64,000 nt of DNA, from the NCBI RefSeq assembly GCF_000242915.1, contig NZ_AFRZ01000001.1, forward strand, positions 124,001 through 188,000, read 5' to 3'. Positions 1 to 64,000 of this stretch are shown here, one piece after another (position 1 is the first letter of the stretch; the number at the start of each line of letters is the position of its first letter). The DNA is from Sulfurimonas gotlandica GD1. GTDB lineage: Bacteria; Campylobacterota; Campylobacteria; Campylobacterales; Sulfurimonadaceae. A model generated the notes under the pieces. That model made no database searches. It saw nothing but the letters and a program-made list of their open reading frames with translations, and had not been told where the DNA came from. Position numbers and translations under genes: made by a program.

Positions 1-283
1 AGAAGTCTCTTTAGTTGATAATGAGTTTAAAAATTTTTACAAAACTGTAAGCTTTAAAATCAGTGGCAAAAAACCTGGATTGTTTGTAACTAAATACGGA
101 GGTGCTATGGTTTATGGCATAACCGTTGTAGAAAATAATAAGTCTCCTAAAAATAAAGATGGTGCAATTAAATTTGTCAACTTTGTACTTTCAGATGAGG
201 GAAAAAAGATAATGGCCAGTAATGGTCAAGGTACATTTTCTTCACCAACAATTACAGGAGATGCTTCCATAATAGGAAAGTAG
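1..283 (+). CDS. wtpA: Tungstate/molybdate ABC transporter substrate-binding protein, C-terminal part
   Basis: Only the last ~93 codons are present; the reading frame is open from base 2 and the start lies left of the window. The visible part has the C-terminal signature of WtpA/ModA-type periplasmic binding proteins: a GxxMVYGITV strand, then AIKFVNFVLSDEGKKIM and a GQG turn near the end. Such proteins bind tungstate or molybdate in the periplasm and pass it to the permease. The ATPase gene starts 8 bases after the stop, so they are cotranscribed. Tungstate rather than molybdate is a family-level guess; the oxyanion-binding residues lie outside the window. Confidence 0.75.
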   Translation, partial: EVSLVDNEFKNFYKTVSFKISGKKPGLFVTKYGGAMVYGITVVENNKSPKNKDGAIKFVNFVLSDEGKKIMASNGQGTFSSPTITGDASIIGK

Positions 284-290
284 CTAAACA

Positions 291-1277
291 ATGGACTATT
301 TAAAAATAAAAAACTTATCAAGTAAAACAAATGATTTTTCGCTTGATAAAATAACTTTTGATATACAAAAAAATGAATATTTTGTACTTCTTGGGCAAAG
401 TGGAAGTGGAAAGACTATGCTTCTCGAAACCATTGCAGGACTCAATCAATGTGAAGGAGAAATATTTTACAAAGGAGAGGACATCTCTCTTTTAGCAACT
501 GAAAAGAGAGATATCGGCTTTGTATATCAAGACTTTGCACTATTTCCAAACTTAAATGTAGAAGAGAATATTAGATTTTCATCTAAGTATAAAAAAGTAG
601 TAGATGCAGATACACTCTTTGAAGATATTGTAGAATTTTTAAAGTTAGATAGTCTACTAGATCGCGATACTAAAGACTTAAGTGGTGGAGAAAAACAGCG
701 TGTGGCAATAGCTAGAGCAATATTTTCCAGACCAAAAATATTACTTTTGGATGAACCACTTAGTGCTATTGATCCAACATTTAGAAACTCTATTATGAAG
801 AGTTTAAAAGATATTCATAGAAGATATGATGTTACAACAATCCATGTAACTCATAACTTTAGGGAAGCATCGTATCTGGCTGATAAGATAGCAATAATTA
901 TGGATGGAAAGATTCAGCAGGTTGGTAAAGCCGAAGATGTTTTGAATCACCCTATAAACATAGAAGTAGCAAGGTTTTTAGGATTTAAAAATATTTTTCC
1001 GGCAACTATGCTTGGATTTAGTTCAAGTTCAAAAGTTTTTTCTGTTGATCCAAATGTCATCAAGGTATCAAAAAATGGAACAATGGAAGCTGACTATATT
1101 TTAGAGGGAGTAGTTGAAGAGTGTATGGGGATAGTAGATCACTATAAACTTTTTGTAAAAGTTAAACAACATCAGTTTTTTATTAAAATCTTAAAGAGGG
1201 ATTATGAAGGGTGCTATGCAGATAGGACCAATATAATCCAAATTGGGTTTGATAAAAAAGACATAAGTTTTATATAA
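291..1277 (+). CDS. wtpC: Tungstate/molybdate ABC transporter ATP-binding protein
   Basis: Cytoplasmic ATPase that powers oxyanion import with the permease at 2811. Walker A GQSGSGKT is at residues 35-42, the ABC signature LSGGEKQ at 130-136 and Walker B ILLLDEP at 150-156, followed by a switch histidine in IHVTHNF. Residues ~260-328 form a C-terminal extension of the size and position of the TOBE oxyanion-sensing domain found in ModC/WtpC-type ATPases. The gene directly follows the binding-protein gene, with no clear Shine-Dalgarno before the ATG, suggesting translational coupling. Which oxyanion is carried cannot be settled from the sequence. Confidence 0.8.
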   Translation: MDYLKIKNLSSKTNDFSLDKITFDIQKNEYFVLLGQSGSGKTMLLETIAGLNQCEGEIFYKGEDISLLATEKRDIGFVYQDFALFPNLNVEENIRFSSKYKKVVDADTLFEDIVEFLKLDSLLDRDTKDLSGGEKQRVAIARAIFSRPKILLLDEPLSAIDPTFRNSIMKSLKDIHRRYDVTTIHVTHNFREASYLADKIAIIMDGKIQQVGKAEDVLNHPINIEVARFLGFKNIFPATMLGFSSSSKVFSVDPNVIKVSKNGTMEADYILEGVVEECMGIVDHYKLFVKVKQHQFFIKILKRDYEGCYADRTNIIQIGFDKKDISFI

Positions 1278-1291
1278 AAAAAGGAAGAAAA

Positions 1292-2770
1292 ATGAAGAAA
1301 AAATCAACTCAGATAAGCCTCTTAGTGAGTGCTTTAATAATATCAACAAGTCTTTATAGTGCAGATGAAATATCAAAGCGCACATTGAAAACAAACTATC
1401 AAGAAGTTTATAATGAAAAACCTGGTTCTGTTGAAAACTTCAGAGACATGTTTTTAGATGGTAAGTTTTACGGACGCCTGCGTTCTAATACTTTTTACTA
1501 TGCTTGGGAGAAAGAAACTGCAACACAAGACTCTCATTTAATCACTGCTCTTGGTGGCTCAGTTGTATATAAAAGTGCAACATATTCTAACTTTGATTTC
1601 ACTGCTGGTCTATACTATACACAGGCATTTTTTGATGATAACAGCGACCCTGTTAACCTCTTAAAAGCTGGGAAAGATGTTCTAAGCAGATTTGACAATA
1701 CTAACACCGGAAGCAAATCAATGGGCGTTCTTGGTCAAGCTTACATTAGCTACAAAGGTATACCTAAAACAGAATTGCTAGTGGGTCGTCAGCTAGTTGA
1801 GACTTTTTATACTAAATCAAATGATACAAAAATGATTCCAAATACATTTGATGGTATAGTGATTGAAACAAAAATAATTCCAGATACTACTGTAAAACTA
1901 GGATATCTAGCAGAGCAGAAACTTCGTGACCATACCGAATCACACTCTGCTCTAATGTATGGAGATAGTAATTCAACTTCTTCAAACAATCCTGCATGGA
2001 GTGAAAATGATGATACTGCAATGCACAAAGGATTTACATACACTCGTCTAAAAGCTGCTGGAGTAGATACTGAGGCACCACTGATTGTAGGAGATTTACA
2101 TAATAACTCTGTTGAAAATTTAAAAATTGATGTTTCCTTTTATGCTGTACCAGAACTTGTGTCTGAGATGATGGCTGAAGCAAACTATAAAATTAAGATG
2201 GGTGATTTTTCTATAGCACCAGGTGTACGTTACATAAAACAGTTTGACAATGGCGGTGGTGATATTGGTGGAGCAACTTATAGTGGCACACTAGCTGGTA
2301 TAAGTGGACAAAGTGGTGGATATAAAAATGCCAATTCTCTTGATTCCCAGATGCTCGCTGCTCGTTTAGTTGGAAACTATGCTAACTATAAACTAAACTT
2401 GGGGTATTCTCAGGTATTTGATGAAGCTGACTTAATTACTCCATGGCGTGGTTTTCCTACTGCTGGATATACACGTTCAATGGCAAGATATAACTGGATG
2501 GCCAACACAAAGAGCTATCGTGTAGAAGTAGTACGTAATGCAAATAAAAAAGGTGTTTACACTGATCTGTTTGTACAGATGTCAATACTACACACAGATG
2601 CAGATGAGGCTAAAGGATATTTTGATGAAAACTACTACTATGTTGGATTTGCACAAAATATTCCAAGCTTTAAAGACTTACAATGGCGTCTTAGACTTGG
2701 TTACAATGATACAAAAAAGGTAGATGCAGACAATCTAGATGGTCGTTTTGAGCTTAACTACCTGTTTTAA
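1292..2770 (+). CDS. OprD-like outer membrane porin inside the tungstate transport cluster
   Basis: A 492-residue exported protein with a signal peptide (MKKKSTQISLLVSALIIS... ending near SLYSA) and a C-terminal aromatic residue (ends ELNYLF), the hallmark of BAM-inserted beta-barrels. The body alternates polar and aromatic residues as in 16-18-strand porins and resembles campylobacterotal OprD-family porins (early GKFYGRLRSNTFYYAWE stretch, SATYSNFDFTAGLYYTQAF). An AAGGAAG ribosome site precedes the ATG. It sits between the ATPase (14 bases upstream) and the permease (40 bases downstream) of the oxyanion transporter, all on one strand, so it is probably cotranscribed and may pass the transporter's substrate through the outer membrane. 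That role is inference. Confidence 0.75.
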   Translation: MKKKSTQISLLVSALIISTSLYSADEISKRTLKTNYQEVYNEKPGSVENFRDMFLDGKFYGRLRSNTFYYAWEKETATQDSHLITALGGSVVYKSATYSNFDFTAGLYYTQAFFDDNSDPVNLLKAGKDVLSRFDNTNTGSKSMGVLGQAYISYKGIPKTELLVGRQLVETFYTKSNDTKMIPNTFDGIVIETKIIPDTTVKLGYLAEQKLRDHTESHSALMYGDSNSTSSNNPAWSENDDTAMHKGFTYTRLKAAGVDTEAPLIVGDLHNNSVENLKIDVSFYAVPELVSEMMAEANYKIKMGDFSIAPGVRYIKQFDNGGGDIGGATYSGTLAGISGQSGGYKNANSLDSQMLAARLVGNYANYKLNLGYSQVFDEADLITPWRGFPTAGYTRSMARYNWMANTKSYRVEVVRNANKKGVYTDLFVQMSILHTDADEAKGYFDENYYYVGFAQNIPSFKDLQWRLRLGYNDTKKVDADNLDGRFELNYLF

Positions 2771-2810
2771 AAAAATATAACCTGTGAATAAACCATAAGA
2801 AGAGAATATC

Positions 2811-3590
2811 ATGAAAGCAATCTATAAAAGCAATACATTTAACACAACACTGATAGTCTTAGCACTAATACTAATATTTTTTCTTAGTGTTCCTATAATA
2901 AAAATATTTATAGGTGTAGGAAGTGAAAAACTACTTGAAACTATAAAAGACGGTGAAGCAATTGATTCTATAATCCTGACAATGAAAGTATCAGCATGGT
3001 CTATGATGTTTGTTTTATTTACAGGACTTCCACTAGCTTATGTGATTGCAAGATATGACTTTTATGGAAAAAGTATGGTTGAGGCACTTATAGATATTCC
3101 AGTGATGATTCCTCATACTGCTGCCGGAATTGCTCTTCTTACCACTTTTGGAGATAGCGCAATCGGTGACTTTTTTAAACTCTTTGGAATAGAATTTATC
3201 GGTACAGAATATGGAATAATGATAGCTATGATGTTTCTATCAGCTCCATTTTTAATAAATAGTGCCAAAGATGGATTTAGAAAAGTAGATGTAAAACTAG
3301 AAAAAACAGCTAGAACATTGGGAGCTTCTCCAATAAATGTATTTTTTAGAATAACTATTCCAAATGCAAAAAAAGACATTATAAACGGTGCTTTAATGAT
3401 GTGGAGCAGAGGTCTTGGCGAGTTTGGTGCAATTGTAATTTTAGTTTATCATCCAATGACAACCCCTGTTTTAATTTTTGACAGGTTTAATAGTTATGGG
3501 CTTAGTTACAGTGCACCATTAGCAGCGGTAATTATTGGCTTTAGTATGCTTGTATTTTTGATTGTTAGATTTATTACAAATCGTTTGTAA
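2811..3590 (+). CDS. wtpB: Tungstate/molybdate ABC transporter permease
   Basis: Inner-membrane permease of 259 residues with about six hydrophobic segments. The EAA-type cytoplasmic loop that docks on the ATPase is visible as ARTLGASPINVFFRITIP, and the following RGLGEFGAIVIL stretch is typical of the ModB/WtpB branch (usual form ARALGEFGA). The VMIPHTAAGIALL segment is also family-typical. It completes the importer begun by the binding protein and ATPase, although a porin gene lies between. AAGAAGAG before the ATG is a good ribosome site. No terminator is obvious before the convergent gene ending at 3634. Confidence 0.8.
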   Translation: MKAIYKSNTFNTTLIVLALILIFFLSVPIIKIFIGVGSEKLLETIKDGEAIDSIILTMKVSAWSMMFVLFTGLPLAYVIARYDFYGKSMVEALIDIPVMIPHTAAGIALLTTFGDSAIGDFFKLFGIEFIGTEYGIMIAMMFLSAPFLINSAKDGFRKVDVKLEKTARTLGASPINVFFRITIPNAKKDIINGALMMWSRGLGEFGAIVILVYHPMTTPVLIFDRFNSYGLSYSAPLAAVIIGFSMLVFLIVRFITNRL

Positions 3591-3633
3591 AATATAAATG
3601 CTTAGTTGGTAAATTAAATATTTCTTATTATCT

Positions 3634-5640
3634 TTACTTTCTAAGTTCATGTATTATTTTCATCTGTCGATTGGCAATATACTGTTTTAAAATGCCTTTA
3701 TTAATTCCATCTAAATGACATAAAACAACAATCTTAAAACCATCTTTAACTTTTTCAATTTTTTTAACTGTTGCTTCTGTAATAAATGAAGTAGTGATGT
3801 CATCAACAGGAAGCATTATATCTATAGATACAAAACTTCCTTCATCTAAACTTCTTTTTCGTTTTAATCTTAACCCAATATATTCTTCATTTATGTCATT
3901 TACTACACCTTCACAGTCTGGACCATCTGATAAAATATTGACTTTCATGTTTTCTTCTACTTCAACACGGAATATTTTGCGTTTTAGTGGAGTGTGTTTA
4001 CTTAGCCTAAAGCGATGAATTTTAACAGTGTTGTTTTTATCGTTAAGACTGTATACAGATGCTTTAACAATACCTAACATTGGAAATTCTAAATAGATAT
4101 TCTCATTTGGCGCGGTAGCACAAAACTCTTTATTTGATAGCTGAACAGTTGCACTATCTTTATCTACAAAAAGCAATTTATTCTCAACACTGATTGCTAA
4201 GCCCTTGTAGTATAGTGTTGTTTTAATCTTTTTCATGCCTTTTAGTCTATCTGTAAATCTTTCTTGATCAGGTAGAGCTTCGTATAATTTCACATTCTCA
4301 AAATCAGTACTAACACTGCCTTCTTGCGAAGAATTTATTTCATCAATTAAAGAATTTGCTCGAATCTGAACACTATTTACAGTCTCACTAAGGTCAAAAG
4401 CCGTAATAGATATAGTTTTTCTATGAGGTGATTTACTCAATTCAATATGAAGTGAACTACACCAGTTGTAACTATCCTGTTCATTCTCATATACTATCAA
4501 TACACCAAAGCGACTTCCTTCAAGACGAGCGACAATCATATTTTTATCAGTATTAGAGATTAGATCTTTAGCTACATTTACTATTGCCTTATCACCAGCA
4601 TCCATTCCCTGAGTATTATTTATTTCTTTTAGCTGTGGTATATCTACAATTACTAAAGCAAGTTGCGTGTTATCTTGCAAGGCCTTTCTTTGTGCTTCAC
4701 CCATTAAATGAATAAATTTAACATAGTTGTAAAGTCCTGTCAATTCATCATGTTCAAGTTTTTCTCTTATAAGTGCTTCATTCGCAACATGAGAGGAGAT
4801 ACTATTAAAACTAATTATATATTTTGTAGGCTCACTCTCAGGAAGAGTAGTTATACGTCCACTATATGTAAAGACATCAGCCATTTTATTATTAAAGATA
4901 TTGGTAGTAAAAGGTTTATTTGACTCATAGACACTGCTCAACCATTCATTTATATTTTCTAGATCAAATTTTATTTTTGAAGAACTATCTACATCTTTCA
5001 TAAAACTAAATGTACTAGAGAAATTTTTATTAAATTCTTTTATATCATTAACACCTATAGCCTCAAAAAATGGTTGATTTGCTAAAATTATATGCCCATT
5101 TTGAACAATAATTATTTTTGTATTTATAAAGTTTATTATTTTTAATATTTGACTGAATTTCTTTTGTTGAACAATTGATTTTTGAATAGCTTGTTGTTTC
5201 TTTTCATAAAAAGTTGTAAAAATTTCCAATACGCCAGAGAGATTTGCATCAAAAAGAATCGCTATTTCATCCATCATCTCCATAGCATTATCTTTGATTA
5301 GCTTATCTCTAAATATATAAGTGACAAGAGTTCTACGCAGTCCCATACAAATGTCAAATACATCTTTTGGTGTAATATTTTTTTCTAACAAAAAGTTGAC
5401 CAATTTACTCATTATCGGACAATTACCGGCTTCCTTCTCTTCGCGAACAACAGCTATAAAGTACTCTATTATTGGCACACCATATCCATCTCTAAACTTA
5501 ACACCAGCAATTTTATAATTTTTAAAAATTGATTTAACAGTAGGAATCTCAATCCATTCAGACCCAAGTTTTACTCGATTTATTTCAAGTTGATCAATGA
5601 TATTTAAAAGATTAGGGGCTAGTTCTTGTAGTTTAGACAT
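3634..5640 (-). CDS. Degenerate GGDEF plus PilZ domain signalling protein
   Basis: About 668 residues. An N-terminal helical region (~1-160) is followed by a coiled stretch, a PAS-like segment (~170-285), a GGDEF-type fold starting with HDELTGLYNYVKF (~298) and a C-terminal PilZ-like region (~475-650). The GGDEF signature reads EGSRF (~374-378), so diguanylate cyclase activity is unlikely. The PilZ RxxxR-like element is present as RKIFR, and VVNDINEEYIGL stands where the D/NxSxxG motif is expected, so c-di-GMP binding is plausible but not certain. I set the start at 5640, not the upstream in-frame ATG at 5655: AGGAGA at 5645-5650 serves the ATG at 5640, and the -10 box (5666-5671) leaves almost no leader for the longer start. 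Confidence 0.7.
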   Translation of the reverse strand: MSKLQELAPNLLNIIDQLEINRVKLGSEWIEIPTVKSIFKNYKIAGVKFRDGYGVPIIEYFIAVVREEKEAGNCPIMSKLVNFLLEKNITPKDVFDICMGLRRTLVTYIFRDKLIKDNAMEMMDEIAILFDANLSGVLEIFTTFYEKKQQAIQKSIVQQKKFSQILKIINFINTKIIIVQNGHIILANQPFFEAIGVNDIKEFNKNFSSTFSFMKDVDSSSKIKFDLENINEWLSSVYESNKPFTTNIFNNKMADVFTYSGRITTLPESEPTKYIISFNSISSHVANEALIREKLEHDELTGLYNYVKFIHLMGEAQRKALQDNTQLALVIVDIPQLKEINNTQGMDAGDKAIVNVAKDLISNTDKNMIVARLEGSRFGVLIVYENEQDSYNWCSSLHIELSKSPHRKTISITAFDLSETVNSVQIRANSLIDEINSSQEGSVSTDFENVKLYEALPDQERFTDRLKGMKKIKTTLYYKGLAISVENKLLFVDKDSATVQLSNKEFCATAPNENIYLEFPMLGIVKASVYSLNDKNNTVKIHRFRLSKHTPLKRKIFRVEVEENMKVNILSDGPDCEGVVNDINEEYIGLRLKRKRSLDEGSFVSIDIMLPVDDITTSFITEATVKKIEKVKDGFKIVVLCHLDGINKGILKQYIANRQMKIIHELRK

Positions 5641-5665
5641 AGCTTCTCCTGACATAATTTTGATT

Positions 5666-5671
5666 ATTATA
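5666..5671 (-). promoter_or_regulatory. -10 element (TGnTATAAT) for the GGDEF/PilZ gene
   Basis: The minus strand reads TGATATAAT here, an extended -10 box. A transcript starting ~7 bases downstream (near 5659) has a ~19-base leader with AGGAGA before the ATG at 5640. This supports the shorter start codon. Confidence 0.55.
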
Positions 5672-5690
5672 TCACAAAAACTATAGAAGT

Positions 5691-5715
5691 TTTAAACCTC
5701 AAGAGGAGGTTTAAA
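5691..5715 (-). terminator. Perfect 10-bp hairpin after serA
   Basis: TTTAAACCTC (5691-5700) pairs without mismatch with GAGGTTTAAA (5706-5715) around a 5-base loop. It lies 9 bases beyond the serA stop, between serA and the promoter of the next minus-strand gene, so a terminator for serA is the simplest reading. There is no long U-run after it, so efficiency is uncertain. Confidence 0.5.
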
Positions 5716-5723
5716 AATAAGGA

Positions 5724-7310
5724 TTAAAGTCTTGCGTAATTTACACTTAAACAAGCTTCTAAAGAAGCCAATGCATTAAGAGTTGCTTCATTAACTGCAT
5801 TATCAACTAAGATTACAGCTAAAGCTTCTGCATCTTTGTTTCTAGCTAATGAAAAATCAGAGATATTAACATTGTTTCTTGCAAGGGTAGAGCCTATGCT
5901 TCCTATAACACCAGGAACATCACTGTTTTTAAATAGAATCATATCACCTTTAAGAGCTACCTCTATGTCAAAACCATCAATTGCGACAATACGCTTAACA
6001 CCATCATCAAAGATTGTAGAACTAATTGAAGTTGTACCCTCTGCAGTAGTTAGTTTTACAGTAATAAGGTTTTTAAAGACAGCTGAATCGTTAAGAGCCT
6101 CAAACTCAATTTTTATGCCTTTTTCTTTTGCAACAAATTCAGCATTTACATAATTAATAGTATCACTAGAGTTTTGGCTCATTGCACCAACTGCAACGAA
6201 AGTAGATAAAGATTCAACATAGTTAGATATCTCACCTTGACCACTAACTTTTATAGCTATGATTTGAGATTTATTTATTTGAGATGCTAAGAAACCAATC
6301 TTTTGTCCCATCTCTAGGAAAGGTTTTACAAATGATGGTATTTTACTCTCATCAATTGGAAGATTCATTGCATGTGCAAAAGAGATTCCTTTAGCAGCTT
6401 CTATAGCATTTTTAGCTGCTTGAGTTCCTATGTTATATTGAGATTCATAAGTATTAGCACCCAAGTGAGGAGATACAACAATATTTTCTAAATCTAATAA
6501 TGGATGATCTGTTGCAGGTTCTTTATTAAATACATCGATGCCGGCAAAACGAATTTTTTTAGATTTTAGACCATTATAAAGTGCTTCTTCATTATAAAGA
6601 CCACCTCTAGCACAGTTAATTAAAACTACGCCGTCTTTCATCTTAGCAATCTCCGCTTCATCAATCATATTTAAAGTTTCTTGATTTTTAGGTGTGTGAA
6701 TAGTAATTATGTCACAAGCTAAAATATCTGCAAAATCTTTAGTATAAGTCATATCGCAATCAGTAACTTTTGATGGATGAATGTAAGGATCATAAACAAC
6801 GATATCAGTCTCAAATGACTGAGCTCTCTTTGCTACACGAGAACCAATGTTACCAAAACCAATAACACCGAGCTTTTTGCCTTTCATCTCATAACCATAC
6901 CACTTTTCTCTTTTCCAAATTCTTTGGTTTTTAAGGTGGTCATGAGAGTATGGGAACATTCTCATACATGAAAGCATGTGTGCCATTGTAAGTTCAACTG
7001 CAGCTATAGTGTTTGCTGTCGGAACATTCATTACGATGATTCCTTCTTTTGAACAACCTTCTATATCAACATTATCAACACCAACACCGGCACGAACAAT
7101 AGCTTTCATATTTTTTGCAGCATTTATAAACTTGTCATCTACATCAGTTGAACTTCTAGTAATTGCTACATCTGCTTTGGCGATGATATCAAGTAGTTTT
7201 ACCTTGTCTTCATCAGCTGCCATTATAAAATTGATACTTTCATCATTACGAAGCATTTCTAAACCGGCTTCGTGGATATGGTCACAAACTACGATTGTAT
7301 GTTTTTTCAT
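5724..7310 (-). CDS. serA: D-3-phosphoglycerate dehydrogenase
   Basis: Oxidises 3-phosphoglycerate to 3-phosphohydroxypyruvate, the first step of serine synthesis. At 528 residues it is the long bacterial type. The NAD-binding loop GFGNIGS is at 151-157; the catalytic triad is visible as R235 (in NCARGG), E264 (in FNKEP) and H282 (in SPHLGAN). An intervening domain follows, and an ACT domain closes the protein (GVIGSIGSTLARNNVNISDF), which in this family senses serine. The start overlaps the stop of the upstream small membrane protein as TAATG, so the two are translationally coupled. Confidence 0.95.
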   Translation of the reverse strand: MKKHTIVVCDHIHEAGLEMLRNDESINFIMAADEDKVKLLDIIAKADVAITRSSTDVDDKFINAAKNMKAIVRAGVGVDNVDIEGCSKEGIIVMNVPTANTIAAVELTMAHMLSCMRMFPYSHDHLKNQRIWKREKWYGYEMKGKKLGVIGFGNIGSRVAKRAQSFETDIVVYDPYIHPSKVTDCDMTYTKDFADILACDIITIHTPKNQETLNMIDEAEIAKMKDGVVLINCARGGLYNEEALYNGLKSKKIRFAGIDVFNKEPATDHPLLDLENIVVSPHLGANTYESQYNIGTQAAKNAIEAAKGISFAHAMNLPIDESKIPSFVKPFLEMGQKIGFLASQINKSQIIAIKVSGQGEISNYVESLSTFVAVGAMSQNSSDTINYVNAEFVAKEKGIKIEFEALNDSAVFKNLITVKLTTAEGTTSISSTIFDDGVKRIVAIDGFDIEVALKGDMILFKNSDVPGVIGSIGSTLARNNVNISDFSLARNKDAEALAVILVDNAVNEATLNALASLEACLSVNYARL

Positions 7311-7789
7311 TATACATCCTCTTTAAACAGCTCTACTTTGGCTGAAATTTGGTAATTTTTCAATACTCTAACTAAAGAGTTTAATTTTTCAATATTTTTT
7401 GAATAGATAAGCAATTCTACACTGCTTTTATCTCTTTTGAGATAATATCTTAATTTATGTTGTTTTAACTCTTCTTTTAAACAGAAAAGTTGGTATGGAT
7501 CTAAGAGTGAGGCGGATAGTTTATAAATAGTATTACTAGTTATTTGTTCATCTAAATCTATCTCTATATAAGCTTCGTTAACAGGATAAAAATATCCTAG
7601 TCTTTCAGTTTTAGAAAAATGATTTAACCAGACTTTTTTAGATTTTTGTTGAACAACTTCACTCTTGTATTCAAGTGGCTCAACGTAATCTTTATCTTGT
7701 GAAGGATTGATTGAGATTAAAAAAAAGATAATAAAAATGGCAACTCCAAGTGCTAGGACTGGAGTAAACCATTTTAATATTTTTTGCAT
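7310..7789 (-). CDS. Hypothetical membrane-anchored protein between rpsA and serA
   Basis: 159 residues that I do not recognise. One hydrophobic segment (about 9-28, PVLALGVAIFIIFFLISI) near the N-terminus makes a signal anchor, with the remaining ~130 residues predicted outside the cytoplasm. The soluble part is charged, with alternating lysine and glutamate and a KHKLRYYLKRDKSSVELLIYS-like beta-rich core, reminiscent in size of SPOR-like or POTRA-like small domains, but no diagnostic motif is present. It starts 1 base after the rpsA stop and overlaps serA, so it is part of a rpsA-orf-serA operon. Confidence 0.6.
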   Translation of the reverse strand: MQKILKWFTPVLALGVAIFIIFFLISINPSQDKDYVEPLEYKSEVVQQKSKKVWLNHFSKTERLGYFYPVNEAYIEIDLDEQITSNTIYKLSASLLDPYQLFCLKEELKQHKLRYYLKRDKSSVELLIYSKNIEKLNSLVRVLKNYQISAKVELFKEDV

Positions 7790-7790
7790 C

Positions 7791-9449
7791 TTATTTGAAT
7801 TTATCTTTTATCAGGTCACCTAAAGAGTTTGATGTATTATCATTAATCTCTTCTAAAAGCTCTTGATTTTTAATATAATCTAATTTTTTAACAGATAAAC
7901 GGATACGATCTCTACGAGTATCAATTACAGCTATAGCAGCTTCAATTTCTTGACCGGCTACTAACTCTTCTTTTACAAGTGGAGCTAAATCTTCATCACG
8001 AATAAGTGCGTCAACACCATCTTCTAAAGATACGAAAACACCAAATTCTTTAATGTCACGGATAGTCCCTTTAACAATTGAGTTTAATTTATGTGTTGTT
8101 GCAAATTTATCAATTGGGCTTTCCAAAAGAGTTTTACGGTTTAAAGATATTTTTTGATCTTCAGTGTTGATTTTAGCAATTTTAACTTCAACTTCTTCAC
8201 CAGACTTTAAAACATCTTTACATTTTACATTTTTATCCCAAGAAATATCTTGATTATGTAATAGACCTTCAACTGAACCAACGCGTACGAACGCACCGAA
8301 GTCAGTAAGAGATGTAACAGTTCCAGTTACTACATCACCTTCGTTGTAGTTTCTAACAAACTCATCAAATGGTTTTGGTAAAAGTCTTTTTAATGAAACA
8401 CGTAGCTTGTGAGTCTTAGAATTAATTTCGATAACTTCAACATCAATTTCTTGTCCAACAGTTAAATAATCATTAGGATTTTTAACGTTTTTGTCCCAAG
8501 TAATTTCTGAAATGTGTAAGAAACCTTCAATATCATTACCAAGATCAACAAATACACCGTATGCTTCAATATTTGAAACAGTTACAGTTATTGTATCACC
8601 TTCATCTAACTCGCTCTCAACTTCTGCCCATGGATCTGACTGAACAGCTTTGATTGATAAAGAAAGATGTCTTTTATCTTTATCGTAAGAGATAGCTTTA
8701 ACAGTTACAACATCACCATCTTTATAAAGTTTTGACGGATTAACTGGACCTTTGTAGCTGATTTCATTGTAGTGAACTAGACCATCCACACCACCAACAT
8801 CTACGAACATACCGTAGCTAGTGATTTTTTTGATAGTACCTTCTACAATAACATCATCTTCCATTAGTTGGTCAATAATCTCTTTCTTTTTCTTTCTTTC
8901 TTCGTTAAATAGTTTACGACGAGAAACTACTATTGAGTTCTCTGCAGCATCTACTTTAACAACCTGAGCTTTGATTTTGCGACCAACAACTTCGTCACCA
9001 TCTTTGAAAGCTGCTAAAGAACGTGGCATAAAGAAAGAAACATCGTCAGCTTCTACTACGTATCCACCACGGTTTTTCTTAGTGATGATACCTTCAATGA
9101 TTATTTCTTCAAAGTCTTCTTTGTGTGCTTCAATAAAGTCAATAGTCTTTTGTTGCTCTAAAACTTTTCTATAAGAGATTTTAGGACGCTCATTGTAGTA
9201 TCCCATAACCATTACTTTAATCTTATCACCAGCACCAAACATCAATTCACCGTCTTCACCACGGATTTCATCAAGGCTAAGAATACCTTCTAGCTTATCG
9301 CCAACACCAACTAATGCTCTGTTCTCGTCTGCTTGAACTTCAACAATCTCACCCTCTACGATGCGACTTGATTCTTGCTGCTTTTCAGTTGCAGCAAACA
9401 TCTCTGCAAAATTCTCTTCTTCTTCAAATGATTCGTTATCGAACGCCAT
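7791..9449 (-). CDS. rpsA: 30S ribosomal protein S1
   Basis: RNA-binding ribosomal protein that helps mRNA bind the 30S subunit. The 552-residue sequence contains about six tandem S1 (OB-fold) repeats; clear ones read GMFVDVGGVDGLVHYNEISY, GVFVDLGNDIEGFLHISEITW, GAFVRVGSVEGLLHNQDISW and GVFVSLEDGVDALIRDEDL. The length is in the usual range for this phylum. GAGGATAG stands before the ATG and a TATAAT box lies at 9482-9487. The two downstream genes are packed against it. Confidence 0.95.
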   Translation of the reverse strand: MAFDNESFEEEENFAEMFAATEKQQESSRIVEGEIVEVQADENRALVGVGDKLEGILSLDEIRGEDGELMFGAGDKIKVMVMGYYNERPKISYRKVLEQQKTIDFIEAHKEDFEEIIIEGIITKKNRGGYVVEADDVSFFMPRSLAAFKDGDEVVGRKIKAQVVKVDAAENSIVVSRRKLFNEERKKKKEIIDQLMEDDVIVEGTIKKITSYGMFVDVGGVDGLVHYNEISYKGPVNPSKLYKDGDVVTVKAISYDKDKRHLSLSIKAVQSDPWAEVESELDEGDTITVTVSNIEAYGVFVDLGNDIEGFLHISEITWDKNVKNPNDYLTVGQEIDVEVIEINSKTHKLRVSLKRLLPKPFDEFVRNYNEGDVVTGTVTSLTDFGAFVRVGSVEGLLHNQDISWDKNVKCKDVLKSGEEVEVKIAKINTEDQKISLNRKTLLESPIDKFATTHKLNSIVKGTIRDIKEFGVFVSLEDGVDALIRDEDLAPLVKEELVAGQEIEAAIAVIDTRRDRIRLSVKKLDYIKNQELLEEINDNTSNSLGDLIKDKFK

Positions 9450-9481
9450 TATCTATCCTCTTGTTACATAAAAATTGCGTG

Positions 9482-9487
9482 ATTATA
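9482..9487 (-). promoter_or_regulatory. -10 element (TATAAT) of the rpsA operon
   Basis: A perfect TATAAT on the minus strand about 33 bases before the rpsA ATG, leaving a short leader that contains the AAGAGGATAG ribosome site. The surrounding 112-base gap holds no other recognisable signal. Confidence 0.5.
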
Positions 9488-9561
9488 CCTAATTATAGAT
9501 TATTTTACCATTAATATGAGATTAACTTAAGATAAGAAAAATAAAAATGCTAATAAAATAG

Positions 9562-10395
9562 TTATTTATTAACATTTTCTTGGATAGAATTGACTACATT
9601 TTGAATAATCCAGTCAGGGGTTGAAGCACCAGCACTTATGCCACAAAATAATTTATCCTTAAACCAGCCATAGTCTAAATCATTTTCATCTTCTATATGA
9701 TAACTGTTTTGACAATAATCATCTGAAATACTAAATAGCTGCTTTGTATTTGATGAGTTTTTCCCACCGATAATAATCATTACATCAGCTTTTTTAGAAA
9801 TTTTTCTAACAGCTTCTTGATTTTCAAAAGTAGCATTACAAATTGTATTAAAAACTCTTACTTCTTTATGTCTTGGTATAAGATAATTAGCTACTTCCAT
9901 ATAATCTTCAACTTTTCTAGTTGTTTGAGCGACTAAAGCTATTCTCTCTTTTAGTTTTAAATCTTCTAAGTCTTTAGGACAAGTAACAACAGTAGCCCCA
10001 TAAGTAGCATAACTTTTAACACCTTTTATCTCAGGGTGAGCTTCATCACCAAATATAATTATGTCATAACCTGCTTCACTCATCTCTTGACAAATTTGTT
10101 GTGGTTTTGTTACATATGGGCATGTTGCATCTACAACATCAACTTTATTGTCTTTTAACTCTTGAAGTTCATTTTTAGGTATTCCATGCGTACGGATTAC
10201 CGCTTTATCACCAGCTTTAAAACTTTTATGATCATCACTAAGACCAACTTTAAAATCTTGCTCCAGTCTAGCAATCTCTTTAGAGTTATGAATAAGCGGA
10301 CCATAAGTAGAAGAGTTTTTATTATCTTCTGCTATTTTTATGGCTCTTTTAACTCCAAAACAAAATCCGTAATTCTCAGCAAGTTCAATGTGCAT
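9562..10395 (-). CDS. ispH: 4-hydroxy-3-methylbut-2-enyl diphosphate reductase
   Basis: Last enzyme of the MEP isoprenoid pathway, reducing HMBPP to IPP and DMAPP with a [4Fe-4S] cluster. The three cluster cysteines are visible in GFCFGVKRAI (C12), VDATCPYV (about 96) and NTICNATFENQEA (about 190). The substrate-site stretches AHPEIKG and SGAS (near the C-terminus) are also intact. The 277-residue length is normal. It lies 50 bases after aroA on the same strand and has AAGGAAA before its ATG. Confidence 0.95.
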   Translation of the reverse strand: MHIELAENYGFCFGVKRAIKIAEDNKNSSTYGPLIHNSKEIARLEQDFKVGLSDDHKSFKAGDKAVIRTHGIPKNELQELKDNKVDVVDATCPYVTKPQQICQEMSEAGYDIIIFGDEAHPEIKGVKSYATYGATVVTCPKDLEDLKLKERIALVAQTTRKVEDYMEVANYLIPRHKEVRVFNTICNATFENQEAVRKISKKADVMIIIGGKNSSNTKQLFSISDDYCQNSYHIEDENDLDYGWFKDKLFCGISAGASTPDWIIQNVVNSIQENVNK

Positions 10396-10418
10396 ATCTG
10401 TTTCCTTAACTAAAGCTA

Positions 10419-10430
10419 CGCCTATCGGCG
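10419..10430 (-). repeat. Small GC-rich hairpin between aroA and ispH
   Basis: CGCC-(4-base loop)-GGCG in an otherwise A/T-rich 50-base spacer, just before the ispH ribosome site. The stem is only 4 bp, so it may be a minor mRNA structure or a short dispersed element. There is no U-run, so it is not an intrinsic terminator. Confidence 0.3.
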
Positions 10431-10445
10431 AGAGTCTTAAAATTA

Positions 10446-11729
10446 TTATTGCTTAAACTCTATTTTTGTAATTTTTTGCAGTAGTTCAAAAAAGTTCGGA
10501 AATGATGTATTTATACAGTCTAAATCAGTTACATTCATCCCACATCTTAATCCTGCGATAATAAAACTCATAGCTATTCTATGATCTCCATCGCTGTCAA
10601 CAGTAGCACGTTTGAGCTCACCACCGACAACTCTATATCCATCTTTGTATTCATGTACTTCAATGCCGCACGCACGAAGACCTTCTACAACAGTAGAAAT
10701 TCTATCACTCTCTTTTACACGAAGTTCTTCAGCATTTTTAACAACAGACTCACCAGTTGCACAGGCAAAAGCGATTGAAAGAGCTGGTAGTTCATCTATA
10801 AGCCAAGAGATATTGTCTTCTACAGTAATAGCGTGAAGAGGAGCATACTTCACACGTATATCTCCTATTGGCTCATATCTGTTATCTGTAAGCTCATAAC
10901 TGATATTAGCTCCCATTCTTTCTAATGCTTTAAATGCTTCTATCCTAGTTGGATTTAATGTTACACCTTCTAAAACAATATCCGAATCAGGTGTAATAGC
11001 AGCAGCTACAGCAAAGAAAAATGCACTTGATGGATCCGCAGGAACTCTAATAGTAAGAGGAGAAAGAAGTTCTTTCATCGGGGTTATTGTAGTTTTCAAA
11101 CCATCAACAACTATATCAGCTCCCATCCCTTGTAACATTCTCTCTGTATGATCACGAGATAGTTCAGGCTCAGTATAAGAGCATATTCCATCAGCACGAA
11201 GAGCTGCTAAAATCATGCATGATTTAACCTGTGCAGATGCGATTTTAGAATCATAGTCAAATGCTTTTAAAGATGCCCCACGGATGCTAAGTGGTGCTAA
11301 GTTTGAGTCTTCTCTGCCATCAATGACTGCACCTATTTCACGAAGAGGAGTAGTTACACGTTTCATTGGACGTTTACGTAAATATTTATCACCAGTTAAA
11401 ACAAAGTGACCATTAGCTGAGCTAAGTAAGCCACAAAATAGTCTTATACCAGTTCCAGAGTTACCACAATCTAAAATCTCAAAAGGCTCTTTAATACCAC
11501 CTGAAGAGATTTTAATTGTTACACCATCATCTTCAATAGTTGCACCGAGATTTTTAACAATCTCTAAAGAGTTAAGTGTATCTTCTGCTCTTAAAAAATT
11601 TGTAACTTCACTAGTACCAGATGCAAGCATTGCAAACATAGCACTACGATGTGATATAGACTTATCCGGAGCTATCGTATTCAGTTTTAACGAAAATTTA
11701 TTTGCTTTGCTAACTTCTACTGCACTCAT
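10446..11729 (-). CDS. aroA: 3-phosphoshikimate 1-carboxyvinyltransferase (EPSP synthase)
   Basis: Sixth step of the shikimate pathway: transfers enolpyruvyl from PEP to shikimate-3-phosphate. Family signatures visible in order are APDKSISHRSAM near the N-terminus (shikimate-phosphate/PEP lysine), the LDCGNSGTGIRL loop, GDKYLRKRPMKR, and LRVKESDRI toward the C-terminus. The length (427) is normal. Its start overlaps the pheT stop by 4 bases, giving a pheS-pheT-aroA-ispH run, an arrangement that ties aromatic amino acid supply to phenylalanine tRNA charging. Confidence 0.95.
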   Translation of the reverse strand: MSAVEVSKANKFSLKLNTIAPDKSISHRSAMFAMLASGTSEVTNFLRAEDTLNSLEIVKNLGATIEDDGVTIKISSGGIKEPFEILDCGNSGTGIRLFCGLLSSANGHFVLTGDKYLRKRPMKRVTTPLREIGAVIDGREDSNLAPLSIRGASLKAFDYDSKIASAQVKSCMILAALRADGICSYTEPELSRDHTERMLQGMGADIVVDGLKTTITPMKELLSPLTIRVPADPSSAFFFAVAAAITPDSDIVLEGVTLNPTRIEAFKALERMGANISYELTDNRYEPIGDIRVKYAPLHAITVEDNISWLIDELPALSIAFACATGESVVKNAEELRVKESDRISTVVEGLRACGIEVHEYKDGYRVVGGELKRATVDSDGDHRIAMSFIIAGLRCGMNVTDLDCINTSFPNFFELLQKITKIEFKQ

Positions 11730-14059
11730 CTCAGTCCAATTCCAAGTTCACTATTTAAAGCTGCTAAAATAGAATCCATAGATGATGTAATATCCTCTTC
11801 TTCCAGAGTTTTATCAAATGACTGAAGAACAAAACGAATAGAAAGGCTCATGTTTTCACCTAATGACTCATCACTATACTTATCTACTGGATAAAATCTA
11901 ATAAGCTCTTCACTTGAGTGAGCTTCTATGACGTTTTTAACTTTTTCATAACTCATAGCTTCTGGCATAATAATACTTAGGTCTCTAAAAGCTGCTTGAT
12001 ATTTTGATGATTTTTTTGCAATTTTCAAGCCATATGAAAGTTTAACAAAATCAAGTTCACATATATATGTTGCTTCAAGTCCATAACTATCTTCTACATT
12101 TGGATGTACACGGAACAACTCTCCCATAACTTCACCATTTTGTAAAAGCTCAGCAGATTGATAAATGTGAGAAAGAGAGTGTAAAGTTTCATATTGACGA
12201 AGTTCAAACTCTCCTATTACATCAGATATTTTCTGAGTAAAAAATGCAAAATCAACTTTCTGAGGTTTTCCGGCATTAGCTAAATTCTCTTTTTGAGTAT
12301 CTCCACTAAAAATAAAAGACATTTTAAGAGATTCTTCTCTTAATGGACTAAATACTGAGCCAACTTCAAAAAGCTTAACTGATGTTACGCCATTTTTAAC
12401 ATTTTGAGATGCTGCTTTTAAAAGACCTGTCATAAGAGTTGGTCTTAAAGTATCTAATGTACTTACAATTGGATTTAAAAGCTCTAATTTCTCATCAGTA
12501 GTATTAAATCCATATTCATTTAGAACTCTTTTCTCATCAAACACGAAAGCTACATTTTCAAAAAAGCCACTTTGTGCTGCTTTATGTCTGTAGATGCTTC
12601 TTTTTTTGTATTCAAAATAATCATCTTCAAGTTTAGAAGATTCTGAAAATATAAAAGGCTTTGAAGGAATATTATCAATGCCTACAAGACGAACTATCTC
12701 TTCAACAATATCTTGTTTATGGGAGATATCATGACGAAATCTTGGAACAGATATAACAAAATTTTCTGATGACGACTTAGTTGTACCAAAGCCTAAATTT
12801 CTTAGTATTTTAGTTATTTTAACTTTATCTATCTTAGCACCGATAATTTCATCGATCTCATTTTTTGTAACACTTACAATTTTATTTTCGTATGAATCAC
12901 AAAGCTCGATTGTACCACCAAAAACAGATGAGTTAGAATTTGACTCTATAAGATTCAAACAAAAATCAAGACCTTGATTTAATTCAGGCTCACTTCCTCT
13001 TGATGTTCTGTAGTACATCGGCCCAGACTCCATCTTAGACTCTTGCATCTTCTTAGAAATAATATCTGGAGGGATATAACTGGCTTCAAGAAGAACAGTT
13101 CCTTCATTATATGTCACTTTTGAAGCTTCTTCTTGAATAATTCCTACAGTTGAAGCTTTTTCTTTTGACATGATAGAAGCATATCCATTCTCATCTTTTT
13201 TAAGTTCAATCTTTGCCATAGTCTCATTTTCTGCGCAGAAAAAACCATAGTTATAAGCTCTTAAAATTACACCACTACTATGAGTTACATAGAGCATTAA
13301 AGCCTCTATATCTGTTTCTCTAGAGTCTTCTATCTGTGCTAATCTAAGTTTTACAATAAAAGGAAGAGTCAAATCTTTTAAATCAACCGCTCTGTAGCGA
13401 AGATTAACATCTAAATCGTTTTCATGAGAAAGGCTTAAAATACGACCTATTCCAACTCTTCTGTCTTCATCTTCATTAATATTAGTTTCTTTTACAGGTC
13501 TATCATATGCAGCACTTAAATCTCTAGCAACACCCCTAATACTTAGGCAGTCACCACGATTTGCTGTTAGTTCGATCTCTATTAGGTCATCACTAAATGT
13601 AGCTAGTGAACAAACTTCTTGACCTAGTTCATATTTACCAATACTACTATCTAATTCTATTATCCCACTTTGGCAATCTTCAAGACCTATTTCTTTAGCA
13701 CTACAAATCATTCCTTCAGACTCTACACCACGAAGTTTCACAGGTTTGATAACAGTACCATCGGGCATAACTGCACCAATCGTAGCTACTACGACATCAA
13801 GGCCTTCTCTAACATTTGAAGCACCACAAACAATCTGGCGAATACTCGTTCCGATATCTACTTTACAAACATTTAATTTATCTGCATCTGGATGTTTTTC
13901 ACACTCCAAAACTCTACCGACTATTATCTTTTTAGGAATCTCATAACTTTGCATACGATCTACTTCTAGACCTATAGCATTGAATGTTTTTGCTAAATCT
14001 TCAGTAGTGATTCCGCTTAAGTCAATCCACTCATTTAACCAACTTCTTGTAACTATCAT
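11726..14059 (-). CDS. pheT: Phenylalanyl-tRNA synthetase beta subunit
   Basis: Large subunit of the alpha2-beta2 enzyme that charges tRNA-Phe. The N-terminal tRNA-binding OB domain is visible ([24 protein letters not shown], about residues 46-70), then the B3/B4 editing region, the B5 domain with the [19 protein letters not shown] stretch, and the C-terminal anticodon-binding domain ([23 protein letters not shown]). 777 residues is the usual size. It overlaps both pheS (4 bases) and aroA (4 bases), so all three are translationally coupled. Confidence 0.95.
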
Positions 14060-15060
14060 TGAAACTGCTCCAACAATTTAATATCTCCCTCAAATAGTGA
14101 ACGAAGATCTCCAATATGATGAATTAACATCGCAAATCTCTCAACACCTAGGCCAAAAGCGTATCCGCTAACATCTTTATAGTTAACTGCTTCAAAAACA
14201 TTCGGGTCAACTATCCCACATCCTAGAACTTCTAACCAACCTGTTTTAGAACATACTCTACAACCCTCGCCTTTACAAAATACACAAGAGATGTCCACCT
14301 CTGCTGATGGCTCTGTAAAAGGGAAGAAAGATGGACGGAAACGAACTTCCACATCACCAAACATAAATCTTAAAAAATCTTCTAATATATATTTCAAATT
14401 AGCAAAAGAAACTTTGCCTTCATCATCAACAAGAAGTCCTTCAACCTGATGAAACATCGGAGTGTGAGTCAAGTCATAATCACGACGGAAAACTGCACCT
14501 GGAGCTATCATACGAATAGGAGGTTTATGACTCATCATAGTTCTTATTTGAACAGGAGAAGTGTGAGTACGAAGTAGCATCTCATCTTTAAAATAAAATG
14601 TATCCTGCATATCTCTAGCTGGATGATATTTTGGTAAGTTTAGAGCTTCAAAATTGTTAAAATCATCTTCTACCATATTACCTGTTTTTACAGCAAAATT
14701 CATAGCACTAAAATACTCTACAATTCTGTCCATTGTCTCCATTACCGGATGCAATGCACCAGCTTCAGAAGAAACACTAAACATAGAAACATCTATAGAC
14801 TCAGCTTTCATAGCCTCTTTTAGCTCTTGTGTTTGAAGAATAATTTTTCTTGCTGTCATCTCATTCATCAATGAGCTCTTATGTATGTTTAAATCTTGAG
14901 CTATTTTTGATTTTTCTTCATTTGGTGCTGTTTTCATCTTTGCAAATTCTGCTGCAAGAACACCTTTTTTACCAAACACAGATATACGAATTTCTTCTAT
15001 ACTTTCGACACTCTGTGCTTCTTTTATTTTGTCATACCACTCTTTCAATAGAGTCTCCAT
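14056..15060 (-). CDS. pheS: Phenylalanyl-tRNA synthetase alpha subunit
   Basis: Catalytic class II subunit forming phenylalanyl-adenylate. An N-terminal coiled coil (~1-90) precedes the catalytic core with motif 2 ([22 protein letters not shown]) and motif 3 ([16 protein letters not shown], written here [13 protein letters not shown]). The cysteines in [17 protein letters not shown] match the usual loop of this family. 334 residues is normal. It heads the pheS-pheT-aroA operon and is divergent from the HIT gene across a 126-base spacer carrying -10 boxes on both strands. Confidence 0.95.
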
Positions 15061-15096
15061 AATTGCGAGGCTTTACCCTCATAAATTTTAAAATAG

Positions 15097-15102
15097 ATTA
15101 TA
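15097..15102 (-). promoter_or_regulatory. -10 element (TATAAT) of the pheST-aroA operon
   Basis: A perfect TATAAT on the minus strand 36 bases before the pheS ATG. The short leader contains a GAGG...CCTC mini-hairpin (4 bp) but no obvious phenylalanine-rich leader peptide of the E. coli pheM kind. Confidence 0.5.
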
Positions 15103-15146
15103 GTCAAATATAATTTATATATAGCTTCATTTATCAATTTATGTGC

Positions 15147-15152
15147 TATAAT
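15147..15152 (+). promoter_or_regulatory. -10 element (TGnTATAAT) of the HIT/lytic transglycosylase genes
   Basis: TGCTATAAT on the plus strand, an extended -10 box, 35 bases before the ATG at 15187. A good AAAAGGAAAA ribosome site lies between. Confidence 0.55.
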
Positions 15153-15186
15153 TTAATTACAAGCCACCCATATAAAAGGAAAAAAA

Positions 15187-15543
15187 ATGTGTTTATTTTG
15201 TAAAATCGTAAATAAAGAGATACCATCAAATATTATTCTTGAAGATGATAATTTCATCGCTTTTCATGATATCAATCCAAAAGCTCCCGTTCATATATTG
15301 GCAATACCAAAAGTTCATGTTGATAGTTTTAATGAAGTTAGTGGTGAGATGATGTCAAATATGACAGACTTTATTCAAAAGATTGCACAAGAAGTAAAGA
15401 TAGAAGAGAGTGGATACAGAGTAATTACAAATATTGGAGATAATGGAGGACAAGAAGTTAAACACTTGCACTTTCATGTACTTGGTGGAGCTAAATTAAA
15501 ATGGGGTCACTTCAGTGACGCAGACCCTAAAGGGCACTTTTAA
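15187..15543 (+). CDS. HIT-family nucleotide hydrolase (HinT-like)
   Basis: 118 residues, the size of HinT purine nucleoside phosphoramidases. The histidine triad is KHLHFHVLGG near residue 100, and the upstream FHDINPKAPVHILAIPK strand is characteristic. The N-terminal CxxC (CLFCKIV) is also usual in HinT. These cytosolic enzymes hydrolyse AMP-linked substrates such as AMP-lysine and adenylylated by-products of tRNA synthetases. The stop is 3 bases before the next gene. Confidence 0.9.
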   Translation: MCLFCKIVNKEIPSNIILEDDNFIAFHDINPKAPVHILAIPKVHVDSFNEVSGEMMSNMTDFIQKIAQEVKIEESGYRVITNIGDNGGQEVKHLHFHVLGGAKLKWGHFSDADPKGHF

Positions 15544-15546
15544 AAA

Positions 15547-16734
15547 ATGATTAAAAACTTATTTCTAGTTGCATGTATTAGTTCTACTATTTTTGCACAA
15601 AGTGCCCAAGATTTCAAGAATCAGCAGATGCAGGGATTTAATCAAGAGAAAAAACAGTTTGGCATCTATAAAAAGAGTCAAGAAGAAGAGTTTAACGCCT
15701 ATTATGAAGAGCAAAACAAAGCTTATAAAGCTTATAAAAAAGAACTTGGAGTTTTTTGGGATGAACCAAAGATATCTACGAAGGAAAAGTGGGTCTCTTA
15801 TACTGAGGATAAACAAACTCGGACTGATGTAGACTTTTCCAAAGAAATTATTACTCTAGAAACTATAGCTTCTTCACCGGAGGAAGCAAAGCAAAAACTT
15901 GAAATGGCACTTGCAAAAGTAGTAACTATAGATACAAAAACAGTTCAAGAGACAGATCCCTTAGAAAAAAAGCTATCAAAAATAAAAAAGCCTTTTGGTG
16001 TAATTGATGGAGAAGTTGAAGCAGAGCCAATATTGTCTACTATAGTATTTCAAAAGCAGCCAACTCAAAAAAGTGTTAAAGCATATGTAGAAAAATATGT
16101 TAAATACGATAATATAAAAGCTAAAGAGTCAACAAAAGTAAAACATTCAAAAATTTATTCACTAAATGTAGCTCTTCCTGAAGACACTATGATTAAGAGA
16201 TCAAAGATCTACTACGAAGAAGTAAAAAAGAATGCAAAACTGCAAAAACTTCCAATGGCATTAGTTTTTGCTGTCATGCACACAGAAAGCAGTTTCAACC
16301 CAAGAGCAAGATCTCACATACCTGCGTATGGACTTATGCAAATTGTACCAAGGACAGCAGGTATAGATACATATAATTTTCTCTATAAAAAGAAAAAACT
16401 TGTCTCTGGAAGCTATCTCTACAATAGTTCAAACAATATTAAAATGGGCAGTGCATATCTGCATATACTCTACTACAAGTATTTAAAAGATATAAAAAAT
16501 CCAGACACTAGACTATTTTGTACGATAGCTGCTTACAATACAGGTGCCGGAAATATAGCATGGGCTTTTACAAGAAAATACGATATGAGAAAAGCGGCAC
16601 CACTGATAAATACAAAGTCACCCGAAGAAGTTTATAACAAGCTTTTGAAAGATTTAAGATATGACGAACCAAAGCACTACTTAAAAAGAGTTTCTCAAAG
16701 AATGAGTGCTTATTACAGGCTGTACGGCAGTTAA
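15547..16734 (+). CDS. MltC-like membrane/periplasmic lytic transglycosylase
   Basis: Cleaves the peptidoglycan glycan strand to 1,6-anhydro ends. A signal peptide (MIKNLFLVACISSTIFA) leads into a charged, coiled-coil-rich region (QGFNQEKKQFGIYKKSQEEEFNAYYEEQNK) and an MltC-like N-terminal domain containing VFWDEPKISTKEKWVSY. The C-terminal SLT domain starts near residue 225 with ALVFAVMHTESSFNPRA, whose glutamate is the catalytic residue, followed by AYGLMQIVP and AAYNTGAGN. The HIT gene just upstream is unrelated in function but shares the promoter. A strong hairpin follows the stop. Confidence 0.88.
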   Translation: MIKNLFLVACISSTIFAQSAQDFKNQQMQGFNQEKKQFGIYKKSQEEEFNAYYEEQNKAYKAYKKELGVFWDEPKISTKEKWVSYTEDKQTRTDVDFSKEIITLETIASSPEEAKQKLEMALAKVVTIDTKTVQETDPLEKKLSKIKKPFGVIDGEVEAEPILSTIVFQKQPTQKSVKAYVEKYVKYDNIKAKESTKVKHSKIYSLNVALPEDTMIKRSKIYYEEVKKNAKLQKLPMALVFAVMHTESSFNPRARSHIPAYGLMQIVPRTAGIDTYNFLYKKKKLVSGSYLYNSSNNIKMGSAYLHILYYKYLKDIKNPDTRLFCTIAAYNTGAGNIAWAFTRKYDMRKAAPLINTKSPEEVYNKLLKDLRYDEPKHYLKRVSQRMSAYYRLYGS

Positions 16735-16748
16735 TTTATTTATAGAAT

Positions 16749-16776
16749 AAACTCTAAAAAATACTTTTAGAGTTTT
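16749..16776. terminator. Bidirectional intrinsic terminator with a perfect 11-bp stem
   Basis: AAACTCTAAAA (16749-16759), a 5-base loop, then TTTTAGAGTTT (16765-16775) and a further T. It sits 15 bases after the lytic transglycosylase stop and overlaps the 3' end of the small minus-strand reading frame at 16754-16870, so it can end transcripts from both sides. Confidence 0.65.
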
Positions 16777-16870
16777 CTCCCCACTCTCTTTTTTGCATAA
16801 CATGTGAGAACTCATATGCTATTATCATTAAAATCCCTGTTGCTACTAAAACCGTTGCCATTTCCAACAT
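16754..16870 (-). CDS. Small single-pass membrane protein (38 residues)
   Basis: A short reading frame filling the gap between the lytic transglycosylase and the ornithine-cyclodeaminase-family gene. The ATG at 16870 has AAGGAA six bases upstream. The peptide is mostly one hydrophobic helix (MLEMATVLVATGILMIIAYE) followed by a charged tail with an HVMQKREWGEN stretch. Good ribosome site, a classic helix and a polar tail argue that it is real; its stop lies inside the terminator stem. Function unknown. It resembles in build the small membrane subunits that accompany larger complexes, but no partner is apparent here. Confidence 0.45.
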   Translation of the reverse strand: MLEMATVLVATGILMIIAYEFSHVMQKREWGENSKSIF

Positions 16871-16942
16871 AGTAAATTCCTTATATTTTATTTTTATATT
16901 CTAAAGTATAAAGTTAATAAATGTAAAAAAGATGGCAATTTG

Positions 16943-17944
16943 TCATGAAATGAATGTTTTAGATAATTTATTTACAATAAATCGTCCAATCAGTGCATCT
17001 TGAACGGCTATACCTGTTGAAATAAATAAAGTATTTTTTTCTATACTGATCTTTGAGTTCATAATATCTTTTAACTCAGTCACATTCTCTTCTGATAATA
17101 ATTCCTTCTCTTTCCATATCTTCATATCGCCAAGAAGCATGGATTGAATAGAGTCAGTAATAATATCAAATTTATCAACAAGAGACTCATCTAGTTCTGA
17201 GAGGTTATTAGCATCTGCACCTACACTACTTACAAACTCTAGATGCGAGCTATTATTTGAATTTAGTATAGAAGTCTCTGAGTCAGTTGCTAAAAAAAGT
17301 GAGCTTGATTGAGAAATTGTATCTTCAGAGTCTAATAGATTTATACTCATATCAGGGGCATAAAATGATATTAGCTTTTCAAACTTCTCACATATTGCAG
17401 AATTTGGATCATAACAGTTAACATGAGTCACTCCTAACCATCTATGCAAAATAATTGCTGTATAAAAACCTATTCTTCCAAGTCCAAGTAACCCAACAGA
17501 ATTATTTTTTTTATATATAAGCGAATATGCTAAAAGGCTTATTGCAGCAGTTCTAAAAGAAGATAGGATACAAGCGTCTATTGTCGCATAGACGTAGTTG
17601 TCATACCAATCTATAAGAAGCATTTTACCAACACTTATCTTATCTTTTATAGTCCTGTTTTCTTCATTTGTTCCAATGACTTTAACAGCTTTTATTCCAC
17701 CATTAAAGTCTGTAATACAAGGCATAACACGAAAGTCACCTTTAATATTAGGTGTGTAAATTATCTTTTTTTTAGGAACATATACCCATTTTTCTCCATC
17801 TCCCCAATCAATGTATGACTGCTTTAACTCATCCATAAACTCTGCCGAGTTTGCTATGAGTATATCATGAACTTCTACATCACTAACAGATATACAAGGC
17901 TCATCCTGTAATCTTAAAAGCTGTTTTATATCTTTTGAATGCAT
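16943..17944 (-). CDS. Ornithine cyclodeaminase / mu-crystallin family NAD(P)-dependent oxidoreductase
   Basis: 333 residues with the family fold: substrate lysine in NGGIKAVKVIG (K85), the LSSFRTAAISLLAY helix (R131-T-A-A), then the Rossmann loop GLLGLGRIG (glycines 154-159) and an acidic residue closing the second strand (CYDP). Family members are imine/ketimine reductases, amino-acid cyclodeaminases or opine-like dehydrogenases; the substrate here cannot be read off. It is the last gene of a three-gene operon; its ATG abuts the ATP-grasp stop with no gap. In this context it probably makes or consumes an amino or imino acid for the ligase upstream. That is inference. Confidence 0.8.
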   Translation of the reverse strand: MHSKDIKQLLRLQDEPCISVSDVEVHDILIANSAEFMDELKQSYIDWGDGEKWVYVPKKKIIYTPNIKGDFRVMPCITDFNGGIKAVKVIGTNEENRTIKDKISVGKMLLIDWYDNYVYATIDACILSSFRTAAISLLAYSLIYKKNNSVGLLGLGRIGFYTAIILHRWLGVTHVNCYDPNSAICEKFEKLISFYAPDMSINLLDSEDTISQSSSLFLATDSETSILNSNNSSHLEFVSSVGADANNLSELDESLVDKFDIITDSIQSMLLGDMKIWKEKELLSEENVTELKDIMNSKISIEKNTLFISTGIAVQDALIGRFIVNKLSKTFIS

Positions 17945-19705
17945 CTATTCCACATTTATTAACCTTATTAGAGCTTCTACTCTATCCTGTGATACTTTAT
18001 TTTCTAAATTTTTTGATGAAATAAGTTTGGCATCTACATTTGTTACTTTCTTAATATTACTACAAGGAAGGCCACTATATAAAAATTCATCTGTCTGAAC
18101 TACTAAAATAATTGCTTCTACTTGACGGTTCATTAAAAGTGCTCTACATCTTTTATATAAGCTTTTAAAGGGAAGTATAATTCCCTTTCTTAATCCGTTT
18201 ATTGTTACATTGTGACTGCTTACAAAACAGGATATTCCTTTTTGCATCAATTCAGACTGTTCTTGTAAAGCTATATCCATTGCCATGTTTCCACCGACTA
18301 CAACACTGATTGGTATGTTTCCATCATCATCTAAAATAAGATCAAGATAAGCTGGAATATAACTTTTAGATATTTCACTTACACCAAATGCCGGTGCAAA
18401 ATTTACTTCATTTATTATAGCTCCATTTACATGCCATGGTTTTTTGATATCTTCACTGATAATATCTATACCTGAAACTTCAAGTCCAAAGAGTTTAGCC
18501 GCTCTTATTGCTATATCAATATTATCAGGATGAATAATATCTGTAACATTTTGAGGTGTACCGCCAGATGCTGTAGATTCAATGATTCTTAGTGGGACAA
18601 GTTCCTTTTTTTTAGGTATAGATGCTAGTGAATAATTTGATTTTTTTATAACTTCAATTGCTTCTTTATCATCAGGAAATATTTTTTTACGTAACCATGG
18701 AGGATTATTTCTTATAGCCTCATTTTCTTCTTTAATAAGTTCAGAGATCTCTTTTACTCCATCACCTTCTATAGAAATCGGTAAACGTTTTACTGCATAT
18801 ATTAACTTATCTTTTGCTATAAAAATCCTATGTGCCACTCCATTAACTTCTCTTTCTATAATTATTCTTTTAGATCTTGAAAATAGTTTTGCTTTCTCAA
18901 ATGCAATTTTTAATTGTTTATCATCTGTAACTCCAACAGTAACACCTTCACCACGATCAGCATCTGCAGGCTTTATAACAATAGGCCACTCTATCTTTTT
19001 TGCTATTATTGTCGCATTTTTAACGCTGTTCGCTACTCCGTTAACAGGAGCAGGCAATCCAGCCATACGAACAATGTTTGATGTCATCATCTTATCATTA
19101 GAGAGTTTTGCACCGATACTTGAATCTAAATCACTGGTACTACGATTTATTAGTCTTGATTTTGAACCATATCCAAGCTGATATGTACCACCACCCAAAT
19201 GAAAAAATGGTATCTTTTTCTCATATGCCGCAGTTAGTATCGGTATAGTAGACTTGCCGGAACCACTAATCCCCTTTAGTTTATGTATGATCTCTTTTTC
19301 AATTCTATCATATAATTTTTCTCTATTTTCATCTGTTAGTTGAGTATTCATCATCCAGTAAATATTTTTTATTGCAAAGTTAATTATCATCTCATAACAT
19401 ATATCAGGAATATGTTCTATATAAACAAGAGCAACACTAGCACTCCATTGTAATGGTATTTTCTTATCCTGTTTTACTTTTAAAAGAGCACCTGTATCAA
19501 AATATGGTAGCAATATAGCCTGCATCAGTGAGCGTATAAGGAGTAACTCTCTCTTTATCAATGACTCCATTGGTATATTAGAGCCCTTCTGATCTTTTAT
19601 CTCTATTTTAAGTGCTGAGACCAACCAATCGTCAAGAAGATCAAAGTTAAACTTTTTAGGGCTGCTTATATTAAAAGTAAAGTTACGAGTATGTTGCATA
19701 TACAT
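17945..19705 (-). CDS. Cyanophycin-synthetase-like ATP-grasp ligase with a vestigial Mur-ligase half
   Basis: 586 residues. Residues ~175-445 are an ATP-grasp domain of the cyanophycin synthetase (CphA) type: QLGYG (176-180), VIKPADADRGEGVTVG (K245 and glycine loop), EREVNGVAHRIFIAKDKL, GDGVKEISELI and INEVNFAPAFG with the metal-binding E433/N435. Such domains activate a carboxylate as acyl-phosphate and join it to an amine. Residues ~461-586 still align by eye with the start of the CphA Mur-ligase domain (IPxxVVxGxN..., KKVTNVDAK) but the ATP loop GTNGKT is replaced by GGNMAMD and the rest (~280 residues) is absent. It follows the BKACE fusion by 1 base with an AGGA site. One amide-forming activity is expected; substrates unknown. 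Confidence 0.78.
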   Translation of the reverse strand: MYMQHTRNFTFNISSPKKFNFDLLDDWLVSALKIEIKDQKGSNIPMESLIKRELLLIRSLMQAILLPYFDTGALLKVKQDKKIPLQWSASVALVYIEHIPDICYEMIINFAIKNIYWMMNTQLTDENREKLYDRIEKEIIHKLKGISGSGKSTIPILTAAYEKKIPFFHLGGGTYQLGYGSKSRLINRSTSDLDSSIGAKLSNDKMMTSNIVRMAGLPAPVNGVANSVKNATIIAKKIEWPIVIKPADADRGEGVTVGVTDDKQLKIAFEKAKLFSRSKRIIIEREVNGVAHRIFIAKDKLIYAVKRLPISIEGDGVKEISELIKEENEAIRNNPPWLRKKIFPDDKEAIEVIKKSNYSLASIPKKKELVPLRIIESTASGGTPQNVTDIIHPDNIDIAIRAAKLFGLEVSGIDIISEDIKKPWHVNGAIINEVNFAPAFGVSEISKSYIPAYLDLILDDDGNIPISVVVGGNMAMDIALQEQSELMQKGISCFVSSHNVTINGLRKGIILPFKSLYKRCRALLMNRQVEAIILVVQTDEFLYSGLPCSNIKKVTNVDAKLISSKNLENKVSQDRVEALIRLINVE

Positions 19706-19706
19706 A

Positions 19707-21071
19707 TTAAAGTCCTAATATTTTTCGTGTTTGTGCGGGAGTAGAGATTTCACGTCCAAGCTCATTTGACACTCTTACAACACGCTCTACCAGCTCTTGG
19801 TTTGTTGTTAACTTTGTTCTAGCACTGTCATAATATATATTATCTTCAAGTCCAACACGAACATTTCCACCTGCTATTATTGCAGCCATATTCATAGGTA
19901 ACTGAAAGTCTCCAAGCCCTGCAGCAGCCCAAATAGAGTTATCAGGAAGAGATGAGTATATATGAGAAAGATCTCTTAAAGTAGCAGGTGCAGTATTTAA
20001 ATTTCCAAGTAGTATATTAAAATACTTAACCCCGCATATAATATTATGACGCTCAAGATACTTTGCCATATTTATCATACCCGTATCAAAAACTTCGAGT
20101 TCAGGCATAATATTTTTCTCTTTCATTAGTATTGCTAATCGTTGAACCATATCAATAGAGTTAACACTAGCACCAGATATAAAGTTAAGTGATCCAAGTG
20201 TCAGGCTAGCCATATCAGGTTTTGCATCTCCACTCAGATGCAAAACTTCAGATCGTGCTTCAAAACTAATCCCTCCACGACCAGAAGTAGTAGCACAACA
20301 TATAAGTTCTGGTCTCTCTCTTCTTAATGTAGAGATTATTATTTCAAAATACTTCGCATCTGATACTGGAACACCATCCTTGTCCCTTGCATGAAGATGG
20401 ACTATACTAGCTCCTGCATCATGAACTTTTATGGCATCTTCTATGATTTCATTTACTGAGATTGGTACATAAGGAGTAAGTCTCTTTGTAGGTACCATTC
20501 CGGTTAGTGCCACATTTATTATTAGTGGTTTATACGCTGATAATGGCGCTGGTTCATTTAACTCTATATATTTAAGTTTATCTCTAACTATAATAGTTTT
20601 CTTATTTATATACTGAGTTAAATCAAGTTCTAATTTTGTCCAGATATCAACATCTTTAAGTCCATGGTCAGACTTCTTTTTAGTTATTCCTGTTTGTACA
20701 TATCCATAATTTTTTTTATACCAAGTAATAGTCTCTTGCCTATCGGTATATGTTATGACTTTTTTGATTCCGGCTTTAGACATGGCTTCAAGTCTGATAT
20801 CTTGAAGTTCTTTACCAATACCGGAACCTTGGAACTCCGGATAAACTGCAAGCGATCTTGTCTCCGCTATATCATTTGAAAGTAATTGATATCCAGAGAC
20901 TCCAATAATTTTTCCCATAACTTTTGCTACAAAGAAAAACTCAAAATCAATTTCCAATGCTTCTGGAGAAGGTATTTTATGTAGATTCCATGGTGCTAAG
21001 ACATCTATTATATCAGACCTATTTTCAGGTTTAGCTTTTTCTATTACAAATTCCAAAACAAATCCTTTCAT
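19707..21071 (-). CDS. GNAT acetyltransferase fused to a beta-keto acid cleavage enzyme (BKACE, DUF849)
   Basis: 454 residues in two parts. Residues ~8-150 are a GNAT domain with the acetyl-CoA loop RSLAVYPEFQGSGIG (72-86). Residues ~182-454 are a BKACE/Kce-type TIM barrel: zinc histidines in VHLHARD (H225, H227), the TTSGRGG loop, GLGDFQ, and R405/E409/D410 in RVGLEDN, matching the catalytic block of 3-keto-5-aminohexanoate cleavage enzyme. BKACEs condense a beta-keto acid with acetyl-CoA, giving acetoacetate and a CoA ester. The usual ALTGAE glutamate is V193 here (ALTGMVP), so substrate recognition differs from lysine-fermentation Kce. Alternative start: TTG at 21056, six bases after AAAGGA, which looks better than the unsupported ATG at 21071. 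First gene of a three-gene operon. Confidence 0.85.
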   Translation of the reverse strand: MKGFVLEFVIEKAKPENRSDIIDVLAPWNLHKIPSPEALEIDFEFFFVAKVMGKIIGVSGYQLLSNDIAETRSLAVYPEFQGSGIGKELQDIRLEAMSKAGIKKVITYTDRQETITWYKKNYGYVQTGITKKKSDHGLKDVDIWTKLELDLTQYINKKTIIVRDKLKYIELNEPAPLSAYKPLIINVALTGMVPTKRLTPYVPISVNEIIEDAIKVHDAGASIVHLHARDKDGVPVSDAKYFEIIISTLRRERPELICCATTSGRGGISFEARSEVLHLSGDAKPDMASLTLGSLNFISGASVNSIDMVQRLAILMKEKNIMPELEVFDTGMINMAKYLERHNIICGVKYFNILLGNLNTAPATLRDLSHIYSSLPDNSIWAAAGLGDFQLPMNMAAIIAGGNVRVGLEDNIYYDSARTKLTTNQELVERVVRVSNELGREISTPAQTRKILGL

Positions 21072-21111
21072 AATCGTAGATTAGTTTAAAACAGACAGCT
21101 TGTATAGAAAT

Positions 21112-21117
21112 ATTATA
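21112..21117 (-). promoter_or_regulatory. -10 element (TGnTATAAT) of the GNAT-BKACE operon
   Basis: TGATATAAT on the minus strand, about 35 bases ahead of the first candidate start codon. The 192-base upstream gap is otherwise very A/T-rich and contains the osmC terminator at its far end. Confidence 0.5.
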
Positions 21118-21217
21118 TCATATAAAATATTTAAAATATTTTTTAACAGTGATTAGAAATAAACGGATTATTTTTTGTATCAATTTGTAAAAATTAAAAT
21201 ATATAAAAAAAAGTAAT

Positions 21218-21246
21218 AAAAAAGTCTTCCCAAGAGAACTTGGGAA
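21218..21246 (-). terminator. Intrinsic terminator of argH-osmC
   Basis: On the minus strand TTCCCAAG-TTCT-CTTGGGAA (stem 21227-21246, 8 bp perfect) is followed by GACTTTTTTATTAC. This is a textbook hairpin plus U-run, 17 bases after the OsmC stop codon. Confidence 0.75.
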
Positions 21247-21263
21247 TAAAGAAGTTTAGCAGT

Positions 21264-21728
21264 TTAAGATGGGCAGCTTTCTATTGCACCCATATCTATG
21301 TTTGAGCCACCACCAGAAATCATCTGTTCATTTTCACGGATAAGTTTACCATTATGTGTGATTGAATAAGAGATAGCTGTAGTATCACGTATAGTGTTTA
21401 TAGTTGAACAATAAGTCTCTAACGATGCCATAACCCAGCGAGCTGCCATAGTATCATCACCATCTGAGTTAAAACTATATGTCAGGTGCAGAGTATTGAA
21501 CTTGCATGGATGAGCTTCATTTCTTACAACTTCACCATCTACAACTAAATCTGTAACAGTTTTATCCTGATTCTTTGGAATCAAAACTATATCTGTAGCA
21601 CTACATGTAATGATACCTGCTAAGAAATACTCAATTGGAGAGATAACAGGACAATCAATTAAAAAACTACTTTTAGAAGTTTTAGCTTCAAACTTCATAC
21701 CGTCTTGATGTGAAACACTTACTTTCAT
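21264..21728 (-). CDS. OsmC/Ohr family protein
   Basis: 154 residues with the OsmC fold: an N-terminal beta sheet, then the central helix SPIEYFLAGIITCSATDIV, whose cysteine is the first redox residue, and a second cysteine in LETYCSTINTI. Family members reduce organic hydroperoxides with lipoyl or thiol partners in the cytosol. The C-terminus carries an unusual extension with GGGSNIDMGAIESCPS and a third cysteine. It follows argH by 5 bases and shares its transcript; the pairing has no obvious metabolic logic. Confidence 0.8.
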   Translation of the reverse strand: MKVSVSHQDGMKFEAKTSKSSFLIDCPVISPIEYFLAGIITCSATDIVLIPKNQDKTVTDLVVDGEVVRNEAHPCKFNTLHLTYSFNSDGDDTMAARWVMASLETYCSTINTIRDTTAISYSITHNGKLIRENEQMISGGGSNIDMGAIESCPS

Positions 21729-21733
21729 AATAA

Positions 21734-23113
21734 TTAACCTTCTAAAAAAGTTTTAAATTGTTCTAACTGCTCTTTAGTTCTAACAGTTGCTGTACCACCG
21801 GCAGAAGTTCTTGCATTCATAGAATTTTTAAGAACTAAGAACTCAAGTACATCTTCGCTTATTCTTGAATCGATATCGTTAAGGTATTTAAATTCTATAT
21901 CGCTTAAATCAATTTTCAATTCTTCACTTTTTGCTACAGCTTTTCCTGTAATAAAGTGAGCTTCACGAAAAGGAATATCGCATTTTTCAACTAAATAGTC
22001 AGCTAAATCAGTAGCGGCTAAATGCCCAACTGCACATGCAGATTCCATATTATGAGCTTTTACTTCCATAGTCTTTATAGCTTCTTTTAAAATCTCTAAA
22101 GATATTTGAGCAGTTTGTACTGAATCAAAAACACCCTCTTTATCTTCTTGAGTGTCTTTGTTGTATGCTAAAGGAAGTCCTTTCATTACAGTCAAAAGTC
22201 CCATTAGTGATCCATAAACGCGACCAGTTTTTCCGCGGAGAAGTTCTGGAACATCTGGATTTTTCTTTTGTGGCATAATCGATGAACCTGTTGAGTATTC
22301 ATCACTAAGTTCAATAAAACCAAACTCATAACTTGACCACATTACAAGTTCTTCACTTAGACGAGAAATATGCATCATCATTGTTGCGATATTAAATAAA
22401 ATCTCTAAAGCAAAGTCTCTGTCACTAACTGTATCTAAACAGTTAACACTAACACTATCAAAGCCTAAAAGTTGTGCTGTCATATCTCTATCTACGTTGT
22501 GTGGAGTACCTGCTAATGCAGCACAACCAAGAGGAGATACATTGTTTCTCTTGTATGAATCTTCAAATCTTGCAATATCACGTTTAAACATTGCAAGATA
22601 AGCACCTAGGTGAAAACCAAAGTTAGTAGGTTGAGCATGCTGAAGGTGAGTCATTCCTGGAATAAGAGTCTCAGTATGTTTTTCAGCCACAACTAATATC
22701 TCTTTCATTAGTAGTTTAAGAGCACCTACGATATCTAAATTTCTCTTTAAAACCCAACGACGAAAGTCAACTGCCACCTGATCATTTCTACTTCTAGCAG
22801 TGTGAAGCTTTTTACCAGCTTCACCGATAATAGCAGTTAAACGCTTTTCAATACCCATGTGCAGATCTTCATCACCGATCTTCCACTCAAACTCACCTGA
22901 TTCTATTTCGCTCAATACTTGATTTAAACCATCAGTTATTTGACGAAGTTCTTCTGTAGTTAAAATCTCTTGTTTTGTAAGCATTGCAGCGTGAGCAAGT
23001 GAACCTTCAATATCTTCTTTGTATAACTTTCTGTCATACATAATTGAAGCGTTAAACTCATCCAATAAATTTGAGGCACTCGCAGAAAAACGACCTGACC
23101 ACATTTTATCCAT
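21734..23113 (-). CDS. argH: Argininosuccinate lyase
   Basis: Cleaves argininosuccinate to arginine and fumarate, the last step of arginine synthesis. 459 residues. Visible family marks: MWSGRFS at the N-terminus, [15 protein letters not shown], the [12 protein letters not shown] stretch, and the superfamily signature [12 protein letters not shown] with its catalytic serine. argB lies elsewhere in this window (32059-32910) on the same strand. Confidence 0.96.
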
Positions 23114-23176
23114 AATATCTCCGATATAAAAAAGTTTGGTATTTTATCTAAAGTTGTTTAAAGAGGAGTTTACAGA

Positions 23177-23512
23177 TTAGTCACACGCAGGTACATTTCC
23201 GCTATCTTTAGCATATTCTACTAAAAACTGTTTAAGATCTTTTGACTCTTTGTTATATTTTTTGCTATTAAAGTATTTCCATGATTTTTCAGCTTTGTCA
23301 CTTTTAAGATGAATATCGGCTAGAGGTTCACCCTTCTTCTTCATTAGATTTTTCCAATCTCTAATTTTTTTCTTTGAAATAAATGCTTGCCCAGCCTGAT
23401 GACAATCAACACATTTTTTCACAAAAATCTTTTGACCTTTGTACACAGCGGCGCTTAAAGGAGAAAAAGAAAAAATAGAAATTGTAATAAATAGTAAAAA
23501 GATTTTATTCAT
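23177..23512 (-). CDS. Periplasmic monohaem c-type cytochrome
   Basis: 111 residues from the preferred ATG at 23512: this start gives a clean signal peptide (MNKIFLLFITISIFSFSPLSAA) and has TTGAGG upstream, whereas the in-frame ATG at 23542 adds ten polar residues in front of it. One CxxCH haem site (KKCVDCHQAG) lies soon after the signal. The rest is lysine-rich with a terminal cysteine (PACD). There is no M-x-x-x axial-ligand motif I can assign with certainty. A small electron carrier in the periplasm is likely, partner unknown. It stands between argH and ubiD with its own spacing. Confidence 0.78.
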   Translation of the reverse strand: MNKIFLLFITISIFSFSPLSAAVYKGQKIFVKKCVDCHQAGQAFISKKKIRDWKNLMKKKGEPLADIHLKSDKAEKSWKYFNSKKYNKESKDLKQFLVEYAKDSGNVPACD

Positions 23513-23608
23513 TAATGGAACCTCAAAATAGTTATTTCTCATATTACATTAGAAAATATTATATTAACCTTATAAATAATAAAAATCACAATTTTGTAAT
23601 GAAATCAG

Positions 23609-25423
23609 CTATAATTGAAACTCTTTATAGAGCTTCTCATCTAAGTCCCACAAGCCTTTTGCTTTTAATTCTTCTACCACATTTGGAGTACAATCGACAT
23701 CATCAGGCCATTCGCGAGTAAAACCGTCTAGAGCAGTTTTATTTGTGCCGTCAACTCCAACCATTAATCCTGAAATAAACACATCTCTAAGTGCATCCAT
23801 ATTATTCGTAACACGCCAAATTAGCATATATGGATTTAATATATCATTTTTCTTTTCATCCACAAAAATAACGATTCTGATATTTGTACTTAAATCAACA
23901 AGTGCATCAAAATAATCTTTTGCTGATTTAGTTTTATTTACACTAATAACTGTTACTGGGTTTTTTGTACGTCTCATATATTGATGTACACCTGTTGCAT
24001 CTGGTATTACTTCTTGAATTCTGTGAAGCAGTTCTTCATCGCCTAAAAGTTGTGGTGGTTCTACTTTATGAGCAGCAGTAGCATCAATACCAAGTTTTCC
24101 ACCAACAAGCGTTTCTGGGGATGAGTGGTCAAGAGCATCTAGAATACCTTCTGATATAAAAAGAGATTTTGGAGTGAATCTATCTAATATATATGAAGTC
24201 AAAGCTTCATAATTACCAAGCTTTGGAGAGTTCTCATCTAAAAAGATTGCATGCTTTACAAAACTCATCTGTCCTGCACCCCAAAAAGCATGCATAAATT
24301 GTTTTGCATGCCCCTTGTAGTGTGGTTGCATCTTAGCTAATATAAGGTTATGAAAACCTGCATTTTCAGGCATATGATAATCAATTAAATCAGGAACAGT
24401 TGTCTTTAACAAAGGAAAGAAAATCTTACCAGTTGCCCAACCCATGTACTTATCTTCTAAAGGTGGCTTTCCAACAACAGTCGCTAAAAATGTCGGATTT
24501 TTTCTAGTAGTTATTGCACTAACTTGCATCACTGGATATGGTTCTTCTAAAGTGTAGTAACCAGTATGATCACCAAAAGGTCCTTCTATTCTCATATCTT
24601 GCGTGTCAACCCAGCCTTCAATCACATAATCAACATCTGCTGGAATATATAGAGGAGTGGTTAAAGACTTTACTAACTTAGCTGGTTCTTTTTTTATAAG
24701 TCCATACATTAAAAGTTCATTTACTCCGTATGGAAGAGGAGCAGTAGCACACCAAGTATAAAGTGGATCACCACCTATAGCAACAGAAACAGGCATCTTC
24801 TTACCAGCTTTTTGATATTGATCGAAAAAGTGAGACGAGTCTTTATGAATCTGCCAGTGCATTCCTAAATGATCTTTGTCATAAACTTGAAGTCTATACA
24901 TCCCAAGGTTAACCAACTCGCCATCTAAGCTTTGAGTATAAACCTGACCCATTGTAATAAAAGGGCCACCATCTTGTTCCCAAGTTGTTAAAACCGGTAG
25001 TTTTGACAAGTCTATATCTTCATTTAGATATACAACTTCTTGACAAGCGCCCTTGCCTTTTAAACGTTTTGGAAAAATATTTTTAAGTGAAAAAAGCTCT
25101 TTAGCCATAGAAATTTTATTTAAAAAACCTTCAGGTGGTTTCATATGCAGTAAATTTGTAATCTCATCAGCTACTGACTCTATTGTACGGCCAAACAAAA
25201 GTTCACATCGTTTATATGAACCAAAAACATTCATAAACACAGGTTCACTGAATTTTTTGCCGCTTTTTTTATCAACTACATTCGTAAAAAGGATAGCCTT
25301 ACCGCCATCTTTTTTCTTTACCTCTGCGTAAGCTAAGTGAGGAATTTCTAAATATATATCTAGTTCATCATCAATAACTCTTAATTCATTATTTTTTTTT
25401 AAAAGTTCTATTGTTTTTTTCAT
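23609..25423 (-). CDS. UbiD-family decarboxylase (probable menaquinone biosynthesis)
   Basis: 604 residues, longer than E. coli UbiD (497) and of the size common in Campylobacterota. UbiD enzymes decarboxylate aromatic acids with prenylated FMN. The active-site stretch MRIEGPFGDHTGYYTLEEPYP contains the conserved arginine and glutamates, and VAIGGDPLYTWCATAPLPYGV is also family-typical. In this phylum, which makes menaquinone by the futalosine route, such proteins are the likely naphthoate decarboxylase; that assignment is by lineage. It follows hemC by 29 bases at the end of a haem/quinone operon that also contains a polyprenyl diphosphate synthase. Confidence 0.85.
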   Translation of the reverse strand: MKKTIELLKKNNELRVIDDELDIYLEIPHLAYAEVKKKDGGKAILFTNVVDKKSGKKFSEPVFMNVFGSYKRCELLFGRTIESVADEITNLLHMKPPEGFLNKISMAKELFSLKNIFPKRLKGKGACQEVVYLNEDIDLSKLPVLTTWEQDGGPFITMGQVYTQSLDGELVNLGMYRLQVYDKDHLGMHWQIHKDSSHFFDQYQKAGKKMPVSVAIGGDPLYTWCATAPLPYGVNELLMYGLIKKEPAKLVKSLTTPLYIPADVDYVIEGWVDTQDMRIEGPFGDHTGYYTLEEPYPVMQVSAITTRKNPTFLATVVGKPPLEDKYMGWATGKIFFPLLKTTVPDLIDYHMPENAGFHNLILAKMQPHYKGHAKQFMHAFWGAGQMSFVKHAIFLDENSPKLGNYEALTSYILDRFTPKSLFISEGILDALDHSSPETLVGGKLGIDATAAHKVEPPQLLGDEELLHRIQEVIPDATGVHQYMRRTKNPVTVISVNKTKSAKDYFDALVDLSTNIRIVIFVDEKKNDILNPYMLIWRVTNNMDALRDVFISGLMVGVDGTNKTALDGFTREWPDDVDCTPNVVEELKAKGLWDLDEKLYKEFQL

Positions 25424-25452
25424 AATATTTCTTTGATTTTATTTAGATTATT

Positions 25453-26412
25453 TTATAATCTTTGTGGCATTTCATCTTTAAATGCGATTTTTTCTGCATC
25501 TTTTAATAATTCTAAAGCACCATTATCTATCATTTTTTTAGCTAGTTCTGAACCTAAATTGTCACTATCTTCAACATTTATAACTACTTTTTCTTGCATT
25601 ATATTTGTGCCATCAGGAAAGCCCAACATAACCCTAAAAGTAATTATATTATCATCAATTACAGCATTACAGGCAACCGGAGCAGAACAGCCAGCTCCTA
25701 TTTTAGAGATAAAATCTCTCTCTATTTGTGTACAGATAAATGTATTTAAATCTTTTAAACTTTCAGCTATCTCTCTTACTTTAGCATTACCACAGACTAT
25801 CTCTATTCCAAGAGCAGCCTGCCCCATTGGAGGTATCATCATATCCAGTGATAATTTTTGAGTAAATGGAACATCTTTAAGTAAATCTAATCTATGAAGA
25901 CCAATCCAAGCTAAGATAATTGCATCATATTGACCCTCAGAAAGTTTTCTAAGTCTAGTGTTTACATTACCTCTTAAATCTTTTACTTTAAGATCTGGAC
26001 GTTGCTGTAGAAGTTGCATTCTTCTTCTTAAACTAGTTGTTCCAACTACTGCTCCTTGAGGTAAATCTTCAAGAGTTGCATGTTTGTGTGATAGAAAAAC
26101 ATCACTCTGATCTTGACGCTGTGTAACAGCTACCAGTTCTAAACCTTCTGGAATGTATGTAGGAACATCTTTTAAACTATGAACTGCAATATCAGCATTT
26201 CCTGCTAGCATCTCATCCTCTAACTCTTTTGTAAAGTGACCTTTTCCACCTATTAATGCCAATGGCTTATCTAAGACTTTATCACCATTACTTACAATTT
26301 TATTCAACTCAACAGTTATCTCTGGATAACTTGCTTCCACTCTGGCTTTTATATGATAAGCTTGCCAAAGTGCTAAATCAGATACTCTAGTTGCTATTAC
26401 TAATTTATTCAT
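25453..26412 (-). CDS. hemC: Porphobilinogen deaminase (hydroxymethylbilane synthase)
   Basis: Joins four porphobilinogens into hydroxymethylbilane. Signatures: IATRVSDLALWQA at the N-terminus (usually GTRxSxLALWQA), VHSLKDVPT, GTTSLRRRMQLL, DLRGNVNTRLRKL and the dipyrromethane-cofactor cysteine in GAGCSAPVAC. 319 residues is normal. It begins 3 bases after the DsbC-like gene. Confidence 0.96.
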   Translation of the reverse strand: MNKLVIATRVSDLALWQAYHIKARVEASYPEITVELNKIVSNGDKVLDKPLALIGGKGHFTKELEDEMLAGNADIAVHSLKDVPTYIPEGLELVAVTQRQDQSDVFLSHKHATLEDLPQGAVVGTTSLRRRMQLLQQRPDLKVKDLRGNVNTRLRKLSEGQYDAIILAWIGLHRLDLLKDVPFTQKLSLDMMIPPMGQAALGIEIVCGNAKVREIAESLKDLNTFICTQIERDFISKIGAGCSAPVACNAVIDDNIITFRVMLGFPDGTNIMQEKVVINVEDSDNLGSELAKKMIDNGALELLKDAEKIAFKDEMPQRL

Positions 26413-26415
26413 ACC

Positions 26416-27252
26416 TTATTCGGCCTTTTCAAATTTTCTTTTTGTTTTATCTAACTTATCATCAAAGAACATAGTCGGAGTTCCATTAACCATAAGAGCA
26501 TTTGCTATATCTAAATCACTTTTAATATGATTTAAAACTGCTTCTGATTTTAAATCTGCAGGAGTAATGTTTGTTCCCATAACAGAGTTAAATGCAGCTA
26601 ATATCTTGTTAATATCTTTTTCATCTGATTTAACATTTACAGTATAAAGTTTCAGCACAACATCTTTTTTGCCTTGTATTTCAGCTGCAACTGCTGCTTT
26701 AACTAACTCTACAGCTGCAGGATGAAGTGAAGGAAGAGGAAAGTGATAATAGTATACAGCAAACTTCTTTGGATCTTTTTTCATAGTGTTTATTGCCGCA
26801 GGAACAAAGTTTCTACAAAATGGGCAAAGTGGATCAGAGAAGATTGCTACCCTATGAGTAGCATCTGCATTTCCATAGATAAGATTCTCTTTTTTATAAT
26901 ATTTCAATTCAAATGACGGAGAAACTGAATCTTTTAAAGAAATGCCTGTTTTAACGTCTATAAGATCAGGAGAAATAGTATCTCCGTTAGAGAACCAAAT
27001 CATTTTCTGCTTAACGTCACGTGTTCCTTCTTTAGCTTTTACTGTAGCATCTACACCTACTATAAATGCATTCCAACCTTTTACCTGCGCAAGAGGAATT
27101 GATTGTTCAACTTTAACACTAAGTTTGATTATATTTGGGTTACCCTCAAATGACTTTTTTAAAAACTTTTCTATATCTTCGTTGGAAGTAGCTGCTTGAG
27201 CAAAACTACTTAGAAGTAGAGCTGTCGCTAATAATTTCAACATCAATGACAT
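26416..27252 (-). CDS. Periplasmic thiol-disulfide protein, DsbC/DsbG-like
   Basis: 278 residues with a signal peptide (MSLMLKLLATALLLSSFAQAA), an N-terminal domain that could dimerise, and a thioredoxin fold carrying DPLCPFCRNFVP (CxxC) and a cis-proline loop (VNGTPTMFFD). The overall plan fits a DsbC/DsbG isomerase or a periplasmic reductase. The ATG at 27252 has AAAGGA five bases upstream, so the 47-base overlap with the preceding fxsA-like gene is likely real. Its position among haem genes hints at a role in cytochrome c maturation, which is inference. Confidence 0.8.
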   Translation of the reverse strand: MSLMLKLLATALLLSSFAQAATSNEDIEKFLKKSFEGNPNIIKLSVKVEQSIPLAQVKGWNAFIVGVDATVKAKEGTRDVKQKMIWFSNGDTISPDLIDVKTGISLKDSVSPSFELKYYKKENLIYGNADATHRVAIFSDPLCPFCRNFVPAAINTMKKDPKKFAVYYYHFPLPSLHPAAVELVKAAVAAEIQGKKDVVLKLYTVNVKSDEKDINKILAAFNSVMGTNITPADLKSEAVLNHIKSDLDIANALMVNGTPTMFFDDKLDKTKRKFEKAE

Positions 27253-27646
27253 CTGAATCCTTTTGTATGTTTTTTTCTATATTTTCTTGAGTATTACTCG
27301 GATGATAATTACCGGATTGTACATTATAACGGTTAACGAGCATGCTAGTAAAAACACTAAACTGCATCACTACACCAATTATGTCAGTTAAAAAACCTGG
27401 AATTATCAGTAATATAGCACCAATGATTGTAAAAAGATTAAGTCTCTGAAACTCTGTTAAATCAATGGCATGGTAAGAGACGGCGGTAATATTATGCAGC
27501 AGGGTTGTTCTAAAATTCACTAGTATTGATATACCTATAAAAGCAGTTAAAACAATCTCAAAAAATGTTGCTAAACCACCAATAGCTGATGAGATATTAA
27601 CAGAGATTAGAACTTCTAAAAAAAGATATATTACAAAGTAAATCAT
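27206..27646 (-). CDS. FxsA-family membrane protein
   Basis: 146 residues with an N-terminal hydrophobic pair (MIYFVIYLFLEVLISVNISSA...) and the FxsA hallmark IIPGFLTDIIGVVMQ (about 82-96), then a polar C-terminal tail. FxsA is a small cytoplasmic-membrane protein known for modifying phage exclusion; its cellular job is unclear. It is 1 base from the proS stop and overlaps the downstream DsbC-like gene, so it is embedded in the operon. Confidence 0.75.
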   Translation of the reverse strand: MIYFVIYLFLEVLISVNISSAIGGLATFFEIVLTAFIGISILVNFRTTLLHNITAVSYHAIDLTEFQRLNLFTIIGAILLIIPGFLTDIIGVVMQFSVFTSMLVNRYNVQSGNYHPSNTQENIEKNIQKDSDVIDVEIISDSSTSK

Positions 27647-27647
27647 A

Positions 27648-28952
27648 CTAGATTAACTCCATAATATGCTTATAAATATCACCCGTCTTTACTGAAATTT
27701 TTTCTTGTGTTTTTCTATCATATACTTGAACAAGTCCATTATCCAACTCTTTACCAATAATTACAGTATATGGAAAGCCGATAAGTTCTGCATCTTTCAT
27801 CTTGAAGCCAAATCTTTCTTTTCTATCATCAAACATAGCTTCAACATTTTCACCTAGAAGTTTTAAATACAACTCTTCTCCAAGTGTCATTTGTGTTTCA
27901 TCTTTAATATTTGACACCATAATATTTATCGTATATGGAGCTGTCTCTTTTGTCCAGATACAGCCATTTTCATCATGGTTTTGCTCGATCACAGATGCTA
28001 CAAGTCTACTAACGCCTATACCGAATGTCGCCATCTCAAAAGGTCTCGGCTTACCATTTTCATCACTAAAGTTTGCTTCAAGTGCGCTAGAGTATTTAGT
28101 TCCGAGTTGGAAGATATGTCCAACTTCAATACCCTTTTTGAAACTTAAATTTCCACCACAAGAACATTTTTCACTTATTTCTTTTGTTTGTAACTCTTCA
28201 TAAGTTTTCTCATTTAAAGCATCAACTTCTTCTTCATTGTCAAATATAGTTTCTATATTTGCACCATAATCACAACTCTCACATACAATGATAGTGTCTT
28301 CACCGCTGTCAGCTAAAACATGGAACTCTTTACTTCCTTCTCCACCTATAGCTCCACTGTCAGCTTGAACTACTCTAAAGTCAAGACCAAGTCTTGTAAA
28401 GATCTTTTTGTAAGTCTCTTCCATCAAATCGAACTCTCTAATCATATCTTCTGTTGAAGCATGAAAAGAGTAACCATCTTTCATTAAAAATTCACGACCA
28501 CGTAAAAGTCCATATCTAGGTCTTGCTTCATCACGAAATTTTGTATTAATCTGATATAGATTAAGAGGTAAATCTTTATAACTTGTTACTCTATTTTTAA
28601 CAAGTTCTACCATAGCTTCTTCATTCGTAGGACTAAGTACAAAATCATTTTGGTGTCTGTCTTGAATACGAAGCATCTCTTTGCCCATTGCATCTGCACG
28701 ACCACTTCTATCCCATAGGCCGATAGGCGTCACAAAGCTTAATTGTACTTCATTACAGCCAGCCATGTCTAACTCTTCTTTTACAATAGTTCTAATCTTT
28801 TCTAATACAATTTTACCTAATGGCAGAAAGTTATAAAGTCCAGCACCTTGTTGGTTTATAAACCCACCTCTTACTAAAAACTGATGTGACGGCAGAGTTG
28901 CATCGTTTGGTACTTCTTTAGTTGTTGGTATAAAAGCGCGGCTTCTTCTCAT
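27648..28952 (-). CDS. proS: Prolyl-tRNA synthetase without the editing insertion
   Basis: Charges tRNA-Pro. Class II motif 2 is intact ([23 protein letters not shown], about 139-161), motif 3 reads [14 protein letters not shown] (about 307-320), and the C-terminal anticodon-binding domain is present ([11 protein letters not shown] to the end). Standard bacterial ProRS is ~570 residues because a YbaK-like editing domain of ~180 residues sits between motifs 2 and 3; this protein is 434 residues. The segment between [11 protein letters not shown] (~230) and [26 protein letters not shown] (~263) is only about 30 residues, so the domain is missing by a clean in-frame loss. It overlaps hemA by 4 bases. 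Confidence 0.93.
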
Positions 28953-30259
28953 TTACTTCCTTTTTGTGCTATATTTAGGGCATGCTCACATTTGTATTTA
29001 TCCGGCATCTCTACATTCTTATTGTCATTCTTTATTAAAAATTGTAAAGCTCCGGTTATCATATCTGACTTTGACTCTTCAGATACACTTCTCATCTTTG
29101 TAGTCATATCATGCAAGAAGCGTTTCATTACCTGCTCACCCATTTTATGTACTTCTTCTTCATACTCTTTTGGAATATATCCGTTTTTAATAACTCTTTG
29201 GCTTTCTATTCTTGCAGCTTCAAAAGCTTTTGCATATATATCTTTTATCATCGGTTCTATATTTAGAGTATCTAACCACTCAAAGAATGCCACCGTGCTT
29301 CGTCCAATGATTGTATGAGCTTTTCTAGCCTCATCTTCTCTAAGACCTTTATTTTCATCAACTATAGTCTTTAAGTCATCTATTTGATAAAGGTTTATAC
29401 GCTCACCTTTGTGATAGACTATATCTCTTGGAATAGCTAAATCAAACCAGTATCTATCAAAATCACATGCTTTAATAATTTCATCAGTGATAATAGGAAC
29501 TGGTGATGAAGTTGCAGTAAAAAGTATTTCAAACTCATTGATGATATGAGGAAGTTGATCAAAGTCTAAAACTTTTGCACCACATTCCTGAGCCAATGTA
29601 AATGCTTTTTCTTTTGTTCTGTTCATAATATAAACATCAGCACCGTTTGAAACCATATGTTTTGCTGTAATCTCAGACATCTCACCAGTTCCGATTATTA
29701 GTGCTTTTTTTCCTTCAACACTCTCTAGAACAGACTTTAGTTTAGCAACTGCCACACTAGCAATTGAAACAGGCTTTGAAGATATATCTGTCGCATTTCT
29801 AACTTTGGCAGCACACTTAAAAGCATTATGCATAGCACGTGCAAGTTTTTGACCACAATGTCCATTATCATATGAGAATCTAAATGCATCTTTTAGTTGT
29901 CCAGCGATCTGTGTTTCACCAATAACCATAGAATCAAGTGAAGATGCAACTGTAAAAAGATGGTGAATAGCACTGCTATCATCAAATATATCAGCACGGC
30001 CTTCTAGCTCTTCTATAGGAATTCCTGCACGAGCTGTCAGCTGCTCAAAAATATGCTGAGTAGCTGTAACTATATCACTACAGCTACAAAAAATTTCCAT
30101 TCTGTTACACGTAGAAATAAGAATAGTCTCGTTTATAGCTTCACTTTCATTTAGTTTTGTTAGACATCCACTAACATGTTCATCATCAGGATATGACAAC
30201 TTTTCTCTAATTTCCATAGTAGAGTTTTTGTGTGAAAAACTTATATTTAGATAGTGCAT
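28949..30259 (-). CDS. hemA: Glutamyl-tRNA reductase
   Basis: Reduces glutamyl-tRNA to glutamate-1-semialdehyde, entry to the C5 haem pathway. The catalytic cysteine lies in [10 protein letters not shown] (about 50), the substrate stretch [12 protein letters not shown] follows, and the NADPH loop is [11 protein letters not shown] dimerisation helix forms the C-terminus. 436 residues is normal. It overlaps the polyprenyl synthase upstream by 1 base and proS downstream by 4, and with hemC in the same run gives a haem operon. Confidence 0.96.
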
Positions 30260-31146
30260 TAGTAACTTCTTTTAATCATAGTTTGTAATATATCAATGAG
30301 TTCTTGGTCATCTTTAACAGCAAGCATTGCTTCGTTAGATAGTTTTTTTGCAAGCTCAAACGAGCTTTCAACACTTTTATGTTCTTGCATCTTTTGCTTT
30401 ATCCAGAGAACTTCACTTTCATCTATGTACTTGGCATGTGAGCTTTTTAATCTCTTTTTATCTTGGTCATTTAGTTTTTTGTATAAATATATATAAGGAA
30501 GTGTACACTTTCCTTCTACAAAGTCATTCATAGCAGGTTTGCCAAGAGTAGCCGAATCAGCTGTAATATCTAAAATATCATCAATAATCTGAAAAGAAAG
30601 ACCTAGATTTTTTCCATAAACACCATATTTATCAGCATCTTTACCCACAAGCAGTGCAGAAGCATAAGCAGCTGCTTCAATTAAAGTAGCAGTTTTCAGA
30701 TAAAGCATATCCAGATATTTTTCTTCGTCTTCATTAAACTCATCTGCCATCTTTACATCTTGCATCTCACCCTTAGATAGTGCAGTAACAGATGAGGCTA
30801 TAGACTTTGCTATATCTCTGTCAAATTCAACCAACTCAGTAAAAGCTTTTGAGTAGAGGATATCGCCTAACATTACAGCTGTTTTACTGCCATCGGTAGC
30901 ATTAACAGATGCTACACCTCTTCTTGTGATTGATTCATCAATAACATCATCATGAAGCAGACTTGCTCCATGAATCAACTCAACAATAGCAGCTAAAAGT
31001 GGAGCTTTTTCATGCTCAGGAGCGATTTTTAAAATTAATTTTGCTCTAAGTCTTTTACCGCCAGAGAGCATATTAAAGAGACGAGTTACCTCATCATAAT
31101 CAATTTCTTTTATCAATCTTTCTATTTCACGCTCAACTCTTTGCAT
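30259..31146 (-). CDS. ispB: All-trans polyprenyl diphosphate synthase
   Basis: Builds the long isoprenoid tail of menaquinone from IPP. First aspartate-rich motif: LLHDDVIDESITRRG (DDxxD); second: FQIIDDILDITADSATLGKPAMND. GGKRLRAKL near the N-terminus binds IPP. 295 residues, a little short for octaprenyl synthases (~320) but complete in motifs. It is near the head of the haem/quinone operon and supplies tails for the quinone whose ring may be decarboxylated by the UbiD-family enzyme at the other end. Confidence 0.88.
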   Translation of the reverse strand: MQRVEREIERLIKEIDYDEVTRLFNMLSGGKRLRAKLILKIAPEHEKAPLLAAIVELIHGASLLHDDVIDESITRRGVASVNATDGSKTAVMLGDILYSKAFTELVEFDRDIAKSIASSVTALSKGEMQDVKMADEFNEDEEKYLDMLYLKTATLIEAAAYASALLVGKDADKYGVYGKNLGLSFQIIDDILDITADSATLGKPAMNDFVEGKCTLPYIYLYKKLNDQDKKRLKSSHAKYIDESEVLWIKQKMQEHKSVESSFELAKKLSNEAMLAVKDDQELIDILQTMIKRSY

Positions 31147-31155
31147 TAAACCCTC

Positions 31156-31572
31156 TTAACCATTATTTAAATGTGTGACACTTACTTCCATATCTTTATC
31201 AAACAAAAATAGCTCAAAGACTGCTTCTCTTGTTTCATATTTAAACTCTTTAAATTTAACTAGTATATAAGCCGCATTAAAATGACCACTGCCTCTAGGC
31301 CTTAACTCAAGCCTAAAAAAACGATTCTTTTCTCTTAGATATAAGATATTTTGTGCAACTTTCCTATCGTATGAGCGATGGATTACCAATCCCTCATTTT
31401 TATATAGTGTCCAACTAAATTTAAAAAGTTTTGTAATGTCGCCGTATTTTACAAGAATTTTCTTTTGTTCATCCTTTTTTAGAGTGATTGTTGTTACATC
31501 TCTGTACTCATCCCCTAAAACTACACCATGACTAAGTGCTAAAATGATAAAAACTTGTAAAAACAGCTTCAT
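31156..31572 (-). CDS. Hypothetical exported protein
   Basis: 138 residues with a signal peptide (MKLFLQVFIILALSHGVVLG). The mature part is strongly beta-forming with alternating basic and aromatic residues (KLFKFSWTLYKNEGLVIHRSY, NRFFRLELRPRGSG). I recognise no family. It lies between the DUF2018 gene (5 bases) and ispB (9 bases), so it is cotranscribed with them; a periplasmic location is the only firm prediction. Confidence 0.6.
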   Translation of the reverse strand: MKLFLQVFIILALSHGVVLGDEYRDVTTITLKKDEQKKILVKYGDITKLFKFSWTLYKNEGLVIHRSYDRKVAQNILYLREKNRFFRLELRPRGSGHFNAAYILVKFKEFKYETREAVFELFLFDKDMEVSVTHLNNG

Positions 31573-31577
31573 TTTAT

Positions 31578-31868
31578 CTACTCACTTTTTGAAACTATTT
31601 CACCCATCAGCTCAATGCTTAGACTCTTAGTCTTAGTCTCAACCGAATCACGATTTTCTACAATAAACATATCGATTTCTTTACCATAATCTTCACCAAA
31701 TTTTTCTTCCAGAAAAAGCTCCATTGCGGCTCTTCTTTTCATAAAATTTTCTAAATCATATCTAACGACATCATTATTAGCATTAAAAATTATATCCATT
31801 AATTTACTAGTTGGTGAACCTAAAAACACATCATCTTCATCTTCAAATAGCGCACTATATTTTGACAT
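31578..31868 (-). CDS. DUF2018 (HP0242-like) small helical protein
   Basis: 96 residues resembling H. pylori HP0242: FLGSPTSKLMDIIFNANNDVV followed by an all-helical, glutamate-rich body (DLENFMKRRAAMELFLEEKFG). HP0242 forms an intertwined, knotted homodimer of unknown function, and the family is essentially restricted to Campylobacterota, so this is a lineage marker. AAGGAATAA precedes the ATG and a TATAAT box lies 36 bases upstream; it heads the operon running to ubiD. Confidence 0.75.
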   Translation of the reverse strand: MSKYSALFEDEDDVFLGSPTSKLMDIIFNANNDVVRYDLENFMKRRAAMELFLEEKFGEDYGKEIDMFIVENRDSVETKTKSLSIELMGEIVSKSE

Positions 31869-31903
31869 TTATTTATTCCTTAATTTTATTTATAGATTTT
31901 GTG

Positions 31904-31909
31904 ATTATA
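31904..31909 (-). promoter_or_regulatory. -10 element (TATAAT) of the DUF2018-ispB-hemA-proS-hemC-ubiD run
   Basis: Perfect TATAAT on the minus strand, 36 bases ahead of the DUF2018 ATG. It is the only good promoter I see for the tightly packed genes that follow. Confidence 0.5.
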
Positions 31910-32012
31910 CAGTTCATTTATTAATTATTACTTGAGATAGTTCAAGAGAGTAAATAGTTTTAAGAAATACACAGATTTTTTTTAGAAGAATGAGATTGAA
32001 GGATTTGTTACT

Positions 32013-32049
32013 CTTTGGGAAATGAGGTCTAATCCACTCAGTCCCAAAG
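32013..32049 (-). repeat. Long hairpin after argB, possible terminator
   Basis: CTTTGGGA (32013-32020) pairs with TCCCAAAG (32042-32049), with an inner TGAG/CTCA extension, 10 bases after the argB stop. On the minus strand no U-run follows, so it is either a weak terminator or an mRNA 3' stabiliser. Confidence 0.4.
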
Positions 32050-32058
32050 TAGCTATTA

Positions 32059-32910
32059 TTACTTAATAATTTGAGTACCAACACCTTCTGATGTAAATAG
32101 TTCCAAGAGCATTGAATGCTCTATTCTTCCGTCAATAATATGTGCTTTTTGAACACCACCTTCAATCGCTTCTAAACATGCGTCAACTTTTGGTACCATT
32201 CCGCCATGAATCGTTCCATCAGCTTTAAGTGCTTCAACTTCGGCTTTTGTAAGAGTTTCTAAAAGCTCTTTATCATTGTTTAAAACACCTGCTGTATCCG
32301 TCAAAAATATAATTTTATTTGCACCGATTGCTTTTGCTACGTATGATGCACATAAGTCAGCATTTATATTATATCCTGGATGCCCCATCTCTTCACCGGC
32401 AGCAATTGGTGCAATAACAGGGATAAATTTATCATCAATTAATTTTTGGAGTACATCAGCTTTGACATTTGTTATATTTCCAGTAAGTCCCCACTTTGCA
32501 AAATCTTTTGGTTTTGCAGTAATAAAATGAGCATCTTTACCGCTTACACCGATAGCTTTAGCTCCATGAGAATTTAGTAAAGAGACTATATCTTTGTTTA
32601 TTTCTCCGCTTAGGACCATTTCAACTATACGCATAACTTCTTTGCTTGTTACTCTTTGACCATCTATAAATTTAGAATCAATTTTTAAAGCTTCTAACAT
32701 ATCATTAATCTTAGGACCGCCACCATGAACAATAACTGGTCTTATCCCAACTAAATACATCAGTAAGATATCTTCAGCAAACTTCTCTTTTAATTGAGGT
32801 GTCTCCTGAGCTGAACCACCATACTTTATAACTATAATTTCTTTAGTGAACTCTTTTATAAACGGTAATGCATCAAGCAGCGTTTTTACTGTTTCAATCT
32901 TTTTTTGCAC
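32059..32910 (-). CDS. argB: Acetylglutamate kinase
   Basis: Phosphorylates N-acetylglutamate in arginine synthesis. Amino-acid-kinase marks: IVIKYGGSAQ at the N-terminus, VIVHGGGPKIN, the MVLSGEINKDIV region, YNINADLCASYVAKAIGANKIIFLTDTAGV and GGMVPKVDACLEA. 283 residues is normal. It overlaps the 3' end of lpxK by 17 bases, an arrangement that couples their translation. Confidence 0.96.
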   Translation of the reverse strand: MQKKIETVKTLLDALPFIKEFTKEIIVIKYGGSAQETPQLKEKFAEDILLMYLVGIRPVIVHGGGPKINDMLEALKIDSKFIDGQRVTSKEVMRIVEMVLSGEINKDIVSLLNSHGAKAIGVSGKDAHFITAKPKDFAKWGLTGNITNVKADVLQKLIDDKFIPVIAPIAAGEEMGHPGYNINADLCASYVAKAIGANKIIFLTDTAGVLNNDKELLETLTKAEVEALKADGTIHGGMVPKVDACLEAIEGGVQKAHIIDGRIEHSMLLELFTSEGVGTQIIK

Positions 32911-33817
32911 TATTACTTCCTCTATACTTATCTATAATATTAAAAAATTTATCATCAACTATCACCTCTAAATCTAACAACGAAAGTGGAAGATTGAAAG
33001 ATTCAACTTTAACAAAATCCTTGTATGTGAGTAAAAGTGAATCTGAATTATCTTTTTTTAAAATCTCTTGTAACTCTTCTTTTAAAAATGAGTAATGATC
33101 TTCAAAATAATTTTTACTTACAACTTCTGGTAGAAATTCATCAAGTCTAAATGGTCTTGCTATAGCTGTTACTAGTGACATTCTAGCACTTTTATTTTTA
33201 AGTTCCACCACTCTCTTGAAATCTTTTGTCTCTTCAAGTACAATCGCTTCTTTAGAAGACCATAGTCTCTCTCTAAAAGCACCTGAAGGCAAACATCTAC
33301 TGTTCTTAGTTTTTACATCTATGAGCAGGTCAAGCTTCTTGATATCATGCTTAGAATATGCATCATCTAAAAATACTATTTTAGCACCCATCTCTTTAGC
33401 TTTTTTAATTCCAGCAGGTCTATCTTCGCTAACTATGACTATGGCTTCTTTAAGTTTATGCGCATAAATCATAGCTTCATCTCCACTAATCTCTACATCA
33501 CATAAAATATTATCTCTATCTTTAACAACATATAGGCCCTTGCTCTTACGGCCATATCCACGAAGTACTATAGCCGCATCTGCATATCGAGATGCAAGAG
33601 CAGTGACAAGAGGTGTTTTTCCACTTCCGCCAACACTTAAATTACCTACACTTACTATGTCTATTTCAAAATCTATTGGAGTTTTATTTTTAAAGCGAAT
33701 GTACATACCAAAGCAATATATCCAACTTAAAGGAAGGAGTAAAAAAGAGAGAAGTTTTTGAATAAAATTTGGATTATAGAAATACTCTTCAACCCAAAAT
33801 ACTAAACTCTTTTTCAA
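32894..33817 (-). CDS. lpxK: Tetraacyldisaccharide 4'-kinase
   Basis: Sixth step of lipid A synthesis at the inner membrane: phosphorylates the 4' position of the disaccharide. The ATP loop is in SVGNLSVGGSGKTPLV (about 56-71), preceded by a hydrophobic N-terminal helix, and RGYGRKSKG, DEAMIYA and DDAYSKHDIKKLDLLIDV follow as in LpxK. 307 residues is normal. It lies 5 bases after the DegT-type aminotransferase gene. Confidence 0.93.
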   Translation of the reverse strand: MKKSLVFWVEEYFYNPNFIQKLLSFLLLPLSWIYCFGMYIRFKNKTPIDFEIDIVSVGNLSVGGSGKTPLVTALASRYADAAIVLRGYGRKSKGLYVVKDRDNILCDVEISGDEAMIYAHKLKEAIVIVSEDRPAGIKKAKEMGAKIVFLDDAYSKHDIKKLDLLIDVKTKNSRCLPSGAFRERLWSSKEAIVLEETKDFKRVVELKNKSARMSLVTAIARPFRLDEFLPEVVSKNYFEDHYSFLKEELQEILKKDNSDSLLLTYKDFVKVESFNLPLSLLDLEVIVDDKFFNIIDKYRGSNSAKKD

Positions 33818-33822
33818 AGTTA

Positions 33823-34944
33823 TTAAACTCTTGTTTTAGCTATTTGTTTTACTTTTTCACAAATAAACTTAATCTCTTTATCATCCATACTTGCATAAAT
33901 AGGAAGAGATAAAACTTGCTGATAGCTTTTTAGTGCCATTGGATAGTTATTTATCTTTAGTGAATATTTTGATTTATAGTAAGTTAAAAGATGTAGTGGA
34001 ATATAATGTAATCCACACTCAACACCAACTTTTTTAAGTTCAAGTGCGAAGGAATCACGATTTTTATCTATCTTTACAATATATAAAGAGAACGGGTGCT
34101 CATCATTACTCATATCTGGTATTGTTACATGGTCTATTCCAGCTAAAGCATCACTAAATATTTTTGCAATCTCTTGATGTTTTTGTATGTTTGCATCTTG
34201 CTTTACAATTTGCGCTCTAATATAAGCAGCTTCTAGCTCACCCATAGAGTAATCATTGCCAATATCTACAACATCATAGATATATTCAAGTGAATCTTCA
34301 TCACGCTCTATTGCATGATTACTTAGAAGTTTTGCACGCTCCATGATTTCATCATTATTAGTTACTAGCATACCACCGTTACATACATTCTTTTTTAAAT
34401 GTGGAGAGAAGTTAAAACAAGTGATGTCTCCACCTGTTGAGCCTATCTTTTTACCCTTATATGTGGCACCTAGTGCTTCAGAAGCATCTTCAACAATCTT
34501 CACATCATAAATTTTAGCAATTGCATATAACCTTTCTAAATCAACTGTAACTCCAGCCATGTGAGTAACTATTACTGCTTTTAGTTTTTTAGATTGATTA
34601 TCTTCTAAATAAGCTTCTAAAAGATCTAAATTAATATTATAAGTTTCAGACTCTATATCAATAAAAACAGGTTCTGCATCAAAGTGACGAACTACCTCTG
34701 GCACATTAGGGTAAGCATTTACTGAACAAACTACTTTGTCCCCACGTTTAAGATCAAGTGCAATCATTGCTAGATGAAGTGCTGAAGTGCCATGAGAAGT
34801 TGCTAATGCATATTTTGCTCCTATATACGAAGCAAATTCTTCTTCTAACTGTGCTACCTGATTTAAATCTTCTGCGTCTAAAACGTCTGCTACATTACTA
34901 TGCTCTTCTCTTCCACTTTCATATTTACAAAACGGTATTTTCAT
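33823..34944 (-). CDS. DegT/DnrJ/EryC1-family PLP aminotransferase
   Basis: 373 residues with the sugar-aminotransferase fold: ALATSHGTSALHLAM (phosphate site), VIVTHMAGVTVDLERL, EDASEALGATYKGKKIGS, and the expected lysine region CFNFSPHLKKNVCNGGMLVT. In most members the Schiff-base lysine appears as SFxxxKxxxxGxGG; here it is FSPHLKKNVCNGG, still a good match. These enzymes usually aminate 4-keto or 3-keto nucleotide sugars for surface glycans, but no other glycan gene is nearby. lpxK and nadE neighbours do not define the substrate. Confidence 0.8.
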   Translation of the reverse strand: MKIPFCKYESGREEHSNVADVLDAEDLNQVAQLEEEFASYIGAKYALATSHGTSALHLAMIALDLKRGDKVVCSVNAYPNVPEVVRHFDAEPVFIDIESETYNINLDLLEAYLEDNQSKKLKAVIVTHMAGVTVDLERLYAIAKIYDVKIVEDASEALGATYKGKKIGSTGGDITCFNFSPHLKKNVCNGGMLVTNNDEIMERAKLLSNHAIERDEDSLEYIYDVVDIGNDYSMGELEAAYIRAQIVKQDANIQKHQEIAKIFSDALAGIDHVTIPDMSNDEHPFSLYIVKIDKNRDSFALELKKVGVECGLHYIPLHLLTYYKSKYSLKINNYPMALKSYQQVLSLPIYASMDDKEIKFICEKVKQIAKTRV

Positions 34945-34953
34945 ACTTTGTCC

Positions 34954-35760
34954 TTATAAGGTTATATCTCTAGGGTAGTTAAAATCATGGTTTATAGTTC
35001 TCGATGTAAGCTTTGCAATAACCGGCATCTTTCGCTTAAAATGGTTACGAAAAATTCTTCCTATTATCATATCCAGCATCTTAGAGTCTATACCTTTTTC
35101 AACAATTTCTTCTTTACTTAATCTATCTTCTACATATAATTTCAAAGCTTCATCTAGCTGTGCATATGTATAACCTAAATCATCTTCATCACTCTGTCCA
35201 TCCCATAAATCGGCTGATGGAGCTTTATCTATAATACTTCTTGTAACACCAAGGTAGTCTGCCAACTCATATACTTCACTCTTATAAAGATCCCCAATCG
35301 GGTTAACTGCGCTAGATAGATCTCCATAAAGAGTTCCATATCCCAACATCAATTCACTCTTGTTGCTTGTTCCTAAAACCAAAGCATTTTCTCTTGCTGA
35401 GATATCAAACAAAGTTGACATTCTCATACGAGAGGAGAAGTTGCCTTTTCTTAGATTGTCCATATTTGGATTCAACTCCTCATATGCACGCAACATCGGC
35501 TCAATAGATGCAGTTATCGCTTTCATAGAAAAATCTCTACAAAGTGCATCTGCATCATCGAGTGAACTCTGTGAAGAGTATTGTGAAGGCATTTTCACAC
35601 ATAATAGATCATCTTTAAAAGTTTTATGAGCTATAACAGCAACAACTGCAGAATCTAATCCGCCACTCAAACCAACAACAACCCTCTTTATTCCAGTTTT
35701 TCGAACTTCATCGTCTAAAAACCGTTGTAAATAGTCTGAAATTTGTGCATATTTACCCAT
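34954..35760 (-). CDS. nadE: NAD+ synthetase, ammonia-dependent
   Basis: Converts deamido-NAD to NAD. The PP-loop SGGLDSAVVA is near residue 35, GTSNKSELMLGYGTLYGD follows, and KAPSADLWDGQSDEDDLG matches the family. Reading from the ATG at 35760 gives 268 residues. An in-frame TTG at 35793 is excluded because the -10 box (35799-35804) places the transcript start at about 35792; AAAGG lies before the ATG. No glutaminase domain is attached, so ammonia is the nitrogen donor. Confidence 0.93.
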   Translation of the reverse strand: MGKYAQISDYLQRFLDDEVRKTGIKRVVVGLSGGLDSAVVAVIAHKTFKDDLLCVKMPSQYSSQSSLDDADALCRDFSMKAITASIEPMLRAYEELNPNMDNLRKGNFSSRMRMSTLFDISARENALVLGTSNKSELMLGYGTLYGDLSSAVNPIGDLYKSEVYELADYLGVTRSIIDKAPSADLWDGQSDEDDLGYTYAQLDEALKLYVEDRLSKEEIVEKGIDSKMLDMIIGRIFRNHFKRKMPVIAKLTSRTINHDFNYPRDITL

Positions 35761-35798
35761 ATATTTTAGCGAACCTTTAAAAATCTTTAACAAAAAAT

Positions 35799-35804
35799 AT
35801 TATA
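35799..35804 (-). promoter_or_regulatory. -10 element (TGnTATAAT) of the nadE-lpxK-argB run
   Basis: TGATATAAT on the minus strand, 39 bases before the nadE ATG at 35760. The divergent -10 for the MBL gene lies ~65 bases away. Confidence 0.5.
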
Positions 35805-35865
35805 TCAAAGTTTTGTAACAAATAACTTTTAGAATAATTTAGTTCTAATATTTATATAGTTTTGT

Positions 35866-35871
35866 TACAAT
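35866..35871 (+). promoter_or_regulatory. -10 element (TGnTACAAT) of the MBL/methyltransferase genes
   Basis: TGTTACAAT on the plus strand, 20-25 bases before the paired ATGs at 35889/35892. It excludes the in-frame TTG at 35862, which would lie upstream of the promoter. Confidence 0.45.
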
Positions 35872-35891
35872 CCAATAAAAAAGAGTACATG

Positions 35892-36485
35892 ATGCAGATA
35901 AAAGTTCAACCTATGGGCGTCTACCAAACAAACTGTTACATAGCGTCGCTAGATGGTAAAGACTTCATAATAGATCCAGGGGTAAACGCAACTTCCTGGG
36001 TAGAACAAAATGTTACAAATCCTGTGGCAATTTTAAATACTCATGGTCATTTTGATCATGTTTGGTCAAATGCAGAACTTCAAAAGAAACTAAATATTCC
36101 ACTTTATACTCCAAAGGATGATGTTATGTTACTTAAAGAGAGTAGCTGGATGCCAGATCTTCCGCCTTCAACCCCAGATTTTGAAGTAAAACCAGATGAA
36201 GAATTTAATTTTGATGGAGTCAAAGTAAAATTCCATCATTTCCCAGGGCATTGTCCAGGCTGCTCTATGATAGAAATAGGAGATGCAATGTTTAGCGGTG
36301 ACTTTATATTTGAGCGTTCAATCGGCAGAACTGATTTCCCATATTCTTCTCCACAGGACATGAAAGACTCTTTAGAGAGATTTAAAAAACTGGATTTTGA
36401 CAAAACACTCTACCCCGGTCATGGTGGAACAACAACTATAAAACAAGAACAGCAGTATTCAGATTACTGGATAGGAAACTTATAA
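35892..36485 (+). CDS. Metallo-beta-lactamase fold hydrolase (glyoxalase II-like)
   Basis: About 197 residues with all metal-binding marks of the glyoxalase II-type family: NTHGHFDHVW (HxHxDH), the FPGHCPGCSM histidine, the SGDFIF aspartate and LYPGHGGTT histidine. The short C-terminus lacks the extra helical domain of true hydroxyacylglutathione hydrolases, so the substrate is probably another thioester or lactone. AAGAG six bases upstream favours the ATG at 35892 over 35889. The stop overlaps the next ATG (TAATG). Confidence 0.85.
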   Translation: MQIKVQPMGVYQTNCYIASLDGKDFIIDPGVNATSWVEQNVTNPVAILNTHGHFDHVWSNAELQKKLNIPLYTPKDDVMLLKESSWMPDLPPSTPDFEVKPDEEFNFDGVKVKFHHFPGHCPGCSMIEIGDAMFSGDFIFERSIGRTDFPYSSPQDMKDSLERFKKLDFDKTLYPGHGGTTTIKQEQQYSDYWIGNL

Positions 36486-37081
36486 TGCAAGATCATTTTA
36501 AAGAAAAATCAAAAGAGTGGGACAAGGGTGACGTCCAAGTTCAAGGTGCTAAAATAATTGCAGAGGCTATAAATAAAAAAATAGAGCTTAACAATGACAT
36601 GGATATTTTAGATTTTGGTGTTGGAACTGGACTTTTAGGTTTTGATATAGCTCGTAGTGTAAAAAAGGTTTATGGAGTAGATACATCCCTAAGCATGTTA
36701 GAGAAGTTAAAAGCTAAAAACACTCCTGAGCTTAGTATTGAGACGTACTCTCAAGATATCATAGCTACTCCACTAAATAGAACATTTGACGGATTAGTTA
36801 GCTCTATGACTCTGCATCATGTTGAGGATTTAAAATCATTTTTTGAGACTATTTATAAAAATATAAATGACAATGGATTTATAGCAATTGCTGACTTAGA
36901 AAGTGAAGATGGAACATTTCACTCAGACAATACTGGCGTATTTCACTTTGGATTCCAAAGAGACATATTATGCAAAATTGCTGTAGATGCTGGATTTAAT
37001 GAAGTTAATTTTCAAAACATAAATACGATAAATAAACCACACAGAGATTTTGGTGTATTTTTACTAACTGCTAAAAAGTAA
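36485..37081 (+). CDS. Class I SAM-dependent methyltransferase
   Basis: 198 residues with motif I DILDFGVGTGLLGFDIA (about 39-55), an acidic second strand (VYGVDTS), and MTLHHVEDLKSFF as the post-II region. Substrate unknown; the build resembles small UbiE/ArsM-like methyltransferases. Translation is coupled to the MBL gene. It is convergent with the thioesterase that ends at 37092. Confidence 0.75.
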   Translation: MQDHFKEKSKEWDKGDVQVQGAKIIAEAINKKIELNNDMDILDFGVGTGLLGFDIARSVKKVYGVDTSLSMLEKLKAKNTPELSIETYSQDIIATPLNRTFDGLVSSMTLHHVEDLKSFFETIYKNINDNGFIAIADLESEDGTFHSDNTGVFHFGFQRDILCKIAVDAGFNEVNFQNINTINKPHRDFGVFLLTAKK

Positions 37082-37091
37082 AGAAGAGGTT

Positions 37092-37580
37092 TTATTTTAC
37101 CTCATCTTCATCTTCTAGAAGTTTCAACTTTAATACATGTCTCTCAGTAATAACAGTTTTAAACTCACCCTCAAAAACTTTTATATCTAGAACATGTCCC
37201 TCCACATAAACATTTCTTTTTCTACCCTCTTTATGTCTTACTCTTGCAACAAAGTTTACTTCATCTCCAAACTTTACTGGAGATAAAAACTGACAATCAC
37301 TTGCTACAAGCACAACGTTTCTCTCATTTACAGCAGCCATAGCAGCAAAATCAGCAGCACTAAAAATGAATCCTCCATGTATTAAGCCCTGATCATCAGC
37401 AACCATTTCTGAGATAGTGCTAAGTCGTAACTCAACATAACCGCGCTCTAATTTTAGAATCTCGCCATTCAGGTCACGATTAATACTCTCATGTGTAGCT
37501 AAAAGTACCGAATTCTCTTCGTGTTCTCTATAGTCATCAAGCTCTAACTCTTCATCTTTTATCTCTTTGTCTTTACTCAT
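37092..37580 (-). CDS. Hotdog-fold thioesterase (PaaI-like)
   Basis: 162 residues. The hotdog helix is visible as [19 protein letters not shown], where HGG plus the following acidic residue form the usual acyl-CoA thioesterase site, and beta strands with [16 protein letters not shown] and [12 protein letters not shown] follow. The N-terminal ~20 residues are a very acidic tail. Such enzymes cleave acyl-CoA thioesters; the substrate is not predictable. It overlaps the cmoB stop by 4 bases. Confidence 0.78.
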
Positions 37581-38467
37581 TTTTTATCCTTAATCAGTTT
37601 AACATATACTCTTGCTGGAGCCGGATAGCCCTCTACTGTTTTTGTATTATCGTTTGGATCTAAAAAGTCTTCTAGAGACTGACCTTCAATCCAGGAAGTC
37701 TTTCTTTGCTCATCTGCATCTGTAACAGAAGTCTCTAAAACCTCAAAGCTGCTAAATCCAGCTCTTAAACACCAGTTTTTAAGTGCAGGAATTGTTGGTA
37801 CAAAGTAGATATTTGGTATTTTTGAATAAGATGACTTTGGACAGAGTGCCATCTCATCATCACCCTCTATATAAAAAGTATCAAGTATAACTTCACCTTC
37901 TACATCTAGACCACGAAAAAGTGACTTTAACATAGCTACAGGGTCACTTCTATGATACAGAACGCCTAAACAAAAGATAGTGTCAAACTTATCTTCATAA
38001 AATTCCAGATGCTCAACACCTAAAAGCTCATAGACTATATCACTCTTAACAAAATGATTTACAAAATCAAACTGTGTCTTATATAGGGGTGAAGGATCAA
38101 AGCCAACTAAAGACTTTGGTGAGTCTTCCTGCATGCGAAATAGATAGTAACCATTGTTACACCCTATATCGGCAACTCTCTTATCTTTTAAATTAAAATG
38201 CTTTCTTAGAAGATTATATTTTATGTTACTTTTCCACTCTGTATCTATTAAACACTCAAAAATCTCAAATGGCCCTTTTCTCCAAGGCATCATAGTTCTT
38301 GCAATATCTTCTATATTTTGAGTACTCTCACCCTTAATTTTAACAACATCGCCAAGTTCAACTTCGAAATTAGCATCTTCTAAAACAGCTATAGCATCGC
38401 GAAGAGGCTTGATATTTTTCCAAGTCATCCACTTTTGTCTATCTATTCTTATTTCTTCTAAGTTCAT
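37577..38467 (-). CDS. cmoB: tRNA U34 carboxymethyltransferase
   Basis: Transfers a carboxymethyl group from carboxy-SAM to hydroxyuridine 34 of tRNAs. The SAM fold has [14 protein letters not shown] (about 116-129), [10 protein letters not shown] and [39 protein letters not shown] near the C-terminus is characteristic of CmoB. The N-terminus also fits ([13 protein letters not shown]). Length 296 against ~320 in E. coli. CmoA, which makes carboxy-SAM, is not in this window. Confidence 0.9.
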
Positions 38468-38494
38468 TTTATTCTTTATCTATGTAAATTTAAC

Positions 38495-38500
38495 TATAAT
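38495..38500 (+). promoter_or_regulatory. -10 element (TATAAT) of the CDF transporter gene, overlapped by a divergent cmoB -10
   Basis: TATAAT on the plus strand; on the minus strand TACAAT at 38499-38504 probably serves cmoB, so the two promoters overlap face to face. A start near 38507 gives the CDF gene a ~140-base leader. Confidence 0.5.
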
Positions 38501-38513
38501 TGTACCCAAAATT

Positions 38514-38529
38514 ATATAACTAGTTATAT
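38514..38529. promoter_or_regulatory. 16-bp perfect palindrome at the CDF transcription start
   Basis: ATATAACTAGTTATAT is fully self-complementary and begins ~7 bases after the predicted transcription start. Size and position fit an operator for a dimeric metal-sensing repressor; it could also simply be the first stem of the leader RNA. Confidence 0.4.
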
Positions 38530-38617
38530 GGGCTTTCTGCCGAAGAAAACCCAGTGTTAACGTAGGTAGAGAGATTACTCTCGATACCGTGAAAAAACAG
38601 GTGAAGGGTTCCCTTCA
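38530..38617 (+). ncRNA. Structured 5' leader of the CDF transporter gene (candidate riboswitch)
   Basis: Three hairpins stand in a row before the transporter. First: GGG-C-TTTCT/AGAAA-A-CCC at 38530-38552. Second: GGTA-GAGAG/CTCTC-GA-TACC at 38565-38588. Third: TGAAGG/CCTTCA at 38602-38617, followed by TTTTAC, which looks like an expression platform. The first two stems have paired flanks with G/C content well above the surroundings. I cannot match it to yybP-ykoY, NiCo, M-box, TPP, cobalamin or guanidine riboswitch consensus. A metal-responsive leader is a reasonable hypothesis given the gene it precedes. Confidence 0.45.
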
Positions 38618-38647
38618 TTTTACAAAGTAAAATTAAGGAATATTTTA

Positions 38648-39541
38648 ATGCGCTTAGAAAAAAAAGCAACCGTAGTATCAACATCAGTGGCAGGAATTCT
38701 TGTACTTATGAAAATGACCGTAGGAGTTTTAAGTGGTTCTATTGCTGTTCTTGCTTCTGCGATTGATAGCTTTTTAGATCTCACAGTATCTCTGTTTAAC
38801 TACTTTGCACTAAATACAGCCGAAAAAAATCCGGACAATCAATTTAACTATGGACGTAGCAAAATAGAACCGATGGCTGCTGTTGTTGAAGGCACAGTGA
38901 TCTCACTCTCCGCTGTTTTTATTCTCTATGAAGCACTAGTTAAGATTGCTCACCCTAGAGAGATGGAATTTATGCAAAGCAGCATCTGGGTAATGGCCGC
39001 TTCGCTTATAATTACTCTATTTTTAGTTATGTTTCTAAACTATGTTGCTAAAAAAACAAATAACATGGTTATAAAAGCAGATGCTCTACACTACAAAACC
39101 GATCTCTTTTCAAACGGTGCAGTTCTTATGGCTCTTGCTCTTATCTCTATGACAGGAGAGCAATTAATAGACCCTATACTTGGTGTTGGAATAGCAATTT
39201 ATATGATTTACTCAGCTCTGCCAATCATAAAAGAAGGTGTATTAATGCTTCTAGATGCTGCTCTGCCTGAAGAAGACTTAAAACAAATCAAAACTATTTT
39301 AGAAGGTGAAGAGTTAATTACTGCCTTTCACTATTTACAGACCAGAGAATCAGGTTCACATATCTTTATATCTGTTCATGCTGTTTTTAATGTTAGCATC
39401 TCTCTCTACGATGCACACTTGGTAGCCGATAAAGTAGAAGCAAAAATAAAAGCTCTTTTTGAAAATAAGAGTGTGCATATTCTCGTTCATATGGATCCTT
39501 ATGATGATTCAGAGATAAATGAAATCGAAGATGAGTACTAA
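38648..39541 (+). CDS. Cation diffusion facilitator (FieF/MntE-like) metal exporter
   Basis: 297 residues: about six membrane helices, then a cytosolic C-terminal domain. The metal-site aspartates of helices 2 and 5 are visible in ASAIDSFLDLTVS (SxxD...D) and ADALHYKTDLFSNGAVL (HxxxD), the arrangement of FieF-type transporters. These are proton antiporters removing Fe, Zn, Mn or Co from the cytosol. The long structured leader and palindrome upstream suggest metal control. AAGGAAT precedes the ATG. The downstream CinA-like gene starts 8 bases after the stop. Confidence 0.88.
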   Translation: MRLEKKATVVSTSVAGILVLMKMTVGVLSGSIAVLASAIDSFLDLTVSLFNYFALNTAEKNPDNQFNYGRSKIEPMAAVVEGTVISLSAVFILYEALVKIAHPREMEFMQSSIWVMAASLIITLFLVMFLNYVAKKTNNMVIKADALHYKTDLFSNGAVLMALALISMTGEQLIDPILGVGIAIYMIYSALPIIKEGVLMLLDAALPEEDLKQIKTILEGEELITAFHYLQTRESGSHIFISVHAVFNVSISLYDAHLVADKVEAKIKALFENKSVHILVHMDPYDDSEINEIEDEY

Positions 39542-39548
39542 GAATAAT

Positions 39549-40286
39549 ATGAATTTCTATGCTTTAATTATCGGGACAGAAATTTTAAATGCTAGAAGAG
39601 AAGACAAGCACTTTAAATTTGTTCGCGATGAACTTCAAAAGTATGGGTATGAGCTTTTCGCAACATTTATTGTAAAAGATGATGTAAAGTTAATGAAGAG
39701 CTGTTATGAACTAATTAAAAAAGATAAAAACTCCATACTTTTCTCGTTTGGAGGGATAGGTTCAACACCAGATGATTTAACCAGAGAGATAGCATCTGAG
39801 ATATTTACAAAAAAACCGGTAGTTCGTCATAAAGTATTTGAGCAAGACATTATTGATAGATTTGCAGAAAAAGCCTACCCTCACAGAGTTCATATGGCAG
39901 ATTTACCTCATGGATCAGAACTACTATTTAATCCTGTAAACAATATGTCAGGCTTCTCTTTGGAGAACAGGTTTTTCTTTGTTCCTGGTTTTCCTGAAAT
40001 GGCTCATCCTATGATAAACAGTGTGATAAGTAAACTATGTTCTTTACGATTAGAAAAATTCAGACTAACTCTTCTAGCGCAAACAAGCGAAGAGACTCTA
40101 ATATCTCAGATGCAACTTCTTCCAAAGCATATAGAACTCTCATCTCTGCCTCTTTTTAAAGATGGTAAAGCTAATGTTGAACTATCAATTAGTGGTTACG
40201 ATGAAGAAGAAGTACAAAAACACTTTGAAAAGTTCATACAAGAGCTTGAAAGTAAAAATATTCTTTACAAGCTATTAACTATTTAG
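39549..40286 (+). CDS. Stand-alone CinA N-terminal / molybdopterin-binding (MoCF) domain protein
   Basis: About 245 residues. The family start MNFYALIIGTEILNARRED matches CinA/MoCF proteins (usually IIxxGTEILxG), so I prefer the ATG at 39549 over the in-frame ones at 39519 and 39531. The loop FSFGGIGSTPDDLTREIAS matches the GGxGPTxDD signature, and FFFVPGFPEMAHPM follows. The C-terminal CinA amidase domain is absent. Such domains act as pyrophosphatases for ADP-ribose or FAD, or bind molybdopterin. It is convergent with rny, and the two reading frames overlap by 8 bases at their ends. Confidence 0.78.
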   Translation: MNFYALIIGTEILNARREDKHFKFVRDELQKYGYELFATFIVKDDVKLMKSCYELIKKDKNSILFSFGGIGSTPDDLTREIASEIFTKKPVVRHKVFEQDIIDRFAEKAYPHRVHMADLPHGSELLFNPVNNMSGFSLENRFFFVPGFPEMAHPMINSVISKLCSLRLEKFRLTLLAQTSEETLISQMQLLPKHIELSSLPLFKDGKANVELSISGYDEEEVQKHFEKFIQELESKNILYKLLTI

Positions 40287-41847
40287 CATACTCTACAGCT
40301 CTGCTCTCTCTGATAACATTTACTTTTATCTCACCAGGGTATTGAACTTTTTCTTCTATTTCTTTTGCTATTTCTCTAGACATTAAAATAGACTCGTCAT
40401 CATTGATAAGGGTAGCATTAACTATAACTCTTACCTCACGACCGGCATTAATAGCATAAGCCTGTTTTACACCAGAATGCTGAGATGCTATCTCTTCTAT
40501 CTGAGTTACTCTTTTTAGGAAACTCTCAAGAACTTCTCTTCTTGCCCCAGGTCTTGCAGCTGAGAGTGCATCTGCTGCACATACGGCTCCACATTCTATA
40601 GAGTTTATCTCTTCATGTCCATGATGAGCATATATGGCATTTATAACTACACTGTGTTCATTGTAACGGTTACAAATTTCAGCACCTAAATCAACGTGGC
40701 TTCCATCATTATCATGAGTTAGAGACTTCCCGATGTCATGAAGTAGTCCAGCTCTTTTTGCAAGTCTTGAATCCCCACCCATCTCAGATGCCATAATTCC
40801 AGCTAAGTGAGCAACTTCAAGAGTATGAGCTAAAGCATTTTGTCCATAACTGGCACGATATCTTAATTTACCTATTAACTTAACAAGTTCTGGATGCATA
40901 ACTCCTATGTCCATATCAGCAATAAGTTCTTCACCTTCCGTTAAGATACCATCTTCAAATTCTTCTGATACTTTGTCAAATATCTCTTCAATTCTAGCAG
41001 GTTGAATACGTCCATCTTCTATAAGAAGTTGTAAAGTTTTTGTTGCTATCGCACGACGATAAAGATTAAAACTACTTACAAGAATAGCATTTGGTGTATC
41101 ATCAATAATGATATCAACACCCATTAAAGTCTCAAGAGCTTTAATGTTTCTACCCTCTTTACCGATAATACGACCTTTTAGGTCATCATCTTCAAGATGC
41201 ACAAGATTTGTAAGTCTCTCAGATGCAAAGTTACCGGCAAATCTACTTGTAGCCTGAGCTAAAATATAGTTTGCTTTTTTCTTACCTTCTTGTTTTGCTT
41301 CATTTTCATAACGTCTAACTATATGAGCAACATCTGCTCTTGATTTCTCTTCTATATTTTCAAGTAGAACTTTTCTAGCTTCATCTTGAGTCATTCCGGC
41401 ACTGTGTTCTATAGTATGAAGAGCTTCATCTATCTTAGCCTCATACCTCTTTTTTAAAGATTCTAGTGACTTCTCATTTCTTTCTAAATCAACTCTTTTT
41501 ACTTCTAAAATTCTGCCTTCATCACGAAGTCTTTTATCTTCATTCTGTTTATAGCGAATAAAACTTTGCTCTTTTCTTATAACATCATCTTCTCTTTGAT
41601 GCATGTCAGCTTTTGCTCTATCTTTTGCACTCTCATACTGCTTAGTTGCTTCAAGCTCAATCTGTTGAGATTTGAGGCTTGATTTATGTAAAAGATGCTG
41701 TGCTTCATTTTCAATGGCACTTGCTTTTGCTTTTGCCTTATCAACAAAAACATCAAAATTGGCATGAGTAATTTTCTTAGAGATGAAAAATCCAAAAAGA
41801 CCACTTACCGTAGCAATAGAGCCACCTAGTAGTATCTCATTTAACAT
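40279..41847 (-). CDS. rny: Ribonuclease Y
   Basis: Membrane-anchored endoribonuclease. An N-terminal transmembrane helix (about 3-20) leads into a long coiled coil, the KH domain (DLKGRIIGKEGRNIKALETLMGVDIII), and the HD domain with GLLHDIGKSLTHDNDGSHVDLG. 522 residues is normal. It is the main mRNA-decay endonuclease in bacteria that lack RNase E, and its presence fits Campylobacterota. It follows the formyl-THF cyclo-ligase family gene by 17 bases. Confidence 0.94.
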   Translation of the reverse strand: MLNEILLGGSIATVSGLFGFFISKKITHANFDVFVDKAKAKASAIENEAQHLLHKSSLKSQQIELEATKQYESAKDRAKADMHQREDDVIRKEQSFIRYKQNEDKRLRDEGRILEVKRVDLERNEKSLESLKKRYEAKIDEALHTIEHSAGMTQDEARKVLLENIEEKSRADVAHIVRRYENEAKQEGKKKANYILAQATSRFAGNFASERLTNLVHLEDDDLKGRIIGKEGRNIKALETLMGVDIIIDDTPNAILVSSFNLYRRAIATKTLQLLIEDGRIQPARIEEIFDKVSEEFEDGILTEGEELIADMDIGVMHPELVKLIGKLRYRASYGQNALAHTLEVAHLAGIMASEMGGDSRLAKRAGLLHDIGKSLTHDNDGSHVDLGAEICNRYNEHSVVINAIYAHHGHEEINSIECGAVCAADALSAARPGARREVLESFLKRVTQIEEIASQHSGVKQAYAINAGREVRVIVNATLINDDESILMSREIAKEIEEKVQYPGEIKVNVIRESRAVEYAK

Positions 41848-41864
41848 TATTAATTTCCTATTCT

Positions 41865-42428
41865 CTAGCCGTAATACTTTCTTGGTCTCTTAGTTGAGCG
41901 TGGTGTCAACAGTAAATCACATGCGACATCATAATCATCGCAAATAAACTCTTTTGTAAAACAAATCTCCGGCTGTATAAAAATCGTGTATGGTTTCTTT
42001 TTTAACTTTTCAAAGAAACGATCATACATCCCTTTTCCAAAACCTATTCGTTGTAATTTACCATCAACCCCAATTGTAGGTACTATGGCTATATCAATTT
42101 TATTTATATTTCTTAGTGTGTTTCCCGCTTCGTAAATATTAAATTTCTTCTTCTTAAGCGGCAATCTAAATGGTACTATCTTAAAACTTGAATCTTGCAT
42201 AAATGGAACAAAAATATCACATTTTTGACGAATTTTGTTAAGTGATTTTCTTATATCTGCTTCGAATGGTAACGGATAATAAAATAACACTTTTGCACCT
42301 TTAATGTTTTTTAACTCATTAATTAGGAGCTTGTTTATCATAGCATTTCTATAATATCTGCTATGAGGAGACGCATTTTTTATTTTTTTTATACAATTTT
42401 CTCTAAATATTGATTTTGTAAGAGGCAT
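41865..42428 (-). CDS. 5-formyltetrahydrofolate cyclo-ligase family protein
   Basis: 187 residues. Family landmarks: an N-terminal helix with SRYYRNAMINKLL, VLFYYPLPFEADIR, IAIVPTIGVDGKLQRIGFGKGMYDRFF (substrate loop with GxGxGxYDRxL form) and a terminal DYDVACDLLLTPRSTKRPRKYYG. The enzyme converts 5-formyl-THF to 5,10-methenyl-THF with ATP. The N-terminal ATP-binding basic residues are weaker than usual, so I name the family rather than assert the activity. It is divergent from the TlpA-like gene. Confidence 0.82.
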   Translation of the reverse strand: MPLTKSIFRENCIKKIKNASPHSRYYRNAMINKLLINELKNIKGAKVLFYYPLPFEADIRKSLNKIRQKCDIFVPFMQDSSFKIVPFRLPLKKKKFNIYEAGNTLRNINKIDIAIVPTIGVDGKLQRIGFGKGMYDRFFEKLKKKPYTIFIQPEICFTKEFICDDYDVACDLLLTPRSTKRPRKYYG

Positions 42429-42443
42429 ATCAATTCTTTAAGT

Positions 42444-42449
42444 TATAAT
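42444..42449 (+). promoter_or_regulatory. -10 element (TATAAT) of the tlpA-like/ftsY/WD40 genes
   Basis: TATAAT on the plus strand 41 bases before the ATG at 42490, with AAAAAGG as ribosome site. It likely drives the three closely spaced genes that follow. Confidence 0.45.
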
Positions 42450-42489
42450 TTCGTGTATTTTACAATAATAAAACAAAAAAGGTATTTTA

Positions 42490-43044
42490 ATGTTTAAAAA
42501 ATTAACTACAACACTTTTATTAAGTTCTGTTCTATTCTTCGCTGGATGCTCTAATGAAGAACCTCAAAATGTAAACGATATTATTTCAACAAATGAGTAT
42601 GTATTAACAGCTCTTGACAATAAACAATATATAGTTAAAAAAGAGGGCTCAGGCTTTGTACTTAAAGATGCCAAAGGCAAGGTAGTTATCTTTGATATAT
42701 TTGCAACTTGGTGTCCGCCATGTCGTGGAGCAGCAACTCATCTTACTTCACTTCAAGAAAAATACAAAGATAATCTAATTATCATAGGTGTTACAATAGA
42801 AGATAGCATTCCAAACTCAAAACTTTTAGAGTTTAGAAAAACATACAATGCAAATTACACTTTGGTTAATTCTGATCAAAACCGTAGATTAGCTGACACA
42901 ATCGTAAATGAGTTAAAACTTGGAGATAGATATCCTATCCCTGTAATGGCACTTTACAAAGATGGAAAATATATAAATCACTTCATTGGTTCAATCGAAG
43001 AAGAACTTATAGAAAATGACATCAAATTGGCTATTGGTCAATAA
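42490..43044 (+). CDS. TlpA/ResA-like thioredoxin-fold lipoprotein
   Basis: 184 residues with a lipoprotein signal (LLLSSVLFFAGCSN, cysteine at 20) and a thioredoxin domain carrying FATWCPPCRGAATHL (WCxxC) and a cis-proline turn in RYPIPVMALY. Such proteins reduce periplasmic disulfides, often for cytochrome c maturation. Anchored in the periplasmic face of the inner membrane or outer membrane. It is 12 bases from ftsY, so cotranscribed, though the functional link is not obvious. Confidence 0.86.
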   Translation: MFKKLTTTLLLSSVLFFAGCSNEEPQNVNDIISTNEYVLTALDNKQYIVKKEGSGFVLKDAKGKVVIFDIFATWCPPCRGAATHLTSLQEKYKDNLIIIGVTIEDSIPNSKLLEFRKTYNANYTLVNSDQNRRLADTIVNELKLGDRYPIPVMALYKDGKYINHFIGSIEEELIENDIKLAIGQ

Positions 43045-43056
43045 GGAATTATATAA

Positions 43057-43950
43057 ATGTTTGGTTTTATAAAAAAATCTCTAGCTAGGACAGCAGATGC
43101 GATTAGAACTGTTGCACCAAAAAGAAAGATTTCATTTACAAAAGGTGAGCTTGAAGATATTCTACTAGAAGCAGATGTAGAGTATGACTTAGTAGAGATC
43201 ATCATAAATGAAATCTACCAAGACAAAGTAACAAGAGATATTTTACGTTCAAAACTTTTAGCGACCCTAGCTTACACTTCTTACAAAGAACCTGAGTTTA
43301 CAGCTCCATTTGTAGAACTAATAGTTGGTGTTAATGGTGCTGGTAAAACTACAACAATCTCAAAACTTGCCCAAAGATATAAAAATGAAGGTAAAAAAGT
43401 AATACTAGGTGCAGGAGATACATTTCGTGCAGCTGCTATAGAACAACTTACCCTCTGGTCTAAGAAGCTTGATATTCCTATTGTCTCATCAAAGCAAGGT
43501 CATGATTCATCAGCAGTAGCCTTTGATACAATAGATTCTGCAAAAGCTAAAGGCTTTGACAATGTAATCATCGACACTGCAGGTCGCCTCCACACACAGA
43601 CAAATCTGGCTAATGAGCTTAAAAAGATTAACCGCATCTGTGACAAAGCCCATCCTGGTTCTCCGCACAGAACAATATTAATTATTGATGGGACACAAGG
43701 AAACTCTGCCATAGCTCAAGCAAAAGCTTTCAATGAGATGATAGGTATTGATGGTATTATCATTACAAAACTAGACGGAACTGCAAAAGGTGGTTCTATC
43801 TTCTCTATTGCATACGCATTAGAGCTGCCTATTCTTTTTGTAGGAACTGGCGAACAACCAGAAAATCTAACACCGTTTGACAAATATGAGTTTGTAGATG
43901 GATTACTAGATGCTATCTTCGTTGAAGAAGAGATAGCAAGCAATAAGTAA
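43057..43950 (+). CDS. ftsY: Signal recognition particle receptor FtsY (NG domain)
   Basis: GTPase docking the SRP-ribosome complex at the membrane. The N domain (residues ~1-90) is followed by the G domain: [15 protein letters not shown] (P-loop), [36 protein letters not shown] and the closing [13 protein letters not shown]. The acidic A domain of E. coli FtsY is lacking; 297 residues is usual for this phylum. The stop overlaps the next ATG as TAATG. Confidence 0.95.
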
Positions 43951-45134
43951 TGCATTTAAAAACTAAGCTTATTAAAACGCTGAGTATTACCAGCCTACTA
44001 CTTCTTTTTGGATGCTCTACTCAAGAGAGCAAACCAAAGATAGTAAAAGCTACAGCTACAATAAAACAAGAGCTTACAAAAGAGATACAACCAACACCCA
44101 AAATAATAAAACATTCAGAGCCTAAGCAAATGAATATAGAACCTTTAAAAGTAAAAAAAAATGAAAAGCAAGCTCAAGAGATAAGCAAAGTCGAAACACT
44201 AAAACCACAAGAGAAAAAAAATATACCAGATAAAAATATTAAAACTATTCTAGCTCACGCAGGTATTGTTACCTCTATAGCTATAACTCCAGACAACAAA
44301 TACATTCTCTCAGCAAGTGAAGATAAAACACTAAAACTATGGGACATACAAACAGCTAAAAATATAAAAACTTTTGAAGGTCATAAAGATTGGGTAAACG
44401 CTGTAGATATTTCTAAAAACTCTAAATATGTTCTCTCAGCAAGTGATGATAAAACCTTAATATTATGGGATATAGAAACAGCTGATAATATAAGAATTTT
44501 TAAAGGTCATAAAGATTCCGTAACGTCTGTAGTAATAACTCCAGATAGTAAATATGCTTTCTCAGGTAGTGTAGATAGCACTATAAAGCTATGGGATATT
44601 TCTACAGGTAAATTATTAAAAACTTTTAAGGGGCACAAAAGTACTGTAACATCTTTAATTATCACTCCAGATACTAAGCATATTCTCTCAACAAGTTTTG
44701 ATAAAACACTTAAGCTTTGGAATATTTCTACAGGCAAAGAGATTAGAACTTTTAAAGGGCATCTGGGTGGTGTAATCTCAGCAGATATAACTACAGATTC
44801 AAAATATGCTATATCTGCAAGCAATAACAATAGTTTAATATTATGGGATATGGAAACAGCTAAAGTTATCAAAACTTTTAAAACTCCTTCTTATGATGTT
44901 TTATCTCTGAAAATAACTCCAGATGCTAAATATTTTATATCTGGAAATTCTGATGAAACTTTAAGATTGTGGGATATAAACACAATTAAAGTAATAAAAA
45001 CATATAAACTAATGAGTGGTCAAGTATGGTCAGTGGCAATGACTTCAGATGCGAAACTTGCATTTGCAGGAAGTTATAAAACCATCATAATATGTAAACT
45101 TCCTTTTACAAAAGATGAAAAACAAAGTCAGTAG
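43950..45134 (+). CDS. Seven-blade WD40 beta-propeller lipoprotein
   Basis: 394 residues. A lipoprotein signal (LLLLFGCST, cysteine 22) and a low-complexity lysine/glutamate linker (~25-98) lead into seven WD repeats of about 42 residues starting near residue 101. Each reads roughly VTSVxITPDSKYxLSASxDKTLKLWDIxTGKxIKTFKGHK. The last blade ends VWSVAMTSDAKLAFAGSYKTIIICKL, and the first strand supplied by the LAHAGIVTSI segment would close the ring. Seven similar repeats suggest recent duplication within the gene. Surface or periplasmic scaffold; partner unknown. Its start overlaps ftsY by 1 base, though a role with FtsY is not implied. Confidence 0.8.
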   Translation: MHLKTKLIKTLSITSLLLLFGCSTQESKPKIVKATATIKQELTKEIQPTPKIIKHSEPKQMNIEPLKVKKNEKQAQEISKVETLKPQEKKNIPDKNIKTILAHAGIVTSIAITPDNKYILSASEDKTLKLWDIQTAKNIKTFEGHKDWVNAVDISKNSKYVLSASDDKTLILWDIETADNIRIFKGHKDSVTSVVITPDSKYAFSGSVDSTIKLWDISTGKLLKTFKGHKSTVTSLIITPDTKHILSTSFDKTLKLWNISTGKEIRTFKGHLGGVISADITTDSKYAISASNNNSLILWDMETAKVIKTFKTPSYDVLSLKITPDAKYFISGNSDETLRLWDINTIKVIKTYKLMSGQVWSVAMTSDAKLAFAGSYKTIIICKLPFTKDEKQSQ

Positions 45135-45219
45135 ATAACTTTTTATTCAATTAAATGCGAAATATTTCCAGTTTAAATGACAATTTGCAATATTTTTAAT
45201 TAAAATTTCAACAAGTTTG

Positions 45220-45225
45220 TATAAT
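45220..45225 (+). promoter_or_regulatory. -10 element (TATAAT) of radA
   Basis: TATAAT on the plus strand 30 bases before the radA ATG; AAAGGG is the ribosome site. The 120-base spacer has no visible terminator for the WD40 gene. Confidence 0.5.
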
Positions 45226-45254
45226 CACTCACAATTAAACAAAGGGCTTCTATT

Positions 45255-46601
45255 ATGGCTAAAAAAAAGATTTTATTTGAGTGTCAGCACTGTGGACTTA
45301 CTACTCCAAAATGGATGGGAAAATGTACAAACTGTGGAGCATGGGATTCCTTTGTTGAACTAACAGAGCATCAGCAAGAAGTAGTTAAGCAGACTAAGTC
45401 TGCATCTAGTACCTCGTCAAAAGCTGTAAGTATAAATGATATAGAAGAGAGTGAAGTATATAGATACAGTTCTCTTGACAAAGAACTTGACGGTGTTCTT
45501 GGCGGAGGAATCGTTCCAGGATCACTCACTTTAATCGGAGGAAGTCCTGGTGTTGGTAAATCTACTTTACTTCTAAAAGTTGCTTCAAATATTGCTTCTT
45601 CGAACAAAAATGTACTTTATGTTACTGGTGAAGAATCAAGCGGACAGATAAAACTTAGAGCCAATCGTCTAAACTCAAACAATGACACTCTGTATCTTCT
45701 TAGTGAGATTAGACTAGAGCAAATTTTAGTAGAACTTGAACATAGAGAGTATGAGTTTATTATTATAGATTCTATTCAAACTATATACTCAGAGAACATA
45801 GCTTCAGCACCAGGTTCTGTAACACAAGTCAGACAGATAACTTTTGAGCTTATGAGAATAGCAAAAGAGAGAGATATAGCCATATTTATCATTGGTCATA
45901 TTACTAAAGAAGGTTCTATTGCAGGTCCTAGAGTTCTTGAACATATGGTTGACACCGTTTTATATTTTGAGGGAGACAGCTCACAAGAGTTAAGAATATT
46001 AAGAGGATTTAAGAATCGTTTCGGACCAACTAGTGAGATAGGTGTGTTTGAAATGAGAAGTGATGGATTAGTCTCTGCAACAGATGTAGCATCCAGATTT
46101 TTCAACCGTAATTCAGAACAGGCTGGTTCTGCACTTACTGTTGTCATGGAAGGATCTCGTCCTATTATTCTAGAAGTACAAGCACTTGTTTCTGAATCCC
46201 ACACTTCTAACTCAAAAAGACAAGCCACTGGTTTTGACAACAATCGACTAAACATGCTTTTAGCACTTCTTGAGAGAAAACTAGAGATTCCGCTATCTGG
46301 ATATGATGTATTTATAAATATAACCGGAGGTATAAAAATCACTGAAACAAGTGCCGACTTAGCTATATTGGCAGCAATAATTAGTAGTTTTAGAAATCGG
46401 GCAATTTCAAAAGAAACTGTATTTATAGGTGAAGTATCTCTAGTCGGTGATGTTAGAGAAGTCTACGGTACAGATGTTAGACTCAAAGAAGCTAAGATGC
46501 AAAATATAACAAAAGTACTTTTGGCAAAAAAACCGCTTGAAAAAACTACAATGAAAATTTTTATAGTAGATGAAGTAACAAAACTACTAGAATGGTATTA
46601 A
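45255..46601 (+). CDS. radA: DNA repair/recombination protein RadA
   Basis: Branch-migration helicase that extends D-loops with RecA. In order: a four-cysteine zinc finger (FECQHCGLTTPKWMGKCTNCGAW, residues 8-30), Walker A GGSPGVGKSTLLL (about 93-105), the signature KNRFGPTSEIG, and a C-terminal Lon-like domain (SGYDVFINITGGIKITETSADLAI). 448 residues is normal. Long antisense reading frames across it are shadows. Confidence 0.95.
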   Translation: MAKKKILFECQHCGLTTPKWMGKCTNCGAWDSFVELTEHQQEVVKQTKSASSTSSKAVSINDIEESEVYRYSSLDKELDGVLGGGIVPGSLTLIGGSPGVGKSTLLLKVASNIASSNKNVLYVTGEESSGQIKLRANRLNSNNDTLYLLSEIRLEQILVELEHREYEFIIIDSIQTIYSENIASAPGSVTQVRQITFELMRIAKERDIAIFIIGHITKEGSIAGPRVLEHMVDTVLYFEGDSSQELRILRGFKNRFGPTSEIGVFEMRSDGLVSATDVASRFFNRNSEQAGSALTVVMEGSRPIILEVQALVSESHTSNSKRQATGFDNNRLNMLLALLERKLEIPLSGYDVFINITGGIKITETSADLAILAAIISSFRNRAISKETVFIGEVSLVGDVREVYGTDVRLKEAKMQNITKVLLAKKPLEKTTMKIFIVDEVTKLLEWY

Positions 46602-46640
46602 AATAATCACTATATGAAGTTATTTTACAATATAATAGAC

Positions 46641-46646
46641 TATAAT
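46641..46646 (+). promoter_or_regulatory. -10 element (TATAAT) of the 86-residue ORF and carbonic anhydrase
   Basis: TATAAT on the plus strand 35 bases before the ATG at 46676, with AAAGGAT as ribosome site. Confidence 0.45.
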
Positions 46647-46675
46647 TTCAAATATATATTACATAAAGGATATCA

Positions 46676-46936
46676 ATGATAGATGCTGAGTTCAGAAGCG
46701 AAGAGAGATTTTCAAGATTATCATTAGCATATAAAGATGAAAGTGAAAAATTGCAGGTGCATTCTTGCGTTGAAAAAATCATAGCCAAACACAATATGAA
46801 ACCTGAGTTACACACTACTAGTATATCTAATGGCAGAGAAGTTCTAGTTGTAGAATATCATGATGACAATGGCCGCGAAGCAGGCGCAATTTTTGAAGAG
46901 ATAATGAAAGCTTTAGAAATTAAAGAGTGTATCTAA
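46676..46936 (+). CDS. Hypothetical small cytosolic protein
   Basis: 86 residues that I do not recognise: no signal or membrane segment, an N-terminal polar helix (EFRSEERFSRLSLAYKDESEKL), one cysteine in HSCVEKIIAKHN, then a beta pair (REVLVVEYHDDNGREAG) and a C-terminal helix ending KECI. Own -10 box and a good ribosome site (AAAGGAT) make it a real gene. It ends 4 bases before the carbonic anhydrase gene and is likely cotranscribed with it. Confidence 0.65.
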   Translation: MIDAEFRSEERFSRLSLAYKDESEKLQVHSCVEKIIAKHNMKPELHTTSISNGREVLVVEYHDDNGREAGAIFEEIMKALEIKECI

Positions 46937-46940
46937 AATA

Positions 46941-47597
46941 ATGAACCTAGAGGACTATGCAGAGGGCAATCAGCTTTTTAAATCTTACTTTAAAAAGAAC
47001 AAAGAGTCACTTCTTAAACTTGTTACTAGTGGTCAAAGTCCAAAAGCTCTGTTTATAGGTTGCTCTGATTCTAGGGTAATACCAGACTTAATGGTTCAAT
47101 CTGATCCAGGTGATTTATTTGTAATTAGAAATGTAGGTAACTTTGTTCCTCCATATAAACCAGATGAAGATTTCCATGCAACAGCTTCTGGGATTGAATA
47201 TGCAGTTAGTATTTTAAAAGTCAAAGAAGTTATAATATGTGGGCACACCCACTGTGGGGCATGTAGCAGCCTTTATGAAGAGATAGATGATCCATCACTT
47301 ATTCACACAAAGAAATGGCTTGAACTGGGGAAAAGTGCAAAAACAAGTGCAATTTTAAGCCTTGGTGTGAATGCTCCTAAAGAAGAACTTTTACGATTAA
47401 CAGAAAAATTATCTATCATGAAGCAAATTGACAATCTTTTAACATATCCTATTATTAAAGCAAGATTTGAGGCTGGTACTTTATCTATTCATGGATGGTA
47501 CTACGACATAGAAACTGGTAATATTGATTACTATAATGCAGAAACATGCGAGTTCTTGCCACTAAAAGATTTGGTACAAACAAGTGATAATTTATAA
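46941..47597 (+). CDS. Beta-class carbonic anhydrase
   Basis: Interconverts CO2 and bicarbonate. Zinc ligands are visible in GCSDSRVIPDL (Cys and Asp-Arg dyad) and CGHTHCGACSSL (His and Cys). 218 residues is the usual size. In autotrophic Campylobacterota such an enzyme supplies CO2 or bicarbonate for carboxylations, but the lifestyle of this strain is not shown here. Confidence 0.92.
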   Translation: MNLEDYAEGNQLFKSYFKKNKESLLKLVTSGQSPKALFIGCSDSRVIPDLMVQSDPGDLFVIRNVGNFVPPYKPDEDFHATASGIEYAVSILKVKEVIICGHTHCGACSSLYEEIDDPSLIHTKKWLELGKSAKTSAILSLGVNAPKEELLRLTEKLSIMKQIDNLLTYPIIKARFEAGTLSIHGWYYDIETGNIDYYNAETCEFLPLKDLVQTSDNL

Positions 47598-47649
47598 ATT
47601 TATTATAAATTCCGATATACTAACACAATTATATTTTAAGGGAAAATAG

Positions 47650-48204
47650 ATGGCAGAAGAAAGCACGACAGCAGAAGGTGCAACCAAAGAGAAAAAATCA
47701 AGTAATATGTTGATGATTATCATCATCGTTGTTCTTATACTTATAATAGTTGGTGGTGCTGTAGTAGCCTTACTTTTAATGGGTGGTGATGATGAGCAAG
47801 CTACGATGAATCAGGCTGCGCCTCAAGCTAATGAAAAAAGTGCTTCACAACCTAAAAAAAGCAACTCTGGAGAGTATAGCAACTCTAGAAAATTAAACGA
47901 TATCGGTATTTTATACCCACTAGACTCTTTCACAGTAAACTTAAAAAGTGATTCTGGTCGTCGTTACCTAAAAGTTACTATGTCATTAGAGCTAGAAGGA
48001 GAAGAACTAAGTTTAGAACTAGATAAGAAAGCTCCTGTTCTTAGGGATAGAGTTATTAGAATCTTAACATCTAAATCATTAGAAGAAATATCTTCTAAAA
48101 AAGGTAAGCAAAAAATTAGTGATCAAATCATGGATACTCTAAACGCTATGATTTCAGACGGTCGCATTAAAGGTATATACTTTACGGAATTTGTTGTTCA
48201 GTAA
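47650..48204 (+). CDS. fliL: Flagellar basal body-associated protein FliL
   Basis: 184 residues: a short cytosolic tail, one transmembrane helix (MLMIIIIVVLILIIVGGAVVALLLM), a polar linker, and a periplasmic SPFH-like domain with LDSFTVNLKSDSGRRYLKVTMSLEL and the closing GRIKGIYFTEFVVQ typical of FliL. It stabilises stators around the flagellar motor. No other flagellar gene is in the window. The stop abuts the acpS ATG. Confidence 0.9.
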   Translation: MAEESTTAEGATKEKKSSNMLMIIIIVVLILIIVGGAVVALLLMGGDDEQATMNQAAPQANEKSASQPKKSNSGEYSNSRKLNDIGILYPLDSFTVNLKSDSGRRYLKVTMSLELEGEELSLELDKKAPVLRDRVIRILTSKSLEEISSKKGKQKISDQIMDTLNAMISDGRIKGIYFTEFVVQ

Positions 48205-48555
48205 ATGATTGGTGTAGACCTTATAAAAACTTCTCGCATGAATCGCTTAATAGAGCGATTTGGCGAAAAAGCACTTCTTAGATTTTTATCTCCTGAGGAA
48301 ATTAAACTTGTTAAAAACTATAAAACTGCTTCTGGCTTTTGGGCTGTAAAAGAAGCTGTTTCTAAAGCTCTTGGTGTTGGTATTGGTAAAGAGTGTGCAT
48401 TTGAGGATATAAAGATATCAAAAACTGAGAGAGGCGCTCCAAAGCTGGAACTATCTCAAAAATTAATTGATAACTTTAATATAGCAGACACCTCAGTTTC
48501 CATCACTCATGATGGTGAGTACGCTATTGCAGTAGTAGCAATTCAGATAAATTAA
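48205..48555 (+). CDS. acpS: Holo-[acyl-carrier-protein] synthase
   Basis: Transfers phosphopantetheine from CoA to ACP. Family marks: MIGVDLIKTSRMNRLIERFG (metal-binding Asp5 in GVDL), FLSPEEI, and FWAVKEAVSKALG with the second acidic ligand, then SITHDGEYAIAVV. 116 residues is normal. It immediately follows fliL and is convergent with thiS; the two stop codons overlap. Confidence 0.95.
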   Translation: MIGVDLIKTSRMNRLIERFGEKALLRFLSPEEIKLVKNYKTASGFWAVKEAVSKALGVGIGKECAFEDIKISKTERGAPKLELSQKLIDNFNIADTSVSITHDGEYAIAVVAIQIN

Positions 48556-48752
48556 CCACCACCGACAAAATCAAGCAGCTCTAACTTATCTGAATCTTTT
48601 AGTTTGTAAGATTCCCAATCATTTTGTTTTACAATCTCCATATTTACAGCTGCTGCCATAACTTTACCTTCTAGAGACAACTCTTTAAGTAGCTTTGAAA
48701 GAGTTATACCGCTATCAAACTCTCTTGATTCACCATTTATTACTATATTCAT
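48552..48752 (-). CDS. thiS: Sulfur carrier protein ThiS
   Basis: 66-residue ubiquitin-like protein ending in VGGG, the C-terminal diglycine that is thiocarboxylated to donate sulfur for the thiazole ring of thiamine. MNIVINGESREFDSG and LSKLLKELSLEGKVMAAAVNMEIV fit ThiS. Usual members end exactly in GG; this one has three glycines. AGAAAGAG lies before the ATG. Confidence 0.88.
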   Translation of the reverse strand: MNIVINGESREFDSGITLSKLLKELSLEGKVMAAAVNMEIVKQNDWESYKLKDSDKLELLDFVGGG

Positions 48753-48797
48753 TTTTTCTCTTTCTCATATAATTTTAATACATCTAATACAGCTAAA

Positions 48798-48968
48798 TTA
48801 TTTTTTTACACTCGAGAGATCATAGGCTGTATATTCAGATTTGGATTTTAGCTCATGAGCTGCACCAGTGTCAAGTAAATACTTGACAATAAGTGGATTT
48901 ACACTATCTACAAAACTATAAATAAACAGAATTAATACAATAACAAATTGTAACACGTATGCGTCCAT
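48798..48968 (-). CDS. Putative small membrane protein upstream of thiS
   Basis: A 56-residue reading frame in the otherwise gene-free 302-base gap between thiS and the response regulator. It starts MDAYVLQFVIVLILFIYSFV, a single membrane helix, and continues with a polar tail (NPLIVKYLLDTGAAHELKSK). The stop lies 46 bases before the thiS ATG. The residue pattern looks protein-like, but no clear Shine-Dalgarno precedes the ATG, and a TACAAT box on the same strand just upstream would leave almost no leader. Function unknown. The rest of the gap (48969-49053) is A/T-rich promoter DNA with nothing else I can name. Confidence 0.45.
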   Translation of the reverse strand: MDAYVLQFVIVLILFIYSFVDSVNPLIVKYLLDTGAAHELKSKSEYTAYDLSSVKK

Positions 48969-49065
48969 TGAATAAAATCACAATATTGTACCTATATATA
49001 TTGAATTAATTATCAATAAAAGATATACTAGCTAGATATAAATAAACTTTAAAGTGAATGATAAA

Positions 49066-49815
49066 ATGCTAAACTCAAAAGAGATACTTAAATATACAAA
49101 AAACCTTTCAATTTTATTTGTAGAAGATCATGATGAACTCAGAGAAAATACAACTGAAATATTGAAAAACTTTTTTCACAAAGTTGATTATGCTGAAGAT
49201 GGAAAAGTAGCATTAAGAAAATATAGAGAGTACCATAAAGAGAACTCTAAATATTATGACATTGTGCTAAGTGATATCCAGATGCCTAATTTAAACGGGG
49301 TTGAACTTACATCTAAATTATATGAGATAAATCCTTCTCAGCTTTTGATCATATTATCAGCACATGATGATACAAGATATCTCCTGCCTCTTATTAACTT
49401 GGGTATCGAACAGTTTGTTAAAAAACCTATTGATTATCAAGAATTGCTAAGAGCCTTACTAAATAGTTCTAAAAAAATGCAATATGGCTCTACAACAGTA
49501 GCACCAGTTGCCTCTAAAAAAATATACTTAAGCAGTAATGTTATCTTTGATAAAGACAACAGTGCTCTTATAGAAAATGAGAAGATGGTTTATTTAACTA
49601 AGTATGAAATAATTTTCATGCAGTTTCTAAGTAACAGTATTGGTAAAATATATTCAAATGAAGATATAGCAAGCCAATATGAACAGCTAGAAGAAAACCT
49701 AGATATTCAAAACATAAGAAAGTTAGTTTCTAAACTAAGAAAAAAACTGCCTGAAAACTCTTTAGAGAGTATTTATGGAATTGGTTATAGAATCATTCCA
49801 TTTATAGAAGAATAG
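49066..49815 (+). CDS. OmpR-type two-component response regulator
   Basis: About 249 residues from the ATG at 49066; an in-frame GTG at 49054 would add four residues and cannot be excluded. Receiver domain: acidic pair in FVEDHDELREN, phosphorylation aspartate in DIVLSDIQMPNLNG, and the lysine in QFVKKPIDY. The C-terminal winged-helix DNA-binding domain (YLTKYEIIFMQFLS to IYGIGYRI) is of OmpR type, with an RKLVSKLRKKL recognition helix. No kinase gene is adjacent; the PAS histidine kinase at 51460 lies ~1.6 kb away and might be its partner. Confidence 0.87.
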   Translation: MLNSKEILKYTKNLSILFVEDHDELRENTTEILKNFFHKVDYAEDGKVALRKYREYHKENSKYYDIVLSDIQMPNLNGVELTSKLYEINPSQLLIILSAHDDTRYLLPLINLGIEQFVKKPIDYQELLRALLNSSKKMQYGSTTVAPVASKKIYLSSNVIFDKDNSALIENEKMVYLTKYEIIFMQFLSNSIGKIYSNEDIASQYEQLEENLDIQNIRKLVSKLRKKLPENSLESIYGIGYRIIPFIEE

Positions 49816-49841
49816 ATTAAACGGTGGGTCTCTTTGACTCG

Positions 49842-50222
49842 CTATGCTATCCTCAAGTTTCTCATAAAGTTTCCTGCGATTATTGTACTTCTTTGTTTAA
49901 ACATATCTGCTGTACGTGGTTCATAAATACTGTCTAATGTCTCAAAAAACAGTTTTAGCCACTGATCGAAAGATTCACGTCTAAGCCCCTCTAATTCTAA
50001 ATGTGGTGCTAAGGGATTGCCTCTATAATTCTGGTCCCCCAAAGCAATAGAAGCCCAAAAATTTGTCAGAAGTATTATATGAGGTTTCCATGTATCGTTA
50101 TTTAAATCATCACCTAATTTTTCAATAAAAAAAGGGCCTACTACATTATCATTTAATATTTTTGTATAAAATCGGATAACCATCTTATTTAGATTTTCTT
50201 TTGTAATTTCACTTGTTAACAT
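49842..50222 (-). CDS. Group III truncated haemoglobin
   Basis: 126 residues, the size of group III (Ctb/trHbP) globins of Campylobacter. The N-terminal FYTKILNDNVVGPFF, the HIILLTNFW stretch, and the proximal-histidine helix LAPHLELEGLRRESFDQW are the family marks. In C. jejuni the relative Ctb handles oxygen or nitrosative stress; a similar job is likely here. It is convergent with the response regulator and upstream of tRNA-Thr. Confidence 0.88.
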   Translation of the reverse strand: MLTSEITKENLNKMVIRFYTKILNDNVVGPFFIEKLGDDLNNDTWKPHIILLTNFWASIALGDQNYRGNPLAPHLELEGLRRESFDQWLKLFFETLDSIYEPRTADMFKQRSTIIAGNFMRNLRIA

Positions 50223-50330
50223 TGATACTCTCTATTATTAAAATTCTCCAGATTATATCAGACACAATATATAAGATACTGACAAAATTCAAGATATGGT
50301 AAAAATCAGTTTTTTTAAAGTTTAAGAGTG

Positions 50331-50336
50331 TACAAT
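50331..50336 (+). promoter_or_regulatory. -10 element (TACAAT) of tRNA-Thr
   Basis: GTGTACAAT on the plus strand, 17 bases before the 5' end of the tRNA; a T-rich stretch lies between. Confidence 0.4.
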
Positions 50337-50352
50337 ACTTTTTTTTATTTCC

Positions 50353-50429
50353 GCCGACATAGCTCAGTTGGCTAGAGCAGCTGATTTGTAATCAGCAGGC
50401 CCGGGGTTCAAATCCTCGTGTCGGCACCA
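50353..50429 (+). tRNA. tRNA-Thr (anticodon TGT)
   Basis: Full cloverleaf: acceptor GCCGACA pairs with TGTCGGC, the D arm reads GCTCAGTTGGCTAGAGC, the anticodon stem CTGAT/ATCAG encloses TTTGTAA with anticodon TGT (reads ACN threonine codons), and the T arm GGGTTCAAATCC holds the TTCAAAT loop. The CCA end (50427-50429) is encoded. Confidence 0.97.
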
Positions 50430-50432
50430 CTA

Positions 50433-51059
50433 TTACTCCAAAATATTTCTCATCCACTCAGATATCATTACTAACTCATTTCTGTCAATACTATGATCTT
50501 TTTCATAACTTTTAAATTCTATATCAAAGCCAGCATCTTTAAGCACTCTAACTTGCTCTTTAGATGTTTCAAACGGTAGAACATCATCATATATTCCATG
50601 AGTACAGAGCCAGTTTGAGTTTTTAACATCTTGGTTCATATCTTCAAGTAATTTATGTTCATTATAGATGTATCCACTAACTGCTATATAGCCAGCTAAA
50701 ACTTTACTATACCTAGCTCCAAATTCAAAAGTAAGTAGTGAACCTTGTGAAAAACCAAATAAAAAACTCTCGTTAGCATTAAACTTTTCTTCAAACAATT
50801 CATCCAAAACTTTTGTAAGAACATTTGATGAATACTCAATTCCAGGAAGTTGATCAGGTGGCAATGGATACCATGAAAACCCAGTATAGTATTCAAAAGG
50901 GGCGTCCAGTAAAAGGTAATTCATTTCGTCTATGTCTAAGAATGGAGGAAGTGAAGTGAAACCTTCAGATGAGTCTCCACGTCCATGAAGAATTATCATT
51001 AACTTTTTTGAAGGAATTTTTGAGGGTATAAAAATATTATCTAATTCTAAATTTTTCAT
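50433..51059 (-). CDS. Phospholipase/carboxylesterase family alpha/beta hydrolase
   Basis: 208 residues with a typical small esterase plan: ILHGRGDSSEGFTSL (oxyanion region), the nucleophile elbow FGFSQGSLLTFEFG (GxSxG), GIYDDVLPF (aspartate) and KDHSIDR (histidine). No signal peptide, so cytosolic. Members cleave carboxylic esters or acyl groups; the substrate is not predictable. It follows the 91-residue exported protein by 2 bases and ends 3 bases from tRNA-Thr on the opposite strand. Confidence 0.85.
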   Translation of the reverse strand: MKNLELDNIFIPSKIPSKKLMIILHGRGDSSEGFTSLPPFLDIDEMNYLLLDAPFEYYTGFSWYPLPPDQLPGIEYSSNVLTKVLDELFEEKFNANESFLFGFSQGSLLTFEFGARYSKVLAGYIAVSGYIYNEHKLLEDMNQDVKNSNWLCTHGIYDDVLPFETSKEQVRVLKDAGFDIEFKSYEKDHSIDRNELVMISEWMRNILE

Positions 51060-51061
51060 TT

Positions 51062-51337
51062 CTAATTGTTCTCCATATTTTTAATAATGTACCAATTTTT
51101 TTTAGTATCACTCTTTTTTTTTTCTTCATTATGTTTATTATCTAGTAATTGATGTATAACTTTTGCATTTTCAACTATTTTCTTGACAGGTTGAAATTCT
51201 CTTATTTGTTTATCTGATATACGAATATTTGGTTCACTACTTTTTTTTAACTCTATTGGTTCTATAGGAATCCATTTTATCTCAGCATCTAGGTAGCTTA
51301 CAAATAAAAAACTAAGTAAAACAGACAAAACTTTCAT
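51062..51337 (-). CDS. Hypothetical small exported protein
   Basis: 91 residues with a signal peptide (MKVLSVLLSFLFVSYLDA) and a short polar mature part rich in lysine and glutamate, with no cysteine or recognisable motif. It probably shares a transcript with the esterase downstream. I do not recognise a family. Confidence 0.5.
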   Translation of the reverse strand: MKVLSVLLSFLFVSYLDAEIKWIPIEPIELKKSSEPNIRISDKQIREFQPVKKIVENAKVIHQLLDNKHNEEKKKSDTKKNWYIIKNMENN

Positions 51338-51427
51338 AATTTTTCCAAATATATTTTATATAACTGTAATCATAACAAGATTCTATTTAACTGCGCTTAT
51401 TATGTGTACTCACAACAAAAAGTTTGA

Positions 51428-51433
51428 TATAAT
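51428..51433 (+). promoter_or_regulatory. -10 element (TGnTATAAT) of the PAS histidine kinase
   Basis: TTGATATAAT on the plus strand, 27 bases before the ATG; AAAGG is the ribosome site. Confidence 0.5.
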
Positions 51434-51459
51434 CAATAAACTAATAAAAGGTAATTGTT

Positions 51460-53349
51460 ATGATGCATTCAAATGAATCAATTCTTCGTTGTAAAAATAT
51501 AGAAGTTTTAGATGATCATGTAGCTATTTATAATAATTACAATACTAACGAGATACTATTTTTTATAGAAAAAAATAACTTTGAAATTTTATTTGGTATG
51601 GAGATTGAAGAAGATAACATTAATAATGGAATTAATCTTGTAAATATTATTCATCCTGATGATATTGATCTCTTTTGCATCTCCAATCCTGCAGATATAA
51701 CCCACCAAAGGTTTCAATTAAACTTTCGTATTATAAGACCAGATAAACATGTAATTATATTAAAAGGCATTTTTAACATAATTTTAGAACATGATCTTAA
51801 AAATACAACTATTTTTCAAGTTCAATTAAATGATGTAAGATGCTTAAATGCAAATAATAATGATTTGAGTACTGTTAAAATAAACTTTGAAGCAATGATG
51901 AAGCATACAAATGACTTTATCTTTTTCAAAGATGCCAATCATGTCTTAACAGCTTCAAGTGATTCACTTGCAATAATTACAGGATATAAAAAAGGGTCTG
52001 ATATTATTGGTAAAATCGACTATGAACTATTTCCTTTTGAGCATGCTGAAGTCTACTACAAACTTGAAAAAGAGATATACAAAGGAAATATTCCGCACAT
52101 TGAAGAAGTTCAACCGTTCACTGATGAAAACGGTAACGATGGGTGGGTGAACAATCGTAAATATCCAATTAAAAATGCTCAAGGAGATATTATTGGACTA
52201 TTTGGCATCGCTCGTATTGTTACACAAGATATCAAAAATCAAAATAAGATAAAAGAGCAAAAGCAACAACTAGAAAAAGCCCAACATATCGCACATATTG
52301 GAAGCTGGACTTTAGATGTAGTTAATAACAAGCTCTTTTGGTCTGATGAAGTATATAATATTTTTGAAAAAGATAAAAATAATATTAATCTATCATATGA
52401 TACTTTCTTAGCGTCTATACATCCTGATGATAAAGAAGTTGTCAGCACAGCATTCTTAACTTCTATTCAAAATAAAACATCATACGATACAGTCCATAGA
52501 CTTTTACTAGATGGAGAGAGAGTTAAATATGTTCATGAAAAAGGTGAACATAAATTTGATACAAATGGAAATATAATTAGTTCATTTGGAACTGTACAGG
52601 ACATAACAAATATTAAAGAGTATGAGAATGAAATAAGACAAAAAGATGAAATCATGATAGCACAATCACGTCTTGCAGCGATGGGAGAGATGATAAGCAT
52701 GATTGCTCATCAATGGAGACAGCCTCTAGCTGCAATAGGTGTCTGTGCTGACACAATTCTTGTTGATATAGAACTTGAGACAAGCAGTGAAGAAGAAACT
52801 ATAAAATTAGCATCTGCAATTTCATCTCAAACTCAACACCTATCTAAAACTATAGATGACTTTAGAAACTTTTTTAAATTAGAAAATGAAAAAGAGAATG
52901 AAAGTGTCATAAATGTTCTCAACAATGCTATTGATCTTATAATGAAAAGTTTAAAAGACCAGGAGATTACCTGCAAAGTAAATTCGCAAACAGATGAGAA
53001 AATAACAATTTTTTCAAGAGAACTTTTACAAGTATTTATAAATATACTCAATAATGCAAAATATGCTTTAGCTGAGTATAGACATGAAGATAGAAAGATA
53101 GAAATAGAAATAAAAGATATAAATGGAGCTATTGTTACTAAGATATATAACAATGGAGGGCAAATAGAACAGGATAACCTAAATAAGATTTTTGAGCCTT
53201 ATTTTTCTACAAAAGAAGAAAAAAATGGAACAGGACTCGGTCTTTACATGTGTAAGATGATAATTGAACAACATATGAATGGTAAGCTATTAGTTGAAAA
53301 TATAGACGAAGGGGTCTGTTTTAGTATTCATATACCTAAAGATAAATAG
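51460..53349 (+). CDS. Soluble multi-PAS sensor histidine kinase
   Basis: 629 residues without transmembrane helices. An N-terminal sensor-like region (~1-135) is followed by two PAS domains (~140-265 with DFIFFKDANHVLTASSDSLA; ~275-390 with HIGSWTLDVVNNKLFWSDEVY) and HisKA/HATPase modules. The phospho-acceptor is in MISMIAHQWRQPLAAIGV (campylobacterotal H-box), the N-box in LLQVFINILNNAKYAL, and the ATP lid in FEPYFSTKEEKNGTGLGLYMCKMIIEQH. The G1 box is NNGGQI rather than DNGxGI. A cytosolic signal, perhaps redox or a small molecule, is likely. Its stop abuts the stop of the PlsC/hydrolase gene with no spacer. Confidence 0.88.
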   Translation: MMHSNESILRCKNIEVLDDHVAIYNNYNTNEILFFIEKNNFEILFGMEIEEDNINNGINLVNIIHPDDIDLFCISNPADITHQRFQLNFRIIRPDKHVIILKGIFNIILEHDLKNTTIFQVQLNDVRCLNANNNDLSTVKINFEAMMKHTNDFIFFKDANHVLTASSDSLAIITGYKKGSDIIGKIDYELFPFEHAEVYYKLEKEIYKGNIPHIEEVQPFTDENGNDGWVNNRKYPIKNAQGDIIGLFGIARIVTQDIKNQNKIKEQKQQLEKAQHIAHIGSWTLDVVNNKLFWSDEVYNIFEKDKNNINLSYDTFLASIHPDDKEVVSTAFLTSIQNKTSYDTVHRLLLDGERVKYVHEKGEHKFDTNGNIISSFGTVQDITNIKEYENEIRQKDEIMIAQSRLAAMGEMISMIAHQWRQPLAAIGVCADTILVDIELETSSEEETIKLASAISSQTQHLSKTIDDFRNFFKLENEKENESVINVLNNAIDLIMKSLKDQEITCKVNSQTDEKITIFSRELLQVFINILNNAKYALAEYRHEDRKIEIEIKDINGAIVTKIYNNGGQIEQDNLNKIFEPYFSTKEEKNGTGLGLYMCKMIIEQHMNGKLLVENIDEGVCFSIHIPKDK

Positions 53350-55410
53350 TTACAACCTTGAAATAAAATGATAAATGCTCTCGAAAATCTCTTCCTCTCC
53401 TGTTCCCAATATAATAGAATGATTATCTCTTGGTAAGAGAACTAATTTTTTTACTTTTGATTTTACACCTTTGTAAATAAACTGTGCACTTTTGGGATTA
53501 ACAATAGGATCATTATCTCCTTGTATAACAAGGATAGGGTCTTTGATTTGCGTGAGTATCGAATCTGCTTTAGTCATTAGTTTTTCCATTTGAGCTATGG
53601 AGTTTAATGGATGCTTTGAGTAACTAATATTTGGATTCTCACTTTTATTTTCTACCCATTCTACAATACCTTTTTCATTAAGACTGGATATCATTTCATT
53701 AAAGACATGTAGTGTCGGTACCACATAGCTAACATGCAGACTATTTAGTCTTAAAGCAGAATTTATGACGATAATGCCATCGACCTTATGAGTAGATGCA
53801 TGTAAAAGAGCTAGAAGTCCACCTGTAGCGAAACCTCCAATAAAGACTTTATCGCAAACCTGACTCATTGCAGTAATGGCAAGTTTAAAATCATACTCCC
53901 AATCCGAAGAAGCAATATGCTTTAAGGCAACTGGGTCTGTACCATGTCCTCTTAACCTTGGTAAATAAACATTTATACCTCTTGCAAAAAGGTACTGGGC
54001 TAATTGCCTTGCTTCCTCAGGAGTTGCCATATATCCATGCGAAAACACAAGTCCATGACTGTTGTTTTCATCGTACAACACTATAGGAGCAGATGTATTA
54101 TCCTCACTCGGAAGAGTTTTATGATATGAAATATACTCTTTTTCAAATGTCGTATACTCCTTTTCTCTTAAATAATAGAAATTATCACGTTCTAGTTCTT
54201 TTTGAGAAAATGCAGCATTCTTGTAGGCCATGTCAACAATATTTTTTTGCAATTTAATCTCATTTAGAATAACTTGCAAAGTATTTTTAACTCTTACCTT
54301 GTCAAAATCGTACTCTTTTTCTAGTAAATTTCTATCAAATAAATAATCTCCTTCACTATCTTCATATAATATATGTTGCAATTGAGCTAACTTTATTGAT
54401 GATAGAAAAGGGGCATATTTACTATCTAAAATTAGTGCAAACAGTTCATCCTTTAACTCTGAATGCATATTTAAATTTCTAATTTTTTCAAGTGATCTTG
54501 CATTTTTGTAAATCAATGTTTTAAGATAACTTGGACATACTTTAATAGTAGGCATTGTTACAAGAGAAAGTATAAAAATATGGTCAAAATTAATTTGTGT
54601 ATTATCGTAAACTTTTTTCATCACATCTGTTATAAGTACCTTTCTTTGCTTACCTATGTACTCATCCATTGCTTCATCATTTTCCAAAGCACCTTGATGT
54701 TCTTCAAGAAATTTATTTACATATTTACTTACACAAATCGGTTTTGCAAAATGCAGATGCATATTTGATTTCATTAAGAGATTTATCTCAATCTCAAGCT
54801 CTTCGAAAAAGTGAGTACCACGTACATTTAGGTACTTGTCTATCCATAACAAAAGTTTGTTTTCACCTGGGCGTATATGGTTATATGTAATAGACAAGGG
54901 CACAATTTGCACATGTGTATCATTATCTCTATTTTTAATTCTATCTCTTAATATTTCTGCTTTTAGTGCTAAAACTGCTGCGCCCGTATATATTGGCTTT
55001 ATTCCTGATTTTGTATTAATATAAAACTCACCATCATTAAAGGTGATAAGTTTATTTTTTATCATATTACCTTCAGGATAAATAATCCAATCTGCTTCTC
55101 CTGAGATTAAATCATTTAAAATAATACGATTTTTTATTTTATTTTTAATAGAAATAGTACCTGCTAATTCCATATACTTTCCAAGCCATCCAACAAATAC
55201 AGAGTCATCACCTAATGAACGTCCTACATGATCATATTCGCTAAAAAGTATATATGGAACTATAAATGTTTCAAAACGAGTAAAGTGATTCGATAGAATC
55301 AAAACTGAGCCTTTACTCGGAAGTTCCCCGCTATGTGTAATATTTACTCCTATTAATTTTTTTAAAATAAATATAATAAATTGAGATATTAATAGAACAA
55401 GTCTTATCAT
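53350..55410 (-). CDS. PlsC-like acyltransferase fused to an alpha/beta hydrolase that lacks its nucleophile
   Basis: 686 residues. Residues ~20-235 are a lysophospholipid acyltransferase domain: SNHFTRFE (HX4E in place of HX4D) and YPEGN (112-114 PEG). A linker of ~200 residues follows. Residues ~440-686 are an alpha/beta hydrolase: VFSHGYMATPEEARQL, LPRLRGHG, then the nucleophile elbow reads GGFATGG with alanine at 528, where GFSTGG is usual. The acid (D634 in GDNDPI) and histidine (H664 in RDNHSI) remain. So esterase activity is doubtful. It overlaps fadE by 4 bases and is the last gene of the beta-oxidation operon, pointing to lipid acyl-chain handling. Confidence 0.8.
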   Translation of the reverse strand: MIRLVLLISQFIIFILKKLIGVNITHSGELPSKGSVLILSNHFTRFETFIVPYILFSEYDHVGRSLGDDSVFVGWLGKYMELAGTISIKNKIKNRIILNDLISGEADWIIYPEGNMIKNKLITFNDGEFYINTKSGIKPIYTGAAVLALKAEILRDRIKNRDNDTHVQIVPLSITYNHIRPGENKLLLWIDKYLNVRGTHFFEELEIEINLLMKSNMHLHFAKPICVSKYVNKFLEEHQGALENDEAMDEYIGKQRKVLITDVMKKVYDNTQINFDHIFILSLVTMPTIKVCPSYLKTLIYKNARSLEKIRNLNMHSELKDELFALILDSKYAPFLSSIKLAQLQHILYEDSEGDYLFDRNLLEKEYDFDKVRVKNTLQVILNEIKLQKNIVDMAYKNAAFSQKELERDNFYYLREKEYTTFEKEYISYHKTLPSEDNTSAPIVLYDENNSHGLVFSHGYMATPEEARQLAQYLFARGINVYLPRLRGHGTDPVALKHIASSDWEYDFKLAITAMSQVCDKVFIGGFATGGLLALLHASTHKVDGIIVINSALRLNSLHVSYVVPTLHVFNEMISSLNEKGIVEWVENKSENPNISYSKHPLNSIAQMEKLMTKADSILTQIKDPILVIQGDNDPIVNPKSAQFIYKGVKSKVKKLVLLPRDNHSIILGTGEEEIFESIYHFISRL

Positions 55411-57572
55411 TTAGAGTATTCTTTTTGCGTGAATGAATCTACGGAAACAGCTATGTCTTGCATATATCTTGCTAAATCAATCAATGTTTTTTCAGCTTCA
55501 CTAAGAGCATCTGTTCCTAGTTTCTTCTCTTTGGCAAGTGCTTGTTGTGCATTTATCATCGCATTAGATGCATCTGATAATTCATTAATTCTACTGCTAT
55601 GATAGATGTTTGAGCAGACTCTCTCTCTCATGCCAGAGTCTGTAGTCATTTGCAGTGCTATATGCTCTAAATCTTTATCTTTAATAGTTTCACCCATTGG
55701 ATTTATCTTTGCTAAAAAGAGATTTATTTTAAATATCCAAGATAAAAGACCTTTTGATAGATTTGCATAGATTCCGATAAAGGATTCATCTATTTTATTA
55801 AATCCACTCTCCATAGCAACTCTAAGCAGTATCTCATCATCTTTTAATGAACCATCATGTTTAAAGCGTTTTAAAGTTGCACTCATCATGTACATCTGAG
55901 ATAAAATATCACCAAAACGTCCAGATATTGATTCTCTTCTTTTTAAACCAGGACCTAACAGACCTAGTGCTACATCACTCCAAAAAGCGAATTTTGCAGA
56001 TGCCCATGATAGTTTTTGCTCATAGCGTTTTGTTGTATCATTATCTATAGGGCGATGTAGATGTCCTCTTGTCAGTCCAAGAGCAAAAGCACGCATACTA
56101 TTTCTCGCTACATGAGTAATATGTGCAAAAAACAGTCTGTCGAAAGAATCAACATCTCCTTTTTCCAATGCTTCTATTTGAGCATAAGCATACGGATGGC
56201 ATCTGATTACTCCTTGACCAAACTGTATAAGTGAGCGGGTCATTATATTAGCGCCCTCCACTGTGATGCCGATTGGTGAGCCAAAGTATGCATGTGCCAA
56301 GAGATTTTTAGGACCTCTACTAATTGCAGCTCCACCTTGAATATCCATAGCATCTAATATATTTTTACGAAATATTTCTGTACTTTGATACTTCATGATT
56401 GCATTTGCAACAGCTGGTTTTGCTCCAGCATCTATAGCACCTAGGGTAAATGTTTTTGCTGAATCTAGCAAGTAAGTACTGGCAGCCAAGCGACCTATAA
56501 CTTCTGATACCCCTTCAAACTTTGATATTGATAGTCCAAACTGATAACGGGCTACACTGTAAGTACAAGCAACAAAAGTTGAAAGTTTACTGCCGCCAGT
56601 GCTAGTAGATGGGAGGGATATCCCACGACCGACTGAAAGAGACTCCATAAGCATCGCCCATCCCCTACCAATACCTTCTTTGCCACCAATAATATCATCA
56701 ATAGATATGACCACATCCACTCCAAAAAGAGGTGCATTTACAAATGGTACATTTAGCGGGTCATGACGTTTGCTTTGATCAATTCCTTCTTTTTTAGAGT
56801 CTACCAAGGCACATGTAATACCTAAGTCTTCACCCATGCCAAGGTGATTTTGTGGATCTTTTAGTTTAAATGCAAGCCCAATAACCGTAGCGATAGAGCC
56901 CAGTGTTATGTAGCGTTTTTCAAACTGCAGTCTAATCTTAAATATATCATCGCTATCTTTAAAGACTTCACCATATGACTTAATTGCTGCTGCATCGCTT
57001 CCGACATCTGGTTCAGTTAGTGCAAAACAAGGGATTTCTCTACCGTCTGCTAACCTTGGCAGATAGTGTTCTTTTTGTTCTTGCTTTCCATAATGAAGTA
57101 ACAACTCTGCCGGTCCAAGAGAATTTGGCACCATAACAGTAATTGCCAATACCTGAGAGTGTGATACAAGTTTTTCAATTACACAACTATGTCCATAAGC
57201 ACTAAAGCCCAAACCACCAAATTCTTTAGGGATTATCATTCCAAAAAATCGTTTTTCTTTTAAATATTCCCATACATTTTGTGGTAAATCTCTACTCTGA
57301 AACACTTCCCAATCATTTGTCATAGAACAGACTTCTTCCACCTGTATATCTATAAAAGCCTGTTCTTCCTCTGTTAGTTTTGGATATGGATATGAAAAAA
57401 TCTTTTGGAAATCAGGTTTGCCACTAAATAGCTCACCTTCTATCCAAACATCTCCTGCAGTTAATGCTGTCTTTTCTGTTTGTGAGATAGAAGGCAAAAG
57501 CCCTTTTGATTTAAGCATATTAAATAGTGGCTTTGTAAAATATTTTACTCGTGTATTTTTAAAGGAACTCAT
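55407..57572 (-). CDS. fadE: Acyl-CoA dehydrogenase, FadE-like
   Basis: First step of beta-oxidation: oxidises acyl-CoA to trans-2-enoyl-CoA with FAD. 721 residues, between normal acyl-CoA dehydrogenases (~380) and E. coli FadE (814). FAD/substrate marks include FALTEPDVGSDAAAIKSYG, the ITLGSIATVIGLAFKL stretch, VVISIDDIIGG, and the IGITVEGANIMTRSLIQFGQGVIRCHPY region with its FadE-type extension. The extra C-terminal ~240 residues are the FadE C-domain. It overlaps the FadB/J-like gene by 4 bases and the acyltransferase by 4. Confidence 0.88.
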   Translation of the reverse strand: MSSFKNTRVKYFTKPLFNMLKSKGLLPSISQTEKTALTAGDVWIEGELFSGKPDFQKIFSYPYPKLTEEEQAFIDIQVEEVCSMTNDWEVFQSRDLPQNVWEYLKEKRFFGMIIPKEFGGLGFSAYGHSCVIEKLVSHSQVLAITVMVPNSLGPAELLLHYGKQEQKEHYLPRLADGREIPCFALTEPDVGSDAAAIKSYGEVFKDSDDIFKIRLQFEKRYITLGSIATVIGLAFKLKDPQNHLGMGEDLGITCALVDSKKEGIDQSKRHDPLNVPFVNAPLFGVDVVISIDDIIGGKEGIGRGWAMLMESLSVGRGISLPSTSTGGSKLSTFVACTYSVARYQFGLSISKFEGVSEVIGRLAASTYLLDSAKTFTLGAIDAGAKPAVANAIMKYQSTEIFRKNILDAMDIQGGAAISRGPKNLLAHAYFGSPIGITVEGANIMTRSLIQFGQGVIRCHPYAYAQIEALEKGDVDSFDRLFFAHITHVARNSMRAFALGLTRGHLHRPIDNDTTKRYEQKLSWASAKFAFWSDVALGLLGPGLKRRESISGRFGDILSQMYMMSATLKRFKHDGSLKDDEILLRVAMESGFNKIDESFIGIYANLSKGLLSWIFKINLFLAKINPMGETIKDKDLEHIALQMTTDSGMRERVCSNIYHSSRINELSDASNAMINAQQALAKEKKLGTDALSEAEKTLIDLARYMQDIAVSVDSFTQKEYSK

Positions 57573-59686
57573 AACACATCTCCATAGAAAGAAATATTTT
57601 CTTTTTCCATATTTACTAAAAGTTGTGAAGGAGTAAATCTATCTCCATCTACAGTTTGTAATTCATTTAATTGTTTTAGAATCTGAGGAATACCTATCTC
57701 ATCTGCATAACGCATAAGCCCTCCGCGAAATGCTGGAAAACCTGTTCCCATCACCATAGCCATATCTAAGTATCTTGCATTATCAACTACATTTTCTTCT
57801 AAGCATCTACTTGCTTCATTAATCATAATCAATATAGCTCTATTTACAATAGCATCTTGATTCATTGTGCTATTCGCTTTTTTAAATGTAGAAATATCTT
57901 GATTTACGAAAGCCTCTTTAGAACTATAATCATAAAATCCTTTTTTTGTTTTCTTACCTAAGTACCCTTTTTCAACCATTTCGTTCATAAGTGAAGATGG
58001 TTTTATTCTATCTCCATAAGCATTATGTAAAATAACCGAAACATTAGCCCCAACATCTACTCCAACGGTATCAATAAGAGTAAAAGGACCCATAGGCATT
58101 CCGAAGTCCAAAAGTGCTTCGTCAATGTCTTGTAAGTCTTGACCTTCTTCAAACATCATCACCGCCTCTTGCAAATATGGTAAAAGTATTCTATTAACTA
58201 AAAATCCGGCAGAATCTTTGATTTTAATCGGTGTTTTACCAAGTTGTTTTGCGAGATGCACAACCGTAGCAAGAGTTTTATCATCCGTTTTTTCTCCGGC
58301 TATTATCTCTACTAAAGGCATCCTATCTACAGGATTAAAAAAGTGCATCCCTACAAAGCGATTTGGATATTTTAATCTTTTAGCTAAATTACTTATTGAT
58401 ATAGAAGAGGTGTTACTTGCCATAATACACTCAGATGCTACAACTTCTTCAAATTCAGCATATATTTTTTCTTTCAACGTTTCATCTTCACTGACTGCTT
58501 CTAGTAAAAAATCCATATTTTCAAAGCCACTGTACTCTTTTGTGAATGTAACCCTATCCATTTTCAGATCAATTTCTCTAGTAGTTATACGATTGCGTTT
58601 CATGATTGAATCATATATTTTTCGTATATTTTGAATAGTATTTGCAGCACTTTCATAACTTCTAACTTTTAAACGAACTTCAATATTTTGATGATTCATC
58701 GCCCAGGCAATACCACTTCCCATAACACCTGTGCCTACAACGGCTGAGTATTTTACTTCTTTTGGTTTTGACTTACTAAATGAATCATGTTTTAACTCTT
58801 CAGAGATTAAGAAAAGTTCTATAAGATTTTTACAAACAGGAGTAAGTGCTAATTGGACTTCTGCTTCTCTTTCTATATCTAAACCTTCTTCTAGCGGTTT
58901 TAAAAAACTATTTTGCATAACATCAATCACCATAAGCGGTGCAGGATAATGTCCGGCAGTTTTTTGCATAACCTTCTTTTTTGCAATTGCATCTATTATA
59001 TTTCTTGTAAAAGAGATATATTCATACCATTTGATGCCTTTTCGATTGGCTTTTATCTTTGCATCAAAATTATCTTCTACTATCTGTTTTATATATTCTT
59101 CTTTTTTAAAATCCAAATATCCGCTTGGAACACAAGCATCTACTAAACCAAGCTTTAGTGCTTTTTCTCCTCGAAGTTGTTTAGCTCCAAGTATGAGTTC
59201 CATGGCTTTTGCGTAGCCTAAAAGAGGGTAAAGTCTTTGTGTCCCGCCAAATCCTGGTATAAGACCAAGATTTACTTCAGGCAGACCCAAGCGTGTATGC
59301 TCATCTGATGTTGCTATGCGATAAGTACATGCAAGCGCCATCTCTAGTCCACCGCCTAAACACGCACCATCAATTATGGCAACTGTTGGAAATGGAAGAT
59401 TTTCCAGTTTATTAAAAAGATCTTGTCCCTGTTTAACGAAACTGTTTATCTGCTGCTCATTATTTGCAGTTTTTATCTCGTTAATATCTGCCCCGGCGAT
59501 AAAAATATCTTTTTTTGCACTTTGAATAAATAGTGCTTTAATCTCTGCATCTTGTGCTAATGTATTTAGCATCTCGTCTAGCTCAGACATAGATTCAATT
59601 GAGAAAACATTTGCACTGCTTCTTGGAGTATCAAAAATCAGCGTGCCGATTCCTAATTTATCTTTTTTATATTTAAAGTATTTCAT
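57569..59686 (-). CDS. fadJ: Enoyl-CoA hydratase / 3-hydroxyacyl-CoA dehydrogenase (FadB/FadJ-like)
   Basis: Multifunctional beta-oxidation protein of 705 residues. N-terminal hydratase: the oxyanion loop IDGACLGGGLEMALACTYRIA, and the second catalytic acid in GLPEVNLGLIPGFGGTQRL. C-terminal dehydrogenase: VVGTGVMGSGIAW (NAD loop), MHFFNPVDRMPLVEI (catalytic His), GTPFxxR-like closing half with MVMGTGFPAFRGGLMRYADEIG. Start is the ATG at 59686: GGAGG lies seven bases before it and it overlaps the thiolase stop (TAATG); an upstream in-frame ATG (59734) lies inside the thiolase gene. Whether FadB or FadJ is meant cannot be decided. Confidence 0.92.
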   Translation of the reverse strand: MKYFKYKKDKLGIGTLIFDTPRSSANVFSIESMSELDEMLNTLAQDAEIKALFIQSAKKDIFIAGADINEIKTANNEQQINSFVKQGQDLFNKLENLPFPTVAIIDGACLGGGLEMALACTYRIATSDEHTRLGLPEVNLGLIPGFGGTQRLYPLLGYAKAMELILGAKQLRGEKALKLGLVDACVPSGYLDFKKEEYIKQIVEDNFDAKIKANRKGIKWYEYISFTRNIIDAIAKKKVMQKTAGHYPAPLMVIDVMQNSFLKPLEEGLDIEREAEVQLALTPVCKNLIELFLISEELKHDSFSKSKPKEVKYSAVVGTGVMGSGIAWAMNHQNIEVRLKVRSYESAANTIQNIRKIYDSIMKRNRITTREIDLKMDRVTFTKEYSGFENMDFLLEAVSEDETLKEKIYAEFEEVVASECIMASNTSSISISNLAKRLKYPNRFVGMHFFNPVDRMPLVEIIAGEKTDDKTLATVVHLAKQLGKTPIKIKDSAGFLVNRILLPYLQEAVMMFEEGQDLQDIDEALLDFGMPMGPFTLIDTVGVDVGANVSVILHNAYGDRIKPSSLMNEMVEKGYLGKKTKKGFYDYSSKEAFVNQDISTFKKANSTMNQDAIVNRAILIMINEASRCLEENVVDNARYLDMAMVMGTGFPAFRGGLMRYADEIGIPQILKQLNELQTVDGDRFTPSQLLVNMEKENISFYGDVL

Positions 59687-60978
59687 TATTCTGCCTCCAG
59701 AAGTAAAGCTACACCTTGACCGCCACCAATACAAAGAGTCGCCAATCCTCTTTGCAGATTACGATTCTTAAGTTCATGTAAAAGTGTAATAACCAGCCTT
59801 GTTCCAGTCATTCCAACAGGATGTCCAAGTGCTATACTACCTCCGTTAACATTTAAAATATTTGGATTTATTGCTCCAATTGCTTTGTCTTCACCAAAAT
59901 GTGTTTTAGCAAAGGCTTTAGATGCAAATGCTTTTTGACAGGCGATAACCTGAGATGCGAAGGCTTCATTTATCTCAATCAAATCCATATCATTCATACT
60001 TAGTCCAGTTTTGGAAAAAAGATCATGCGTAGCAAAGACAGGGCCTAAACCCATTCGTTTTGGATCAAGTCCTTGATAACTGTATTCTGTAAGATAACCC
60101 AATGGTGTTAAACCTCGACTCTTGGCTTCACTCTCTGACATTAAAATAACAGCTGCTGCTGCATCTGTAACCTGCGATGAGTTGGCCGCCGTTACAGTTC
60201 CATTTTTTCTGTCAAAAAACGGTTTAAGACGAGATAGTTTTTCTAAAGATAGTCCCTCTCTAATTCCATCATCATAATCCAAATACTCAGCGTTAATCTC
60301 ATCATATACAATAGGTGTACTCTCTTGTGCAAATCTACCGCTATTTTTAGCTAGTAATGCTTTTTCATGACTTTGAAGAGAAAATTCATCCTGTTCTACT
60401 CTGCTGATGCCAAAATCTCTTACAAGTATTTCGGCAGTTGAACCCATCATAAGTCCACTAACCGGATCTGTAAGCCCAGACATTAGACCAATAATCGGTT
60501 TTAAATATGCTGGACGAAAGCCAAATATGGTTTTTGCCCTGTCAATATAAGTTTTTGATTTTGATAGTTGTACAAAGAGACCTGTCATATTTTTGTTAAA
60601 TATAAACGGAATGTTACTCATAGATTCCACACCACCACAGAGATAAATTTTACCCTCGTTGGCATGAATTTTAGCTGCAGCACTCGTGATAGATTGCATA
60701 CCTGAGGCGCAGTTTCTATTTACTGTCATAGCAGGAGTAGATTCTGGAAATCCAGCGCGTAGAGAAATTACTCTTGCAATGTTTGCAGCATGTATTGGCT
60801 GAGACACATTACCAATAATGACCTCATCTACTTCATCAAACCCTATTTTAGAGTTCATCATCAACTCTCTAATAAGCCTTGCACCAAGGGCATCTGCCTG
60901 CAAGTTTTTAAACTTCCCACCTGATTTTGCCATAGGTGTTCGAAGTCCAGATATTATTGCTATTCTTTCATTTTTCAT
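59686..60978 (-). CDS. fadI: Acetyl-CoA acyltransferase (3-ketoacyl-CoA thiolase, FadI/FadA-like)
   Basis: Last step of beta-oxidation: thiolytic cleavage of 3-ketoacyl-CoA to acetyl-CoA. The nucleophilic cysteine lies in MTVNRNCASGMQSI (about 90), the histidine in GGSIALGHPVGMTGTR and the acid/base cysteine in LCIGGGQG. 430 residues matches FadI-type thiolases, which pair with FadJ. It heads the four-gene operon; GGAG precedes the ATG. A fatty-acyl-CoA synthetase and electron-transfer flavoprotein genes are not in the window. Confidence 0.92.
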   Translation of the reverse strand: MKNERIAIISGLRTPMAKSGGKFKNLQADALGARLIRELMMNSKIGFDEVDEVIIGNVSQPIHAANIARVISLRAGFPESTPAMTVNRNCASGMQSITSAAAKIHANEGKIYLCGGVESMSNIPFIFNKNMTGLFVQLSKSKTYIDRAKTIFGFRPAYLKPIIGLMSGLTDPVSGLMMGSTAEILVRDFGISRVEQDEFSLQSHEKALLAKNSGRFAQESTPIVYDEINAEYLDYDDGIREGLSLEKLSRLKPFFDRKNGTVTAANSSQVTDAAAAVILMSESEAKSRGLTPLGYLTEYSYQGLDPKRMGLGPVFATHDLFSKTGLSMNDMDLIEINEAFASQVIACQKAFASKAFAKTHFGEDKAIGAINPNILNVNGGSIALGHPVGMTGTRLVITLLHELKNRNLQRGLATLCIGGGQGVALLLEAE

Positions 60979-61083
60979 TTGTTAACTCCAGATAATAGGA
61001 TGCTATAAAATGTTTGGTAGAAAATATTTTTTTTAACTATTTATAACTATAACTCCAATAGTATTAATATAAGCTTTTATAAT

Positions 61084-61100
61084 ATTGTTGAATTAACAAT
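61084..61100. promoter_or_regulatory. Inverted repeat in the fad/glpD-like divergent spacer
   Basis: ATTGTT-(5 bases)-AACAAT, a perfect 6-bp inverted repeat in the 197-base spacer between the beta-oxidation operon and the GlpD-like gene. It could be an operator for either side. In such A/T-rich DNA chance is a real alternative. The rest of the spacer is A/T-rich with the -10 box listed next. Confidence 0.3.
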
Positions 61101-61150
61101 GTGACTTACCTAATAATATAGTCCATTTTATCTTTTATATTTATCTTAGA

Positions 61151-61156
61151 TATAAT
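61151..61156 (+). promoter_or_regulatory. -10 element (TATAAT) of the GlpD-like gene
   Basis: TATAAT on the plus strand 19-24 bases before the ATG, with AAAGGAT as ribosome site. Confidence 0.5.
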
Positions 61157-61174
61157 CAATGTAAAGGATATTTT

Positions 61175-62272
61175 ATGCATATCAAATATGATGTTGTCAT
61201 TCTTGGTGCAGGAATCAACGGTATAGCAATTGCAAAAGCTTTGGCATTAGAGGAAAAGAAAGTTCTTGTAATAGAGAAAAACCATATTGCATCTGGTGCT
61301 TCGTCTCATTCATCAAGACTTATACATGGTGGACTTCGTTATCTTGAACACTTTGAATTTTCCCTTGTAAGAGAAGCTTTAAATGATCAACAATATCTTT
61401 TAGAAACCTATCCTGATTTAGTAAAACTCCGTCATTTTTATCTTCCCATCTACAAAAACTCAAAACGACCCGTATGGATGATTCGTCTTGGACTATGGCT
61501 TTACAGTTTTTTTGCAAAACATGAACATAAGGCAGTAGAAGTCAAAAAAAAAGATTTTTTAGATAAGTTCAAATCCATAAAAGAGAAGAACCTAAAAGCA
61601 GTCTTTAAATACTTCGACGGAAAAACAGATGATTATGCACTAACACAACAAATAGCTCAAGAAGCTAAAGTCCAAGGAGTAGAGATACTCGAAGAGACAG
61701 AACTAAAAACAGTTCTAATAGATGATGAAATAATTAAGATAGAGACAAGTGATGGATATGTTGAGACAAACCTGATTATCAATGCTACAGGCGCATGGAT
61801 AGATGAGATTAATGCGAAGTTTAATCTACCTTCATCTTACAGCATTGAAAAACTCAGCGGCATTCATCTTGTCATAGACAGAGTCCTCACTCCCGAACCG
61901 CTCATACTTGAGACTGCAAGTAAGCGTATCTTCTTTATCATCCCTGAGATTAACACTACGATTATAGGTACTACAGAGCGAAGTGAAGACTCAAACGTGG
62001 ATGATATAAAGATAGACGACGAGGATGTTGAGTATCTACTAAGAGAGAGTAACAGGTATCTAAAATCAGAATTAAATCGAGATGATATAAAAGAAGTATA
62101 TATAGGTACAAGACCAATCATCAAAAGTCATAAAGACCCTACTATGATGTCTAGAGAGTATAAACTAGACCTTCATCACATTGGTAAAAACAGAGTCATG
62201 CATGTATATGGAGGAAAGCTCACAACCTTCCCATCTTTAGCCAGACGAGCTGTTGAAATATTAATAAAATAG
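61175..62272 (+). CDS. Short GlpD-like FAD-dependent glycerol-3-phosphate dehydrogenase
   Basis: 365 residues. The FAD-binding N-terminus is clear (VVILGAGINGIAIAKALALEEKKVLVIEKN), followed by the GlpD hallmark SGASSHSSRLIHGGLRYLEHFEFSLVREAL, and the C-terminal ring LTTFPSLARRAVEIL. Full-length GlpD is about 500-550 residues with a C-terminal helical DAO_C domain; that domain is missing here. The remaining catalytic core could still oxidise glycerol-3-phosphate or a related substrate. It is divergent from the beta-oxidation operon. I leave the symbol blank because of the missing domain. Confidence 0.78.
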   Translation: MHIKYDVVILGAGINGIAIAKALALEEKKVLVIEKNHIASGASSHSSRLIHGGLRYLEHFEFSLVREALNDQQYLLETYPDLVKLRHFYLPIYKNSKRPVWMIRLGLWLYSFFAKHEHKAVEVKKKDFLDKFKSIKEKNLKAVFKYFDGKTDDYALTQQIAQEAKVQGVEILEETELKTVLIDDEIIKIETSDGYVETNLIINATGAWIDEINAKFNLPSSYSIEKLSGIHLVIDRVLTPEPLILETASKRIFFIIPEINTTIIGTTERSEDSNVDDIKIDDEDVEYLLRESNRYLKSELNRDDIKEVYIGTRPIIKSHKDPTMMSREYKLDLHHIGKNRVMHVYGGKLTTFPSLARRAVEILIK

Positions 62273-62352
62273 TAGATGCAATACAAATCAAGTATTTTAA
62301 CTTAACATAATTATTAGTTATTTTTACTAAGTATATTTTTTTCGATATAAGT

Positions 62353-62358
62353 TATACT
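62353..62358 (+). promoter_or_regulatory. -10 element (TATACT) of the second porin gene
   Basis: TATACT on the plus strand 28 bases before the ATG at 62386; GGGGAA is the ribosome site. Confidence 0.4.
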
Positions 62359-62385
62359 TTAATTAAATCACAACGGGGAAATACT

Positions 62386-63732
62386 ATGAAAACTCTACGT
62401 TTTCTTTTTGTTATTCTATTTGTAATGTTTTCTGACTTAGCCAATGCAGAAGATACTCCAAAAATAGATACAAAATATGGTGAGGTCTCAGGGTTAATCC
62501 GCTTTTTCTATGTTTTTGATGCATCTTATATAAAAAGTGGTCGTGCAAAAGATTACAGTATTGATGGTAGTGCTATTGGTGGCCATATCCGTTATACTTC
62601 ACCTACCTACTCAAACTTCGGAGCTTCCACAGCACTTTACTATGCCCAAGATACAGGACTTAATGATTTCGATGATCCAAATACAATAGGTGCAGCGGGA
62701 CGCTTTTTCACAAAAGACTATTCTGCTAAAGGTGTATTAGGAGAATTGAACTTTTTTTATAAAGATAAAGAGCACCATGCTATTGTAGGTAGACAGAAAA
62801 TAAGTTCACCTATAACTAATTCAATATACACATATATGCCTAATATGTTCGAAGCGCTATATTATTCAAATAAAAGTTTCAATGCTAACGAGTTTATAGT
62901 TTTACATATCGATAAAATGGCTTACGGTACAAGAGCACCAGTAGAGTTTGGACTAATTGGTGAAACAACTAGAACAGCCGGTGCAACACAAAATGCAATA
63001 GATATACGTGGAAAGTTTTTACCAATTGAGCAGCAAATATTGGCAGACGATACAAGTAAGACAAACGGTATTACCGGTATTGCTCTAATAAACACTTCTT
63101 TAGCTAATACAACTCTTCGTATGTGGGACTTTTATGCATACGACATTATAAATATGTTCTATTTAGATGCTGAGTATAAAAACAAATACAATAATGTAAA
63201 CTACACATTTTCAGCACAATATCTTAATGTTAGAAGTGTAGGTAAAGACTTAGCCTCTGCTTGGTTGGATGCTAATAGTGCAGATCTATTTGGTTTAAAA
63301 GTGGGAATAAACTACAAGAACATCTCCGCCTATATTGCATATAACCATTCAGGCAATGCAAAAATATTAAACCCTTGGGGAGGAGATCCTGCATATACCT
63401 CTTCATTTTTTTCGAGAAATGCCTATAGAGCCAATGTAGACGCATATAAACTCGGAGCAAACTTCGCATTTACTAAAAACTTTAAAATAATAGCAAGCCA
63501 TGCTGATTACGGACGCTCTACAACAGATGGTACATTTTCTCCAGCTAAACCTGTAGAAGCACCAGCACAGCCAAGAGGAGATGCTATGGAGTCTTCTTTA
63601 TTATTTTCATATAATCCGATACAATCTATAAATATATTAAGCGGTGCTATTTATAAAACCAGCGAATATTTTTATGAGAATAAACAGGTAGAGCTTCTAG
63701 ATCTTGATCTAGTAATTACCTACAGATTCTAA
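62386..63732 (+). CDS. OprD-like outer membrane porin
   Basis: 448 residues with a signal peptide (MKTLRFLFVILFVMFSDLANA), many amphipathic beta strands and a C-terminal TYRF, as expected for a BAM-inserted barrel. It shares the beginning of the mature part (GLIRFFYVFDASYI... SPTYSNFGASTALYYAQD) with the porin at 1292, so the two are paralogues. A periplasmic binding-protein gene starts 19 bases downstream, so a substrate-specific porin/importer pair is likely. Substrate unknown. Confidence 0.78.
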   Translation: MKTLRFLFVILFVMFSDLANAEDTPKIDTKYGEVSGLIRFFYVFDASYIKSGRAKDYSIDGSAIGGHIRYTSPTYSNFGASTALYYAQDTGLNDFDDPNTIGAAGRFFTKDYSAKGVLGELNFFYKDKEHHAIVGRQKISSPITNSIYTYMPNMFEALYYSNKSFNANEFIVLHIDKMAYGTRAPVEFGLIGETTRTAGATQNAIDIRGKFLPIEQQILADDTSKTNGITGIALINTSLANTTLRMWDFYAYDIINMFYLDAEYKNKYNNVNYTFSAQYLNVRSVGKDLASAWLDANSADLFGLKVGINYKNISAYIAYNHSGNAKILNPWGGDPAYTSSFFSRNAYRANVDAYKLGANFAFTKNFKIIASHADYGRSTTDGTFSPAKPVEAPAQPRGDAMESSLLFSYNPIQSINILSGAIYKTSEYFYENKQVELLDLDLVITYRF

Positions 63733-63751
63733 ATAGGAAAAGGATAAAATC

Positions 63752-64000
63752 ATGAAAAAAATTATTTTAATACTTTTTTTATCACTCTCTCTTTTACATG
63801 CAGATAATCTAACGCTTAGCATTACTTCAGGTTTTGATGCTCCTGAAACAAATTTGATACATTCGGTACTTAAAGAGGGTTTTAAAAGAGCAAAAATTGG
63901 TTTACACTATCATACACTTCCAAATCAACGTTCACTAATCAATGCTAATCGTGGAATTTATGATGGCGAAGCCGCAAGAATATGGGAAATAAACAAACTA
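63752..64000 (+). CDS. Periplasmic solute-binding protein, N-terminal part
   Basis: The first 83 residues; the gene runs off the right edge. A signal peptide (MKKIILILFLSLSLLHA) is followed by LTLSITSGFDAPETNLIHSV and NQRSLINANRGIYDGEAARI. The RSLxxANxGxYDGExxR pattern is typical of SBP_bac_3-type binding proteins. AAAAGGAT precedes the ATG. The porin just upstream probably feeds it. Confidence 0.65.
   Translation, partial: MKKIILILFLSLSLLHADNLTLSITSGFDAPETNLIHSVLKEGFKRAKIGLHYHTLPNQRSLINANRGIYDGEAARIWEINKL

Follow-up and report, generated by a model that had tools for sequence, protein, structure and literature searches.

What might a GNAT-BKACE fusion protein, a cyanophycin-synthetase-like ATP-grasp ligase and a protein of the OCD family accomplish together, given that their genes form one tight operon? 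The question is raised by three minus-strand open reading frames within a stretch of 64,000 nucleotides of Sulfurimonas gotlandica GD1 (contig NZ_AFRZ01000001.1, positions 124,001 to 188,000), referred to here as the window (Table 1). A preliminary description of this DNA gave gaps of 1 and 0 bases between the genes and a single extended -10 box ahead of them; the ORF coordinates bear out the former, and the box matches the consensus perfectly. The further statement that the operon is bounded by terminators holds in part: The upstream hairpin exists, although it belongs to the OsmC gene, which it terminates, thereby insulating the operon from it, whereas at the 3' end the scan found no terminator, and only a weak palindrome with a T-run is present, which is better preserved in the relatives L184 and L185.

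Table 1. Features of the operon and its surroundings, in window coordinates
Feature	Position	Strand	Product and domains	Basis
Gene 1, GNAT-BKACE fusion	21071-19707	-	454 aa; GNAT about residues 8-150, BKACE residues 182-454	Pfam
Gene 2, predicted CphA2-like ATP-grasp amide ligase	19705-17945	-	586 aa; N domain, ATP-grasp about 150-460, truncated Mur-type domain without P-loop	Pfam RimK/ATP-grasp
Gene 3, OCD/mu-crystallin family, predicted NAD(P)-dependent dehydrogenase or imine reductase	17944-16943	-	333 aa	Pfam
Extended -10 element TGATATAAT	21120-21112	-		Perfect consensus match, sequence only
Hairpin with T-tail, intrinsic terminator-like, of the upstream OsmC gene	21246-21227	-		Sequence scan
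Weak AT-rich palindrome and T-run at the operon 3' end, possible terminator	16946-16925	-		Sequence

The true start of gene 1 is probably the TTG at 21056, which is preceded by an AAAGGA site and is placed there because most homologues begin at this point; the protein would then comprise 449 aa. Between relatives, dN/dS amounts to 0.11 for gene 1, 0.18-0.24 for gene 2 and 0.16 for gene 3, and all three are therefore working genes under purifying selection. No riboswitch or known RNA was found near the operon, the single match being at chance level. An unannotated ORF of membrane type with 38 aa (MLEMATVLVATGILMIIAYEFSHVMQKREWGENSKSIF; 16757-16870, minus strand) lies in the interval that separates the operon from the lytic transglycosylase gene; this ORF is conserved in L184 (71%) and L185 (92%).

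Concerning the ligase, the best NCBIfam match is cyanophycin synthetase, with 250 bits against a curated cut-off of 877, such that the CphA-type protein of the preliminary description is confirmed as CphA-like, but not as CphA. In a tree in which Ngg served as reference and CphA was represented by a CphA1 set, the Campylobacterota ligases group as a single clade (support 100/99), separate from both. The Mur-type P-loop GTNGKT, found in eight of nine CphA references (GTNGKS in the ninth), is absent from the window ligase and from all members of the clade. The catalytic Arg309 and the metal-binding E-x-N of the ATP-grasp domain are kept as R307, E433 and N435, invariant in alignment A5. In TeCphA1, cyanophycin and aspartate are handled by His267, Glu215 and Arg458 (PMC9427784); in the window ligase, these positions are replaced by Arg251, Met206 and Gly441, respectively. 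To judge from these residues, the clade has retained the ATP-grasp chemistry and has lost the cyanophycin-specific residues as well as the second ligase site.

The AlphaFold model of the ligase (mean pLDDT 71) can be matched to CphA1 and CphA2 along the entire length, with 517 residues and a Z of 19.4 for CphA2, CphA sequences being contained in the input alignment of the model. With CphA1 and CphA2 (PDB 7ta5, 8fxi), the protein shares the N domain, the ATP-grasp domain, the truncated third domain and the residues of ATP-grasp chemistry, whereas its gene partners are GNAT-BKACE or OCD, not cyanophycinase. CphA2 polymerises beta-Asp-Arg; its chain (7ta5) comprises 585 residues, equalling the window ligase in length, and its architecture of three domains, the third truncated and free of a P-loop, is also that of the window ligase. 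The missing P-loop of the Mur domain is described for CphA2 as well (PMC9427784). The window ligase is predicted to work like CphA2, with a single ATP-grasp site, and is best called CphA2-like rather than CphA2.

Elsewhere, the ligase is fused to an ANL (AMP-binding) enzyme (G294) or to TPR-LicD domains (G056), and at least two relatives of the ligase besides CphA were found in genome contigs by the contig scan. None was found in viral contigs; among the matches listed, those in phages and plasmids are of gshAB, ngg, cphA or unnamed types with at most 32% identity. On a plasmid of Legionella adelaidensis (L179, 4028-8939), a small cluster is led by an ATP-grasp protein and continues with genes for a 4-hydroxy-2-oxovalerate aldolase-like protein, a dehydrogenase of the isocitrate/isopropylmalate family, RraA and DUF6282.

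BKACE enzymes catalyse the acetyl-CoA-dependent cleavage of beta-keto acids. As described before, gene 1 joins such a domain (PF05853, 1e-81) to an acetyltransferase (Pfam GNAT, 3e-9), whose nearest profiles are amino-acid N-acetyltransferases; the CoA and Zn motifs of both parts are intact. The Zn ligands H225, H227 and E409 together with R405, E326 and D410 are kept in all fusions, of which alignment A3 comprises 15 full-length ones, and in the comparison of BKACE residues the signature (Zn site His46/His48/Glu230, Arg226, Glu143 and Asp231 in Kce numbering) is kept in 16/16. In the TIM-barrel family, the Zn ligands and Arg226/Asp231, the domain resembles the BKACE/DUF849 enzymes Kce, 3-oxoadipate cleavage enzymes and BsfD. 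However, it is fused to GNAT and departs from the Kce type by Val/Ile at Glu14 and Phe at Tyr145, and it has Lys, Ser and Thr at positions 17, 84 and 108, respectively, whereas the references, except two rib-linked ones, possess Gly at the second of these positions and Ser, Asn or Ala at the third. By their aligned residues, the fusion BKACE domains form an active-site class of their own, distinct from the catabolic BKACEs sampled. Phe at the Tyr145 position, shared with BsfD, was also considered as a sign of BsfD-like C-acetylation and rejected as not diagnostic, since it occurs likewise in pca-linked BKACEs (Ruegeria, Paracoccus, Haematobacter) and in PDB 3no5/3fa5. A single-sequence model (pLDDT 34) gave no structural support for a coupling of GNAT and BKACE.

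In the BKACE tree, where several branches are long and the depth of the grouping is unsure, the fusions stand with two stand-alone plasmid BKACEs (44-45% identity to the fusion domains), apart from pca-linked and Kce enzymes; a grouping with known catabolic enzymes, which would have told against the preliminary description, is not seen among those sampled. Both plasmid BKACEs are neighboured by conserved genes for gamma-glutamyltransferase, GTP cyclohydrolase II, methyltransferase and riboflavin synthase, and their clusters look biosynthetic. Among the matches listed, plasmids carry stand-alone BKACEs only and no GNAT-BKACE fusion. The two plasmid clusters, on Salmonella plasmid pRSE21 (L168, 5483-10301) and on a Streptomyces camelliae plasmid (L169, 3732-11685), deserve a remark of their own: The shared GTP cyclohydrolase II is of ribA type, the Salmonella cluster adds a ribD-type deaminase, and rosB is situated near the Streptomyces cluster. 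With flavophos as precedent, they resemble clusters for a flavin-related antimetabolite in which a spare target enzyme is included. That a DUF849 enzyme can serve biosynthesis, and with other chemistry, is demonstrated by BsfD of the flavophos pathway (PMC12871164).

The third protein belongs to the OCD family, as first described (OCD_Mu_crystall, PF02423; 8e-24, 84.6 bits against a gathering score of 24); no other PF02423 member occurs in the genome. Its closest profiles are archaeal alanine dehydrogenase and SbnB, with which it shares the residues for the substrate carboxylate and the NAD-binding fold; R72, K85, R131 and D244 have their counterparts at the aligned positions of alanine dehydrogenase 1omo. 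The protein differs from them in standing in a set of its own with the ligase and in scoring only 68-79 bits against curated cut-offs of 327-409; for every characterised equivalog (AlaDH, SbnB, OCD), the score lies far below the curated cut-off. Members of the family act as dehydrogenases or imine reductases on alpha-amino or imino acids, and such an activity on an alpha-amino/imino acid is likely for gene 3 as well. Judged by these similarities, the label OCD is misleading for this protein, which is nearer to alanine dehydrogenase and SbnB.

The preliminary description took the three genes for a functional set, an idea to be given up, as laid down beforehand, if they did not co-occur outside this genome; genome neighbourhoods reveal that they do, and that the co-occurrence exceeds chance. 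Within the order, 14 of 399 genomes, from six genera, encode full-length GNAT-BKACE according to a profile search; one more such protein was found in the genus, where six of 135 genomes carry the fusion, one as a remnant. This remnant (G458; L159, 126-509), a truncated stand-alone GNAT, shares its contig with the OCD-ligase pair, at a distance of about 10 kb. The neighbourhood count comprises 16 complete fusion loci, two of them from G012, and in 15 an amide-forming ATP-grasp gene adjoins the fusion or lies one gene off; by a rough estimate, chance adjacency would be about 1% per locus, the loci being related, such that no p-value is given. The partner is a ligase of the window type in G000, G350, G373, G491 and G294, a more divergent CphA-like ATP-grasp protein in G218, and a RimK-like protein in G012 (both loci), G310, G334, G346, G304, G227, G302 and G326. 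For the fusion of G231, which sits among LPS-type genes, no ATP-grasp gene is found within the stretch covered.

Within the genus, nine of 135 genomes possess the ligase (one weak match in G501 left out) and five the OCD protein (G000, G017, G373, G439, G458), all five together with the ligase (hypergeometric p = 4e-7, a guide only, genomes being treated as independent). In four of them, OCD directly adjoins the ligase; in G373, both belong to one run of four genes, with a divergent CphA-like gene and the fusion in between. The complete set of three genes is present in G000 and G373. The contigs of G017 and G439 break off at the ligase, and an adjoining fusion gene is possible there; G458 possesses OCD, ligase and the GNAT remnant only, and G350 fusion and ligase without OCD. 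As far as the contigs reach, the loci of G000, G017, G350, G439 and G458 occupy a common chromosomal site, flanked by the OsmC gene on one side and the HIT/lytic transglycosylase genes on the other, and gene orders differ among the five. From this shared site with varied gene content it follows that the ligase is the hub there, with GNAT-BKACE and OCD as separable partners. The constant core is the ATP-grasp ligase with GNAT-BKACE and/or OCD, the latter being optional.

Two sets of genes recur beside the relatives. The first comprises P450 and a TauD-type oxygenase in G310 and, by cluster, in G334, a TauD-type oxygenase that immediately follows OCD in G439, alanine racemase (G304, G346), a GCS2 ligase (G012, with homologues in G334 and G346), and SDR and ANL enzymes (G294); such tailoring and precursor enzymes suggest free metabolites. 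The second, found with the ligase, consists of PAPS genes (CysDNCQ), TIGR03032, large autotransporter or DUF4347 proteins, LicD and cytidylyltransferase, and suggests surface modification. Separately, three islands around a CphA2-like ligase (L146, 9962-14459; L158, 3532-7958; L196, 1699-12944) contain PAPS genes (CysDN, CysC, CysQ), TIGR03032 (DUF4915), LicD-TPR, cytidylyltransferase and two-component genes, possibly for a sulfated surface structure. Furthermore, G012 harbours two copies of a RimK/GNAT-BKACE cluster (L123, 6231-11672; L124, 5904-9282), both flanked by OMP beta-barrel genes like several clusters of family f6; their ATP-grasp proteins share near-identical blocks, suggesting gene conversion.

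With moderate confidence, we lean towards the view that the three genes specify a small assembly pathway of the carrier-free (non-NRPS) kind, whose product would be a specialised metabolite or building block of the amide-linked amino-acid type. A small acetylated or amide-linked amino acid had been proposed from the outset, and an acyl- or amide-linked amino acid as product fits every enzyme type found. The BKACE domain would exchange acyl groups between acetyl-CoA and a beta-keto acid, and the fused GNAT, being of the amino-acid-N-acetyltransferase type, would pass an acyl group on to an amino acid. At its one ATP-grasp site, the CphA2-like ligase would phosphorylate a carboxylate of this product and join a second amine; one of the partners would be an unusual amino acid made or reduced by the OCD-family enzyme. 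Since some loci are without OCD (G350, G491, G294) and others without GNAT-BKACE (G458, G499, G505), the three steps need not form one linear pathway. Tentatively, and with some doubt, the fusion itself may be seen as a bifunctional module, in which an unusual acyl-CoA made by BKACE (or a BsfD-like C-acetylated intermediate) is passed by GNAT directly to an amine; by pairing this module with differing ATP-grasp ligases, Campylobacterota would produce a family of undescribed acyl-amino-acid natural products.

The product might instead be a building block for decorating surface glycoconjugates or adhesins, i.e., an N-acylated or aminoacylated sugar or protein group, and not a free metabolite. 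The second set of genes beside the ligase relatives points this way, as do the co-occurrence of TIGR03032 with the ligase in the genus (p = 1.3e-4, again with genomes treated as independent and as a guide only) and the G231 fusion among LPS-type genes. However, TIGR03032 is absent from the window genome, none of the marker genes is found at the five loci of the window's chromosomal site, and the loci with P450, racemase or several ligases better fit free metabolites, such that this explanation appears rather unlikely. Less probable still is a compatible solute in the style of N-acetylglutaminylglutamine amide, with GNAT acetylating an amino acid and the ATP-grasp enzyme coupling a second one. 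Ngg indeed pairs GNAT with a related CphA-type ATP-grasp domain acting on amino acids, and the GNAT of gene 1 is of the amino-acid type; yet the window ligase reaches 118 bits to TIGR03103 (Ngg) against a cut-off of 569, its clade is separate, its GNAT sits on another protein, fused to BKACE, the operon is without an amidotransferase and carried by few genus members, and an acetyl group needs no BKACE. The compatible solute or metal chelator of the preliminary description is also disfavoured by the patchy distribution, the varied partner ligases and the tailoring enzymes or PAPS/LicD genes beside relatives, a picture that rather suggests specialised metabolism or the decoration of surfaces.

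An operon for catabolism or detoxification that cleaves a beta-keto acid, with the OCD-family enzyme releasing or reducing the amino acid, is very improbable: BKACE and OCD families are often catabolic, the catalytic BKACE residues are kept and TctCA transporter genes adjoin the G218 locus, but the ligase spends ATP on joining, not splitting, the BKACE clade lies apart from pca and Kce enzymes, and the window operon contains neither transporter nor regulator. A storage polyamide polymerised in cyanophycin style is hardly to be expected, despite the CphA2-like size, architecture and lack of a P-loop in the Mur domain, as the cyanophycin-binding residues are replaced, no cyanophycinase was seen among the operon and its neighbours, and the clade is distinct from the sampled CphA1 set.

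ATP-grasp amidoligase operons, in which ATP-grasp and GNAT genes cluster with amino-acid enzymes, were reportedly described by Iyer and colleagues (Mol Biosyst, 2009; cited in PMC3765264); the clustering is alike, but GNAT-BKACE differs. In the literature searched, no operon with GNAT-BKACE and nothing on the fusion, TIGR03032, DUF4915 or such an operon was found, in line with the earlier remark that no pathway with this set is described. The cluster family is real, recurrent and apparently undescribed, and new as a combination of known kinds of enzymes.

Non-NRPS natural products are not, to our knowledge, among the things for which Campylobacterota are known. The phylum would gain such products through this portable family of clusters, which is dispersed over free-living members and located at one chromosomal site in five Sulfurimonas genomes. 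The ligase clade constitutes an evolutionarily defined, predicted amide-bond catalyst, and the fusion allows one to ask directly whether an acyltransferase can be supplied by BKACE chemistry, which is known mainly from catabolism.
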